Assembly (NCBI GenBank): GCA_021809545.1
Contig: JAKAYL010000008.1
Location: forward strand, 1-51,476
Direction: 5' to 3'
From: Thermoplasmata archaeon
Lineage (GTDB): Archaea; Thermoplasmatota; Thermoplasmata; Lutacidiplasmatales; UBA184
DNA: 51,476 nt
Shown: positions 1-51,476 of the stretch, piece after piece
Position numbering within the stretch: the first letter of the stretch is position 1
Layout: every line of letters starts with the position of its first letter
Translations under genes and position numbers: made by a program
The notes under the pieces: model-generated
Database searches by the model: none
What the model saw: only the letters and a program-made list of their open reading frames with translations
What the model was told of the DNA's origin: nothing

Positions 1-321
1 GTCGCAGGGCTCTCCGTCGCAGTGCTCCACACCCCGGGCCACACCCCCGACAGCGTCCTCTATGTGTTCGGCGGGAACGTGGCGACGGGGGACACCCTCT
101 TTGTCGGGGAATGCGGCCGGACGGACCTTCCGGGGGGTAGCCCTGAGTCGCTCTACGACAGCCTGTTCGGGAAGCTGCTGAAACTGGAAGACGGACTTGT
201 GGTCCTGCCGGGGCACGACTACGGGAAGACGCCCACGTCGACCCTGGGCTACGAGCGCCTCAACAACTACGTGCTCCAGCCCCGGACGAAGGAAGAGTTC
301 GTCCGGTTCATGCGGTCGTAG
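1..321 (+). CDS. Metallo-beta-lactamase-fold hydrolase, C-terminal part (5' end outside window)
   Basis: Only the last 106 codons are present; the frame is open from base 1. The visible part carries the second-half motifs of the glyoxalase II / persulfide dioxygenase-like branch of the metallo-beta-lactamase superfamily: HTPGHTPDS (metal-binding His), then GDTLFVGECGRTD with the bridging Asp, then LPGHDYG with the last metal-ligand His. Family members hydrolyse thioesters or oxidise persulfides using a di-metal or mononuclear iron centre in the cytoplasm. The substrate cannot be told from this fragment. The stop codon at 319-321 overlaps by 14 bases the end of the convergent NOG1 gene. The family call is firm; the specific reaction is not. 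Confidence 0.85.
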   Translation, partial: VAGLSVAVLHTPGHTPDSVLYVFGGNVATGDTLFVGECGRTDLPGGSPESLYDSLFGKLLKLEDGLVVLPGHDYGKTPTSTLGYERLNNYVLQPRTKEEFVRFMRS

Positions 322-1363
322 CCTTGTAGAGGTCCTCCCAGGTCGGGAGGGTCCGCAGGACGATCTCCTCGAGCATCTTCCGGAGCTCGGGGACTCCCTC
401 GCCCGTCGTGCAGGAGATCTTCAGGTTCCCGGTCGCCGTCCTCACGAGGTCGGACTTGTTCTCCACCGCCAGGAACTCCCTTTTGGGATGCCGGGTCCGG
501 AGCGTTTCGAGCAGATGCTCCTGTTCCGGGAGGCTCCACCCGCACGTCTCACTGGGGTCCAGCAGGAAGAGGATGGGTCCGGTCGAGGACTCGATCGCCG
601 CCATGGCCTCCTTCTCCGCTTGGATGGCCGTCACTCCCCGGGACCCTCCTCCCCCGGAGGTGAGGAGCCCCGGGGTGTCCACGAGCTGGGCGAGGCCGGC
701 CCGCCGCATGGCGGTGTGACCCACGGTCACGGCCAGCGTGGTGAAGGGATAGGAGGCGACCTTGGGCGCCGCGGAGGAGAGGGCACCGACCAGGGAGGAC
801 TTGCCGACGTTGGGGAAGCCGACGACGACGATGTTCGGAGTCCCCACATCGAGGACCGGGCTCCGGCGGAGGATGTGATGGGCCTTCTCCAGCCGTTCGA
901 GGTCCTCCTCCACTTCGTGGATCACGCTCGAGGCCCGGCCGTAATACCTCCGCAGGGAATTGCGCAGGTCCTCCCGCTCGGAAAGCTGGGGGATGCGCCG
1001 TTCCTCCTCGGCCCGGAAACGGAGAAGCCGTTCCTCTGCGGTCTTGAGCCGCCGGAGGCTCCGCTCGAGATTCCCCGCCCCGAGCCGGGCCTCGAGGAGC
1101 ATCCGGGTGAACGGGGAGAACTCCTCCAGCTTGCGGAACTGCCCCCGTCGGCGGGAGAGGTGTCGGAGGAGGACGCTGCTCGCCCGGGCGATCTTCCGCA
1201 GGGTGAGGGAGCGGGCGCGGTCGATCGGACGCTTGCCCTTCGCCACGATCTTCGTAGCCTGGTGAAAGGCAGTGTCGAGCACCTCCTGCGAGCGCAGGGA
1301 GGTGGTCCCGGCCCGAACGGGTCGGGAGGCACCGGTACGACGGATTGGGACGCGCTTCCTCAT
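308..1363 (-). CDS. NOG1-family GTPase (ribosome biogenesis)
   Basis: This is an Obg/NOG1-type GTPase of about 351 residues, expected to act in assembly of the large ribosomal subunit. A helical N-terminal part of about 160 residues (rich in Arg and Leu) precedes the G domain. The G motifs are visible in order: GFPNVGKSS (P-loop), PFTT (switch I), DTPGL (G3) and NKSD (G4). The frame can be extended to a GTG at 1417, but a TATA-like box (GTTATATGCT on the minus strand, 1400-1391) would then lie inside the gene. I therefore prefer the ATG at 1363, which is about 30 bases after the box and begins MRKRVPIRR. It converges on the preceding hydrolase with a 14-base overlap. Confidence 0.9.
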   Translation of the reverse strand: MRKRVPIRRTGASRPVRAGTTSLRSQEVLDTAFHQATKIVAKGKRPIDRARSLTLRKIARASSVLLRHLSRRRGQFRKLEEFSPFTRMLLEARLGAGNLERSLRRLKTAEERLLRFRAEEERRIPQLSEREDLRNSLRRYYGRASSVIHEVEEDLERLEKAHHILRRSPVLDVGTPNIVVVGFPNVGKSSLVGALSSAAPKVASYPFTTLAVTVGHTAMRRAGLAQLVDTPGLLTSGGGGSRGVTAIQAEKEAMAAIESSTGPILFLLDPSETCGWSLPEQEHLLETLRTRHPKREFLAVENKSDLVRTATGNLKISCTTGEGVPELRKMLEEIVLRTLPTWEDLYKATTA

Positions 1364-1390
1364 CTGTTCCACGGTTCGGATGCCGTAGTT

Positions 1391-1400
1391 AGCATATAAC
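1391..1400 (-). promoter_or_regulatory. TATA-like box for NOG1
   Basis: The minus strand reads GTTATATGCT in an otherwise GC-rich context, centred about 33 bases before the ATG at 1363. This is consistent with a leaderless or near-leaderless archaeal transcript. Confidence 0.55.
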
Positions 1401-1495
1401 GAGGAAGCCCGGAGCACGTTTTCTCAAGGAGGGGAGCCACCGCGAGAAGCTCGGACCCTTCCGGGCGACCCGCTAGAGGAAAAGATAAGTGCCCT

Positions 1496-2893
1496 TTGTC
1501 CCTACTTTCTTTGCTTGGAGGCTTGAAAACGTTGGTCAACCCGCAGCCAGTACCCTTCAACCTCTTCCAGGAGTTGCTCGTCTTCACAGACGAAGCCTCC
1601 CGGGGCGGTAAACTCCCTGTGGCGAGGGAGGCCTACATCCGAAACCTGCGTGCTCGCTTCCGAGGGATCCCTCTCACGCAACTCCGGGACTCCCTCCTCC
1701 AGATGGAGGAGAAGCAACTCGTGAAGATCGAATGGACCGGTCCGGATGCGTTCTGGGTGCGCATGACCGAGAAGAGCGTCCAACTCCTGCACCCTCCCCC
1801 GAAGCCCCCGGCCGTCGCTCCTCCGGCTCCACCTCCCGCTTCCCCTCCGGCGGCCGCACCGACCCCGCCCCCCGCCGCAGCTCCTTCTCCTCCCCCCGCC
1901 GCTCCCGTTCCCGCCCCAGAGGCAGCCGCCCCTGCAGCCGCTCCGGCTCCCGCCCCCTCCCCTCCGTCCGCACCCCTTCCTGTGGTTGTCGAAGCGAAAC
2001 CCCCAGAGGGGGTCGCCCTGATGCAGGTGCCCCCGTCCGCGCCCCCTCCCGCTCCCGCTGCGGTCACCCCCGTGGAGGTCACGCCTCCCATTCCCGTACC
2101 TCCGGCATCGGCGCCGACTCCCGCTCCTGAACCCGCAGCTTCTCCGCCTCCGGAGAACGCGGTTCCGGTGGAAGTGACCCCTCCGATCCCGATGGCTCCC
2201 GCTCCGGCATCGGAACCCGCCCCAACTCCCGATACGGAGAAGGTCGAAGTTCCTCCGGAGGATGCCCCACAGACCTTCGGGGACGTCCAGGTCGACGCTT
2301 CCGCCGCCGAGGCTCCCTCTGAGATCACGGCCGCGGAAGAGGCTTCCCCCGCTCCCAGCGAGCCGGCCCCGGAGGAGCCCCTCCCCGAGAACGACGAGTA
2401 CTCGAACTACAGTGACATGGGCGAAGGGACTACAGAGGAGATGGGCGGGGCCGCCGGTGAGCAGGCTTCCGCCAGCCCGAACGAGTGGGAAGAGTGGATC
2501 TCCCGCCGCACGCAGGAGCTGACGGACCTCGGAGCCCAGCTAGAGTCCCGGGAGCATGCCCTGACCGAGCGGGAGCGAGCCTTCCAGGAGTGGGCCACGA
2601 GCCTCTCCACCCAGTATGAGGCGGTGGAGAAGAATTTCCAGCAGTTCCTGAACAAGGCGCGCGAGGATGCGGCGCGGCAAGAGAAGGCGCTCTCGGCGCA
2701 GAACAAGGGCCAGCCCGCCTCGTCGGGGCCGGTCAATGCCTTCCTGGCGACGATGAAGGACCTCCGCGGGAAGATGGACGAACTCTCCCGGCAGAGGGCC
2801 AAGATCCGCCGGACGGGTATCGAGACGAAGAATGCCTTCGCTCAGGGCCCCGGCGGGAGCGGAGCGGGATCCGAGGCACCGCCTCCCCACTGA
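1496..2893 (+). CDS. Winged-helix-like / proline-rich linker / coiled-coil protein, function unknown
   Basis: Three parts are visible in 465 residues. Residues about 14-100 form a compact helix-rich domain with a winged-helix look (ELLVFTDEASRGG, then LTQLRDSLLQMEEKQLV and a short beta wing). Residues about 100-310 are a Pro/Ala/Glu-rich low-complexity linker in which PVEVTPPIP occurs twice. Residues about 325-440 are charged and heptad-like (EWISRRTQELTDLGAQLESR), a coiled coil. The start is uncertain: TTG at 1496 is the longest, while TTG at 1532 has GGAGG at 1517-1521 ahead of it. The gene opens the stretch that leads into the vWA and GTPase genes. I do not recognise a named family. A membrane- or complex-tethered DNA-binding adaptor is possible but unproven. 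Confidence 0.75.
   Translation: MSLLSLLGGLKTLVNPQPVPFNLFQELLVFTDEASRGGKLPVAREAYIRNLRARFRGIPLTQLRDSLLQMEEKQLVKIEWTGPDAFWVRMTEKSVQLLHPPPKPPAVAPPAPPPASPPAAAPTPPPAAAPSPPPAAPVPAPEAAAPAAAPAPAPSPPSAPLPVVVEAKPPEGVALMQVPPSAPPPAPAAVTPVEVTPPIPVPPASAPTPAPEPAASPPPENAVPVEVTPPIPMAPAPASEPAPTPDTEKVEVPPEDAPQTFGDVQVDASAAEAPSEITAAEEASPAPSEPAPEEPLPENDEYSNYSDMGEGTTEEMGGAAGEQASASPNEWEEWISRRTQELTDLGAQLESREHALTERERAFQEWATSLSTQYEAVEKNFQQFLNKAREDAARQEKALSAQNKGQPASSGPVNAFLATMKDLRGKMDELSRQRAKIRRTGIETKNAFAQGPGGSGAGSEAPPPH
2062..2270 (+). repeat. Imperfect internal repeat in the Pro-rich linker
   Basis: Two copies of a segment encoding PVEVTPPIP followed by an Ala/Pro/Ser-rich stretch lie about 99 bases apart, from about 2068 and about 2167. 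The DNA copies have diverged at third positions, so this is protein-level tandem repetition rather than a recent DNA duplication. Confidence 0.6.
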
Positions 2894-2970
2894 ACCGGCA
2901 GCGACTCCCGGACTTCGGCCCCTATTCTGTCGGAACGGAGCGGATGTCCCCGTCGAATCCAGTAGAGAGG

Positions 2971-2976
2971 TTATAA
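2971..2976 (+). promoter_or_regulatory. TATA-like box for the small Cys protein / vWA pair
   Basis: TTATAA is centred about 25 bases before the GTG at 2999, the leaderless spacing seen across this window. It supports the GTG as the true start and makes 2999-4671 a two-gene unit. Confidence 0.6.
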
Positions 2977-2998
2977 GCAAGGAAGTGTTTGAGAAGGC

Positions 2999-3238
2999 GT
3001 GGCCACCGTCTCCAGCAAGCTCCTGTGCCCCTTTTGCGGAAGGGAAGAGGCCGAACGGGAGATGATCGAAGGAAAACGTCTCATCGTTTTCCCCTGCATG
3101 TTCTCTCCCCTGGTCGAACTTTCCGTGCCGGAGGACGCCCTCCAGGAGCATCTGAACTCGACCTACGGGAAGGACCCCGCCTACTTTCGCAGGCAGTGTG
3201 ATCGCCTGCACCTCGCGGTGGTGAAGGCCCCCGCATGA
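2999..3238 (+). CDS. Small four-cysteine protein, function unknown
   Basis: This 79-residue protein has Cys10 and Cys13 (CPFC, a zinc-knuckle half), then Cys33 (FPCM) and Cys67 (RQCDRLH), so a zinc or other metal site is possible. It starts with GTG at 2999, about 25 bases after a TATA-like box. Its stop overlaps the ATG of the vWA gene (ATGA at 3235-3238), which implies translational coupling and a shared role with that protein. A longer open frame in another phase over 2832-3065 lacks these features and was rejected. I do not recognise the family. Confidence 0.8.
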   Translation: MATVSSKLLCPFCGREEAEREMIEGKRLIVFPCMFSPLVELSVPEDALQEHLNSTYGKDPAYFRRQCDRLHLAVVKAPA

Positions 3239-4671
3239 TCGGCCCGGGACAGTCGGGGGAGGTTCCCCGTCACGTGCTGGTCCTCGACACCTCGAAATCC
3301 ATGCTCGCTCCGCTGCCGGGGGTTCCCAAGCGGAAGATCGAGGTCGCCCGCGAGGCGGTCGCGAAGATCCTGGAGGAGGTCCGGACCCAGAACGCCTTCT
3401 TCGGCATGGTCGTCTTCAACTCCACGACGCGCGTGCTCTTTCCCCTCTCCCAGGCGCTTCCTCAGATGGAGGAGATCACCCGGAGCACACAGCCCACGGG
3501 AAAATCCGCCATCTGGGACGCTCTCGCTCTGGGGGCGGACCTCCTGCGGACCAGCCCGGGCGGTCCCATCGTCGGCAATCTCGTGCTCGTCACGGACGGT
3601 TGGGACAACATGTCCCGGTACTTCCGGGTAGGTCCTGAGCTCCCCCAGTCCCCCACGCAGCGCGGGTCCCGGGACCTCATCGAGTACGCGGTCCGGGGCG
3701 ACACCCGTCTCACGCTCCAGATCATCGGGATCGGCAGCGGGGCCGAGAAGGACAAGGGCGTTGACGCAGCCATGATGCAGACGCTGCTCGCCAGCTTCTC
3801 GGAGAAAGCGGCCGAGCTCTCCTCTCCCTCCTCCGCCACCTACAAGGAGGTCATGACCGGGGAGGAGCTCTACCTCCGGATGATCAACGCCTTCCTGGAC
3901 GTCCCCTTCGAGGACTCGGGAGGCTACGCGGCGCTCTCCTCGGATGACCTGGCCCGCCACGCAGCGAACGTGGCCTCGGCGCTTCGGAACAGCAACCAGT
4001 ACGGCTTGGTGGAGCATCTGAGCACCGCGAAGCGGGTCGAATCCCCTGCTCCCTCGAACGGAGAGGGGGACTTTGACGTGGCCGTTTCGCAGGATGGGCA
4101 GATCTCCACGGAGATGAAGGAACGCTTCGGTCCCCTCGGCGACGTGGCGACGGCCTTCATGGCGAAGGACTGGGTGACCGCCGAGGCGGTCCTGCGGAAG
4201 AACGCCGCCGTGATCCACCCCTTCACCCGCTCGTACTGGCTGGCCCGGATCGCCTACGCCAAGGGGGATGCGGCCGAGGCCGCCCGCTACCTGACGGAGG
4301 CCTGGATCGAGGCGGCCACCCTGCCCCCGCAGGAGAAGCCGCGGATGTACCGTCGGCTGGCCCTTCTCCACGCCAAGGTCGGCGGCGACAAGGAGGTCCA
4401 GAGCCTCGTCGAGATCTTCGAACGGGCCCACATGAAGGTCTCCCCCGATGACCGCAAGCTCCAGGGCCACCTCGAGATCATGTTCGAACGCATGCTCGAC
4501 CTCAAGCAGACGTACGCCAGCATCCGGACGGGCGGGGCGCTCGAGCACGAGAAGGTCGTGGAGGAGATCTGGGGCCTGCTGCAGGATGCCCGGATCGAAG
4601 ACACCCAGCGCGACCCCGATATCCAAGCCTTCCTTTCCTTCGTAGAGGTCGCCCTCTCCGAAATGCGATGA
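3235..4671 (+). CDS. vWA-domain protein with helical-repeat C-terminus
   Basis: This is a cytoplasmic protein of 478 residues with no signal peptide or membrane segment. A von Willebrand factor A domain fills about residues 10-235. The MIDAS metal site is complete: D18-x-S20-x-S22, Thr88 (QPTGKS) and D121 (TDGWDN). Residues about 300-478 are helical with TPR-like character (AKDWVTAEAVLRKN, AKGDAAEAARYLTEAW). vWA domains bind partners through a divalent metal and often act with AAA+ or GTPase proteins. Here the gene is coupled to the small Cys protein and followed by a GTPase gene that has its own promoter. The partner is unknown; a link to the GTPase is inferred from position only. Confidence 0.88.
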   Translation: MIGPGQSGEVPRHVLVLDTSKSMLAPLPGVPKRKIEVAREAVAKILEEVRTQNAFFGMVVFNSTTRVLFPLSQALPQMEEITRSTQPTGKSAIWDALALGADLLRTSPGGPIVGNLVLVTDGWDNMSRYFRVGPELPQSPTQRGSRDLIEYAVRGDTRLTLQIIGIGSGAEKDKGVDAAMMQTLLASFSEKAAELSSPSSATYKEVMTGEELYLRMINAFLDVPFEDSGGYAALSSDDLARHAANVASALRNSNQYGLVEHLSTAKRVESPAPSNGEGDFDVAVSQDGQISTEMKERFGPLGDVATAFMAKDWVTAEAVLRKNAAVIHPFTRSYWLARIAYAKGDAAEAARYLTEAWIEAATLPPQEKPRMYRRLALLHAKVGGDKEVQSLVEIFERAHMKVSPDDRKLQGHLEIMFERMLDLKQTYASIRTGGALEHEKVVEEIWGLLQDARIEDTQRDPDIQAFLSFVEVALSEMR

Positions 4672-4826
4672 GCCGGAACCGGGTCTCGGGATCGTACCGG
4701 TCGCAACGCACCCCTCCGGTCGCATTCCCCTCCGCAGGATCGCGGGGTCTCCCGGTCCGATTAGGGAAAGAACTTCCGGGATGGGCCCGGAGCGCTTCGA
4801 TTGTGGAAATGTGCCCCGCGCACAGC

Positions 4827-4835
4827 ATTAATAAT
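4827..4835 (+). promoter_or_regulatory. TATA-like box for the GTPase operon
   Basis: ATTAATAAT is centred 27 bases before the ATG at 4858. It lies inside the longer open frame that could begin with TTG at 4801, which argues for the ATG start. Confidence 0.6.
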
Positions 4836-4857
4836 CAAATCGTCTTCTCGTAGTCGT

Positions 4858-6150
4858 ATGGTACGACCTCCCGCCGCTAACAAGGGCGCAAAAAAGATAG
4901 TGAAGCGCAAAGAGGGGGCTCCTACGGTGCGTGCTTCCAAGCCTCCGACCGCGCCCGAGGCTCCGCCCCCGCAGAAGAGCTCCTCACCTTCTCCCGCAGC
5001 CCCCGCTCCTCCCCCGGTCAAGAAGCGGACGCCGCCGGAAGGGGTCACGACCAAGATCGCGGTGGTGGGCATCCCCTCGTCGGGAAAGACCACGTACTTC
5101 CGTTACCTCTCGGGCCACTTCGGCCTGAACCTCCCGATCACCTACATCCCGTCGATGAAGGCGAGCTCGCTCCCCATCTTCGGGGACCTCAACCGGGAAG
5201 TGGTCATGGAAGAGACCACCTACGAAACGGTCGACCCCACCAACCCTTCCGCCGAGATGGAGACGACCATCCGCAATTACGTGAGCCGTCCCACCGAGGA
5301 TCCCACGAAGCTCTTCGTGGAACTGAGCGCCAGCCGGGAGGACCAGGGGATCCTCACGAAGTACCCGCTCCCGACCAAGTACAATCAGTTCGTGGACATG
5401 AAGCTCTTCTTCAGCTACGGGACCCGGGAGAAGCCCTCCGAGGTCCAACCGATGGTCCTACACACGGTGGACGAGGCCGGGGGGATCATCTCGGATTATT
5501 TCACCTACGACCGGCTCTGGATCCACTCGCCGTCCGACGAGGTCCCGCGGGAGAAATGCGTCGTCATCCCGCAATTCGACACCTGGCCGAAGGACCGTCA
5601 GGAACTCTGGCGTCACGGGTTGACCCTCATGGGGCGATTCGTCAGCGACGCCGACGGGATCGTGCTCCTGCTGAGCCCGCAGCTCAACTCCCTGAAGGAG
5701 AGCTCCCAGCAGGTCAACCTCGCCCGGGGCGTCATCCGATACGTCCGGGAGCGGAACATCCCCCTGGTCATCGCCATCTCCAAGGCCGACCTCCTCAAGG
5801 ACTTCTATTCCGAGGTCGAGCAGGTCCTGACGAGCCAGGGCTATGCGAGCGGTTTCGACATCCCTGCCTTCCTGGTGGACCGGGACGGGAGCGGACTCGG
5901 GAGCATCCTCATCGCCGCGCAGGCGAGCAACCTGTTCGATGTCCACAGCGACTCCTTCCTGGTCGCCTCCGCCATCTCCACCGGGGAATCCCGTCCCCTG
6001 CTCTACAGCGACATGCCCACCGCCTCCTCGGGGGACGGCTTCCCCACGGGAGTGCCGGTGATGGTCAACACGACTCTGCCGATCGCGCGGATCTGCGAGA
6101 GGGTCCTTCAGAAGAAGTCTCCGCCGTCGGCTCCTGGCGGTGCTGAATAA
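4858..6150 (+). CDS. P-loop GTPase of an unassigned family
   Basis: Residues 1-60 are a basic then Pro/Ala-rich tail. The G domain starts at about residue 65, with the P-loop GIPSSGKT (Gly71-Thr78). A hydrophobic strand ending VDEAGG (about residue 205) is the probable G3 region, and AISKADLLKD (about residue 305) gives the NKxD-type G4 with Ser for Asn. The roughly 130-residue insert between P-loop and G3 is unusual for small GTPases. It recalls the large GTPases that accompany GTPase-associated proteins in bacterial multi-component systems, though I cannot confirm this without a profile search. The gene overlaps the next one at TAATG (6148-6152), so the two products are probably made together. 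ATG 4858 is chosen over TTG 4801 because of the TATA-like box. Confidence 0.85.
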   Translation: MVRPPAANKGAKKIVKRKEGAPTVRASKPPTAPEAPPPQKSSSPSPAAPAPPPVKKRTPPEGVTTKIAVVGIPSSGKTTYFRYLSGHFGLNLPITYIPSMKASSLPIFGDLNREVVMEETTYETVDPTNPSAEMETTIRNYVSRPTEDPTKLFVELSASREDQGILTKYPLPTKYNQFVDMKLFFSYGTREKPSEVQPMVLHTVDEAGGIISDYFTYDRLWIHSPSDEVPREKCVVIPQFDTWPKDRQELWRHGLTLMGRFVSDADGIVLLLSPQLNSLKESSQQVNLARGVIRYVRERNIPLVIAISKADLLKDFYSEVEQVLTSQGYASGFDIPAFLVDRDGSGLGSILIAAQASNLFDVHSDSFLVASAISTGESRPLLYSDMPTASSGDGFPTGVPVMVNTTLPIARICERVLQKKSPPSAPGGAE

Positions 6151-7835
6151 TGGGGGACGGCGGGGCAGAATCGGCTTCGATCCTGAAAGGAATCGCTTGG
6201 TGCCGCCAGGTCGATAACGAAGCCGAGAGCCCCCGTCACCAGCCCTCCCCCGCGGAGGGTTTCACCGGCTACCAGGACTGCCTGCCCCGCCTTCGCATCG
6301 TCGGCGACCTCGCCATCAACCTGAGCGACACCAGCGACTACTGGGACCCCGACCCCCGGAAACGCATCTCCTTCTACCGGAACCTCTTTCTCTACACGGC
6401 GGGGAAGGGGCGGTACCTCTGCCTGGGCCGCATGTTCCTCTCGACCGAGGACCGGCCGCGGCTCGGGATCAAGACCCTCGTCCTCGGACTGAAGGAGCTC
6501 CTCGCCACCGGGCAACCGGTCGCCCTCCTGCGGAAATGGTATGCCGAGATGGCCTCCGAGGTCCCGGGAAGCTCCGACGGGGCGCGCCCGTCCCCCGCCC
6601 TGCTCGCAGAACTGGCCCGCTCGATGGTCTACGAGAAGGGGGACGCGGAGAACCCCGTGATGGTGGCGCTCACCCGCGAATGGCCCAACAGCGCCGAGGC
6701 CATCTTCACGCTCCTCGAACGGTCTCCTTCCACGCTCCTCGGCCTCTCGGGGGTCCTCGTCTTCCCCTACTATATCCCCGCGGGAAACGTCGACTATTCG
6801 ATGATGACCCGCGCGTTCCCGCTCTCCCTCGCCGTCTTCCGGATGGACTCCAACATGACGGTCGACCAGCGCAAGCGTCGGCTGGACGTGTGGGCCAAGA
6901 AGGGAGTGACCCTGGTGGACCTCACCTCCGCGCCGCTCAAGGAGCCCAAGCGGCTCTCCCAGCCCATCCAGTGGATGGTGGACGAGCGGGAGTCGCAGCG
7001 GCAGGACCGCCTGCGGACCCTGGTGGACGAATCCGAGCTTCGGAAGATCCTCACGGGGAACATGGACGGGGACGACGGACCCTACCACCGCCGGGAACTT
7101 TCCCGCATCTACACGACGATGGAGACCCTGGCGACGACGGACAAGGAGCTCACGAAGCCCCCCCGACGGGGAGCCTCCCCTGCCCCGATGCCCCCTCCTC
7201 CCGACGCTCCCTCCGAGCTCTCCTTCGGTCCTCCCTGGACGGAGAAGGCCGAGGTGGTCCGGGTCGAGAGGGTCGGCATGGTCGCGGGACCTTCCGCACC
7301 GGCGAAGCCCGCCCCCGCTTCGGTCCCTTCCATCCCCCCGCTGGGCCCCACTTCCTCCGCCCCCCACATCTCGAAGGACGAGATGCTCCGGTACGTCGAC
7401 AGCCGGATCGCCGAGGAGGTCGCCCGGCTGATCTCCTCGACCCGGGGTCCCGAGATCGAGCGCCTGAACCAGGAGTTCGAAGCCCTCCGGTCCGAGGTGC
7501 GGGAGATGGATGAGCGGGTCAAGTACTTCGCGGAGCGCACGCTCCCCGTCCTCAAGAAGACCTGGACCCGGATCGAATCCATCGACAAGGTCAAGGCGGG
7601 CACCTCTTCGTCCCGGGGCAGCAAGGACTCCTCGAAGGAGATCGCCAAGCTCAAGGAGGAGGTCTGGCAGGAACTTCACCGGATGGAGACCGACCTGGCC
7701 GAGCGCAGCCGGCACATCCTCGAACGCATGGAATCGAACCTCCAGAACCAGGGCCGGATCTGGCTCACCCTGGTCCAGGAGATCTCCCGACTCACCCGTG
7801 AGCGGCACGCACAGCGCATCGAGGAAGAGCGCTAG
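6150..7835 (+). CDS. Large coiled-coil partner of the GTPase, function unknown
   Basis: This 561-residue soluble protein has three visible parts. Residues 1-about 310 are a folded alpha/beta region with alternating hydrophobic strands (YRNLFLYTAG, LSGVLVFPYYIPAG, RAFPLSLAVFRMD). Residues about 325-410 are Pro/Ala/Ser-rich. Residues about 415-561 form a long coiled coil (VRYVDSRIAEEVARL-like heptads, then EIAKLKEEVWQELHR). It overlaps the GTPase by one base in a TAATG junction, which is strong evidence for a joint complex. It may be a GTPase effector or GTPase-associated protein; no catalytic motif is evident. It is followed after 8 bases by a zinc-ribbon membrane peptide. Confidence 0.8.
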   Translation: MGDGGAESASILKGIAWCRQVDNEAESPRHQPSPAEGFTGYQDCLPRLRIVGDLAINLSDTSDYWDPDPRKRISFYRNLFLYTAGKGRYLCLGRMFLSTEDRPRLGIKTLVLGLKELLATGQPVALLRKWYAEMASEVPGSSDGARPSPALLAELARSMVYEKGDAENPVMVALTREWPNSAEAIFTLLERSPSTLLGLSGVLVFPYYIPAGNVDYSMMTRAFPLSLAVFRMDSNMTVDQRKRRLDVWAKKGVTLVDLTSAPLKEPKRLSQPIQWMVDERESQRQDRLRTLVDESELRKILTGNMDGDDGPYHRRELSRIYTTMETLATTDKELTKPPRRGASPAPMPPPPDAPSELSFGPPWTEKAEVVRVERVGMVAGPSAPAKPAPASVPSIPPLGPTSSAPHISKDEMLRYVDSRIAEEVARLISSTRGPEIERLNQEFEALRSEVREMDERVKYFAERTLPVLKKTWTRIESIDKVKAGTSSSRGSKDSSKEIAKLKEEVWQELHRMETDLAERSRHILERMESNLQNQGRIWLTLVQEISRLTRERHAQRIEEER

Positions 7836-7843
7836 GTACGTCC

Positions 7844-8035
7844 ATGGAAGAAGTGCCCGACCACGCCCACTGCAAGGTCTGCGGCAAGGCGGTCCCCCGA
7901 GGGGATATCACCTGCGGCAAGGTCTGCGCCGCCAAGAGGGCGGACACGATACGCCGGAGGCAGACCTTGACCTACATCTTCTACGGCGTAGGGCTTCTTC
8001 TCCTCATCCTCCTCCTGTACAGCGTGCACCTCTGA
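7844..8035 (+). CDS. Zinc-ribbon protein with C-terminal membrane anchor (DUF2116-like)
   Basis: This 63-residue protein has Cys10, Cys13, Cys24 and Cys28, a treble-clef or zinc-ribbon arrangement (CKVCGK...CGKVC). A basic stretch (KRADTIRRRQ) and one hydrophobic helix at about residues 42-61 follow. The layout matches the archaeal DUF2116 family, small zinc proteins whose role is unknown. It sits 8 bases after the GTPase partner and 7 bases before the adenylyltransferase gene, so it belongs to that operon. Confidence 0.85.
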   Translation: MEEVPDHAHCKVCGKAVPRGDITCGKVCAAKRADTIRRRQTLTYIFYGVGLLLLILLLYSVHL

Positions 8036-8042
8036 ACCGCCC

Positions 8043-8936
8043 ATGCCCCGCTTCCCTTCGATCGTGGTTGGCGGAACCTTCGACGGGCTGCACGCCGGAC
8101 ACCGTCGTCTCCTGCAGGAGGCCTTCCACCACGGCCGCAGGGTAGGCATCGGGCTCACCACCGACTCCCTCGTCCGGGCCTCTCCCGGCAAGGGGAGCGG
8201 CGTCGCGCCCTACTCCCGGCGTCTCCGTCAACTGAGGGCGTGGCTCACCTCCCACTATCCCGAGGACCGGTGGTTCGTCGTTCCCCTTTCCACCCCGGAG
8301 GGCTCCACCCTGGAGCCGAAGGTCCGGACGATCGCCGTCAGCGAGGAGACGGCCGGTGTTGCCCACCGGACCAACCTCGTGCGCCGGCGTCGGGGACTCC
8401 CGCCGATGGACCTCGTGATCGTCGGGACGCTCTACGGGGAGGACCTGCTGCCCATCGCCTCCCGCAGGATCCGCGCCGGGCTCATCGACGGGGAAGGACG
8501 GCGACGCAAGCCCCTCACGATCGGTTGGCAGGATCCGAAGACGGCGGCCCTCGGGGGTCCGCTGCTCTCGGCCCTGTCCGAGGCGATACCCGAGGTGAAG
8601 ATTCGTCCCCAGTCCCGGGACGCGGAGTACCGGGTCTCACTCGTCACCTCTCAAAGGTCCCTCCGCCTGGCGATGGAAGATTCCCTCGGCGGTCGCCTGG
8701 AGGCGACGGTCCGGGGAGGCTGGTCTCCCTTCTTGCCGACCGGGCGTCCGGGCCGGGCCCAGATCGAGGGGGTCCTTCCGCAGCTGGTCTTCGAGGCTCT
8801 CCTACCCCGGTGGCTCTCCCGCGAACGGATCCTGCCCGCCTCGTTTGTCCTTCCTGGAGGCCATCCGCCCGCGCCCGGGGCCGGGGAATGGAATAGAAAA
8901 GTATATTCAGGTCCAGGGATTTTCCCCCTTGAGTGA
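8043..8936 (+). CDS. coaD: Phosphopantetheine adenylyltransferase with extra C-terminal domain
   Basis: Residues 1-about 155 match archaeal phosphopantetheine adenylyltransferase, a nucleotidyltransferase-fold enzyme that joins AMP to 4'-phosphopantetheine in coenzyme A synthesis. GGTFDGLHAGH (His17, His20) is the HxGH active site at the N-terminus. Archaeal versions are usually about 150-160 residues, so the 297-residue length points to a second domain. That part begins near TIGWQDPKTAALGG and weakly recalls the start of the DUF84 inosine/xanthosine triphosphatase fused to this enzyme in some archaea, but its usual key residues are not evident. The gene is last in the GTPase operon. Confidence 0.85.
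   Translation: MPRFPSIVVGGTFDGLHAGHRRLLQEAFHHGRRVGIGLTTDSLVRASPGKGSGVAPYSRRLRQLRAWLTSHYPEDRWFVVPLSTPEGSTLEPKVRTIAVSEETAGVAHRTNLVRRRRGLPPMDLVIVGTLYGEDLLPIASRRIRAGLIDGEGRRRKPLTIGWQDPKTAALGGPLLSALSEAIPEVKIRPQSRDAEYRVSLVTSQRSLRLAMEDSLGGRLEATVRGGWSPFLPTGRPGRAQIEGVLPQLVFEALLPRWLSRERILPASFVLPGGHPPAPGAGEWNRKVYSGPGIFPLE
8897..8908 (+). promoter_or_regulatory. TATA-like box inside the 3' end of coaD
   Basis: AAAAGTATATTC is an AT-rich island centred about 40 bases before the ATG at 8943. It lies within the last codons of the adenylyltransferase gene and may give the 73-residue gene its own start. Confidence 0.45.
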
Positions 8937-8942
8937 AAAAGC

Positions 8943-9164
8943 ATGGAAACCTATCTTCGAGTGACATTCTCCAGTGAAGGCTCTGCGCCGTCCGAGATCG
9001 TGGAGCGCCTGCATAGCCTCGGCTTTCAACCGACCCAGGGTAACTACGACTTCAGCTACGACTGGCGTCGGGAAATCTCGACCGAAGAGGCCATGGAGCT
9101 GGCCAACCAGCTGACCGAGACCCTCCGGGGCTACAAGGTCCTCTTCGAGATGGAAACGGTCTGA
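8943..9164 (+). CDS. Small acidic protein, function unknown
   Basis: This 73-residue protein has an alternating beta-alpha-beta pattern (TYLRVTFSSEG, then IVERLHSLGF, then AMELANQLTETLRGYKVLFEMETV) and no Cys. It resembles a compact ferredoxin-like or ACT-like fold by pattern only. The ATG at 8943 follows the coaD stop by 6 bases and is preceded by a TATA-like box. The protease gene downstream begins 20 bases after its stop. No family is recognised. Confidence 0.75.
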   Translation: METYLRVTFSSEGSAPSEIVERLHSLGFQPTQGNYDFSYDWRREISTEEAMELANQLTETLRGYKVLFEMETV

Positions 9165-9184
9165 ACCGCCGGGCCGGGGCATCC

Positions 9185-10729
9185 TTGGCAGGATTGTTGG
9201 GCCCGGGAGGGCCGTTCACGGAAATCGACCGTCTTCGCACCCTCGTAGGCCGCCACTTCACGATCTACGAGACCCGCACGACCCCCTATTCCCTCATCTT
9301 CCTCGTCAACGTCATCCCCCAGACCCTCGAGAACAACTTCAACGAGCTTGCCCGGGAGATGTGGCCGCTCTATTACATCCCCCAGATCCGGCTCGAGCAG
9401 GGGGAGCACTTCATCGAGGTCGTCCGGCGACCCCGGCGCAAGGCCTACGGGGTCGTGGTCAACTGGGTCATGCTCGCCCTGACCCTCGTCACCACCCTCT
9501 TTGCGGGGGCCTTCCTCTGGGTCTCCTACGAAGGGAACCAGAGCCTGGGGATCAGCGATTTCCTCTGGGGAGGGATCTTCTTCGCCGTCCCGCTCCTCGC
9601 CATTCTCGGCCTCCACGAGCTCGCCCACTTTCTCATGGCCCGCCGTCACAAGGTCGAAGCGTCGCTCCCCTTCTTCCTGCCCATGCCTCCCCCGATCGTC
9701 ATCTTCGGCACCTTCGGGGCCTTCATCTCCCTGCGGGAGCCCATCCCGAACCGGAAGGCGCTCTTCGATATCGGAGTCTCCGGCCCTCTCGTGGGGTTCG
9801 CCGTGGCGATCCCGATCACCCTCGCCGGCTTCGTGCTTTCGGCCCACTCCCCCGTTCTGCCCCTCAGCAACTGCGGCCCCGTCTTCCTCTCCATTCCCTA
9901 CGGGAACCTCGTCCTGGGCTCTTCCATCATTTGGTGGTTCCTCAGCCTCTTCTTCCCCGTCGGCTTCGAGAATCTGAACCCTCTCGCCATCGCAGGCTGG
10001 GTCGGCCTCCTCATCACCTCCATCAACCTTCTCCCCGCGGGACAGTTGGACGGCGGGCACGTCTTCCGCGCCCTCCTCGGGCGCCGGAGCAGCTGGCTCA
10101 GCGTGACCGCGGTGGTCGTCCTGCTCGTCTTCGGTCTGTTCTACCCCGGCTGGATCTTCTTTGCCATCCTGGTCCTCCTGCTCGGTGTCCGGCACCCCCC
10201 GCCCCTCAACGACCTCACCCCGCTGGACCTTCGACGGAAGGCCCTGGGGGTCGGCGCGGCCCTGGTCCTCATCGGGGGATTCGCTTTCATCCCCATCGCA
10301 AGCCCCACGGGGGCGTACAGCCTGGAGAACGTGACCATGAGCAAGTACCAGGTCAACGAGACGAATGCGAACCTGACCTTCCGTCTCGTCAACAACGACA
10401 TAGTCGCTCACGCCTTTCCCCTCACCTTGGTGATCGTCCTGCTCAGTTACATGAACAACTCGACCACTCAGCAGTTCGACGCGGGATTCTCTTGGTCGCT
10501 CACATATTCCGGTTCCGGGGGGCAAGGCAACCTTTCGGGGAACGCGTTCACGATCTCCCTCCCGACCACCCTCAACCTATCGGCGGGGGGTGGATCGGTG
10601 TTCGTGGCCCTCCACGTGACCGACCCCATGCCGGTCCATTTCTCGACCACCATCCAGGTCTCCGAGCTCTGCTCGGGGGTCCAGAACCTCCCCCAGGGGA
10701 AGGCCACCGCCTACCTCGTCCAGTACTGA
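9185..10729 (+). CDS. Site-2 protease family (M50) membrane metalloprotease
   Basis: This zinc metalloprotease cleaves substrates within the membrane. It has a soluble N-terminal domain of about 95 residues, a first membrane helix (VVVNWVMLALTLVTTLFAG) and a core helix with the HExxH motif HELAHF (about residues 145-150). Further helices include one with LPAGQLDGGHVF, the conserved third zinc-ligand region (Asp about 288). About 130 C-terminal residues rich in Thr, Ser and Asn look like an exterior beta-sandwich. The start is a TTG at 9185; no ATG or GTG in this frame precedes the domain. Family members control stress regulators or process membrane proteins; the target here is unknown. Confidence 0.9.
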   Translation: MAGLLGPGGPFTEIDRLRTLVGRHFTIYETRTTPYSLIFLVNVIPQTLENNFNELAREMWPLYYIPQIRLEQGEHFIEVVRRPRRKAYGVVVNWVMLALTLVTTLFAGAFLWVSYEGNQSLGISDFLWGGIFFAVPLLAILGLHELAHFLMARRHKVEASLPFFLPMPPPIVIFGTFGAFISLREPIPNRKALFDIGVSGPLVGFAVAIPITLAGFVLSAHSPVLPLSNCGPVFLSIPYGNLVLGSSIIWWFLSLFFPVGFENLNPLAIAGWVGLLITSINLLPAGQLDGGHVFRALLGRRSSWLSVTAVVVLLVFGLFYPGWIFFAILVLLLGVRHPPPLNDLTPLDLRRKALGVGAALVLIGGFAFIPIASPTGAYSLENVTMSKYQVNETNANLTFRLVNNDIVAHAFPLTLVIVLLSYMNNSTTQQFDAGFSWSLTYSGSGGQGNLSGNAFTISLPTTLNLSAGGGSVFVALHVTDPMPVHFSTTIQVSELCSGVQNLPQGKATAYLVQY

Positions 10730-10745
10730 GGTCTCGCTGGGGAGA

Positions 10746-10752
10746 CTTAATG
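10746..10752 (+). promoter_or_regulatory. TATA-like box for thpR
   Basis: CTTAATG is centred about 32 bases before the ATG at 10781 in GC-rich surroundings. It favours that ATG over the internal one at 10856. Confidence 0.4.
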
Positions 10753-10780
10753 GTCCCCGGTTCGTTGGCGGTACCGAACG

Positions 10781-11389
10781 ATGTCTCCTCCGCCACGGAA
10801 GAAGGCCTCCCGAGATCCCCCACCGGCTGAGGGGGTTCCCCCGGAGACGGATGGCATGATCCGGCTCTTTGTGGCCGTGGACTGCCCGAAGATCTCCCTC
10901 CCTGAGCTCTACTCACTGGCGGCGGACACTCCTTCTCACATCACCCTGCGCTTCCTGGGCGACGTGCACGCCTCCCTGGTCGGGGACCTGGGTCGGGCCC
11001 TGGAACGTACCCTGCAAGGGGCGCACGGCGGGATGCTGGAGATCAAGGGACTGGGGGCCTTTCCCCGCCCTTCCCGACCCCGGGTCCTCTGGGCCGGTCT
11101 GGTCGATGCCACTGGATTCTTGAACGACCTTCACCGGCGGGTGAGCGAGGCGGTCGAGGGGCTCGGGATGCCTCCGGAGGATCATCCCTTCCATCCCCAT
11201 GTGACGCTCGCCCGGATCAAAGGGTGGGCCAAGGAGGATATCGCCCGCCGGGCGATCGAGGCCCATCGGAGCGAGAGCTTTGCCAAGTTCACGGTCCCCG
11301 CGGTCTTGCTGGTCCAGAGCACGTTGACCCGCGAGGGCGCGATCCACCGCCCGCTCCTGTCGATCCCCCTCGCCCCCGTGCCTTCCTGA
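10781..11389 (+). CDS. thpR: RNA 2',3'-cyclic phosphodiesterase / 2'-5' RNA ligase family
   Basis: This belongs to the 2H phosphoesterase superfamily. Both catalytic HxT motifs are present: HITLRF (His53) and HPHVTLARI (about residue 139). The family opens RNA 2',3'-cyclic phosphates and can join tRNA halves in vitro. The usual family N-terminus, MIRLFVAVD, corresponds to the internal ATG at 10856. The ATG at 10781 adds 25 Pro- and Lys-rich residues but fits the TATA-like box at 10746. Total length is 202 residues from 10781, close to the family's usual 180-190 when the tail is removed. Confidence 0.92.
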   Translation: MSPPPRKKASRDPPPAEGVPPETDGMIRLFVAVDCPKISLPELYSLAADTPSHITLRFLGDVHASLVGDLGRALERTLQGAHGGMLEIKGLGAFPRPSRPRVLWAGLVDATGFLNDLHRRVSEAVEGLGMPPEDHPFHPHVTLARIKGWAKEDIARRAIEAHRSESFAKFTVPAVLLVQSTLTREGAIHRPLLSIPLAPVPS

Positions 11390-11452
11390 GCTCCCTCTTT
11401 CTCACCGGTGCGCGACCCCCGGGGACCGGCGTCCGAAGGTCAAGGAGGAGAA

Positions 11453-11458
11453 CTTAAG
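11453..11458 (+). promoter_or_regulatory. TATA-like box
   Basis: CTTAAG is centred 27 bases before the ATG at 11482, again the leaderless spacing. Confidence 0.5.
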
Positions 11459-11481
11459 AAGACCCCCGGAATTAAGAAGGC

Positions 11482-12957
11482 ATGAATGCTGGAAAGGGGG
11501 GCGCACCCTCGAATCAGCTCGATCACTTCATCCTCATCTCCTCGAATGCCCCGCCGGAGATCCACGACGTCTTCTCCCAGAAGAACCTGAAGCAGGCCCT
11601 GATGGACGCCTACTCCCGGCGTCTCCCGGCCATCGCCCGGGTGCGGTTGGAGCACAACGGCGCCCCCCAGGAAAACCTCGCCCAGATCCTGGCCACGAGC
11701 CCGCTCACGGGGAAGCTTGGAGTGGTCTTCCACCAGCCCACGATGCAGAAGGAAGCGTGGGAGTACACCACTCCGGCCGCCGCGATCGCGTTCGATGCTC
11801 GCGGACCGGGGAAGATCATCACCTTCCATTACGATCCTCGGGCCATCACTCCCTGGGACCTCAACGATCGGGGGGCCGAGGAACCCTGCGTCGTGCGCGT
11901 CAACGTGAGGGAAGGGTTCATTCCCCGGTCCATCAAGCAGGAGCAGATGGCGCTGCGGGGAACGCCGCTCCCCGTCCCGAAGTTCGAGATCTTCTCGATG
12001 GCCGAACTGGCGGCCTTCATCCGGAGGACGGGCATCGTCCCCTTCCGGGTCTCGCTCCTCGTCTATACCACCAAGACCCGGTACCTCTACGATGTCGACC
12101 TCGTGAACAACATCCTGGTGCGTGATCCTCGTTCCGGGAAGTTGCCCATCACCGGCCGCCAGACGCGCTCGGCCCGCCTCTTCCACGGGCTGGATCGCTA
12201 TGTGGCGAAGCGTGAGATCCCCCCGGTGCCTGGTAAGATCCTTGAGATGCTCTTCGAGAGCGACAACCTCCACCCGATGGACGTCACCTCCGTCCTGGGG
12301 ATCTCGGAGGAGCTCGCCACCGCCTCCCTTCATACCCTCGTGGATCGCTCGCTGGCCATCTACAATCGGGGCGACAACACTTACAGTCCCCTCCCGCGGG
12401 CCTTCCTTACCGAGGCAGAGGCGATGATCGAGACCCGGGAGGAATCCTCCCCAACAGGGGCCGAACCGGCCCTTGCCCCCACCCCCGAAGAGGTTCCCGA
12501 GCCCGAGGAGGAACCCGCTGCGGAAGAAGTGGCAGAGACGGTGCCGAGCGCTCCCGTACCGATGCCTCTCCTCGCCGCGCCGATCGCGGAGCCCCCTTCT
12601 CCTCCCCCTCCTCCTCCGGAACCCACCCCGATGAAATCTGTCCCCGAGCCAGAGCTTCCAGTTCCGCCTCCCCCGCCCATCGCCCCGCCCTCGACCCCTC
12701 AGGTGCCCGATCCCGAGGTCGCCGCTCTGCCCGTTCAGGAGGAGACCAAGCCCGCGGGTCCCACCGGGGCGTTCCCGCCGGTGGCTCCCCCGGTCTCCGC
12801 TCCGGAGAATACGGCGGCGCGGGAAGAGGTGCGGAGGCTACTTGCCATGTTGGAATCCAAACCCACCTGTCCGGCGTGCAACCGGGAGATGGACCCGACC
12901 GACGAGGAGATCCTCTGCCCCGAATGCCGCAAGGAAATGGCCAGTATGGCCCTCTGA
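11482..12957 (+). CDS. Proline-rich protein with winged-helix-like region and C-terminal zinc ribbon
   Basis: This 491-residue soluble protein is of unknown function. Residues 1-about 245 form a folded domain (GKLGVVFHQP, GKIITFHYDP, PFRVSLLVYTTKTRYLYDVD). Residues about 250-315 look like a winged helix (ILEMLFESDNLHPMDVTSVLG, then ATASLHTLVDRSLAIYNRG). Residues about 320-455 are a Pro/Glu/Ala-rich linker. The C-terminus has CPACNRE and CPECRKE, a four-Cys zinc ribbon. The overall plan of a folded or winged domain, Pro-rich linker and terminal helper module matches the gene at 1496. The gene converges with the ABC transporter genes, 10 bases apart. Confidence 0.78.
   Translation: MNAGKGGAPSNQLDHFILISSNAPPEIHDVFSQKNLKQALMDAYSRRLPAIARVRLEHNGAPQENLAQILATSPLTGKLGVVFHQPTMQKEAWEYTTPAAAIAFDARGPGKIITFHYDPRAITPWDLNDRGAEEPCVVRVNVREGFIPRSIKQEQMALRGTPLPVPKFEIFSMAELAAFIRRTGIVPFRVSLLVYTTKTRYLYDVDLVNNILVRDPRSGKLPITGRQTRSARLFHGLDRYVAKREIPPVPGKILEMLFESDNLHPMDVTSVLGISEELATASLHTLVDRSLAIYNRGDNTYSPLPRAFLTEAEAMIETREESSPTGAEPALAPTPEEVPEPEEEPAAEEVAETVPSAPVPMPLLAAPIAEPPSPPPPPPEPTPMKSVPEPELPVPPPPPIAPPSTPQVPDPEVAALPVQEETKPAGPTGAFPPVAPPVSAPENTAAREEVRRLLAMLESKPTCPACNREMDPTDEEILCPECRKEMASMAL
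12430..12830 (+). repeat. Pro/Glu/Ala low-complexity coding stretch
   Basis: This C-rich stretch encodes runs such as PPPPPEPTP and PVPPPPPIAPP. It is the linker of the preceding protein. The reverse strand is open here only because of the base composition. Confidence 0.6.
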
Positions 12958-12967
12958 ACGTCCCGGT

Positions 12968-13720
12968 TCAAGTTTCCCGCCACTGCGCTTTCTTCCACGC
13001 GATGACGAAGAGCAGCGCGGCGGCGAAGACGAGCACGAGCCCGTCCGTGACCCCTTCGATCAGGGTGATGGGTTTGATCCCCATCGCCCCTTGGACGAGG
13101 TCCGCGGCCCACGTCGTCGGCGCCAGATAGGCGACCGGCCAGAGCCACCTCGGAAGGGCGGTGATGGGATAGTAGACCGGAGGGACCACGGTGAGGAAGA
13201 TCGAGATGATGGGGGAGATCATGAAGGTCTCGCGCACGTCGGCGAGGTACGTCGCGAGCGTGAACCCGAGGGCGCTCGCGAAGATCCAGACGAGGACGAG
13301 GCTGGCCACGACCACGAGCCCTCCCAGGAAGACGTAGTGCGCGTAGAAGAGCGAGAGCACGGTGAAGACCGTCATCCCCGGGAGCGAGAAGACGAGTTCG
13401 CTCAGGGCCATGCCGGTGACGTAGGTCCCCGCCCGCACCGGGGAGGCCACCACCATCTCCTGGAACTTGAGGTCGGCCTTGTAGTGGGTCATGTCGCTCT
13501 GGAGCGAGGTGCCGATGCTGAGCACGGTCAGCACCATTCCGCCCGCCACCCCGTAGGGGATGAAGTCGTGGTTACTCACCGCACCCACGATCGCGAGGAA
13601 GAAGAGGAAGGAGAACGGGCTCGTCAGCGTGTTGATGAGGAAGAGCGGTTGGCGACGGAGCGGCAGGAAGCCGTTCATCGAGACGATGGACCAGATGCTG
13701 CTCAGCTTACGCTCCTGCAA
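12968..13720 (-). CDS. ABC-2 type exporter permease
   Basis: This 250-residue polytopic protein has about six hydrophobic helices, including PFSFLFFLAIVGAV, YGVAGGMVLTVLSIG, LVVVASLVLVWIFASALGFTL, MISPIISIFLTVVPPVYYPI and a last helix LVLVFAAALLFVIAW. The PVYYPI segment before the last helices is typical of ABC-2 permeases. It forms a transporter with the ATPase encoded just upstream, whose end overlaps its start by 14 bases. The substrate is unknown; lipid-linked, drug or polysaccharide export are all possible. Confidence 0.88.
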   Translation of the reverse strand: MQERKLSSIWSIVSMNGFLPLRRQPLFLINTLTSPFSFLFFLAIVGAVSNHDFIPYGVAGGMVLTVLSIGTSLQSDMTHYKADLKFQEMVVASPVRAGTYVTGMALSELVFSLPGMTVFTVLSLFYAHYVFLGGLVVVASLVLVWIFASALGFTLATYLADVRETFMISPIISIFLTVVPPVYYPITALPRWLWPVAYLAPTTWAADLVQGAMGIKPITLIEGVTDGLVLVFAAALLFVIAWKKAQWRET

Positions 13721-14654
13721 CTTCGGCCTCCTCCGTCTCGTCCTTAGTGATGTCCTTGCCCACGATCTGCAAGAAGATGTCCTCCAGGCTCACCGGCCCC
13801 AGCGAGAGCCGGGCCCCCCGTTCCAGGGCGAGACGGGAGATCTCGCGCGCCTCCTTCTCTCCGGTGAAGATCATCCAGCGGTCCTCGAGCCACGTGAGGT
13901 CACCGTAGCCCTCGAGCTCTCCGCGGGTGAACCCCCCCTCGACCACGACCCGGTACGGATGCTTCACCTTCTGCGAGATGAACTCCCGGGTCCCGGAGGC
14001 CAGGAGCTGCCCCTTGTCGAGGAGAGCGAGACGGCTCGAGAGGGCTTCCGCCTCGTCGAGGTAGTGCGTGGTGAGGAAGATGGTGCGGTTCTTGCGGGCG
14101 GCCTTCCGCACCGCCTCCCAGACGGACCTCCGTGCGACCGGGTCGAGGCCGGTCGTGGGTTCATCGAGGAAGAGCATCTCGGCGTCGGAGGCCATCACCA
14201 TGGCCACCATGGCACGGCGGCGGAGCCCTCCGGACAGCCGCCCGACCAGCGTGTTCTCCCATTCCCCGAGGCCCAGCTCGCCGAGCGCTTCGTCGGCCCG
14301 CGCCCGGGCATCCTTCTGCGTGTGCCCGCGCATCGTGAGATAGTAGAAGACGAGCTCGCGGGGCGTCATCCAGTAGAAGGGGCGGGATTCCTGGGGAATG
14401 ACCGCGATCTGCTCCCGGACGGCGACGCAGTCGTCGACCACGTCGTGGCCCAGGATCTCCATCTTGCCGGAGGTGGGGAGGAGGGAGGTGGAGGCGATTC
14501 TCAGGAAGGTGGTCTTCCCTGCGCCGTTCCGACCGATGAGGCCGAGGATCGCCCCCTTCGGCACCTCGAGAGAGACGCCTCTCAGGGCCTCATGGGACTT
14601 CCCGCCCCAGCGGTAGGCCTTGGTAAGGGTGGTGGACTTGAGCGCGCTTGCCAT
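13707..14654 (-). CDS. ABC-2 type exporter ATP-binding protein
   Basis: This 315-residue ATPase has Walker A GRNGAGKTT (about residue 39), signature LSGGLRRRA, Walker B MLFLDEPTTGLD and a switch His in LTTHYLDEAE. The C-terminal 90 residues form the extra domain common in drug or polysaccharide exporters of this class. The ATG at 14654 lies about 29 bases after a TATA-like box. Its gene end overlaps the permease start by 14 bases, so both come from one transcript. Confidence 0.93.
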   Translation of the reverse strand: MASALKSTTLTKAYRWGGKSHEALRGVSLEVPKGAILGLIGRNGAGKTTFLRIASTSLLPTSGKMEILGHDVVDDCVAVREQIAVIPQESRPFYWMTPRELVFYYLTMRGHTQKDARARADEALGELGLGEWENTLVGRLSGGLRRRAMVAMVMASDAEMLFLDEPTTGLDPVARRSVWEAVRKAARKNRTIFLTTHYLDEAEALSSRLALLDKGQLLASGTREFISQKVKHPYRVVVEGGFTRGELEGYGDLTWLEDRWMIFTGEKEAREISRLALERGARLSLGPVSLEDIFLQIVGKDITKDETEEAEVAGA

Positions 14655-14678
14655 CGAGGCCGTCCCAGTGCGTGGGCC

Positions 14679-14687
14679 GTTATATGC
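14679..14687 (-). promoter_or_regulatory. TATA-like box for the ABC exporter
   Basis: The minus strand reads CATATAACG, centred 29 bases before the ATG at 14654. Confidence 0.6.
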
Positions 14688-14713
14688 TCAGCGTCTCGGA
14701 GCGGAACTCCGGC

Positions 14714-15781
14714 TCAGCTGAGGACCTCTTCGAGCCGGTCCTCGGCGGCGGCGCGTTTGAGCTCGAGGGCAATGCGGCGGCCCGTGGAGAGCGAGGGAGC
14801 GACCATGTCCGAGTACGGGGAGCCGTTGATGAACAGGTTCGTCCCGGCAACGATCCGGGTGGAGATCTCGAAGACCTTGAACTTCAGCTCTTCCGTCATG
14901 ATCCCCTCGACGCAGAAGGGTCCGACCATGCCGCCGAACAACTCGATGGAGGTCTCGACGATATTCCCTGCGATGTCGAAGATCTGCTGGAGGAGGGATT
15001 CCCGGATGACCACCGGCACGTTCCCGGTCACCACGAAGGTGGGCTGGATCCCGCTGCGGTTGAGCCCCTCCTGGCTTCCGAGCTTGTAGAGCTCGTCGAT
15101 GTTCGCCTCGTCCCGTCGGTCGATCCCGAGGAGTTCCAGGGTCCCGTCCGCGACCCGGTAGCCCTCCTTCGAGAGCGGGGAGTAGAAGAAGTGCAGGTAG
15201 TACCGGGTGCCGATGATGTACTCCTGGATCACATGGGGCTGGCGGATGGGGCTCGAGAGGAGGTCCTCCCGGTCCTTGGCGAGGATGAACCCTTTCCCGC
15301 CCTTCGCTCCGTAGTACTTCACGATGACCGGTCCGTCGACCTCGGCCGGCTCGCGGTACTTCCGGGGCATCGGGACGCCGGCCTTCTCAAGCCAGACCCT
15401 CTCCTTCTCCCGGTCGGATTCCCATTCCATGACCCGGCGGTTGCCGAAGACGGGCACGGGCAGCGCGTTGAAGCGCTCGGGGCCGACGTACTCCACGAAG
15501 GAGCCGGTGGGGATGATCACCGCGCGGCGCTCGTTGAGCTTGTCCACGAGGCCTCCGATGTTCTCCCAGCGGTCGACCGTGAGGAACTCGTTCGGGCGGG
15601 CGAGGGGGAACGCCTGGTAGAATCTGGGCGGGGTTCCTTGGGCTACCCCGATGGTGTTAAAGCCCTCCGACCGGCCCCCGTGGAAGATCTGCAGGCTCGA
15701 GTGAGAGCAGATGGTGGCGATAGAGGGGGTACCCTTTCGGAGATGTTCGAGTCGGGACTTTTCGGTAAGTGCTACTCCCAT
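14714..15781 (-). CDS. purP: PurP, formate-dependent FAICAR synthetase
   Basis: This ATP-grasp enzyme makes FAICAR from AICAR, formate and ATP in the archaeal branch of purine synthesis. The 355-residue length fits the family. Visible landmarks are the N-terminal IATICSHSSLQIFHGGRSEGF, then PVFGNRRVMEWE, the ATP-grasp strands PVIVKYYGAKGGKGF and PHVIQEYIIGTRYYLHFFYSP, and the late catalytic segment GPFCVEGIM. The frame stays open upstream to 16183, but that extension is the shadow of the nuclease gene. ATG 15781 sits 26 bases after a clear TATA box. Confidence 0.93.
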   Translation of the reverse strand: MGVALTEKSRLEHLRKGTPSIATICSHSSLQIFHGGRSEGFNTIGVAQGTPPRFYQAFPLARPNEFLTVDRWENIGGLVDKLNERRAVIIPTGSFVEYVGPERFNALPVPVFGNRRVMEWESDREKERVWLEKAGVPMPRKYREPAEVDGPVIVKYYGAKGGKGFILAKDREDLLSSPIRQPHVIQEYIIGTRYYLHFFYSPLSKEGYRVADGTLELLGIDRRDEANIDELYKLGSQEGLNRSGIQPTFVVTGNVPVVIRESLLQQIFDIAGNIVETSIELFGGMVGPFCVEGIMTEELKFKVFEISTRIVAGTNLFINGSPYSDMVAPSLSTGRRIALELKRAAAEDRLEEVLS

Positions 15782-15802
15782 AGGGGCAGGACAACCCGGA
15801 CG

Positions 15803-15810
15803 ATTATAAA
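15803..15810 (-). promoter_or_regulatory. TATA box for purP
   Basis: The minus strand reads TTTATAAT, centred 26 bases before the ATG at 15781. It overlaps the last codons of the nuclease gene. Confidence 0.7.
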
Positions 15811-16634
15811 GTCTCGGACTTGCGCGCCTTCTCCGGGTGGAACGCAGGGCAGAGAGGGCGGAATTCGCACCGGCGGCACTGGCTCCCGGGCTTCGGTTCG
15901 AACGCTTGCCTCCGCATCCCGTCGAGGACGGTTCCGACCCGCGAGGTGAGGTCTCCGATCGCCTTCCCGCCCCGCGGCTGGGTGGAGAGCGGCCGCATCG
16001 AGCGCAGGTGATAGAGCGTGAGCTTGTGGACCGGCCGGTCGTAGTTCTGGCCCACGAGCACCTGGTAGAAGGTGAGCTGGTCCGAGCTCTCGGCGTCGCC
16101 GAGCGAGAGCTCCCTCGAGGTCTTGTAGTCGACCACCTCGAGGCCGCCCTCCTCGCGGAGATCGATCCGGTCGATGATCCCATGGATCGGGATCTCCCCC
16201 ATCTTCCCGCTCAGGTCCCGCTCCACGGCGATCGCCTGCGGCGGGGCGGCTACGTAGAGGGAGTGGAACCGGCGCAGGAGGTCCGTCCCGATGAGGAAGT
16301 ACTTCCGCTCCTCGTCCTCGCTCCCGTAGCCGTCCCGGATCCAGAGCTCACGGTAGCACCGGAGGAGGTCGTCGAGCGGCATCGGGCGGACGGAGGGTGG
16401 GTGCGCCCCGAAGTCGAAGAGGGACATCTGGCCCTGGCGTCGGACCCGGTGAGGGGAGGTCAGCGGACCCACAAAGGCCTCGAGGGCCATGTGCATCGAC
16501 CGCCCGAAGGAGAAGTAGGGACGCTCCGCCTCCTTCAGGCCGTCGACGTAGAGGAACTTCCAGCGCTGCGGGCAGTCCTCGTAGGTGTGGAAGCTCGAGT
16601 AGGAGAGTTCCTTCCGCTCAGCCTTGGAGCCCAT
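15804..16634 (-). CDS. PD-(D/E)XK nuclease with Fe-S cluster motif (Cas4/AddB-like)
   Basis: This 276-residue protein is of the RecB/Cas4-like nuclease superfamily. The N-terminus has SYSSFHTYEDCPQRWKFLY with Cys21. The catalytic core reads GIIDRIDL then LEVVDYKTS (Asp, Asp and Lys of the PD-DxK motif). The C-terminus has Cys253, Cys256 and Cys262 (CRRCEFRPLC), which with Cys21 make the four ligands of the Fe-S cluster seen in Cas4 and AddB. No CRISPR genes lie nearby, so a DNA-repair role is more likely. The ATG at 16634 follows the TFB stop by 2 bases, so the two genes share one transcript. Confidence 0.88.
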   Translation of the reverse strand: MGSKAERKELSYSSFHTYEDCPQRWKFLYVDGLKEAERPYFSFGRSMHMALEAFVGPLTSPHRVRRQGQMSLFDFGAHPPSVRPMPLDDLLRCYRELWIRDGYGSEDEERKYFLIGTDLLRRFHSLYVAAPPQAIAVERDLSGKMGEIPIHGIIDRIDLREEGGLEVVDYKTSRELSLGDAESSDQLTFYQVLVGQNYDRPVHKLTLYHLRSMRPLSTQPRGGKAIGDLTSRVGTVLDGMRRQAFEPKPGSQCRRCEFRPLCPAFHPEKARKSETL

Positions 16635-16636
16635 CC

Positions 16637-17659
16637 CTACTTGGCCACTGCGGTTGCCTTGTTCTTGGTGACGGGGTTGGCAAGGTCCTTGGGCAGGCCG
16701 AGGGCGTCCAGGAGTTCCTTGTAGTGGTTCCGGATCGTGACCGGCGTCACGTTGGCCACGGAGGCGATGCGGTCCTGGCTCCGGGGCTCGCCCATGAGGT
16801 TCGAGGCGATGTAGATGATCGTCGCGAGGATCCCGTTCGGGAGCACACCGCTCGTCGAGTAGACCTTCTCCACCTGCTCGAGGAGCTCGAGCACCTTCTG
16901 GCGCACGGGCCGGGAGAGGTTGAGTTCCTGCGTGAACCGCACGAGGTAGTCCCGAGGTTCCAGCGGCCGGAGCCCGATCTTGAGCTCGCGGGCGAGGAGC
17001 GTGTACGCGCGGCCGACCTCGATCTTGGTCGCCTTGGAGTGCATGGTGATCTCCTTCATCGTCCGAGGCACGTGGCACTGCCGGCAGGCGGCGTAGACGC
17101 TCGCAGCGGCGAAGGCCACGATCTTCTTTCCGCGGGTCGCCTTGTACTCCAGGGCCCGGCGATACACGTAGGTGGCCGATTCCTTGATCTCCCGGGAGAG
17201 CCCAAGGACGCTGACCAGCCGGTTGATCTCTCCGAGGGCGACCACCATGTTCCTCTGGTGGGTCCGGCCCAGGCGCAGCCGGTGGTTGAGCTTCCGGAGA
17301 TGGTAGAACTTGAGCGAGGTGTCCCGGGAGAGGGAGTTCCCCTGGAAGTCCCGCGTGGGGAGCCCGATCTCACTGGAGAAACCCTTCTCCGGCATCAGCG
17401 GGTTCACCGCCGGTCCGTAGCCGCGGCCCTCCATCGAGTTCTCGTCCTTCCCGGTGCGGCGGCCGAAGTCGCTCACCAGGGTGCTCTCGTCAATGACGAG
17501 CCCGCAGTCCCCGCAGACGATCTCGCCACGGACCTCGTCCCGCATCAGATGCAACGAATTGCACTCGGGGCAATGGTTCTTGGCCCCCTTCTTCCCTACG
17601 TTACCTCCCGCTTCAATATTCCTGCCTTCTGGAAAGGAGGCACCCACGTCTTCCCTCAT
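16637..17659 (-). CDS. tfb: Transcription initiation factor B (TFB/TFIIB)
   Basis: This archaeal general transcription factor recruits RNA polymerase to TBP-bound promoters. The N-terminal zinc ribbon uses Cys30, Cys33, Cys49 and Cys52 (CPEC...CGDC). The B-reader region (ESTLVSDFGRR) follows, then two cyclin repeats over about residues 140-335, the second ending in a helix-turn-helix (VANVTPVTIRNHYKEL). Length 340 is normal. Its promoter has one of the best TATA boxes in the window, fitting an abundant housekeeping factor. The Fe-S nuclease follows 2 bases after the stop. Confidence 0.96.
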   Translation of the reverse strand: MREDVGASFPEGRNIEAGGNVGKKGAKNHCPECNSLHLMRDEVRGEIVCGDCGLVIDESTLVSDFGRRTGKDENSMEGRGYGPAVNPLMPEKGFSSEIGLPTRDFQGNSLSRDTSLKFYHLRKLNHRLRLGRTHQRNMVVALGEINRLVSVLGLSREIKESATYVYRRALEYKATRGKKIVAFAAASVYAACRQCHVPRTMKEITMHSKATKIEVGRAYTLLARELKIGLRPLEPRDYLVRFTQELNLSRPVRQKVLELLEQVEKVYSTSGVLPNGILATIIYIASNLMGEPRSQDRIASVANVTPVTIRNHYKELLDALGLPKDLANPVTKNKATAVAK

Positions 17660-17683
17660 CGCAAGAGGAAAGAGTGCCTATAA

Positions 17684-17693
17684 GCTTATATAC
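17684..17693 (-). promoter_or_regulatory. TATA box for tfb
   Basis: The minus strand reads GTATATAAGC, centred about 30 bases before the ATG at 17659. A second TTATAGG lies 3' of it at 17678-17684. Confidence 0.7.
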
Positions 17694-17731
17694 GTTTCGG
17701 TAGGACCCCTTTCCTTCGCCTGTTCGGAAAG

Positions 17732-17740
17732 GATATTTGG
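17732..17740 (+). promoter_or_regulatory. TATA-like box for cca
   Basis: GATATTTGG is centred 26 bases before the GTG at 17762. With the tfb box it makes a divergent promoter region of about 100 bases. Confidence 0.45.
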
Positions 17741-17761
17741 ATAGGACCATCTCTGCCCCCC

Positions 17762-19204
17762 GTGACGCAAGGTGCTGTCGCCCGGGCCACCGGAGTTCCG
17801 GATCCCCGGGAACGTTTCATGGAGGACCTCGAGAGGGAGGTCGCCCGCAACCTCACTCCCTCCCCGGACCTGACCGGCCCCCTGGACCTCGGGATCCGCG
17901 ATCTGGTCTCCCTTGCCAAGGCCCGGGCGAAGGAGTTCGAGTTTCCCCTGGTGCGGGCGCTCGTGGCGGGGAGCGCAGGACGGGGGACCTACCTGCCCGG
18001 CCATTTCGACATCGACCTCTTCGTGCTCTTCCCTCCCACGGTTCCCCGGGAGAACCTGGTCGAGATGGGACTGAAGCTGGGAGAGTCCCTCCTCGAGGCT
18101 CCGGAGAAACGCTACGCCGAGCATCCCTACCTCCGAGGAAAGTTCCACGGGTTCACCGTCGAGGTCGTCCCAGGGTACGCGGTGGAGCGGGGCGACCGGC
18201 CGCTCACGGCCGTGGACCGGACTCCCTTCCATCACGACTACCTCATGAAGCTCCACTCCGGGAACAGCCGCAGCGAGGTGCGCCTTCTGAAGCGCTTCCT
18301 CCGCTCCCTGGGGGTCTACGGGGCAGAGGTCGTGACGGAGGGGTTCTCCGGGTACTTGACCGAACTCTTGGTGCTCCGCTCCGGCTCTTTCCGCGGGGCG
18401 CTGCGGGAGGCCGCCCAATGGGGCTGCCCGATGCGGCTCGCCCCTCCCGGTCGGGAACCCGCCGCCGAGCCCACCGCCGCCTTGGTGATGGCGGACCCGG
18501 TCGACCCCCACCGGAACGTTGCGGCCGCGGTCTCGCGGAAGAACCTCGCGGTCTTCGTCCTCGCCAGCCGGGAGTACCTGACCCACCCTTCCCAGCGCTT
18601 CTTCGACCCGGATCCCCCGAAGCCCCCGACCCGGGCCTGGGCCTCCCTGATGGTGGCCCGGCGGGAGACGACCGTGGCGGCGCTGGTGTTCCCCGTGCCC
18701 GGAATGGTCCCGGATGTCGTCTTTCCCCAGGTGCGCCGGTCGGAGCGCTCGCTCCACCAGAAGCTGGGAGAGGCCGGGTTCACCGTCCTCGGCTCCTCCT
18801 CCGCCGTGGTGGACGGGAAGGCGGCGATCCTCGTCGAGACCCTGGAAGGACGTCTCGGGCGGGTCCGGATCCACGTCGGCCCTCCGATCGGGGTCGGCGA
18901 CACCGGTTCGTTCCTCGCCAAATGGTCCCGCCAAGAGGTCCTTTCCGGTCCCTACGTCTCCGAGGAGGGACGCCTGGTCGTCGAGGTCAAGGAAGAGGAC
19001 CGGGAACTCGTTCCCCGGATCCAGAAGCTGCTCCAGACCATCGCCATGGGCAAGGACCTGCGCTCCCGCATCCTCGGGGAAGGAAAGATGGCCTTGCTGG
19101 AGGACAAGCTGGACGAACCCGCCGTGCTCGAAGCGCTTCGGAAGCTCTGGCTCCGCCGGTTACCCTGGCTGGAGCCCCCCGGCTCACACGTTCAGGAAGA
19201 GTGA
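17762..19204 (+). CDS. cca: CCA tRNA nucleotidyltransferase, class I archaeal
   Basis: This enzyme adds or repairs the 3'-CCA of tRNAs. The nucleotidyltransferase motif GSAGRGTYLPGHFDIDLFVLF (from about residue 69) has the GSxxxGT and DxD signature of the class I family. The 480-residue length is typical. Later segments (RLLKRFLRSLGVYGAEV..GFSGYLTELLVL) match the central domain. The start is GTG at 17762, supported by the TATA-like box. Its last 21 bases overlap the convergent small membrane-protein gene. Confidence 0.95.
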   Translation: MTQGAVARATGVPDPRERFMEDLEREVARNLTPSPDLTGPLDLGIRDLVSLAKARAKEFEFPLVRALVAGSAGRGTYLPGHFDIDLFVLFPPTVPRENLVEMGLKLGESLLEAPEKRYAEHPYLRGKFHGFTVEVVPGYAVERGDRPLTAVDRTPFHHDYLMKLHSGNSRSEVRLLKRFLRSLGVYGAEVVTEGFSGYLTELLVLRSGSFRGALREAAQWGCPMRLAPPGREPAAEPTAALVMADPVDPHRNVAAAVSRKNLAVFVLASREYLTHPSQRFFDPDPPKPPTRAWASLMVARRETTVAALVFPVPGMVPDVVFPQVRRSERSLHQKLGEAGFTVLGSSSAVVDGKAAILVETLEGRLGRVRIHVGPPIGVGDTGSFLAKWSRQEVLSGPYVSEEGRLVVEVKEEDRELVPRIQKLLQTIAMGKDLRSRILGEGKMALLEDKLDEPAVLEALRKLWLRRLPWLEPPGSHVQEE

Positions 19205-19558
19205 CCAGAGCCCGAGCCAAAGAAAGATGTAGAGCGCGATGATCGCGGCCCAGTCTCCCGTCCGGTACTCGGTGGATTTCTCTCGGAGCCAGCGGATGAG
19301 GAAGGGAAGCGAGACGGCCCCGAGGATCCCCACGATGATGGCGATCGCGGAGAAGGCGCTCCCCAGCCCGATCCCCATCCCGTAGAACGTGAGATACCAG
19401 GAAACGACCGACATCCCGATGGCCAGAAAGAAAGCCACGACGTTCGCTGAGGTCTGCTCCAACTCGTGGTGGATGAACCCCCGGACATCGAACTCGGGGA
19501 AATGGAACGCCTTGTACTCGTCGTCTTCCTCGAGCTTCTTCTTGACTTTCTTCGCCAT
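19184..19558 (-). CDS. Small multi-helix membrane protein, function unknown
   Basis: This 124-residue protein begins with a charged N-terminus (MAKKVKKKLEEDDEYK), followed by about four hydrophobic helices: VVAFFLAIGMSVVSWYLTF, GSAFSAIAIIVGILGAVSLPFLI and a double span WAAIIALYIFLWLGLWSLFL. It shows no catalytic motif. A TATA-like box lies on the minus strand at 19597-19606, inside the end of lipA. The end overlaps cca. No family is recognised. Confidence 0.78.
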   Translation of the reverse strand: MAKKVKKKLEEDDEYKAFHFPEFDVRGFIHHELEQTSANVVAFFLAIGMSVVSWYLTFYGMGIGLGSAFSAIAIIVGILGAVSLPFLIRWLREKSTEYRTGDWAAIIALYIFLWLGLWSLFLNV

Positions 19559-19596
19559 GGGTGGGGGGTTTGTGCCTACTCTCTGTCCGCCAGATG

Positions 19597-19606
19597 GCTA
19601 TATGGT
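19597..19606 (-). promoter_or_regulatory. TATA-like box for the small membrane protein
   Basis: The minus strand reads ACCATATAGC, centred about 43 bases before the ATG at 19558, which would leave a short leader. Confidence 0.35.
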
Positions 19607-20515
19607 TTGCACCGGACCCTGGGGGGACCCGGATCCCCGGGTGAGGGCCCTGGCGTAGAGTTCCTCGGCCATGTACGAGGATCGCACCAGGGGCGCGGAG
19701 GCGACACCGGAGAACCCCAGCTCGCGGGCGAGCGCAGCCAGCTCGGCGAACTCTGCGGGGGGAACGTACCGGAGGACGTCGTGGAAACCCTCCCCTCCCG
19801 GACGGAGATATTGACCGAGGGTCACGATATCGACGCCGGCCCCCCGGAGATCCCGGAGCGCTTCCTCGATCTCATCCCGGGTCTCTCCTAGCCCGAGCAT
19901 GAGGGAGGACTTCGTCACCCGGGCCCCGCCCGGAAGGCGCTTGGACTTCGTGAGGACCTCGAGCGAGCGGTCGTAGGAAGCTCGCGGGTCCCGGGCTTCC
20001 GGGGTGAGCCTCCGAACGGTCTCGAGGTTGTGGGCGAACACCTCGGGCCGGGCCGCGAGCACGGTGCTCAGGTTCTCCTCGGAACCTCCCAGGTCGCTCG
20101 CCAGCATCTCCACCCGGACCCCCGGGGCTTGCGCCCGGATCTCCCGGATCGTCTTGGCAAGGAGAGCAGCCCCCTGGTCGGGGAGATCGTCCCTGGCCAC
20201 CATCGTCAGGACCACGTACTTCAGTCCCGAGGCGGCCACGGCCTGCGCCACCCGCCCGGCCTCTTCCCAGTCGACCTTTCCACCGCGTTCCTCGGTCTGG
20301 ACCGCGCAGAAACGGCACCGGCGGGTGCAGGTCTCTCCCAGCAGCATGAGGGTCGCCGTCCCGCGGGACCAGCACTCGGTCAGGTTCGGGCAATGGGCTT
20401 CCCGGCAGACCGTGGCGAGCCCGCTCTGACGGACAAGGGAACGGACCGAATCGTATTCTTTGGAAGGGAGTGGCGCACGGATCCACCGGGGGAGTTCCCG
20501 GGAGGCACCGACCAT
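19598..20515 (-). CDS. lipA: Lipoyl synthase
   Basis: This radical-SAM enzyme inserts two sulfurs into octanoyl groups on lipoyl domains. The auxiliary cluster motif is C37-x4-C42-x5-C48. The radical-SAM cluster motif is C63-x3-C67-x2-C70. The C-terminal RSSY motif (VRSSYMAEE) supplies the Ser ligand. Length 305 fits the family. The frame is open upstream to 20644, but the ATG at 20515 gives the usual N-terminus and sits 10 bases after the TPR gene stop. It implies lipoylated 2-oxoacid dehydrogenase or glycine-cleavage complexes in this organism. Confidence 0.95.
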   Translation of the reverse strand: MVGASRELPRWIRAPLPSKEYDSVRSLVRQSGLATVCREAHCPNLTECWSRGTATLMLLGETCTRRCRFCAVQTEERGGKVDWEEAGRVAQAVAASGLKYVVLTMVARDDLPDQGAALLAKTIREIRAQAPGVRVEMLASDLGGSEENLSTVLAARPEVFAHNLETVRRLTPEARDPRASYDRSLEVLTKSKRLPGGARVTKSSLMLGLGETRDEIEEALRDLRGAGVDIVTLGQYLRPGGEGFHDVLRYVPPAEFAELAALARELGFSGVASAPLVRSSYMAEELYARALTRGSGSPQGPVQTI

Positions 20516-20525
20516 GGGAACCCTC

Positions 20526-22421
20526 CTACTGGAGGCCGCGGGAGAACGCCTGAAGGGCGCTCTCGTACTGCCCCTCGGATTCCAGCTGGAGCCCCTTTTG
20601 GTACCAGGCCTCCCGGTTTCGGGGGTCCAGCGCGATGGCGGCATCGAAGGCGTCCAGTCCCTCCTTGCCTCGCTTGAGCTGGCAGAGGGCCATCCCCTTG
20701 AAGGTGAGGACGGTCGGGTCGTCGGGGGTGAGCTTCAGGAGGGCCTCGAATGTGTCGAGCGCCTCCGCGTACTTCCCGAGCTTGAGGAGCGATTCTCCCT
20801 TCAGCGCCAGACCCCCGGTGTGCTTGGGATCGGCCTTGAGGCAGATGTCCGCCTGGGAGAGGGCCGCGGAGGAGCGGGTCAGGGAATCGAGGATGCGGCC
20901 CACGAGGACCCGCCCGTCGGGATCTTGGGGCCGGACGGTGAAAAGGAGGGAGACCGCGTCCATCGCATCGGAGAGGAGCCGGAGCTCGACGAGCATCCGG
21001 GCCACGCGGTACCAGGCGGCCCCGTCGTCGGGCGGGATGTTGTAGACCGCGGCGAGGGTCTGGGCCCGCCGAGGGCGAGCCACCGCGTTCTGGGGGTCGA
21101 GGTCAAGGGCCCGGCGGAAGCACTCGTGCGCCTCGACATAGGAACCCCGGGCGTACAGGTCCTCCCCGCGCGTGATCCAGGAGAGCACGCTGCCCTCTTC
21201 GATGCCCAGGCTCTGGGCCAGTTCCTTTCCCCGGAGAACCCAGGCCTCGTTGTCGAAGGGCTCGTGGTGGTTCAGCCGCTTGAAGGCCATGTAGGAGCGG
21301 TAGTGATCCCCGAGGGCACTGTAGACACAGGCAAGATTGAAGAGAAGAGGGAGGGAATGGGGATTCTTGTCCGCCGCGGCCTCGAGTTGGCTGCGGGCCT
21401 CGCTGAGCCGTCCCATCTTCGCCAAAAGCGTCCCGAGGCAGATGGCGCTCTCTACGTGAGACTCTGATGCGGCCGCTGCCCGGCTGTACTCGTCGAGCGC
21501 GGCATCGAGGTTGCCCAGTCGCTCCTGCACTTGAGCCAGGTTGAAGTGGGTCTCGACCGCCTCCGGCCTGAGCTTGACCGCACCGGTCAGCGGTTCCAGC
21601 GCCTCCTCGGGCCGATCCATCTTGGCGAGCAGGGTCCCGAGGGCGAGCAGGGTCGCGGGGTTCGAGCGGTCAAGTTCCCGCGACTTTCCAAAGCTCTCCA
21701 GCGCCTCCGCGTTCTGGTTGTTCTGAACCTGAAGGATCCCGAGGTCGTGCCATCCGTCCCGGTCGTTGGGATGCGTCTCCAGATGACCCTGGAGGGCAAG
21801 GATACCGTCCTTGAGATACCCCATCTTCGAAAGACTGAGTGCTTGGTACCGGGCCACGATGCCGTCGTCCGGGTCCATGGCCAGGACCTTTCCTGCCGCC
21901 TCGACGGCCTCCGCGTAGTGCCCCACGGACATCGCGGTCTCCAGGAGTGCCCGCCACGAGGCGACGTTGTCGGGATTGATCTGGGTGAGATGGTGAGCGA
22001 GGCGCAGGGCGTCCGCGGGCCGATCGGCGGCCACATGGGCCTTCATCAATGCGAGGAGGAGTGTGGTGTCGTTCGGGGAACGCCGGAAGGCTTCGTCGAG
22101 GAGGGTGGCGGATTCCTTGTCCTTCCCCAGCTCTTGCAACAGCCGTGAGCGCAGGAGGAGAGCCGTCAGGGCTTCCTTCGGCTCTCCCTCGGCGAGGGCC
22201 AGGGAGGTCAGGGCCTCCTCGGGTTCCCCCTTTGCTGCGAGCGCATAGCCCAGGTAGGCATTGGCCAAGGGGTCTTTCGGGACACTCTCAAGGCGTGTCC
22301 GTGCGAAGGTCAGGAGCTCGTCATAGGCTTCGGAATCCTTGAGCTTCTTGGCCCGGGCCCGCCAGGGACCCGCCCCGGTGTCCTTCGGGGTAGCCGCTTC
22401 GCTCGTGCCCTTTCCGACCAT
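20526..22421 (-). CDS. Tetratricopeptide-repeat protein
   Basis: This soluble 631-residue protein is made almost entirely of TPR-like helical pairs. Repeats such as ANAYLGYALAAKGEPEEAL, HFNLAQVQERLGNLDAALDEY and AWYQKGLQLESEGQYESALQAF recur about every 34 residues, roughly 15-17 in all. It has no signal peptide or enzyme motif, so a protein-interaction scaffold is likely. It precedes lipA by 10 bases and shares its transcript. A TATA-like box about 30 bases ahead supports the ATG at 22421. Confidence 0.9.
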   Translation of the reverse strand: MVGKGTSEAATPKDTGAGPWRARAKKLKDSEAYDELLTFARTRLESVPKDPLANAYLGYALAAKGEPEEALTSLALAEGEPKEALTALLLRSRLLQELGKDKESATLLDEAFRRSPNDTTLLLALMKAHVAADRPADALRLAHHLTQINPDNVASWRALLETAMSVGHYAEAVEAAGKVLAMDPDDGIVARYQALSLSKMGYLKDGILALQGHLETHPNDRDGWHDLGILQVQNNQNAEALESFGKSRELDRSNPATLLALGTLLAKMDRPEEALEPLTGAVKLRPEAVETHFNLAQVQERLGNLDAALDEYSRAAAASESHVESAICLGTLLAKMGRLSEARSQLEAAADKNPHSLPLLFNLACVYSALGDHYRSYMAFKRLNHHEPFDNEAWVLRGKELAQSLGIEEGSVLSWITRGEDLYARGSYVEAHECFRRALDLDPQNAVARPRRAQTLAAVYNIPPDDGAAWYRVARMLVELRLLSDAMDAVSLLFTVRPQDPDGRVLVGRILDSLTRSSAALSQADICLKADPKHTGGLALKGESLLKLGKYAEALDTFEALLKLTPDDPTVLTFKGMALCQLKRGKEGLDAFDAAIALDPRNREAWYQKGLQLESEGQYESALQAFSRGLQ

Positions 22422-22448
22422 GGGAGAAATCCAAAAAGCGGGGAGGTT

Positions 22449-22454
22449 GATAAA
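22449..22454 (-). promoter_or_regulatory. TATA-like box for the TPR-lipA unit
   Basis: The minus strand reads TTTATC, centred 30 bases before the ATG at 22421. Confidence 0.5.
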
Positions 22455-22544
22455 GGCATCAGTGCCAGCTAGCCTCCCTGGTATCCTGGCTGGGGTCTGC
22501 CGTCGGAAGGATTCTCTCCCAAAACCCGCGCACTTCCCAGGGGC

Positions 22545-23159
22545 TCAGCCGGAGGAACCCAGCTTGTCCCGGATGGCGGAGAGCGCCTTCCGAAGCATTT
22601 CGTCCGCGGGCTGGTCGAAGGAGATCTTCCGGAAGAGGCGCTTCTCGGCTTTCGCGAGAAGGAGGTAGCGGTGCTGTACCGCTCGGAGCAGCCGCTCCTT
22701 TTCCAGAGGTTCCCGCTTGCGGGCCCTTCCCCGGATCCGGCCCAGGGCGACGGTCACGGGGCCGTGGAGGAGCAGAACCAGGTCCGGCGCCCGGGCGACC
22801 TCCCGTTCCAAGACGTCGAGCGCCTGCCGCATCGCGGGGGAGAGCACGGCCCCCTGATAGGCCAGGGTGGAGTAGAAGGACCGGTCCTGGAGGACCACGT
22901 CGTTCCGGCGCAGGAGCTGTTCGAGTTCCGGGCGCGTTTCCTTCCGGTCGAGGGTGAAGAGAAGGGCTCCCACGACAGGATCCCGGGCCGCGGTGGACCG
23001 GGCCAATTTCCCGTAGAATCCCTCCGAAGGTTCGGAGACCAGGGTGTTCTTGAACCCGGCCGAGGAGAGGGACGGGCCGAGTTCCCTGAGGAGCGTGCTC
23101 TTGCCCGCCCCGTCGATCCCCTCGATCGTAACGAGAAGTCCCTTACGCGTTCGGCTCAT
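22545..23159 (-). CDS. tmk: Thymidylate kinase
   Basis: This enzyme phosphorylates dTMP to dTDP. Its P-loop is GIDGAGKST (Gly14-Thr22). The catalytic DRS motif occurs in VLQDRSFYSTLAYQG, and a basic LID segment follows (GRIRGRARKREPLEKE). Length 204 is typical. The frame extends upstream to 23555 only as a shadow of the hydrolase gene. The ATG at 23159 overlaps the hydrolase stop (ATGA), so it is the last gene of the oxidase operon. Confidence 0.93.
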   Translation of the reverse strand: MSRTRKGLLVTIEGIDGAGKSTLLRELGPSLSSAGFKNTLVSEPSEGFYGKLARSTAARDPVVGALLFTLDRKETRPELEQLLRRNDVVLQDRSFYSTLAYQGAVLSPAMRQALDVLEREVARAPDLVLLLHGPVTVALGRIRGRARKREPLEKERLLRAVQHRYLLLAKAEKRLFRKISFDQPADEMLRKALSAIRDKLGSSG

Positions 23160-24016
23160 GGCCTCTTCGGTACGGTGAGCTCGAGTCCATAAACCTTTCT
23201 CGGGGCCTCGACAAATGGGATGCGGAGCCGCTCGACCAGCTCGGGCTGGGTGCGGCGCAGCCACTCGACCCGGCGCGGGACCGTGTCCAAGGCGAGGACC
23301 GCCCCGGGGCGCTCGGGATCGGCGAGATAGTCGGTCTCGAGGAACCAGGTGCTGGGATCCGAAAGGGCCGCGACCACCGTCTCCCGCTTGGCCAGGAAGG
23401 AGGGGATCACCCCGTGACGCTGGACCGCGGGAAGGTAGGTCCGTGCATAGTGCTTGACCACATGGTTCAGGGGGAGGCTTCCCTTGGCCGCAAGTGCGGA
23501 GAGCTCCTCGTACCCGTGCTCGTCGAGGTCCTCTGTGTGGAGGACCAGGGGGCACCCGGATTCCCGGGCGACCCGGATCGCGGCGGCGAGCACTTCCGCC
23601 TGGGCGGCCGTGGCTTCCGGGGAGACGGGGAAATGGGCCCGCCCGACCTCCCCCAGGGCCACCGCTTTCCGTTCGCGGACGTAGCGCCCGGCAAGCTCGA
23701 GGGCCCCCACCTGGATCTCCACGGCGGCGGCGAGCGAGTGCCGTTCGGCCTGCCCGAGCATGTCGACGGGATAGGGGGCGAGCACGGGGAACACTCGCAC
23801 TCCCGTCTCCCGCTCCACGGTCCGGGCGATGGAGAGCGTGGTCTCGAACTGAGCCCGGTAGTCCTCGATAGAATCCGGCCCACGGTTCAGGTAGTTCTGG
23901 GTGGCCAGGAAGAGATGGGTTCCCCCCAGCCGGGCGAATTGGGTGGCCGCCTCCAAGCTCGCACGATCCTCGCGGAGGTGCGCGTGATGATCGACCACGG
24001 GAAGCTCTGGCATCAT
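23156..24016 (-). CDS. TatD-like metal-dependent hydrolase (COG1099-like)
   Basis: This 286-residue TIM-barrel amidohydrolase-superfamily protein has an N-terminal metal motif VDHHAHL (His11, His13). A later strand LHTEDLDEHG and the Asp-bearing strand ETDYLADP supply the other ligands. It resembles the archaeal TatD-related group of unknown substrate. It overlaps the membrane-protein gene upstream and tmk downstream by 4 bases each, so it is translationally coupled in the operon. Nuclease activity is possible by family but not shown. Confidence 0.85.
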   Translation of the reverse strand: MMPELPVVDHHAHLREDRASLEAATQFARLGGTHLFLATQNYLNRGPDSIEDYRAQFETTLSIARTVERETGVRVFPVLAPYPVDMLGQAERHSLAAAVEIQVGALELAGRYVRERKAVALGEVGRAHFPVSPEATAAQAEVLAAAIRVARESGCPLVLHTEDLDEHGYEELSALAAKGSLPLNHVVKHYARTYLPAVQRHGVIPSFLAKRETVVAALSDPSTWFLETDYLADPERPGAVLALDTVPRRVEWLRRTQPELVERLRIPFVEAPRKVYGLELTVPKRP

Positions 24017-24870
24017 GGGCTCACCTCACCCCGAGGGTCTGGGTCATGCGGGACCTGGGCGGCCAACCGCCCGTACCGTTCGAGGAGGATCCGGGTCCGG
24101 TGGAGATTGAGGTAGAGCGCATAGGCGGTCGCAGCCGGAAAGAGGAAGAAGGCGGCGTAGGACGCGAGGACAGTGTAGGTGAGCGCTCCCACGGTGGGGA
24201 TCACCAGGGTGAGGAGGATCGGCAACGATAGGCAGCAGGAGGCTCCCGCCGCCACTCCCAGGGTCGGGAGCACGTACAGGGCGGTCCACCGCTTCGGGCG
24301 GGGGCAGGAGGCGGCGTGCACGACCGTCTCGATGTTCGCCGTTACCAGGACGGCGATGAGGAATCCCATGAAGAGGCTGAACGGGACAAGGGACATGCCG
24401 TAGTCCGGGGCGATCCAAAGGTTCAGGGCCGGCACCGAGATCATGCTGAGGAGGACATTGACCGGGGTCTCCGGATTGACCAGCCCCGTCGAGAGGAAGA
24501 CGCTGGAGCCAGCATTGATCGGGGCGTAGCCGTACGTGGACAGGAGCAACTGCTCCAGGAAGAGGCCGTAGAGCAAGTAATGGATGGCAAGATAGGAGAC
24601 GAAGATCGCCGCTCCGACGGGGCGATGCAGATAGGACCAGCACCGTTCGAAGGCGGTCCGGAGAGGTCCTTCCCTGAGGGCCACATAGAGTGCGGAGAAG
24701 AGGAAGACGGCGGAGGCGGCCCCGTACACATTGAAGGAGAGCGGGACCCGGTAGGCGATGAGTATGGCGACCACCGAAAGCAGGAGGAAGATCCCGACGG
24801 TGGTCAGGGTAGGGCGGTTCTCTGGCCGGGAGAGAAAGGCACCTAGGCGGCTCGAGTGGTTGCGTACCAT
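24013..24870 (-). CDS. Polytopic membrane protein of the oxidase operon
   Basis: This 285-residue protein has about six membrane helices, near residues 21-40, 46-66, 88-108, 158-180, 198-222 and 230-256. A long exterior loop (about 110-157) lies between helices 3 and 4. Cys212-Cys213 sit in a membrane segment (GASCCLSLP), and Cys189 precedes it, which might bind copper or heme. It overlaps coxB by 28 bases and the hydrolase by 4, so it is probably made with the oxidase. Its topology parallels the protein at 30913. An assembly or metal-delivery role is inferred only from position. Confidence 0.75.
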   Translation of the reverse strand: MVRNHSSRLGAFLSRPENRPTLTTVGIFLLLSVVAILIAYRVPLSFNVYGAASAVFLFSALYVALREGPLRTAFERCWSYLHRPVGAAIFVSYLAIHYLLYGLFLEQLLLSTYGYAPINAGSSVFLSTGLVNPETPVNVLLSMISVPALNLWIAPDYGMSLVPFSLFMGFLIAVLVTANIETVVHAASCPRPKRWTALYVLPTLGVAAGASCCLSLPILLTLVIPTVGALTYTVLASYAAFFLFPAATAYALYLNLHRTRILLERYGRLAAQVPHDPDPRGEVSP

Positions 24871-25664
24871 TGGGCGTAGGCCGCCTGGGGCATCGCGTGG
24901 ATGGTGGCGATCATGTTCGCGTGCCCGATCCCGCAGAGTTCCATGCAGAAGACGGTGTAGTTCCCGCTCTCGTAGATGACCGTCCAGGCCGTGTTGGTGT
25001 GTCCGGGATACGCATCGACCTTGACCTTGAGCGCGGGGATGGCGAAATCGTGCATGACGTCGATACTATAGACCTTGAAGATGATCTGCGTATTCAGGGG
25101 CAGCACGGCCGAGTCGGTCGAGTTGTAGTGGTTGGGGTACTGGAAGGTCCATCCCCACTGGTAGGCCTCGACCATGACGGTGAGGGTGGGCGTGCCTGCG
25201 GGGTCCGAAGGGGTGCCGAGCAGCATGTTGTTGAGCGGAAGGCTGTAGGCCGTGAGGGAGAACAGGAGGATCGCGACGAAGATGTTGACGTAGAGGAGCG
25301 AGCGGGACGAGCGGCCCCGGTTCGAGGTGGGCACCCGGTCCTCATGGATCTTGTCCTCGGGGTCCGGGAGATCGGGGCGGTCCCGGTACTTCCACATGAT
25401 GAGGAAACCCTCCCCCATGATGACGACGACGATCGGGATGCCGACGAGGAGGTAGAGGTCGATGAGCCAGCTCCAGTAGCCGGCGTTCTCGGAGGGAGAA
25501 TGGGCCATGAGCGGATAGGGGAGATACGGGGACGGCGCGAAGCCGCCGATGCCCCACCGGTCGAAATAGAGGTTGAGAACGAACCACAGGATGGCGAGGG
25601 ACGCGACCAGGAAGATCGCCCCGGCGATCAGGTACTGCTTGCGGTTCTCTTGCTCCTCGGTCAT
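24843..25664 (-). CDS. coxB: Cytochrome c oxidase subunit II (CuA subunit)
   Basis: This subunit receives electrons at the binuclear CuA centre and passes them to subunit I. It has helices at about residues 12-32, 64-90 and 122-142, then an exterior cupredoxin domain. The CuA ligands are all present: His205 (DVMHDF), Cys240, Glu242, Cys244, His248 and Met251 (CMELCGIGHANM). The conserved aromatic electron-entry patch reads YQWGWTFQYP. Three N-terminal helices is one more than the usual two. The gene follows coxA by 10 bases. Confidence 0.95.
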   Translation of the reverse strand: MTEEQENRKQYLIAGAIFLVASLAILWFVLNLYFDRWGIGGFAPSPYLPYPLMAHSPSENAGYWSWLIDLYLLVGIPIVVVIMGEGFLIMWKYRDRPDLPDPEDKIHEDRVPTSNRGRSSRSLLYVNIFVAILLFSLTAYSLPLNNMLLGTPSDPAGTPTLTVMVEAYQWGWTFQYPNHYNSTDSAVLPLNTQIIFKVYSIDVMHDFAIPALKVKVDAYPGHTNTAWTVIYESGNYTVFCMELCGIGHANMIATIHAMPQAAYAQWYATTRAA

Positions 25665-25674
25665 GGTCTTCCTC

Positions 25675-28600
25675 TCATGCGAGCCAGAACACCCCGATGA
25701 GGATGAGCCCGAAGAGGGCCACGAAGGACCAAAGGTAGGCGGCCGCGGTGAGCCCGTCGAAGGGGGAGGCGACCTTCACTCCCGGGACGGCGGCCTGAGC
25801 GTTCGGGTCCGGCTGGGTCACGATCTTGGGAAGGCGGACCGCGAAGTAGGCGAGGACCGCCAGGAGGGCGAGGATGTGGAGGATGTGGAGGATGGAAAAG
25901 TCATAGAACATCGAGGTGCTGAGGTTGGTGTCGATGGTCGAGAGCCCCATACCGGCGTTCGTCATGTATTGCCAGTTCATTAAAGTGGCTCCCAGGAAGA
26001 CCCCCCCGAGGATCATCGTGGCGACGACCCCGGCCTCGGCGAGGATGAGATTCCGGGCCTTCGCCGCCCAGAGCGCGATGTAGATCATGAGGATGCTCGC
26101 CAGGAGAGAGAGCACCAGCAGCCCGTTGTAGAGCGAGCTCTGGTACTTGGACAGGACCGTCAGCGGGTCGTTGAAGTAGGGAGCCTGCCAGGTGGCGAAC
26201 AGGTAGCCGCCGACCATGGCCCCGAAGAAGGCGATGTCGCCGGTGATGAAGATGAGGGTGCCGAGTTGCACGTTCGAGAGGCTGCCGAAGGGTCCCAGCT
26301 CCCTCGTTCCGTGGTCCATCGAGGGGATGAGGTCGTCGTAGTCCTCCCGGGCCCAGCCGATCACGGCCGCCAGGAGCAGCACGAGTCCCCCGGCCAGGAG
26401 GGCGAGCGAGCCCCAGTACAGGTAGACCACGAGACCGAAGAGGGTGCCCATCGACCCGAGGCCGACGAAGAGGGGCCACTTGCTGAGCCGAGGGGCGTGC
26501 GGGTGGTCGGTGGAGGGCTCGATGAGCATCTTGTCCCCCCGGACGACCGGGTTCCCGTCGAAGTTGTGATCCGGTGGCGGGGAGGTGGTGAGCCACTCGA
26601 ACCCCCAGGCGCCCCAGGGGTTGCGGGAAGCGACGGGCCCCCGCTTCACGCTGTAGATCAGGTTGATGAGGAAGATGGCCTGGGCCGTCCCGTAGATGTA
26701 CCCCCCGATGGTGGCGATCAGGTTCAGCTGGTCGAAACCGAAGCTGGCCGAGTAGACGAAGTACCTCCTCGGCATGTTGTAGAGGAGGAGCATGGGGAAG
26801 TAGAGGGTGTTGATCCCGATGGCGGCGACCACGAAGTGGAGCCGTGCGATCGTCTCGTTGTACATCCGTCCCGTGACCTTGGGGAACCAGAAGTAGGTAG
26901 CCGCGGTCAGCCCCCAGAGGGCGGTCCCGGCCAGCATGTAGTGGAAGTGCCCGACGACCCAGTAGGTCCCGTGGAAGGCCACATCGAGGGCCGGCACCGA
27001 GGTGAGTACCCCGGTGACCCCTCCGATGATAAAGAGAGGGATCGCTCCCATGGTGAAGAGCATGGGGGCCCGGTAGCGGATCTTGCCACCGGTGATGGTG
27101 AAGATGAGGCCGAGGACGAGGGTGTCGGAGGGGATGGAGATCGCCCCGGTGGTGATCGACTGGATATCGAGCCAGCCGAGGTTGACCCCCGTCATGAACA
27201 TGTGGTGGAGCCAGACCATCGTGCTGAGGACGACGATCGCCGCCATCGAGTAGATGACGTAGCGCTTGCCGAAGATCGGCCGGCCAGAGAAGACGCTCGC
27301 GATGTCGTACATGGCTCCGAAGGCGGGGAAGATGAGGATGTAGACCTCCGGATGTCCGAAGAACCAGAAGACCTGCTGCCAGAGGAGGGTGCCTCCGACG
27401 GAGGAGAGGAAGATGACCGAGCCGAGCATGCGGTCCATCGTGAGGAGGGTCACCGCGGCGGCGAGGTCCGGGAAGGCGAGCCACATCATCGCCAGAGTGA
27501 AGAGCACGCTCCAGGAGAACATCGGGAGATCGATGAGCCGGTAGCCCTTCGCCCGCTGCCGGGCCACGGTGGTGGCGATGTTCAACGTCCCCAGGATGAC
27601 GGAGGCGCAGAGCATCAGGATCCCGAGGATCCCCACATCCATCCCCGGTTGGGGAAGGTACGGCGTCTCGGTGAGCGGTGCGTACAGCGTCCAACCGGAG
27701 GAGATGGCCCCTCCGGGAAGGAAGATGCCGGAAAGAAGGAGGAGGCCGCCGAAAAGATAGAACCAGTAGCTCAACGCGTTGAGCCGCGGGAAGGACATGT
27801 CCTTCGCCCCGATCTGGAGCGGGAGGATGTAATTGGCGAAGGCGAACCCGAGCGGGGAGAGGACGAAGAGGGCCATGAGAAGCCCGTGCATCGAAACCAG
27901 TTGATTATAAACTTCGGCATTTACAAAATTATTGTCGGGAAGGCGCAGTTGAGTCCTCATCATCATGGCGAAGGTCCCCGCCACGAAGAAGAAGTAAATC
28001 GCCGTGACAAAATAGAGGATCCCGACCCGCTTGTGGTCGGTCGTGAAGATCCACGAACGTAAGCTGTAGGGCGTTCCCTGGTCGGTCGTGGCCAGGGAGG
28101 TGAGCCCCTTCCGGAGGCTCCCGAGCGACTGGGCGTTGAAGATGAGCAGGGCGGCGGCGGCCATCACGACGAAGGCCACGATCAGGATGCCGGTCTGGAT
28201 CGGAAGCGTGAGCGCCGGGGTGACCGTGGGGGTCTTGGGCGCCAGGCCAAGGTAGAGCTCGCCGAACATTCCGGACTGGAAGTGTCCGGGGATGAGACAG
28301 ACATAGTAGTACACCCCGTGGGGGTTGGAGAAGGAGACGGCTGGGCTGACGAAGGGGCCTGCGCTCGTGAGGTTCAGATTGACCGCAGTGTGCTTGGCGA
28401 AGTAGGCGCTCAATGTCGTCGCGGAAACCACGGAAGGGTTTGCCGTCCAGTTCACTAGGTTGGTGTCGTTGGCGACCGAATCCAGAGTGAAAGTATGACC
28501 GACCCCGCCGATGTTCCCGACGCTGAAGACGACCGTGGCGTTCGTCGGAACGCTCAGTGTGTTCGGCTCGAACGTCCAGGTCGCGGTCGCGTTGAGGAAG

Positions 28601-28791
28601 CACTCTACGGTCGGCCCGGAACCGTTCGCCGCGGGTTTGAGGATGTGGTCACAGGGGCCGGTCGCCGCGGCCGGTCGCAGAACGACCTCGGCGGGGACGC
28701 TCGGCGCGATGACGAAGATGAGAAGAAAAGAGATTACGGTGAGCAGTGCGACGAATTTCAGCCTGCGCGCAGTGAACGAGGCAAGCATCAT
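25675..28791 (-). CDS. coxA: Cupredoxin - CoxI - CoxIII fusion, terminal oxidase
   Basis: This one polypeptide of 1038 residues carries three modules. After a membrane anchor (about 11-30) comes an exterior cupredoxin (about 65-183) with a type 1 copper site His99, Cys165, His170, Met175. A linker helix (about 197-217) leads to subunit I (about 245-760), with low-spin heme His in VSMHGLLM, CuB ligands in GHPEVY and LHHMF, the cross-linked Tyr, and heme ligands in GHFHYML. Subunit III is at about 850-1038 (GTLIFITGDIAFFGAMVGGY). D-channel residues are conserved, but the K-channel Lys is Leu. A TATA-like box lies 26 bases ahead. It heads the operon to tmk. Confidence 0.94.
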   Translation of the reverse strand: MMLASFTARRLKFVALLTVISFLLIFVIAPSVPAEVVLRPAAATGPCDHILKPAANGSGPTVECFLNATATWTFEPNTLSVPTNATVVFSVGNIGGVGHTFTLDSVANDTNLVNWTANPSVVSATTLSAYFAKHTAVNLNLTSAGPFVSPAVSFSNPHGVYYYVCLIPGHFQSGMFGELYLGLAPKTPTVTPALTLPIQTGILIVAFVVMAAAALLIFNAQSLGSLRKGLTSLATTDQGTPYSLRSWIFTTDHKRVGILYFVTAIYFFFVAGTFAMMMRTQLRLPDNNFVNAEVYNQLVSMHGLLMALFVLSPLGFAFANYILPLQIGAKDMSFPRLNALSYWFYLFGGLLLLSGIFLPGGAISSGWTLYAPLTETPYLPQPGMDVGILGILMLCASVILGTLNIATTVARQRAKGYRLIDLPMFSWSVLFTLAMMWLAFPDLAAAVTLLTMDRMLGSVIFLSSVGGTLLWQQVFWFFGHPEVYILIFPAFGAMYDIASVFSGRPIFGKRYVIYSMAAIVVLSTMVWLHHMFMTGVNLGWLDIQSITTGAISIPSDTLVLGLIFTITGGKIRYRAPMLFTMGAIPLFIIGGVTGVLTSVPALDVAFHGTYWVVGHFHYMLAGTALWGLTAATYFWFPKVTGRMYNETIARLHFVVAAIGINTLYFPMLLLYNMPRRYFVYSASFGFDQLNLIATIGGYIYGTAQAIFLINLIYSVKRGPVASRNPWGAWGFEWLTTSPPPDHNFDGNPVVRGDKMLIEPSTDHPHAPRLSKWPLFVGLGSMGTLFGLVVYLYWGSLALLAGGLVLLLAAVIGWAREDYDDLIPSMDHGTRELGPFGSLSNVQLGTLIFITGDIAFFGAMVGGYLFATWQAPYFNDPLTVLSKYQSSLYNGLLVLSLLASILMIYIALWAAKARNLILAEAGVVATMILGGVFLGATLMNWQYMTNAGMGLSTIDTNLSTSMFYDFSILHILHILALLAVLAYFAVRLPKIVTQPDPNAQAAVPGVKVASPFDGLTAAAYLWSFVALFGLILIGVFWLA

Positions 28792-28813
28792 CAGGCGTGG
28801 GAGATAAGGGCAG

Positions 28814-28819
28814 ATTTAA
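28814..28819 (-). promoter_or_regulatory. TATA-like box for the oxidase operon
   Basis: The minus strand reads CTTAAATCTG around TTAAAT, centred about 26 bases before the tandem ATGs at 28791 and 28788. Confidence 0.55.
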
Positions 28820-29205
28820 GATTTTCGTTTTTTGGAATCACGTCGCCCGCACTATCCTGACCCCGGATACCCCCCTGCCCTTTCGGAGGAAGTCCCGTTC
28901 GCTGGCCCGGTTGTCCGGCGCCACGATGCCGTCTGAGCACCGCCCCACGAGCCGACCGGAGAAGTCAAGAGGCTCGTGTGGAATCCCGCAATGGTATGGT
29001 GGCTCACCCTCACTCTGTTGAGGTATGCAGGGTGCAATGCCGTCTTCCCCGTTCGGGGCACCGAAAATTCATCTGGGCGCCCGAGAACTCGGGGCGCTCG
29101 AACGAGAGACCGGATCCCCTCCTCGGAGAGGACCGGGGGCGGACGGGGGAGTCTTGTCTTGACGGCGTAGATCGGGTCCTGGAAGCCTACGCGATCGGAG
29201 ATTTC

Positions 29206-29210
29206 GGAGG
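29206..29210 (+). promoter_or_regulatory. Shine-Dalgarno sequence for the methyltransferase
   Basis: GGAGG lies 9 bases ahead of the GTG at 29220. No TATA box is placed for a leaderless start, so this gene appears to have a leader. Confidence 0.55.
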
Positions 29211-29219
29211 AGGGGACGG

Positions 29220-30032
29220 GTGAGCCAGCCGGTCTCCAAGCGGACGGCCCGCACCATCTTCGGAAGGGACCCGGAGGCTTTCGACCGGGCCCGGCTCCGA
29301 TATCCTCCCCGCGTATTCGAGGTCCTCACCCGTCGCTGCGGACTGCAGGAAGGAACGTCGGTCTTCGAGATCGGACCGGGAACGGGGATCGCCACCCGGG
29401 AACTCCTTCGGTTGGGCGCGGGCCCGTTGACCGCGATCGAGCCGGATCCGAACCTCGCCGAGTTCCTGGGCTCACATCTTGGCCGGAGGCGAAGGAGGGT
29501 CCGTATCGTGCGCCTTCCCTTCGAGAAGGCGCCACTGGAGGAGGCCGCGTACGATCTTGGGGTCGCCGCCACCTCGTTCCACTGGGTGGAGGAGCGGGTG
29601 GCGCTCCGGAAGATCGCCCGTTCGCTCCGACCGGGAGGTTGGTGGGCATTCTGGGCGAACCTCCACGGGGACCAGGAGCACCCCTCGGCGTTCCACCGGG
29701 CGATCCAGCCCTTGTATGGGAAGCAGGGCCAAGGGCGCCCCCTCCATGCCCGTCCTTCCCCCTCCCTTTCCGTGCAGCAAGACCGACGAGCCCGGTCGCT
29801 CCGCGCCACCGGGAGCTTCGATCGTATCACCCAGGAGATCATTCGCACCAGGGTGAATCTCGACACGGCGCATGTGACCGCCCTTTGGGCCACCTTCAGC
29901 GACATCGCGATTCTGCCCCGGAAGCAGCGGGTCGAGTTCCTCACGGGCATGGCGCGCATCGTCCACGAGGAGTTCGGGGGGGAGGCGAAGTTCACCGTGG
30001 TGACCCCACTCCTTACGGCCCGACGCAAGTGA
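29220..30032 (+). CDS. SAM-dependent methyltransferase, class I
   Basis: This 270-residue protein has motif I FEIGPGTGIATREL (about residue 53), the acidic ribose-binding end of strand 2 (AIEPDPNL) and a motif around AATSFHWVEE followed by RSLRPGGWWAFWA. The N-terminal FGRDPEAFDRARLRYP is typical of a large group of small-molecule methyltransferases. The substrate cannot be told. The start is GTG with a good ribosome-binding site. It stands between the two halves of the oxidase and copper-protein region but no functional link is evident. Confidence 0.87.
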   Translation: MSQPVSKRTARTIFGRDPEAFDRARLRYPPRVFEVLTRRCGLQEGTSVFEIGPGTGIATRELLRLGAGPLTAIEPDPNLAEFLGSHLGRRRRRVRIVRLPFEKAPLEEAAYDLGVAATSFHWVEERVALRKIARSLRPGGWWAFWANLHGDQEHPSAFHRAIQPLYGKQGQGRPLHARPSPSLSVQQDRRARSLRATGSFDRITQEIIRTRVNLDTAHVTALWATFSDIAILPRKQRVEFLTGMARIVHEEFGGEAKFTVVTPLLTARRK

Positions 30033-30131
30033 CCTGGCCCGGAGGCACGGACGGGCGACCCGGATCGATGCGCAGGGCTTTTCGGCGAGAAGCGAGAGAT
30101 TCTGGATCCAGGGACGTTCCAGTAACAAGTA

Positions 30132-30141
30132 GTTAAATACC
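30132..30141 (+). promoter_or_regulatory. TATA box for the cupredoxin gene
   Basis: GTTAAATACC is centred 26 bases before the ATG at 30162. Confidence 0.65.
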
Positions 30142-30161
30142 TAAATCCAAATGGGCGTGGC

Positions 30162-30848
30162 ATGCGGCCCGGGCGTCTTTCCGTTGTGGCGCTTACCTTC
30201 GCAGCGCTGACGGTGCTCTCGCTCTTCACCGTCCTCGCTTCGGCTCACCCTGGGGACGTTGCACTGGGGATCAATCCGGGCGGGAGCTCGGCCGTGCACG
30301 TGCTACGGGCGGCCACGCCGACCTCCGGTCCCCTGGTGGAGGTCTTCGTCAACGGGACGGGCAAGATCACCTGGGATCCCACCTCCTTGGACGTCCCTTC
30401 CGGTGCCTCCGTGATCTTCGTTGTCGGCATCGTGGGACAGATCCCGCACAACTTCACCCTCGATGCGATCTCGAACGACACGAACCTCTCCATCACCATG
30501 ACCCCTTCCCAGGTCGACACCTACTTCCAGCAGCATCCCCCGTTGGTGCGGATCCCCGCCCTCAACGTCTCGGGCGCCCCCTACAAGACGGCCCCCGTCC
30601 AGATGCCCGCCCACGGGGTCTTCGAGTACATCTGCCAGGTCCCCGAGCACTTCCAGTCAGGGATGTTCGGGCACCTCTACGTCGGGGTGGCCGAGCAGGC
30701 GGCCGCCACGGGCTTTTCGCTGAACCTGATGGAGGACGCCACCCTCTTCATCACTACCCTGGCCCTGATCGTCGTCATGGCGGTCTTCCTCACCCGGAAG
30801 CACAAGCCGGCCAAGCCTCTGGCCCCTGAGGACGACGAGGAAGCTTAG
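30162..30848 (+). CDS. Membrane-anchored cupredoxin (sulfocyanin-like)
   Basis: This 228-residue exterior blue copper protein has a signal/anchor helix (about 8-28), a cupredoxin domain (about 58-176) and a C-terminal helix (about 193-211) with a short basic then acidic tail. The copper ligands are His96 (IPHNFTL), Cys158, His163 and Met168 (CQVPEHFQSGM). The segment HFQSGMFG is identical to that in the cupredoxin fused to CoxI, so the two are close relatives. The likely role is an electron carrier to the terminal oxidase. It has its own promoter. Confidence 0.92.
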   Translation: MRPGRLSVVALTFAALTVLSLFTVLASAHPGDVALGINPGGSSAVHVLRAATPTSGPLVEVFVNGTGKITWDPTSLDVPSGASVIFVVGIVGQIPHNFTLDAISNDTNLSITMTPSQVDTYFQQHPPLVRIPALNVSGAPYKTAPVQMPAHGVFEYICQVPEHFQSGMFGHLYVGVAEQAAATGFSLNLMEDATLFITTLALIVVMAVFLTRKHKPAKPLAPEDDEEA

Positions 30849-30912
30849 CACCGCACCTGCGGTTTCCGTCCCGGTCGGGGAGTTCCGGGCTTATCTCTTA
30901 TATCTAGGTACG

Positions 30913-31566
30913 GTGGAACGGGCAGGGAAGGAAGTGTCGGTGGATTGGAGGGAGGTGCTGTCCCTCTTCCGGTTCCGTGAGGTCCGGAAGGTAGGACGTG
31001 CGCACCGTGGATGGCTTCTCGGGCTTCCCGCGGCCCTGGCGTACGTCGTGGTGGCCCTCTACTTCGGATTCGACCTCTTCTTCGTGCAGAGCAACTATCC
31101 CTATTCCCTGGCACTCTACACTTGGAACGGCCAGCTTCTCTGGTGGTACTTCCCGTATGTCGAAGTCTTGACCCCCTACTTCCAACTCGCTCTTCCCCTG
31201 TCTTCCGCAGCCGAGATCGGCATCACGGGGATCACCGTGGGCTGGGCCGTTGGTGCCGCGTGGGCGGTGGGGGTCGTCTACCACCGGAAGGAGACGCAGG
31301 TGCTGTCCGTCCCCTTGGTGTTCGCCTTCGCTCTGCTCGGAGCGATGAGCTTGGCCGCCCCCGTGACGATGGATGGGCTAGCCTACTCTCTTGCGCTCTC
31401 GGATGCTACGGCCTGGATCACCCTGATGTACGCCTGGTATCTTCCTCTCCTCGAGATCGTCGGGAACATCCTCATCCTCCTGTTCCTGGAGCTGCGGCTC
31501 CGAGGACTCAAGCTCGCGGGCGTTCCCTCTTCTCGCCGTAGGGCCCTCCGCGAACCGAACGAATAG
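30913..31566 (+). CDS. Polytopic membrane protein beside the cupredoxin
   Basis: This 217-residue protein has about five membrane helices (near residues 36-57, 98-122, 131-150, 153-172 and 176-195) and an aromatic-rich exterior loop between the first two (NGQLLWWYFPYVEVLTPYF). It has the same order of helix, long loop and three to four helices as the C-terminal part of the 24013 protein, but lacks its Cys pair. Possible starts are GTG at 30913, 30934 or 30940. A TATA-like TTATATC at 30898-30904 favours the later ones. A role in the copper or oxidase system is inferred from position only. Confidence 0.72.
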   Translation: MERAGKEVSVDWREVLSLFRFREVRKVGRAHRGWLLGLPAALAYVVVALYFGFDLFFVQSNYPYSLALYTWNGQLLWWYFPYVEVLTPYFQLALPLSSAAEIGITGITVGWAVGAAWAVGVVYHRKETQVLSVPLVFAFALLGAMSLAAPVTMDGLAYSLALSDATAWITLMYAWYLPLLEIVGNILILLFLELRLRGLKLAGVPSSRRRALREPNE

Positions 31567-31639
31567 GCGTGCCCTGGGCTCGACCGATTTAGCGCCTGAG
31601 GAGCGAGCCGCCGTTCTGTTCGATGACCGTGGGCGGTAG

Positions 31640-31647
31640 TTTATATC
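31640..31647 (+). promoter_or_regulatory. TATA box for the MscS gene
   Basis: TTTATATC is centred 25 bases before the GTG at 31668 and 31 before the ATG at 31674. Confidence 0.65.
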
Positions 31648-31667
31648 CGCCTTTCCCGTGACACGGG

Positions 31668-32657
31668 GTGAGTATGGCAGCGAGTACAGAGAAACCACCG
31701 GAGCACCTGACGTGGCTCCGGGTGGGGGTGGACATGCTCTCCGTCCTGGCCATCATCGTGCTGGGGACCGCCTTCATCTACTTCTTCCTCACGCCCCAGA
31801 TCGCCCCCCAGAGGCTGTATCTCCTGAAGTTCGCCTACTTGGCCCTCATCATCATCGTGGCGATCCTCCTCATCTCCATCATCGGGGGGTTCATCCGGCG
31901 GTTCGTGGTCCCCCGGGCCAGCCGGAGCGTCGGCTCGTCCCTCCAGCTCGTCTTCAACGTCTTCGCGTACATCGCCCTCTTCGTCGGGGTCTTCTACCTG
32001 CTCGGGGTCGACATCACGGCCCTTCTGCTGGGAGCCGGTTTCTTCGGTATCGTCCTCGGTCTCGCCGCCCAGCAGGTCCTCGGCAACTTCTTCGGGGCCG
32101 TGGCCCTCCTGACGGCCCGTCCTTTCAACATCGGGGACCGGATCACCTTCACGACCTGGCAGTATTCGGTCATGGCCTCGACCTTCCCTCACGAAGCCAC
32201 CCCCGCGGGACATACCGGGACGGTCCAGAACATCGGCCTGATGTACACCTTCCTCCTCGGCGACGATGGGCGCCCGATGGTCATCCCGAACGGGATCCTC
32301 TCCGGAAGCTTCATCCTCAACCACTCGAAGGTCAGCGCCGCCCGGGTCCGGGTCCGAGTGACCCTGTCGCGGAAGGTGAACTTCCGCACCTATTCCGACC
32401 TGGCCGGTACCGCGTTGCGGGGCGTACCGAGCATGGTGAGCGACTCGGTACGGCTCCATGTCGTTTCCGTGGCGGAAGCCACCTACGACGTGGCGGTGAC
32501 CGCGGAATTCCGCAAAGTGGACTCGGAGTATGCGGCGTCCACCCTCTTGGAGCGGCTTCTTCCCCTGTCCGAATCTCTTCCCGGTGCGAACCCACCCGCC
32601 CACAAGCCCGCGGCGGAGCCCGACCCTGCCTGGGGAAAATCCCAGACCCCCCTCTAA
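31668..32657 (+). CDS. MscS-family mechanosensitive channel
   Basis: This 329-residue channel opens under membrane tension to release small solutes. It has three hydrophobic helices (about 22-42, 52-74 and 92-115). The Gly/Ala-rich pore helix ITALLLGAGFFGIVLGLAAQQVLGN follows and runs into the beta domain (PFNIGDRITF, GTVQNIGLMYTFL, PMVIPNGILSGSFILNHSK). About 20 extra residues sit in the beta domain loop between GDRITF and GTVQ. The start is GTG 31668 or ATG 31674; both fit the TATA box. Confidence 0.92.
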   Translation: MSMAASTEKPPEHLTWLRVGVDMLSVLAIIVLGTAFIYFFLTPQIAPQRLYLLKFAYLALIIIVAILLISIIGGFIRRFVVPRASRSVGSSLQLVFNVFAYIALFVGVFYLLGVDITALLLGAGFFGIVLGLAAQQVLGNFFGAVALLTARPFNIGDRITFTTWQYSVMASTFPHEATPAGHTGTVQNIGLMYTFLLGDDGRPMVIPNGILSGSFILNHSKVSAARVRVRVTLSRKVNFRTYSDLAGTALRGVPSMVSDSVRLHVVSVAEATYDVAVTAEFRKVDSEYAASTLLERLLPLSESLPGANPPAHKPAAEPDPAWGKSQTPL

Positions 32658-32805
32658 GCGACGGGATAAAACGGGCTGCGGCCCCGGTCTCCCTTGCGTG
32701 ACCGGGATCGAAAGGGCCAGCGATCCCCGATGCGCCCGGTCTCCGTCGAACTTGGGGCCGAGGGCGATCTCCGCGCTCGACCCGGCCCGCCCCCAGCCGA
32801 TAGCG

Positions 32806-32811
32806 TTATAG
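32806..32811 (+). promoter_or_regulatory. TATA-like box for the mre11-rad50 unit
   Basis: TTATAG is centred about 24 bases before the ATG at 32832 and supports that start over upstream in-frame codons. Confidence 0.5.
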
Positions 32812-32831
32812 TTCGGCGCCCGTCCCACAGG

Positions 32832-33143
32832 ATGGAGGCGCCCCCAAGCATGGACAACCGACGTACCTACCTGCTCGTGCGCCTCAAGAATGGGCAGATC
32901 ACCCTCGAAGAGGCCCGGGAGCTCTTTCAGGCGATGAACACCGACATCCGCGCCCTCCAGGAACAGATCGGAATGCCACCTCCCCCTCCTCCATCCGGTG
33001 AATCAGCTTCGGAGGGTCCCTCCCCCCGGTCAGCTTCTCCCCCGTCCGGCCCGACGTTGAGCCTCGAGGAGCTCCTGCTCATCATCGGGCCGATGGCCGG
33101 GATCTTTGCAGCACTCCAAAAGAAGTCCCGGGAACGGGTGTGA
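32832..33143 (+). CDS. Small protein leading the mre11-rad50 operon
   Basis: This 103-residue protein has an N-terminal helical part with a SHOCT-like pattern (YLLVRLKNGQITLEEARELFQ) and a short predicted coiled coil. A Pro/Ser/Gly-rich linker and a hydrophobic C-terminal helix (LEELLLIIGPMAGIFAAL) follow. Its stop overlaps the GTG start of mre11 (GTGA at 33140-33143), so the two are translationally coupled. The frame continues upstream to 32694, but the TATA-like box at 32806 points to ATG 32832. A role with Mre11-Rad50 is suggested by coupling alone. Confidence 0.75.
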   Translation: MEAPPSMDNRRTYLLVRLKNGQITLEEARELFQAMNTDIRALQEQIGMPPPPPPSGESASEGPSPRSASPPSGPTLSLEELLLIIGPMAGIFAALQKKSRERV

Positions 33144-34426
33144 ACCACTTCCGCTTCGCGCACCTCGCGGATGCGCACGTGGGGGCTTGGCCCCGGGACC
33201 TCGCACTGCGGACCGCCCTCCGGGAATCGGTTCTCCGGGCGCTAGCCCAGGTCGCGACCGAGAAGTGCGACTTCCTGCTCATCGCCGGGGACCTCTTTCA
33301 CCTACCTAGCCCCGACCCGGCCGAGGTCGCCCCCATCGCCCGGGCCCTCCACCGGTTGAACGAGCAGGGGATCCGCATCTATGCCATCTTCGGTTCGCAC
33401 GACTACGTGCTCCACGAGACGAGCTGGCTTGACGTCCTTTCGGACGGAGGGCTCTTCGTCCGGGTCGCCCCCTCACCTGCGCTGTCGGAGGGGAAGGAAT
33501 GGAGCCTCCCCTGGCTCACGGACGAAGTGACCGGGACCGTCATCGCCGGGATCTCGGGTCGGGCCCAGGGACTGGACACGCGGGCCTACGAGTCGATGAA
33601 CTCGGAAGAGTTCTGCCGTCAGAAGGGGTTTCACATCTTCCTCTACCATGCCGCCGTGACCGAATTCCTCCCGGTGGAGCTCCAAGGTCGGGTCGAAGGC
33701 GTCCCCCTGGCCCGACTACCGCCGAAGTGCGGGTACTACGCCGGTGGGCACATCCACGAGACCTATCGCGGGAAGGGACCTGGCGGCGAGGGCGTGCTGG
33801 TCAATCCGGGGGCCACCTTCGGGACCTCCCTCACCGATCTCGACAAGATCGCGCAGGGTCGAACGCAGGCCGGGATCGTCATTGTGGACGTTGCGGACGG
33901 CGTGGCCCGCCCTTCGTGGAAGATCACTACCGAACCCTCCTCCATCCGTATCATCGACCTGGAGGTGCAAGGCCTGGGAGTGGAGGAGGCAGTGCGAAAG
34001 ATCCAGGGGGTTATGGACGCGCCGACCTCCGGGGCGGCCCCAGAGATCGTGATCCCCCGTCTCCATGGGGAGCGGACCCTCTCCTTCGACGTGGGCCTTC
34101 TCGCCAAAGAACTGCGGGACCCGGGTTCGGGTCCGGCGATCCACCTCGATCTCAACGACCTGACGACCAAGGAGGAATCCGGCCCCTCTCCCGTGGCGGA
34201 CCCTGCGGATGTCGAGGGCTCCGTGCTCTCTTCCTACCTGAAGGGGGATGCGCGCCTTCCCGGGCTCTCAGAGGAGGAGAACCTCCGACGGGCCCGTCTG
34301 TTGCTGGAGGAGCTCCGACGGCCCCCCTCCAGCGGAGAGTCTGTCGAAGACTACCGTCGCCGGGTAGTGGCCCGTGGGACGAAGATTCTAACGGAGGAAG
34401 GGACGGAAGGGGGTCCGGGAGCATGA
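33140..34426 (+). CDS. mre11: Mre11 DNA double-strand-break repair nuclease
   Basis: This 428-residue calcineurin-like nuclease works with Rad50. Metal-site motifs are in order: LADAHVG (Asp10, His12), IAGDLFH, GSHDY, LYHAAVTEF and GGHIHE. The third motif is usually GNHD; here Asn is Ser. The phosphodiesterase domain ends near residue 260, and about 170 residues follow for the capping and Rad50-binding parts. It starts with GTG overlapping the preceding stop and ends in an ATGA overlap with rad50. Confidence 0.94.
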   Translation: MNHFRFAHLADAHVGAWPRDLALRTALRESVLRALAQVATEKCDFLLIAGDLFHLPSPDPAEVAPIARALHRLNEQGIRIYAIFGSHDYVLHETSWLDVLSDGGLFVRVAPSPALSEGKEWSLPWLTDEVTGTVIAGISGRAQGLDTRAYESMNSEEFCRQKGFHIFLYHAAVTEFLPVELQGRVEGVPLARLPPKCGYYAGGHIHETYRGKGPGGEGVLVNPGATFGTSLTDLDKIAQGRTQAGIVIVDVADGVARPSWKITTEPSSIRIIDLEVQGLGVEEAVRKIQGVMDAPTSGAAPEIVIPRLHGERTLSFDVGLLAKELRDPGSGPAIHLDLNDLTTKEESGPSPVADPADVEGSVLSSYLKGDARLPGLSEEENLRRARLLLEELRRPPSSGESVEDYRRRVVARGTKILTEEGTEGGPGA

Positions 34427-37023
34427 TCCTCCGACGGGTGACGGTCCAGAATGTGCGGAGCTACGAGTCCGGCCAGATCGAGCTGGGGGAGGGGATCGTG
34501 GCCCTGTGGGGCGACATCGGGGCGGGAAAGAGTTCCCTCCTCCATGCCATCGAGGTGGCCCTCTTCGGCTTTGCCGACTACGACTATGGGCATCTCCTAC
34601 GCCAGGGGGCCAAGGAAGCCTCCGTCGAGATCGTGTTGGACGGCGACGGCTCCTCCCTCACGCTCCGGCGAGAGCTGACCCGCACCTTCTCGGGAGGACG
34701 CGAGGTCGCTCCGAACCAGGAGTGCGTCCTCGTCCAGGACGGTCACCGGATGACCTACGGGGTGACCCAGATGAAACGTCGCGTGCTCGAGCTTCTGGGA
34801 TTTCCCGAGAGCCCCAATCCTCGACGCCACTCGGAGATCTGGCGCTGGTCCGTCTATGTCCGGCAGGAAAGCATGCGGGAGATCCTCGCGGAGGAAGGGG
34901 ACCGCTTGGAAGTGATCCGGAAGGCCCACGGTCTCGAGGAGTACCGCATCGCCCGAGAGAACGCGAAGGAATTGGCGACCGAGATGCGGCGACGGGCCGA
35001 GGATTTTCGCAGGGATGCCGAGCGGTACCTCGAGGAGGGCCGGGGGGTGGAGACCCTGCTCGCACAGGCCCAAGCGATCCGGGAATCGCTTTCCCACTCA
35101 AAGGAGAAACTCACCCTCCTTGAGGCGAAGGGACCCCCGCTGGACGCGAAGATCCTCGAGATGCGTGCCCTCCGGGAGGAGGAGTCGATCCTGCGCGTGC
35201 GCATTCAGGAGTCGAAGGAGCGGGAGGTCCAGCAGGAGAAGAGGGTCAAGGACCTGCAGGGGCAAGTCGCCCAGCAGGATGCGCGGTTGACGGCCCTCCG
35301 GGCCGACCAGGTCCGGTTCGAGAACGAACGGCGAGCGCTCGGGGGGGACGAGAGCGAGGTCCCTTCTCTCACTGCGGTGCTTGACGAGGCAAGGAAGCAG
35401 CGGGAGGGAGTGGAACGCCGCTCCACCGAGCTCTCCCACGCACTCGTACGGAAGAAAGACCTGGACCGGAGCCTCTCTCTCTTCCAAGAGCAGATGTCCT
35501 CGCGGAGGACCCTGCGGAAGACCCGGGAAGCTGAGATCGAACGACTGGCCCAGGAGCTGGGACCCAACCCTCCCCTTCCTCCCGTTTCGGCCACGAGGGA
35601 GGAGCTCGAAGATGAGATCGAGGAACTCCACAAGGAGGTCCGCCGGCACCAGAAGGCGAGGGCCGGAGCCGAGCAAACGGAGGAGGACCTCCGTTCGCTG
35701 CTCGCGAGCGGCTCCTGCCCCCGTTGTGGGCAGAAGGTCGACCCGACCTCCTTCGAGGGCCACCTGCGCGAAGCGAAGGAAAACTTGCAGACAGAATCCG
35801 GGGCGTTGGCCCACCTCGAGGAAAGGGAACATAACCTCCAGGAGGACCTCCGACGGCTGGCCACCCACCGTGAGACGCTGTCGGGATGGAAGGCCAAGAA
35901 CCAGGGGCTCGCGGAGAAGCGGCAGGAAGTGAGCCGGCTCGACGCAGAGATGGCGCAGGCGGAGCACCAAGGAAAGGAGCTGGAGGAGAAGTTGTCGCTC
36001 CTCGTCTCGCAGATCGCGGGGCTGAAGGACGGAGCCCAGGATCTGGAAGCTGCCAGAGGGCGTGAGAAGGCGGCCCGGGAATCGTTGGAGGCCGCCCAGG
36101 CCCGGGTCGACCGCCGGAAGAGCCTCGAGGGGTCCCTCCGCGTCGCCGCCGAGGGGCTACGTCTCACCGAAGAGTCGCGGGAGCGACTCCTGCAGGAGTC
36201 GGCACGGACCGCGGAGGAACTCCACGGGGCCCAGGAGGCACGGACGACCCTGGAAACGCGACAGAAAGAACTTCATCCCCGGCTCGCCTCCTACCAAGGA
36301 GTGGAGGAGGAGCGTCAGAAGCTCCGGAACGATCTAGAAAAGCTCCGGGTCGATATCGCGAACCTGGAGAAGGACTTGGAATTCCAGGAGACCGAGCGGA
36401 AGCGGAAGGAGGCCGCGCTCCAGAAGAACCGGACTGCGGGGGCGGCCGCCGAGCTCCAGCTCCGCAGGGTCGAGTGGCTGAAGAAGCTGGGGGACGCCTT
36501 CGGGGAGATCGAGAAGGTGCGCCTCGAGCGGATCCGAGCGGACTTCCTCGCGGGATTCTCCCGCTTCTACTCCCTCCTCGTCGAGGACGAACTCATGTCG
36601 GCGACCGTGGACGCCGAGTTCCGGCCCTTCGTGGTGATGGGGGGCGCATCCATCCCCGCCACCGCTCTGAGCGGGGGGGAAAGGACCGCCCTGGCCCTCG
36701 CCTACAGGTTGGCCCTTCGTCAAACCGTCGTCGGAGCCCATCGTCTCCGGCTCGAGACCCTCATCCTTGACGAGCCGACGGAGGGGTTCTCCGCCGACCA
36801 GGTCCTGAAGCTCTCCGAGCTCCTTCGCGAGCTGGGGGTACGTCAGATCCTTCTCGTCAGCCACGAGAAGAACCTCGCCTCGATCGCGGACCACATGATC
36901 AGCGTGGAGAAACAGGACGGTCGCAGCCTCATCCTCCCCGGTGCTACGGAAGCAGCTCCCCCCAGAGCACCACCCATCACTTCCCTGACCCCGCCCAGCA
37001 CCGGACAGCAACGCCTAGAGTAG
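34423..37023 (+). CDS. rad50: Rad50 ATPase
   Basis: This 866-residue SMC-like partner of Mre11 has Walker A GDIGAGKSS (Gly30-Ser38) and a Q-loop region (VYVRQESMREIL). Two long coiled coils flank the zinc hook CPRC at about residues 431-434. The signature LSGGERTALAL is near residue 748 and Walker B LILDEPTEGFS follows. The same frame is open from 33499, but that stretch is the shadow of mre11. ATG 34423 overlaps the mre11 stop. Confidence 0.96.
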   Translation: MILRRVTVQNVRSYESGQIELGEGIVALWGDIGAGKSSLLHAIEVALFGFADYDYGHLLRQGAKEASVEIVLDGDGSSLTLRRELTRTFSGGREVAPNQECVLVQDGHRMTYGVTQMKRRVLELLGFPESPNPRRHSEIWRWSVYVRQESMREILAEEGDRLEVIRKAHGLEEYRIARENAKELATEMRRRAEDFRRDAERYLEEGRGVETLLAQAQAIRESLSHSKEKLTLLEAKGPPLDAKILEMRALREEESILRVRIQESKEREVQQEKRVKDLQGQVAQQDARLTALRADQVRFENERRALGGDESEVPSLTAVLDEARKQREGVERRSTELSHALVRKKDLDRSLSLFQEQMSSRRTLRKTREAEIERLAQELGPNPPLPPVSATREELEDEIEELHKEVRRHQKARAGAEQTEEDLRSLLASGSCPRCGQKVDPTSFEGHLREAKENLQTESGALAHLEEREHNLQEDLRRLATHRETLSGWKAKNQGLAEKRQEVSRLDAEMAQAEHQGKELEEKLSLLVSQIAGLKDGAQDLEAARGREKAARESLEAAQARVDRRKSLEGSLRVAAEGLRLTEESRERLLQESARTAEELHGAQEARTTLETRQKELHPRLASYQGVEEERQKLRNDLEKLRVDIANLEKDLEFQETERKRKEAALQKNRTAGAAAELQLRRVEWLKKLGDAFGEIEKVRLERIRADFLAGFSRFYSLLVEDELMSATVDAEFRPFVVMGGASIPATALSGGERTALALAYRLALRQTVVGAHRLRLETLILDEPTEGFSADQVLKLSELLRELGVRQILLVSHEKNLASIADHMISVEKQDGRSLILPGATEAAPPRAPPITSLTPPSTGQQRLE

Positions 37024-37046
37024 GTCTCCCCCTTCGGTAAGGAAGG

Positions 37047-38087
37047 CTACTCGTAGGTGGCGCGCAGCCGCTCGGGAGAGATGCGTTCAAGGGAACGCAA
37101 GACAGGGATCCGAAGATCAGTCTCCTGTTGCGTCACGACGGGGAACCCGTAGACCCGGGAGCGATGTCGCGCGGTTTTCCCCGCACGGCTGGTGGCAAGG
37201 AATCTCTTGTGGCGTTGGAGCCGGGACCGGAGTAGCGCTTCCGCACTACGCGGGGCCTGCTTCATCCGGGCGAACGATACGTCCCGCAGGCCGTCCTCGA
37301 GATCGATCCCGAGAGAGTTCCTTCCGAGGCAGGCGGCGGCCACAGAGGTCGTGCCCGTGCCCACGAAGGGATCGAGCACCGTGTCCCCCTGTAAGGAATA
37401 CATAGCGATGAGCCGATAGGGGATCTCCAGGGGGTACGCCGCCGAGCGGGAACGACGGGCACCGCCGTGCCCCACCTCCTGTCGCGCCCCGACGAGTCCC
37501 GTCCACAGGTCCTGGAACCAGAGGTTCCTCTCCTCCCAGAAATACGCGCTCTCCCGACGTCGAGCCCGTTCCCGCACGGAGAAGCTGCGAAGGCCTCCCT
37601 TGCGGGCAAGGAGGATGTGCTCGTGCTCCAGAGTGGCATAGGCCCCGCCGGGAAGCATCCCGGACCCCATGAACTTCGTCGGCTTGTTGGTCGTCTTCTG
37701 CCAGAGGATCGAGGGGAGGGGAGCGAGGCCCACCTCGTCCAGGTCGGTCGAGATCCGGGCGTGATTCGGATAGAGCCGGAACTCGTTCCCGACCCGGCGC
37801 GTCGCATCGCCGATGTTGATGCAGGCAACACCCCCCGGGGCGAGGACTCGGGCGACCTCCTTCCACACCGGGAGAAGGATTTGGTGCATCCGGTCGAAAG
37901 CCTCGTATCCTTTGCCATGGGCAAGGCTCCGGCCCACCGCCGGGTCCATGCCGGCAAAGAGCTTGTCCCACATCTCGACCATCGGATAGGGGGGAGAGGT
38001 GACCACCAGCTGCACGGACCCGGAAGGGACTTGGATGAGCGCTCGGGAATCTCCGTGCCAGAGATCGTGAAAGGTCGTGTAGCTCAT
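37047..38087 (-). CDS. DNA methyltransferase, probably N4-cytosine type
   Basis: This 346-residue enzyme has the catalytic motif TSPPYP at residues 30-35 and the SAM-binding motif DPFVGTGTT at about 239-247. The order (catalytic first, SAM site last) is that of the beta group, and TSPPY is the form common in N4-cytosine enzymes, though N6-adenine cannot be excluded. No restriction endonuclease gene is adjacent: rad50 lies convergently 23 bases away. It is therefore an orphan within this window. Its codon use and GC level are like those of its neighbours. Confidence 0.9.
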   Translation of the reverse strand: MSYTTFHDLWHGDSRALIQVPSGSVQLVVTSPPYPMVEMWDKLFAGMDPAVGRSLAHGKGYEAFDRMHQILLPVWKEVARVLAPGGVACINIGDATRRVGNEFRLYPNHARISTDLDEVGLAPLPSILWQKTTNKPTKFMGSGMLPGGAYATLEHEHILLARKGGLRSFSVRERARRRESAYFWEERNLWFQDLWTGLVGARQEVGHGGARRSRSAAYPLEIPYRLIAMYSLQGDTVLDPFVGTGTTSVAAACLGRNSLGIDLEDGLRDVSFARMKQAPRSAEALLRSRLQRHKRFLATSRAGKTARHRSRVYGFPVVTQQETDLRIPVLRSLERISPERLRATYE

Positions 38088-38239
38088 CCTCGGGTCCAGG
38101 GATGTAGGACCCCAAGAGGGTTCAACACATAGCTGTTTGCGCGTGGGCCCACCCCCCGGGATCCGGATTGTTGTCTGGAGACACTGGGGGGGTACACCCG
38201 GCTTTGCCTTCGGCGGGAATCTCCTCGAAGAATTGTCTA

Positions 38240-38260
38240 CCTCCCGTCGGGCGACGGAGG
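38240..38260 (+). other. Hairpin just upstream of the PKD-protein promoter
   Basis: CCTCC (38240-38244) pairs with GGAGG (38256-38260), then after a bulged C, GTCG (38246-38249) pairs with CGAC (38252-38255). It ends 6 bases before the TATA box, where the TFB-recognition element and any operator would be. Confidence 0.4.
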
Positions 38261-38266
38261 ATAAAC

Positions 38267-38274
38267 TAATATAC
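38267..38274 (+). promoter_or_regulatory. TATA box for the PKD protein
   Basis: TAATATAC is centred about 58 bases before the ATG at 38329, so the transcript should have a leader of about 30 bases, unlike most genes here. Confidence 0.6.
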
Positions 38275-38315
38275 GCGACTTTTGATGTAGTGTGCAGTGC
38301 TGAACCTTAGCAGCC

Positions 38316-38321
38316 AGGGAG
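38316..38321 (+). promoter_or_regulatory. Shine-Dalgarno sequence for the PKD protein
   Basis: AGGGAG lies 7 bases ahead of the ATG at 38329 within the predicted leader. Confidence 0.5.
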
Positions 38322-38328
38322 TTACCAG

Positions 38329-39468
38329 ATGAAAGGAATATCGGGGAGTGTTGCCGTAAGAGTCGGAGTGATTGGGGTCTTTGCCGCCTTGCTGATCGTT
38401 GGATTGGCGGGTCTCATGCAAGCGAACGCGGGAGTGTCGCCCCAGTACAACCTGACCGCATCGATCAAAGCGAGCACCACCTCGGGTTCTTCCCCGCTCA
38501 CCGTCAGCTTCTCAGCAACATTGAGCGGAGGCGGAACGAAGGACGCTTACACGTACGCTTGGAACTTTGGCGATGGTTCGACCTCGACCACCGCCTCGCC
38601 CCAGCACGTATTCTCCACCCCCAAGACCTACACGGTCTCGCTCACGGTGACGGACACGACCGCCAAGCAGACGGTCTCGGCCCCCAGCATCAATATCCAA
38701 GTCAATGGGGGCATCTCCGCCACGATCTCCCAGCCGGTCAACCAGGGCAACGGCGTCTACAAGTTCTCGGCCACTGCTACGGGTGGCACGGGAGCGTACA
38801 CCTACACCTGGGACTTCGGTGACCAGACCACGGCCACCGGCCAGACCGTGACCCACACCTACACCCAGGCGGGAACCTACACCGTCACGCTCACCGTCCA
38901 GGACAGCAATGGGGCCCGGTCCGCCCCCCAGACCACTCAGGTCACGGTCAGCAGCGCCGGGACCTCGGCCGGTGCGACCAGCAGCCCCGCCAACTACACT
39001 TGGGTCTATATCGTCGTGCTCGTCGTGGTCGCCGTCATCCTCGGGGTCCTCATCTATAGGAAGTTCCACCACCGGTCTCCTCCCCAGAGCGAGCAGCAGA
39101 ACCCGTACGATGCGGGCGGCTATGCTCCCTACGCCTACGGCACGGACGTCGCGGCTACGGCCGCGGTGGGCTCCGCCGTTTCGGGTTCCCCGAGCGACTC
39201 GGGCGCCTACGAGACCCCGCCGCCGCCGGAGGCGGGCGCCCCGACCGGTGGCGAGCCTATGCCGCCCTCGACCCCAGAGGCGGCCCCCGCCACCGAACCG
39301 ATGGCCTCGCCTGAGCCCCCGACCCCTGATTCTTCTTCTTCTTCCTCTCCGGCCTCGGACAAGGCCTGCTTTGTTTGCGGTGGCCCCCTTTCCGGGAGCA
39401 ACTACTGCTCAAGGTGCCAGATGGACTGGGGTGGACAGTCGGCCGGCGGTTCCCCCAACCGGGCCTAG
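38329..39468 (+). CDS. PKD-repeat surface protein with membrane helix and C-terminal zinc ribbon
   Basis: This 379-residue protein has a signal/anchor helix (about 8-30) and two exterior PKD domains (about 41-126 and 129-208), marked by WNFGDGS and WDFGDQT. A membrane helix (about 224-243) follows, then a Pro/Ala/Ser-rich tail and a four-Cys zinc ribbon (Cys347, Cys350, Cys360, Cys363). PKD domains mediate surface adhesion or protein contacts. If the topology is as drawn, the zinc ribbon is cytoplasmic, so the protein could couple outside contacts to an inside partner. It has its own promoter with a leader and ribosome-binding site. Confidence 0.88.
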   Translation: MKGISGSVAVRVGVIGVFAALLIVGLAGLMQANAGVSPQYNLTASIKASTTSGSSPLTVSFSATLSGGGTKDAYTYAWNFGDGSTSTTASPQHVFSTPKTYTVSLTVTDTTAKQTVSAPSINIQVNGGISATISQPVNQGNGVYKFSATATGGTGAYTYTWDFGDQTTATGQTVTHTYTQAGTYTVTLTVQDSNGARSAPQTTQVTVSSAGTSAGATSSPANYTWVYIVVLVVVAVILGVLIYRKFHHRSPPQSEQQNPYDAGGYAPYAYGTDVAATAAVGSAVSGSPSDSGAYETPPPPEAGAPTGGEPMPPSTPEAAPATEPMASPEPPTPDSSSSSSPASDKACFVCGGPLSGSNYCSRCQMDWGGQSAGGSPNRA

Positions 39469-39551
39469 GGTGGTGGACGTAAACGGATGCCCTTGAGCTA
39501 GCATCGCTCCTCGTCCTCCTTACCATTTTCTTCGCCCTTCCGGGCGAGGCA

Positions 39552-41519
39552 TTGCGTCTCTTCCTTGCCCGCTGGTTCCCCGCGTTCTCCCGGATCGAGA
39601 TCGAGGGACGGATCGTTCTCGACGCCTACCTCGGTGTGAGCCTCTTCTTCCTTCTGCTCTGGATACCCCTCCCTTTCGCCACCACCTACGCCCTCGCCGC
39701 CGTCCTGGTCTTGGCCGTGGCCTACCTGAGCTACCGGGTGGCCACGGAGGTTCCCGATATCCCTCGCTGGGGAAAGGACCGGGCCCTGGCGCTCTCTCGT
39801 GCCGCCCTGCTGCCCAGCCTTGCGATCGCGTTCGGGGTCCTCATCCTCGAATCTTGGGTCGCGCTCACCCAGCCGGCAGGGAACACGCTCGACGGGGCGA
39901 ACGCGACCCTCTGGACGGCCAATCTTCTCTTCCACGGGCACTTCTCCCCCTCGCTCGCCCCCTTCGTGGATTATCCTGTATTTTCCCCGCAGGGGATCAC
40001 GGTCTGGTTCGCCGCCTCCCATCTGCTTCTCGGGATCCCTCTGTGGTCCTCGGCGAACGAGACCGCTCCCGTCTTCCAAGCCCTCACGGTTCTCGGAGCC
40101 GCCTACCTGGGTCGTCGTTGGTTCGGCGGGCGCGCGATCCCGATCGCCTTTGCCGCCGCCTCGGCGCTGATCTTCTCCTGGCCCCGGCTGCTGATCCAGG
40201 GCACCTACGATTTTGTCGCGGTCTTCCCCCTGATGTACCTCCTGGTGGCGTGGCTCCCGGAGACCTTCCTCGAAAGGGAGGTGGATCCCGCTCGGAGCGG
40301 CGTTCTCGTGCCCCTGCTTCTGGTGGGAGCGATCAGTGTCTTCTTCAGTCCCGTTCCGGGAGAGGTGCTCATCCCGGGCCTACTCGTATCCTTGCTTCTA
40401 GGGGCGGTGGTGTCTCGAGGCCTATGGGCCCAGTTGCTGGGCCGTCTCCATCGGTGGGGTCTTCTCCTCCTGGCCTTCGTGGTCGGGGCGTCTCCCTCTC
40501 TCGCCGTGATCTCGATGAACCGCAACCTTGCGGTCCAAGGGGTCCCGCCCGTGGTCCTCACCCCTGCTGACCTGAACGCCCTTCTCAACCCCTTCGTCTT
40601 CGGGGAGGGGAACCTGTGGATAGCCCCGAACTGGGCGCTCCACTTGGAATGGGCCCTCCTGCTCCTCTCGGCCATCGCCCTGCTGGTCCTTCGGCCCCAG
40701 TGGATGGTCGACCTGTCCCGAGGGAGCACCCGACTCTTCCTGGGAGCATTGCCCCTTCTCCTCGGCGCTCCTCTCCTCATCGGAGTGGCGAACGGCTGGC
40801 CCCAGAGCCCCCTGCACGCGATCACGAACCTCTCTGAGACCGCCCTCGTGTTCGTGGCGGGGGAGAGCCTCCTATGCCTTCTTCCCGTGGCCGCAGCGGT
40901 GGGCCATCTCAGGTTTCCCCGGACGACGGTTGCCGTCCGCGCCCGGACCCGATCCCGTTCGATGACAATGGTTCTCGCGGTACTGCTGATCACCGCCACG
41001 GCCGTTCCGCTCGTCGAGGTGGCCGCCGTACTACCGGGGGACATGGCGCAGAGCGCGCACATCGTGAGCAATGTGACTTCGGACGACATCTCCGCCATGG
41101 AGTTCCTCGCCCAGGAGCCCCGGGGGGCGGTCCTTGTGGCTCCGGGGAGCGGGGGGCAGTTCCTTCCTGCGTTCACCTCGGACCCAGTGGTCTTTCCCCT
41201 GGTGGGGATCGGCGGGGGAGTGGGGTTCCTCGCCGGGAACCTGGGGGGCCCGGTGGGCGTACCCTTCGAGGGTCCCGCCTCCAACACCACCTATCGCTCG
41301 ATCGTCTCCCAGCTCACGTTCGGGAACTTCACCTCCTCACTCCCCGGGGAGATCGCTACCCTCAACCTCCGGTACGTCTTGGTGACAGGCGCTTCGACCA
41401 CGCTGTTCTCCCCGTTCCTTCCCGGACCGCTCCTGTCCGACCCTTCCGAATTTTCCCTCCTCTATGAGAAGGGGGATGCCTATGTGTTCGCCGTGGTCGG
41501 CTACCCCAGCTTGTCGTAG
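39552..41519 (+). CDS. Polytopic GT-C-like membrane protein
   Basis: This 655-residue protein has about 11-13 hydrophobic helices over residues 20-500 and an exterior domain of about 150 residues at the end (IVSNVTSDDISAMEFLAQEPRGAVLVAPG). The layout is that of polytopic GT-C glycosyltransferases or oligosaccharide-handling proteins, but no clear DxD/DE catalytic pair was found near the N-terminus. The start is a TTG; the in-frame sequence just upstream, back to the stop at 39480, encodes another hydrophobic stretch without any usual start codon. Its end overlaps the convergent glycosyltransferase by 19 bases. Confidence 0.75.
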   Translation: MRLFLARWFPAFSRIEIEGRIVLDAYLGVSLFFLLLWIPLPFATTYALAAVLVLAVAYLSYRVATEVPDIPRWGKDRALALSRAALLPSLAIAFGVLILESWVALTQPAGNTLDGANATLWTANLLFHGHFSPSLAPFVDYPVFSPQGITVWFAASHLLLGIPLWSSANETAPVFQALTVLGAAYLGRRWFGGRAIPIAFAAASALIFSWPRLLIQGTYDFVAVFPLMYLLVAWLPETFLEREVDPARSGVLVPLLLVGAISVFFSPVPGEVLIPGLLVSLLLGAVVSRGLWAQLLGRLHRWGLLLLAFVVGASPSLAVISMNRNLAVQGVPPVVLTPADLNALLNPFVFGEGNLWIAPNWALHLEWALLLLSAIALLVLRPQWMVDLSRGSTRLFLGALPLLLGAPLLIGVANGWPQSPLHAITNLSETALVFVAGESLLCLLPVAAAVGHLRFPRTTVAVRARTRSRSMTMVLAVLLITATAVPLVEVAAVLPGDMAQSAHIVSNVTSDDISAMEFLAQEPRGAVLVAPGSGGQFLPAFTSDPVVFPLVGIGGGVGFLAGNLGGPVGVPFEGPASNTTYRSIVSQLTFGNFTSSLPGEIATLNLRYVLVTGASTTLFSPFLPGPLLSDPSEFSLLYEKGDAYVFAVVGYPSLS

Positions 41520-42706
41520 ACCTGCAGTATCTGCTGGGCCACGGCCCGATGGGAGAACCGTTTCTCCGCCATTCGCCGACCTTCTTGTCCCAGCCTCTGC
41601 CGCAGCGCGGGCTCCCGCGCCAGGCGAAGTACGGCTTCCGCGGCCGTCTTCGGGGACTGTGCGAGGATCCCGCCGAACTCTCCGGACGGACCGAGGTAGT
41701 ACTCGCTGGCGGGCAACCGGAGTGCGACCGTGGGAAGCCCGGCGGCCATGTAGACCGGGATCTTGCCGTTCGCCTCTTCGGGAGGCGCCCGTTTCCACGT
41801 GAGCCCGATGTCCGAGGCCCGGAGGGCGGCGGGAAGGTCCTCGTACTTCAGAGGGCCGAGGAGCAACACCTTTCCCTCCAGTCCCAAGGATCGGATGCGC
41901 TCCACATATCTCTCGTTCCGGTTGAGTTGCGTGGGACGGCCGAACAGGACCACCCGGAGGCGGGGCTCCTCCTTCAGCATCCGGGGCATCTCGGTGATCA
42001 CATCGTCGATCCCCTGCTCCGGGGAGAGCCCGCCCACGTAGATGGCGACGATGTCTTCTTCTGCAAGGCCGCGGCGCGTCCGCCAGGCGCGGACCTCAGG
42101 AGATTCCTCCTCGCTCCTCGGCGAAAAGTCTTCCCATGCCACACCGTCGGCGATGAGGTGAACGCGGTCCTTCGGAAGATGGCCCCGGGATTGGAGCAGG
42201 GCCAGGAGCCCCGGAGAACTCACGATGACCTGGGGGGCCGAACGTTCGAGCCAGCGCTCAAACCCCCGGGTCAATCCCCCTCCCACTCCTCGGGCGGCAA
42301 ATCGGAACGTGCGCCCCAGCTCTTCCGCCAGGGAACCCTGAAGGTCAAGGACGAAGCGCTTCCCGCGAAGCCGTTCCTGGAGCATCCCCAGGACGGCTCC
42401 CTCGTGCAGGAAGGCGTGCCAGCGCTCCCCGGGCACGGGGTCCCACCCGAGTAGGCTCCGCAACATCTCCAAGTCGTAGAGCGGCCGGATCGGGTGGAAC
42501 CCGATGCCCATCTGGCGGGAGGATCGGCGGGGGCGCACCGTCTCGATCCCCGGCCACTCTCGACCTGAAGGATAGGTCAGCATCCGAACCCGCGCCCCCA
42601 GCGCCCGGAGCCCCCGGACCTCACCCAAGATGCGGGAGCTCGCTCCCCCCTCCGTGAAGAACGGGGTGGGAGCGATCATTGCCACGGTGTACTTCTCAGC
42701 GTCCAC
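41501..42706 (-). CDS. Glycosyltransferase family 4 (GT-B fold)
   Basis: This cytoplasmic enzyme of about 401 residues transfers a sugar from a nucleotide donor. The N-terminal half has the Gly-rich loop APTPFFTEGGASSR. The C-terminal half has IYVGGLSPEQGIDDVI, LRVVLFGRP, VLLLGPLKYEDLPAAL and the donor-binding IPVYMAAGLPTVA region (usually EAMA, here VYMAAG). GTG 42706 gives the usual short N-terminus; the frame also opens at TTG 42811. It lies among membrane glycosylation-type genes, so a surface-glycan role is likely. Confidence 0.88.
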   Translation of the reverse strand: MDAEKYTVAMIAPTPFFTEGGASSRILGEVRGLRALGARVRMLTYPSGREWPGIETVRPRRSSRQMGIGFHPIRPLYDLEMLRSLLGWDPVPGERWHAFLHEGAVLGMLQERLRGKRFVLDLQGSLAEELGRTFRFAARGVGGGLTRGFERWLERSAPQVIVSSPGLLALLQSRGHLPKDRVHLIADGVAWEDFSPRSEEESPEVRAWRTRRGLAEEDIVAIYVGGLSPEQGIDDVITEMPRMLKEEPRLRVVLFGRPTQLNRNERYVERIRSLGLEGKVLLLGPLKYEDLPAALRASDIGLTWKRAPPEEANGKIPVYMAAGLPTVALRLPASEYYLGPSGEFGGILAQSPKTAAEAVLRLAREPALRQRLGQEGRRMAEKRFSHRAVAQQILQVYDKLG

Positions 42707-43091
42707 AGGTGTCTGGGTCCCGGTCCGTGCGCGGGCTGGATCCCTGTCTCTCCCGATGGAATCCCATACCGCACGGGAGTACAGACGGAGAGACAACTTA
42801 ACGGTTCGCAACTTCGAGCGGGGCTAAGTACGGCGAAGAATCACGGCCGTGAGGTCCGAGAGGTGGCGGAACCGCTCGTTTTCCCAATCAACCTAAGACG
42901 CGAACTCCACAACGTTTATGTTCTGGAGGACGGTGCCCATCACGTGCCCTCTTGGTCTGAAAGAAAATCATTTGATTGCCTGGGCATTCCCCCACGATCC
43001 GTTCCAGAGGACTCGGGCAGACATCTCCCGGGTCGATCGGGAACCGATGTCCCTCCGGACCTTCCTTCGGCGGAGTGACGTTCCCACGGCG
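42707..43091. other. Divergent control region between the glycosyltransferase and sulfatase-like genes
   Basis: This stretch of 385 bases contains possible N-terminal extensions of both flanking genes (TTG 42811 minus; ATG 42918 and ATG 43047 plus). It also has a TATA-like GTTTATG at 42914-42920 and a CGTTAAGTTG on the minus strand at about 42794-42803. Which start is used on either side is not settled. Nothing else is recognised. Confidence 0.45.
42914..42920 (+). promoter_or_regulatory. TATA-like box ahead of the sulfatase-like gene
   Basis: GTTTATG lies in an AT-richer patch. No in-frame start sits at the leaderless distance, so a leader is implied. Confidence 0.35.
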
Positions 43092-44591
43092 ATGGCGAAA
43101 CGTCCCAACGTACTGGTCGTGGTCCTGGACTGTGTCCGTGCCGACGACTTCTGGCACGGCGGGGCGGACGCCGAGAGCATGCCCTTCGTTTCCCGGTTGG
43201 CCCGGGAATCCGTACAGTACCGGAGGGCAGTAGCCCCGGCCCCGTGGACCATCCCCTCGCATGCGAGCCTGTTCACCGGGCTCTATCCCTGGGAGCACGG
43301 GGCCAGTCAGAAGGGGTCGAACACCCTCTCCCCAACCCATCCCACGTTGGCCCGGGTCCTGCGATCGGAGGGATACGCGACACTTTCCGCCTCGGCCAAT
43401 TTTCTCGTCAGTCCCTTCTTCGGGCTGGCCAACGACTTCGACAAGGCCTTCTGGGGTGGCTGGTGGGAGCCCTTCCTCCGGTTCCCCCATCGGAGGAAGC
43501 GGGAGGGAGCGGGACAGCGTCGGACCCGCCCCAACCCGATCTTCCATCGCATGCGTTCCGGGTCCTTTTGGCCGATCTTCGAGGCCTCCACCTCGAAGGT
43601 CTCCCAGTACACGGCCCTCCTGGACCTCGGGGTCCGGACGGCCCGCAAGGTCATGCGCCCGGAAGACCAGGGGTATCCACGGTCCTCCCCTTGGGTGGAA
43701 GCGGAGTTCTCCCGCTGGTTGAAGCAGCAGGAGAGCACCACTCCTGTGTTCGGCTTCGTGAACCTCATCGATGCCCATGAACCCTACTTCACCGATCCCA
43801 AGGTCATCCGAAGTTTCTCCGACTGGCTCCGGTATGCCCGACAACGGCAGGACCGGCAGGGCTGGATCCGCGGGACCTGGACCGCGTCGGTCCAGGAGCT
43901 CTCGACGCTGCACGAACTCTACCGGGAATCCGTCCGGGCGATGGACCAGAGGCTCGAGCGCATGGTGGACATCCTGAAGGCCGCAGGAAGGTGGGAGGAC
44001 ACTCTGCTCTGCATCACGTCGGACCATGGGCAGGCCTTCGGAGAGCACGGGATCCTCTTCCACATGCTTCGAGTCGACGAGGAGATCGTTCGCGTCCCCC
44101 TGCTGGTCCGGTATCCCGGAGGGGCGGGCGGTGGCAAGACCCGTCGTTCCTGGGTCAGCCTGGTGGACATCGCCCCCACCGTACTGGAGGCGGTGGGAGC
44201 GTCGGATTCCTTGAGGACCTCGGGCTACCCCCTTCCCACGGAGGATGAGGTTCCGCGACCCTCACCGGTGCTGACGGTCTCCGACGGCCTGGGCCCCGTC
44301 CAGGGAGAATCGCTTTCCAAACCGCTCCGGAAGAAGCTGGACACGGTGTACGCCGCTGCCTACGAGGGGAGCCGGAAGGTCGTGGTCACCGACGTCCCCG
44401 GAAAAGGTCCCTTTGCCTATGCGGTGGATTCGGAGTGGAAGGCCCGGAAGGTCTCCTGGGATCCTCAAGACCCGGACCTAGAGCGCCTCCGCGGTTCGGC
44501 AACGGAAGCCCTGCAGCTCCTGACCAAGAAGGGGAGCTCTTCCCTGGCCCCTGGCGTCGACGAGCGTCTCCGGGCGTGGGGTTACATCTAG
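43092..44591 (+). CDS. Sulfatase / alkaline-phosphatase superfamily enzyme
   Basis: About 499 residues from ATG 43092. Metal-site motifs are PNVLVVVLDCVRADD (Asp13) and ITSDHGQAFGEHG (about 308-320). At the nucleophile site the sequence is PWTIPSHASLFTG, so Thr53 stands where true sulfatases have the Cys or Ser of CxPSR. It cannot form formylglycine, which favours a phosphodiesterase or phospho-group transferase over a classical sulfatase. There is no signal peptide from this start. Longer frames begin at ATG 43047 or 42918. Its neighbours suggest glycan decoration. Confidence 0.85.
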   Translation: MAKRPNVLVVVLDCVRADDFWHGGADAESMPFVSRLARESVQYRRAVAPAPWTIPSHASLFTGLYPWEHGASQKGSNTLSPTHPTLARVLRSEGYATLSASANFLVSPFFGLANDFDKAFWGGWWEPFLRFPHRRKREGAGQRRTRPNPIFHRMRSGSFWPIFEASTSKVSQYTALLDLGVRTARKVMRPEDQGYPRSSPWVEAEFSRWLKQQESTTPVFGFVNLIDAHEPYFTDPKVIRSFSDWLRYARQRQDRQGWIRGTWTASVQELSTLHELYRESVRAMDQRLERMVDILKAAGRWEDTLLCITSDHGQAFGEHGILFHMLRVDEEIVRVPLLVRYPGGAGGGKTRRSWVSLVDIAPTVLEAVGASDSLRTSGYPLPTEDEVPRPSPVLTVSDGLGPVQGESLSKPLRKKLDTVYAAAYEGSRKVVVTDVPGKGPFAYAVDSEWKARKVSWDPQDPDLERLRGSATEALQLLTKKGSSSLAPGVDERLRAWGYI

Positions 44592-44631
44592 CGCACCGAC
44601 CGGGGAGAATCCCCGGCACTCGCAACCCAAC

Positions 44632-47600
44632 CTAAGTCTCGCTGTACGGGGGGGTGGGAGAAGGCGAGGTATCTCCGGGCCGATCCTTCGCTTGCGTTCC
44701 CGGGGAAGGATCTACCGCCGCACGGGTAGGTGGCGCCGCGGGATCTTCCACTGGGGGCGGACTGGGTCCCATCTCTTCCCCTCGGCACACGGACAGAAGT
44801 AGGAGGGTGCTCACGAAAGCCAGGACCGAGGCCACCGCCACCTCCTCGGTGAAACGGGTTTGGAGCGCTTGGATCCCCGCCAAGGATGGTCCGACCCGCA
44901 GCACCAGGGTGAGGTTCTGCCCTCCCGAGGTCAAGGTGGTCTGGAGCAAGCCTGGCAGATGCCCTGAGAGCCGTGTGTTGAGGGTGAGCTTCTGGGGCCA
45001 GAGGGTGAGGTTGAGCGGCAGGGGGAACCCTCCCAGTGCTCCGCTCCCGAGATAGACCTCGGTCCCGCTCGGTCCGACCAGGCTCACATTGTCCGGGGAA
45101 GTGAGGTTCCACCACCAGGCGCGGTTCTTGCACACATTCGCAGTGCCCAGGTCTCCGGTGACAGAATCCCAAGCCACCGAGGAGGAGCACGGGATCCGGT
45201 GGAACGCCCCCATGAGGTACAAGCTCCTCGCATTGAGGAGGTAGACCGAGTCGTCCCCCTGCGAGGAGATCGCGAGGGCGTTCAAGGAGAAGACGGGCAG
45301 GACCTGCGTGAGGTTCTGACCCACGTCCACCGAGCCGAGGACCTGCGGGGCGTCGGGTGATGTCAGGCTCAGCTTGTACACCGCGCCTATCCAGGCGGAG
45401 GCGAGGAGGCTCCCGTCCATCACCTGAAGGGAGAACGGGGAGAAGCCGACGCTCTCCTCGCCAACCACCTTTCCCGTCTTGTCCGATAGGACGAGCAGCT
45501 GGTTGCTGTCCGGTAGAGCGGCATAGAGCCGGTGCTGCGCGCCGAACACGGCGAGCCCGGTGACCGCGAAGCTGGTGTGTACGGTCCAGACGATGTGCCA
45601 CCAGGTCTTGTTGGCGGTCAATTGGATGGCCGTCACGGTCTTCGACGTGACGGTGCCCACGAAGACCTCCTGGGTGGACGTATCGGCCGAGAAGACCGAC
45701 GGGCCGCTCCCCACGGTCAGGACCTCGGCCTTCCCGCCCGTCTCCAGGGGCAGGATCTCCACCTGGGAGGTGAGGGTGCTTCCGATCCATAGGTCTCCGT
45801 AGTAGATCGCCAGCGATCGTGCTCCGGGGAAGGGGAGGCTCAACCTGCTCTGGGTACCGTTTTCGCCGAGGAGGTAGAGATAGGGGGCGTTCAACGAGGC
45901 CACGTAGAGGACCCCGCCCGACGCCACCGTGGCCACCGGCCCCCCGGGGACGGAAGCGGATGCGATCGGATTCGCCTCGGGGGGCGGCGGCACGCCCCGA
46001 TGGAAGATGGTCACCAGGTCATAGGACATCGGGTCTCCGAAACTGGTGACCGGGTAGTAGAACCGATTCAGGTACCAGGCGAGGAGCGGGGCATGTGCCA
46101 GCGTGGATTTCGTCACCGGTCCCTCGATGAACCACGTGAGGTTGGTGCGGTTCCAGTCCGAGAGGAGTCCCTGCATGGAGGGAAGCATGCCCGCAGGAGC
46201 CGTGGGATAGGGGGATTCGTTGACCGGCATCCCGGACTGGGCGAAGTGGATGTACGGGTCGAGGAACTGGGCGATGGGAGGGGTGATCATGCGGTTCCCC
46301 TCAGCCACGTACGCCGAGTCGAACGTGAAGATGGTATCCTTGGGTCCCATCGAACTCCGCAGGAACGTCCCTACCTGGCTCACTTCCGACGGAGGGTACA
46401 TATCCACGGTGTGCGAGGGGAGCCCGTAAGCTCCCGCCACGTTGTTCGGATTGCTGGGACCGAGGACGAGCACCGCGCTGAGGGCGGAGGAGGCGATCAG
46501 CAAGAACACTACTCCGGTGGGGAAGAGGTAGGGTGTCCATCGGTTCCGGCGCCGTCGGGAGGAGGGCGAGGGGGAGGGCGAGACCCGCGTCTCGGGGCGC
46601 GGGATCAGGGTGATGAACCAGAGGCCGAAGAGCACTGCGAAGGGCGCGAGGGCGTCGCCGGCATAGACGGCGAAGGCCTGCGGTCGGGGTGTGAAGTCCA
46701 ACAGGAGGATCCCGATCCCCCATCCCGCGAACAGCAGGGCGTGGTCGCCGCGCACGGACTTCGAAGGAGCGGGCGAGGACACGCTCTCTCCTGTCAGGAG
46801 GATCCAAAGGAGAGCCGTGACCGTAAGGATCAGCCAACCCACCGAATAGATGACGAGTTCGCCGAGCCCCCAGTCTGCGTACACGGGGTAGGAGGCCAAC
46901 AGGAACGTGAGCGAGATTGCCGCGGTGATCGACGCCGCCAAGGCAAGGGAGTTCCGTCCCTGTTCCCGCAGGATCCGCAGGAGCAGGGCGACGGGTGCGA
47001 TCAGGAGGGGGGCCGCCACGAGGAAGAGGTAGCCAAAGATCTCGATACGATTCGTAAGGGGGGAGATGGTCTGCCCGTAGGGAAGATAGACGCTCGTGTA
47101 CACGGTCAGGGTCCAGGCGAAGGACGTCCGGTAGGCAACGTAGAGGAAGTATCCACCCACCACGGCGAGCGGGGGGAGGTAGAGCTTCAGGAAGGTAACG
47201 GCCCGCGCTCTCCACGTGCTCTGCGAGAAAAGTAACCAGAGGAGCCAGAGGACGGCCACAGCGAGCGCGCTCCGACGAGCGAGCACCGCAAGGCCGAGGA
47301 ATAGGCCGGCGAGCAGTAGGTTTCCGGTCCAACTGGCCCAGAGGTCGCGCAGGAGGAAGAAGAAACCCAGCGAAAGGAAGAGAGCCGCCAGGGGCTCCTC
47401 GATCACCGTGGGCAGGGTACCGACGGCAAAGGGGGAGAGGAGATAGACTCCCGCGGTGGCGAGAGCGGCAGCGTCGCGGTACCGGTGGCAGATCCTCCGG
47501 GTCAGCAACGCCAGGGTCAGCGCGGTGCCGATATCGACCGCAACTAGGAGCTCCCGAGCCGCCAGGAGGCTCCCCCCGAAGACGAGCATCACGGGGGCGA

Positions 47601-47826
47601 GGACCGCAGGGAGCAGGGGCTCAGGGCGGGCGGGGAACGTGACGTCCGGGATCCCCCCCTTGGTGATGGCCATCGCCGCCTGGATGTACTGCCCCTCGTC
47701 CTGGGTCGCCCAGAGGTGGAGGGCCGCTTCGGTCTGCGCGAAACCTCCGACGAGGAGGACGGCGAGAAGCAAGATCGCGAACCGATGCTGGGTCCACACG
47801 GCCCGGAGCCCGCGCCCTAGTTCCAA
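44632..47826 (-). CDS. GT39-like membrane protein with exterior beta-propeller
   Basis: This 1064-residue protein has a GT-C membrane half with about 11-12 helices over residues 15-460. The first exterior loop carries WATQDEGQYIQAAM (Asp43, Glu44), the acidic pair expected for catalysis in GT39/ArnT-type enzymes that use lipid-linked sugars. Residues about 470-640 are an exterior domain (SEVSQVGTFLRS). Residues about 640-940 show repeated beta-strand units like a propeller (GVLYVASLNAPYLYLL, GDLWIGSTLTSQVEIL). A last helix at about 1005-1025 and an acidic, Pro-rich tail end it. The start is a TTG at 47826. It is paralogous to the protein at 48021, transcribed divergently. Confidence 0.85.
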   Translation of the reverse strand: MELGRGLRAVWTQHRFAILLLAVLLVGGFAQTEAALHLWATQDEGQYIQAAMAITKGGIPDVTFPARPEPLLPAVLAPVMLVFGGSLLAARELLVAVDIGTALTLALLTRRICHRYRDAAALATAGVYLLSPFAVGTLPTVIEEPLAALFLSLGFFFLLRDLWASWTGNLLLAGLFLGLAVLARRSALAVAVLWLLWLLFSQSTWRARAVTFLKLYLPPLAVVGGYFLYVAYRTSFAWTLTVYTSVYLPYGQTISPLTNRIEIFGYLFLVAAPLLIAPVALLLRILREQGRNSLALAASITAAISLTFLLASYPVYADWGLGELVIYSVGWLILTVTALLWILLTGESVSSPAPSKSVRGDHALLFAGWGIGILLLDFTPRPQAFAVYAGDALAPFAVLFGLWFITLIPRPETRVSPSPSPSSRRRRNRWTPYLFPTGVVFLLIASSALSAVLVLGPSNPNNVAGAYGLPSHTVDMYPPSEVSQVGTFLRSSMGPKDTIFTFDSAYVAEGNRMITPPIAQFLDPYIHFAQSGMPVNESPYPTAPAGMLPSMQGLLSDWNRTNLTWFIEGPVTKSTLAHAPLLAWYLNRFYYPVTSFGDPMSYDLVTIFHRGVPPPPEANPIASASVPGGPVATVASGGVLYVASLNAPYLYLLGENGTQSRLSLPFPGARSLAIYYGDLWIGSTLTSQVEILPLETGGKAEVLTVGSGPSVFSADTSTQEVFVGTVTSKTVTAIQLTANKTWWHIVWTVHTSFAVTGLAVFGAQHRLYAALPDSNQLLVLSDKTGKVVGEESVGFSPFSLQVMDGSLLASAWIGAVYKLSLTSPDAPQVLGSVDVGQNLTQVLPVFSLNALAISSQGDDSVYLLNARSLYLMGAFHRIPCSSSVAWDSVTGDLGTANVCKNRAWWWNLTSPDNVSLVGPSGTEVYLGSGALGGFPLPLNLTLWPQKLTLNTRLSGHLPGLLQTTLTSGGQNLTLVLRVGPSLAGIQALQTRFTEEVAVASVLAFVSTLLLLSVCRGEEMGPSPPPVEDPAAPPTRAAVDPSPGTQAKDRPGDTSPSPTPPYSET

Positions 47827-47859
47827 GCCCTCACCACTCCCGGGGGATTCGCTTCCCGT

Positions 47860-47867
47860 CTTAAATA
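47860..47867 (-). promoter_or_regulatory. TATA-like box for the 44632 gene
   Basis: The minus strand reads TATTTAAG, centred about 37 bases before the TTG start at 47826. Confidence 0.45.
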
Positions 47868-47988
47868 GCTTCGTCCCAGAGGGTCTCCCCCCCTCGAGGA
47901 CCTCTCTCCCGACGAAGCAGCCCCGGGGGCGAGGAGAAGGGGGAGAGGGTCCGGCATCCCCTGGCTGGCGAGGAAAGCCCCGACGAGG

Positions 47989-47994
47989 TTAAAG
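47989..47994 (+). promoter_or_regulatory. TATA-like box for the 48021 gene
   Basis: TTAAAG is centred about 30 bases before the ATG at 48021. With the box at 47860 it makes a divergent promoter pair. Confidence 0.45.
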
Positions 47995-48020
47995 GGAGAC
48001 CCGGCCTCGGTTCCGCGGCG

Positions 48021-51000
48021 ATGGTTGCTGGCTGGAACCTCCGGGATCTCGTGCGGCGAGGGATCCGCGAGCATGCCGCTTTCCTCCTCGTGGCCTGTGC
48101 CGCGGCCGTCCTCTATGCGACCGTGGCGTCCCTTCAGTGGTACAACATGGACGAGGGGGCCTACCTCAACGCTGCGAGCACGGTGGCCCGGGGAGGTGTC
48201 CCCTTCGTCACCTTCGCTGCCCGCGAGCCGGTGCTGATCTACTACCTTGCCGCCGGGGTCGGGCTCTTCGGCCCGCACCTTTTCGTCGCCCGGCTCCAGA
48301 TCGTGCTCGCCGACCTCTTCACCGGGGCGGCCGTCTACCTCCTCGGGAAGGAGCTTGGCGGGAAGAAGGTGGGCCTGGCCGCCGCGGGTCTCTTCTTCTT
48401 CAATCCCTTCGATGTCTACACCTTCACCACCGTCCTCCTGGAGCCGCTCGCCGCCCTTCCCCTGGCCTGGGCGGCGTACTTCCTCCTCCGGAAGAAGACC
48501 CCCGACACCTTCCGCATCCCCCTCGTGGTCGGTCTTCTGCTCGGGATCGCGGAGCTCACTCGCCGGGATGCGATCCTCCTCACCCCGCTCTTGGCCGGGG
48601 CTCTCCTCGTCCGGGTCTCTCCCTCGACCTTCTCTGCTCGGACGAAGGCGTTCGTCTTTCTGCTGGTCGGGTTCGCCCTTCCCCTGGGGCTTGTCCTCGG
48701 CTACTTCACCTCCGCCACATCGGTGACCTGGATGTGGAACCAGTACGGGCTCGGGAGCGCGTACGTGGACCACACGGTCCCGCTCAACTATCACCTGAGC
48801 GTCTTCTACTATCTCTGGGTCTACGAGCCGGTCCTGATCATTCCCGCCTCGCTCGTCCCGGCGGGCGCGCTCGCGGCCCGGGGCAAGCAGGACCTCGCCT
48901 TCGTCGCCCTTCTCATGAGCGCCCTCCTCCTCGGGTTCGTGCTCTACACCGGACCTCCCAATTTCGACTGGGGGCAGGGGGAGTACGAGTTCGCCGCCAC
49001 GGGCGCCATGCTGGCGGTGCAGGTCGTGCTCTGGATGGCGGGGGCGCTCGATCTGGAGTTCTCGGAGAGCCCCGGACCCAAGGTATCTACCCTCGCCCTC
49101 GTCTTCCTGGGAGGATGGGCGGTCTTCTATCTCGGCTTCTACACGTTCGTCTACCCGGAATTCCTATCGAACTACTTCACGGATGTGAGCGTACCGCTGA
49201 GCCTGCTGGCGGGCTGGTGGTGGGCCGATCGGGCGCTGCGCCCGCTGGCCCGGGCCGTCGAGGCCCCGCCTCCCGCAGCCCGGCCGAAGGACCGGGCGTG
49301 GGTGGAGGGCGTCGGTGCCCTCTTGATCACGACCGTGCTCGTGGGTTCCGCTCTGTTCTCCGCCGTAGAGGTTCTTGGACCCTCCAATCCCTACAATCAA
49401 CCCACCGCTTTCGACCTGCCCCAGTACAACCTCATCCAGAGGACCTATTCGCCACAGACCGTCTCGCAGGTGGCGGCGTACCTCGACGCTCACTCTCCAC
49501 CGAACGCCACGCTCTTCTCCGCGGACGACATCTTCCTCGCCGAGGCCGATAGAGCCAACCTCCTCAATCTCTCCATCGTGCTGGACCACATGGCTTACAA
49601 CCCTTACCCGGACAACCAGTCCACGTATTCGTACGACCCGTACCACTTGGCCCCGAGCATGGACTATCTCCTGCAGGCCTGGAACCACACGTGGGTGCCC
49701 CTCGTGGTCGTCGGGAACCGTCAGGCCACGATGGACGAGATGCACCCGGTGATCCAGAGCTACCTCGAGGAACGTTACCACCTCGTCGCCTCCTTCGGAA
49801 ATGCGCTCGCCTGGAATTACGTGGGGGTGTGGGCTCTGGGCCCCGCTCCCGCCGCGCCCGCGACCCAGACCGCGTCCTTCCCCGCCGGCCCGCAACCGTC
49901 TTCTCTCGCCCTCGACACAAGGAACGGGACCCTCTTCTCCGGTTCCCTGAACTCCGCCACCCTCACCGCGATCTCTTCGTCAGAAATTGAGTGGACCTAC
50001 ACGGTCCCGTACCCCGGGGTCGGGGTCCGTGCGCTCTCCTACGACCCGGTCTCCAATAGCCTCTGGTTGGCCCTGGCGGGGCCCGGCCCGCTCTCATCAG
50101 AAGTGGCACGTTTGTCCTTGCCGAACGGAGGTTCTCCCTCTCTCTTAGGGACAGTGCGGGTGGGCTATGCTCCCGTTGCGATCGCCTTTGATTCTCAACG
50201 CCACCTCGCCTTCGTCGCCTCGCTCGGATTCAGCAACGTGACCGTCTTCAACGCGTCGACCGGGGGATTCGTCACGAACTACCGGGTGGGTGCGGGGCCG
50301 TTGGCGATCGTCGTGGACCCGGTGACCCGGACCCTCTACGAGGCTGCCTCGGGAGAAGCGTACCTCGAGGCGTACAACGAGACCACGGGGGCCCCGATCG
50401 CCTCGATCTTCGTCGGCGCACCGCCGACCAACGTGGTGCTCACCCCCCAGTACTTCCTGGTGACGAGTTGGTCCCCGGGGGAGGTCTATTGGGTCAACCG
50501 TACGACCGGGAGCATCGACTACAACGCCTCCGTGGGGAGCGGGGCCCAGGGGCTGGCCGTCTCGGGGAACACGGTCGCGGTGGCGAGCCAAGAAGCCGGT
50601 ATGGTCTCCTTCTTCAACACCACGTCGGCCCTGCCCGAAGGCGAGCTTCTCACCCAGGGCTGTCCCAACGCCCTTGCGTTCTCCGAGGACCTCCAATCCC
50701 TTTTCGTCGTGGGGCCCTGCGAATCGCCCCTCACGGTGTGGCGGATGGCGCACCTCGTGAACTGGACCATCGACCTGCCGGAGGCCGGTGGTGTCTTCGT
50801 GGACGGCTCTTTCGTCCCCTCGGGCACTCCCATCCAGGTCTTCCCGGGGCTCTTCTCCGTGGTCACCTCCGTCAATGGCAGGGTCACCTTCGGGACGTTC
50901 GCGTATGTGACAGGTTCGGGCACCTGGCTCGCTCCGCTGGGTCCCTCCCTCAGCGGGATCGCGGCTACGATGCACAACTTCACGCTGGAGGCTGCCGTCG

Positions 51001-51146
51001 GCGCCTCTCTCGTCATCCTGCTGGTCGCGGCGTTCCCCTTCCTCTCCACTTGGATCCCGCGTCGGCCGAAAGAGACGCACCCCTCCGTCCGACCGGCTCC
51101 TCCATCCTCAGCTTCCCCGCGGGCCGTCCCACCGCGCGAGAAGTGA
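48021..51146 (+). CDS. GT39-like membrane protein with exterior beta-propeller (paralog)
   Basis: This 1041-residue protein is built on the same plan as the one at 44632. It has an N-terminal helix, then WYNMDEGAYLNAAS (Asp44, Glu45) in the first exterior loop, about 11 membrane helices to residue about 455, an exterior domain sharing VLGPSNPYN and TVSQVAAYLDAH with the paralog, and propeller-like repeats at about 630-900 (GTLFSGSLNSATLTAI, RHLAFVASLGFSNVTVFNAS). A final helix lies at about 990-1010 with a basic tail. It probably transfers a sugar from a lipid carrier to an exterior acceptor; the propeller may bind that acceptor or glycan. Confidence 0.86.
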   Translation: MVAGWNLRDLVRRGIREHAAFLLVACAAAVLYATVASLQWYNMDEGAYLNAASTVARGGVPFVTFAAREPVLIYYLAAGVGLFGPHLFVARLQIVLADLFTGAAVYLLGKELGGKKVGLAAAGLFFFNPFDVYTFTTVLLEPLAALPLAWAAYFLLRKKTPDTFRIPLVVGLLLGIAELTRRDAILLTPLLAGALLVRVSPSTFSARTKAFVFLLVGFALPLGLVLGYFTSATSVTWMWNQYGLGSAYVDHTVPLNYHLSVFYYLWVYEPVLIIPASLVPAGALAARGKQDLAFVALLMSALLLGFVLYTGPPNFDWGQGEYEFAATGAMLAVQVVLWMAGALDLEFSESPGPKVSTLALVFLGGWAVFYLGFYTFVYPEFLSNYFTDVSVPLSLLAGWWWADRALRPLARAVEAPPPAARPKDRAWVEGVGALLITTVLVGSALFSAVEVLGPSNPYNQPTAFDLPQYNLIQRTYSPQTVSQVAAYLDAHSPPNATLFSADDIFLAEADRANLLNLSIVLDHMAYNPYPDNQSTYSYDPYHLAPSMDYLLQAWNHTWVPLVVVGNRQATMDEMHPVIQSYLEERYHLVASFGNALAWNYVGVWALGPAPAAPATQTASFPAGPQPSSLALDTRNGTLFSGSLNSATLTAISSSEIEWTYTVPYPGVGVRALSYDPVSNSLWLALAGPGPLSSEVARLSLPNGGSPSLLGTVRVGYAPVAIAFDSQRHLAFVASLGFSNVTVFNASTGGFVTNYRVGAGPLAIVVDPVTRTLYEAASGEAYLEAYNETTGAPIASIFVGAPPTNVVLTPQYFLVTSWSPGEVYWVNRTTGSIDYNASVGSGAQGLAVSGNTVAVASQEAGMVSFFNTTSALPEGELLTQGCPNALAFSEDLQSLFVVGPCESPLTVWRMAHLVNWTIDLPEAGGVFVDGSFVPSGTPIQVFPGLFSVVTSVNGRVTFGTFAYVTGSGTWLAPLGPSLSGIAATMHNFTLEAAVGASLVILLVAAFPFLSTWIPRRPKETHPSVRPAPPSSASPRAVPPREK

Positions 51147-51274
51147 AGGGAGATCGGTTCGGCCGAGAACGTTTCGGGGCCAGGGCTTAAGTGGCCCGTG
51201 GGATGCGTATTTCCGGTGGGACTCACCCGGCGTAGGGGCCCCCGGATTGGGAAGGGAGCTCCTCGGGCAGGAAC

Positions 51275-51476
51275 ATGCAGAGTGTTCGAACGAAGGGAAG
51301 GGGAAATTTTCTCCGGCCGGCGAACCTTGCGTTGCTCGGGACCCTTCTTCTCGGGGCCGCACTCCAGACGGTCGTGGGCATTTACGAGTGGGCCAACTGG
51401 GATGAGGGGGAGTACCTCCAGGGGGCCCTGGCCGTGGTCCACGGCGGGATCCCGCTCGTCACCTTCTCCAGCCGGG
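51275..51476 (+). CDS. Third GT39-like membrane protein, N-terminal part (3' end outside window)
   Basis: The frame starting at ATG 51275 is open to the window end (67 residues). After a basic N-terminus and a hydrophobic helix (LALLGTLLLGAALQTVVG), it reads WANWDEGEYLQGALAV and then GGIPLVTFSSR. These line up with the same positions in the proteins at 44632 and 48021, including the acidic pair (Asp43, Glu44). It is therefore a third member of the family. In-frame stops at 51188 and 51233 exclude a longer N-terminus. Whether it too carries a propeller domain cannot be seen. Confidence 0.85.
   Translation, partial: MQSVRTKGRGNFLRPANLALLGTLLLGAALQTVVGIYEWANWDEGEYLQGALAVVHGGIPLVTFSSR

Follow-up and report, generated by a model that had tools for sequence, protein, structure and literature searches.

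The window, a 51,476-nucleotide stretch of DNA from a Thermoplasmata archaeon, contains on its reverse strand one uninterrupted reading frame of 1038 codons, which starts with ATG and has no internal stop. From the N to the C terminus, the encoded chain comprises a membrane anchor, a cupredoxin domain, a Pro/Thr linker, a transmembrane (TM) helix, a 12-TM CoxI and CoxIII (Table 1). The gene for CoxII lies just downstream. Its product ends after the CuA domain, with no fused cytochrome c, and has the full set of CuA ligands; the first-pass annotation had noted CuA in this partner subunit.

Table 1. Features of the fusion gene and of its neighbors, with positions in the window
Feature	Position	Strand	Basis or remark
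Cupredoxin-CoxI-CoxIII fusion gene, 1038 aa	25675..28791	-	ORF, Pfam COX1, 2yev alignment, ligand alignment
N-terminal hydrophobic segment, residues 11-29, signal peptide or anchor	28705..28761	-	hydropathy
Type-1 cupredoxin domain, about residues 60-183	28243..28614	-	ligands, PDB profile match, SoxE score
Pro/Thr-rich linker, residues 184-199, from copper domain to helix	28195..28242	-	alignment
Linker transmembrane helix, residues 200-218	28138..28194	-	hydropathy, alignment
CoxI core, about residues 245-765	26497..28059	-	Pfam COX1, aligned ligands
CoxIII-like C-terminal part, about residues 830-1038	25678..26304	-	2yev alignment, NCBIfam CtaE_Actin
CoxII	24843..25664	-	complete CuA ligands H205, C240, E242, C244, H248, M251; 10 bp downstream of fusion
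285-aa multi-TM protein, no family match, overlaps CoxII	24013..24870	-	genus-conserved beside CoxII
Paralogous membrane-anchored cupredoxin, 228 aa, C-terminal TM	30162..30848	+	locus-conserved
4-TM protein, no family match	30913..31566	+	conserved beside paralogous cupredoxin

In the two neighbors whose contigs are longer, CoxII, the 285-aa gene and the paralogous cupredoxin are found at the same places. The 285-aa protein has a GASCC motif and a distant counterpart in another Thermoplasmata family, f11 (L072:4570-5400). Including the paralogue, at least three further cupredoxins are encoded in the window's genome. One cupredoxin, at the end of a contig (L053:10554-11435, G000:C47), is 58% identical to the fused one and is followed by an Ig-like stretch that is cut by the contig end.

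All four copper ligands of the cupredoxin domain were found exactly where the first-pass annotation had placed them, namely H99 (28495-28497), C165 (28297-28299), H170 (28282-28284) and M175 (28267-28269), the last three forming a C-x4-H-x4-M loop. Scanned alone, the cupredoxin stretch scored 24.3 bits against SoxE, above the gathering cut-off of 21 bits; its His-Cys-His-Met site and this family score make it a type-1 cupredoxin (SoxE/Copper-bind). A profile built from the domain and its paralogues matched auracyanin B in the PDB (E 1.4e-7), which was the best solved match, and also rusticyanin, in both cases with the ligand loop aligned. The NCBIfam equivalog cut-off for rusticyanin was not reached by the fused domain (24.9 vs 146.7 bits), and a weak match to CopI (copper resistance) was also obtained in NCBIfam. 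Auracyanin, rusticyanin and sulfocyanin thus share family and ligand loop with the fused domain, but they are stand-alone proteins, whereas here the domain sits in the CoxI chain. AlphaFold models had low confidence, with a mean pLDDT of 40.5 for the cupredoxin part (8 alignment rows) and 41.6 for the full chain (10 rows), most likely because too few sequences were available.

In the CoxI part, residues 255-699 match Pfam COX1 with an E-value of 1.7e-129. The six His ligands and the cross-linked Tyr of an A-type heme-copper subunit I are present, aligned and invariant: H302, H615 and H617 for the hemes, H480, H529 and H530 for CuB, and Y484. The D-channel residues N320, D331 and N338 were found as well, together with E482, the A1-type Glu that precedes the cross-linked Tyr. 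The K-channel lysine of canonical A1 enzymes is absent and replaced by Leu558; Leu occupies this site also in families f11 and f19, and Lys in the rest of the genus's own family, f1. Losses in the K-channel have been discussed for archaeal family A enzymes (PMC8239418). C-terminal to CoxI in the same chain, the CoxIII domain makes the protein a CoxI-CoxIII fusion: Thermus CoxI+III (2yev) aligns with it from CoxI to residue 991, and the CoxIII half is matched by the NCBIfam model of actinobacterial CtaE (CtaE_Actin, E 6e-7). Pfam COX3 gave no match in this half, the sequence being too divergent.

CtaB was found in three genomes of the genus (G002-G004). The heme A synthase family PF02628 had no match in any of the five (G000, the window's own, to G004), though one relative in the family has it, and archaeal heme A synthases can evade detection (PMC12808453). 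Because of the missing match in the genus, we do not call the fusion enzyme aa3.

We considered the possibility that the fusion is an artefact of assembly or annotation, by which two genes were joined, the window's genome being split into 83 contigs. Yet the same fusion, with 1034-1036 aa, occurs in three further genomes of the genus (G001-G003), from separate assemblies. Their chains are 68% identical to the window's fusion from end to end, and the frame is open through the junction in all four assemblies, including the region of the linker helix, where a frameshift or misassembly had been named as the weak point. These independent copies refute the artefact, which we regard as extremely improbable. 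By domain, the identity to the window's chain amounts to about 57% for the cupredoxin, 81% for CoxI and 54-57% for CoxIII. An alignment of the four species showed H99, C165, H170 and M175, as well as most residues around them, to be invariant. Between the two closest species, the cupredoxin region had a dN/dS of about 0.08, with 15 synonymous vs 4 nonsynonymous changes. The single-chain cupredoxin-CoxI-CoxIII is therefore, as first proposed, a real gene fusion, conserved at the level of the genus and under purifying selection.

The same domain order was searched for in other archaea with a profile spanning the cupredoxin and the beginning of CoxI. The profile was run on two overlapping sets, 400 genomes from the class and 390 from the phylum, which together represent about 650 different Thermoplasmatota genomes. 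Matches across both domains were found only in four members of this genus, i.e. the window's species and the three others. Separate genes, which had been proposed as the observation that would count against a fusion, do exist in related genomes outside the genus, whereas within it all four oxidase-bearing members have the fused form. Several candidates were rejected. The long frames of G239 and G133 resulted from upstream start choices, and in G257 the CoxI domain starts at residue 7. The long frame of G432 has no TM segment before residue 279 and, upon inspection of its first 110 residues, is unlikely to include a cupredoxin. In the family's genera g2, g3 and g7, CoxI is extended at its N terminus by about 250 aa, but this extension lacks a His-Cys-His-Met site.

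The fusion is the sole COX1 above cut-off in the window's genome and in G001-G003, and no bd oxidase was found in these four (G001 being only 64% complete). The fifth member of the genus (G004, 98% complete) has no heme-copper oxidase or CoxI, but a bd oxidase, two Rieske/cytochrome b loci and CtaB. Rieske proteins are present in all five genomes and cytochrome b in three, both occurring together in G002 and G003. A search of 13 genomes from the group gave no cytochrome c (PF00034), while positive controls were detected. This agrees with a published survey, in which c-type cytochromes were absent from Thermoplasmatota genomes and separate blue-copper proteins adjoined complex IV (PMC9287336).

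These findings suggest that the protein serves as terminal oxidase in an aerobic archaeon devoid of cytochrome c, with a blue-copper donor covalently tethered to it, a reading that we hold to be probable. With a complete type-1 site on the chain and CuA in CoxII, it is natural to read the chain as carrying a tethered donor. The linker helix would place the copper domain outside and the N terminus of CoxI inside; with a single helix between the two, the donor would lie on the side of the membrane where it can face CuA. Electrons would pass from quinol through the cytochrome b/Rieske complex to the type-1 copper of the N-terminal domain and on to CuA in CoxII, and from there through the low-spin heme of CoxI to the high-spin heme/CuB site and O2. 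Complex III might reduce the type-1 copper either directly from the Rieske protein or via the anchored paralogue encoded nearby. The conserved Pro/Thr linker suggests mobility, by which the copper domain could reach its donor and CuA in turn. We infer the direction of electron flow, the topology and the docking to CuA from sequence, all members of the genus being known as MAGs, through their genes.

Two other functions of the fused domain were weighed against this link to complex III. The domain could be a port through which external electrons enter, e.g. from Fe(II), as has been proposed for rusticyanin and sulfocyanin. Rusticyanin is indeed among its closest solved relatives, with an identical C-x4-H-x4-M loop and an NCBIfam match, and the bin names of the relatives (DX, FK, YF) hint at acid mine drainage. 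Yet this match lies far below the family cut-off, auracyanin B is the better structural match, and complex III is present in the genus. Furthermore, homologues of rusticyanin and sulfocyanin also occur in Thermoplasmatales that do not oxidize iron (PMC5155288). We therefore consider an entry port unlikely.

Slightly less likely still is a role in assembly, whereby the domain would hold or pass copper for CuA/CuB, or stabilize the complex, without carrying respiratory electrons. The copper-protein neighbors and the weak CopI match would fit such a role, as would the fact that other kinds of N-terminal domains occur on CoxI elsewhere in the phylum. However, the complete His-Cys-His-Met site, with its four invariant ligands, is that of electron-transfer cupredoxins and speaks for an electron-transfer design.

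The tethered donor to CuA, then, remains our preferred reading, and one part of the first-pass annotation has to be amended accordingly. It had described a built-in wire in place of a soluble cytochrome c; the wire stands as the natural reading of the chain, but the phylum is devoid of such cytochromes, according to both the 13 genomes searched and the published survey (PMC9287336). What the fusion replaces is a separate cupredoxin, not a soluble cytochrome c, and further cupredoxins remain. With these still encoded in the genome, the main donor is not necessarily the tethered cupredoxin.

The origin of the oxidase was approached with trees and gene order. In a tree of the CoxI core, the genus groups with CoxI-III proteins of f11 (94/81), inside a clade shared with f19 (100/98), while its own family f1 forms a separate clade (100/100) with the genus's CoxI outside. 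The f11 proteins in question are CoxI-III fusions without cupredoxin. In the cupredoxin tree, the fused domain falls among the cupredoxins of the genus and family, apart from two f11 ones (100/100), with the internal order unresolved. The paralogue next to the fusion has the layout (TM, cupredoxin, C-terminal TM) of the N-terminal piece of the fusion.

Outside the genus, the family locus reads TatC-Rieske-cytochrome b-CoxI-CtaB, an order that fits the description of Lutacidiplasmatales (PMC9287336). There, CoxI of g2, g3 and g7 bears at its N terminus the 250-aa beta/TM extension, which has no copper ligands (L058:4350-6605, L060:8295-10628, L063:9902-12235). In G002, G003 and G004, the native locus contains Rieske, cytochrome b and, as a free protein of 234-279 aa, this extension, with CtaB further on and no CoxI. 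Free forms of the extension were observed beside cytochrome b at L087:11222-11926 and L088:6980-7684. In the window's genome, the contig stops just after Rieske, leaving cytochrome b and the remnant outside view.

The free protein looks like an N-terminal remnant of a lost CoxI. The simplest account of these trees and gene orders is that the native CoxI was lost, that a CoxI-III/CoxII pair, apparently related to that of f11, was acquired, and that a resident cupredoxin with a C-terminal TM segment was fused to it. An oxidase replacement, which the first-pass annotation had missed, would thus lie behind the fusion; it would be a clear case of such a replacement, the old locus keeping the apparent N-terminal remnant of the lost CoxI. 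More specifically, we envisage a type-1 copper donor covalently attached to subunit I, so that the relay from type-1 copper to CuA to heme works without a diffusing carrier, maybe within a fixed complex III-IV unit, the whole being assembled from a resident cupredoxin and a horizontally acquired oxidase. For this combined proposal, we find the arguments for and against about evenly balanced.

The f11 CoxI-III proteins (G112, G094, G083) are 52-60% identical to the fusion in CoxI, have CoxII adjacent and also miss the K-channel lysine, but they begin directly at CoxI, with no cupredoxin. Complex IV of the genus's own family resembles the fusion enzyme in having cupredoxins beside CoxII and no cytochrome c; it differs in that CoxI is only about 40% identical, the K-channel lysine is canonical, the cupredoxins are separate genes and the enzyme is encoded in the complex III locus.

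Among characterized enzymes, the SoxM supercomplex contains a CuA subunit II, sulfocyanin (SoxE) as a blue-copper carrier and a cytochrome b/Rieske partner. It thus has components in common with the present oxidase, but sulfocyanin is separate there, whereas the cupredoxin is within the CoxI chain here. SoxM of Sulfolobus acidocaldarius is itself a CoxI-CoxIII fusion, and a survey of archaeal fusions mentions for complex IV only that of CoxI with CoxIII (PMC11237513). The caa3 oxidases also have a tethered donor, with, in Thermus (2yev), a CoxI-CoxIII fusion as here; their donor, in contrast to the blue-copper domain on the N terminus of CoxI, is a cytochrome c and sits on CoxII.

The principle of a tethered donor is thus familiar, while no description of a cupredoxin-CoxI fusion was found in the open-access literature, nor one of a cupredoxin on the N terminus of CoxI-III. 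If our reading is correct, the enzyme would be a blue-copper counterpart of the caa3 oxidases that carries its donor on CoxI rather than on CoxII. It would also be a testable system for electron transfer from complex III to complex IV in archaea without cytochrome c. With donor and acceptor fixed in a 1:1 ratio, transfer from type-1 copper to CuA would be measurable inside one enzyme.

Other tethers, or candidates for them, were observed in the phylum. In the Thermoplasmata families f25 and f26, CoxII has extra C-terminal cupredoxin-like domains (L105:3773-5347, L106:5291-6436) with the His, Cys, His and Met ligands in place. A type-1 copper domain is tethered there too, but on the C terminus of CoxII and with an extra domain. 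This seems to be an independent solution, tethering having apparently arisen more than once. In two other Thermoplasmatota families, f57 and f38, CoxI (L110:2009-4468, L111:416-2653) bears at its N terminus a domain predicted to be extracellular, with one TM segment and a CxCH motif (CNCHNG, CTCHTDG). Pfam gave no match for this domain, which might be a further redox domain tethered to the oxidase.
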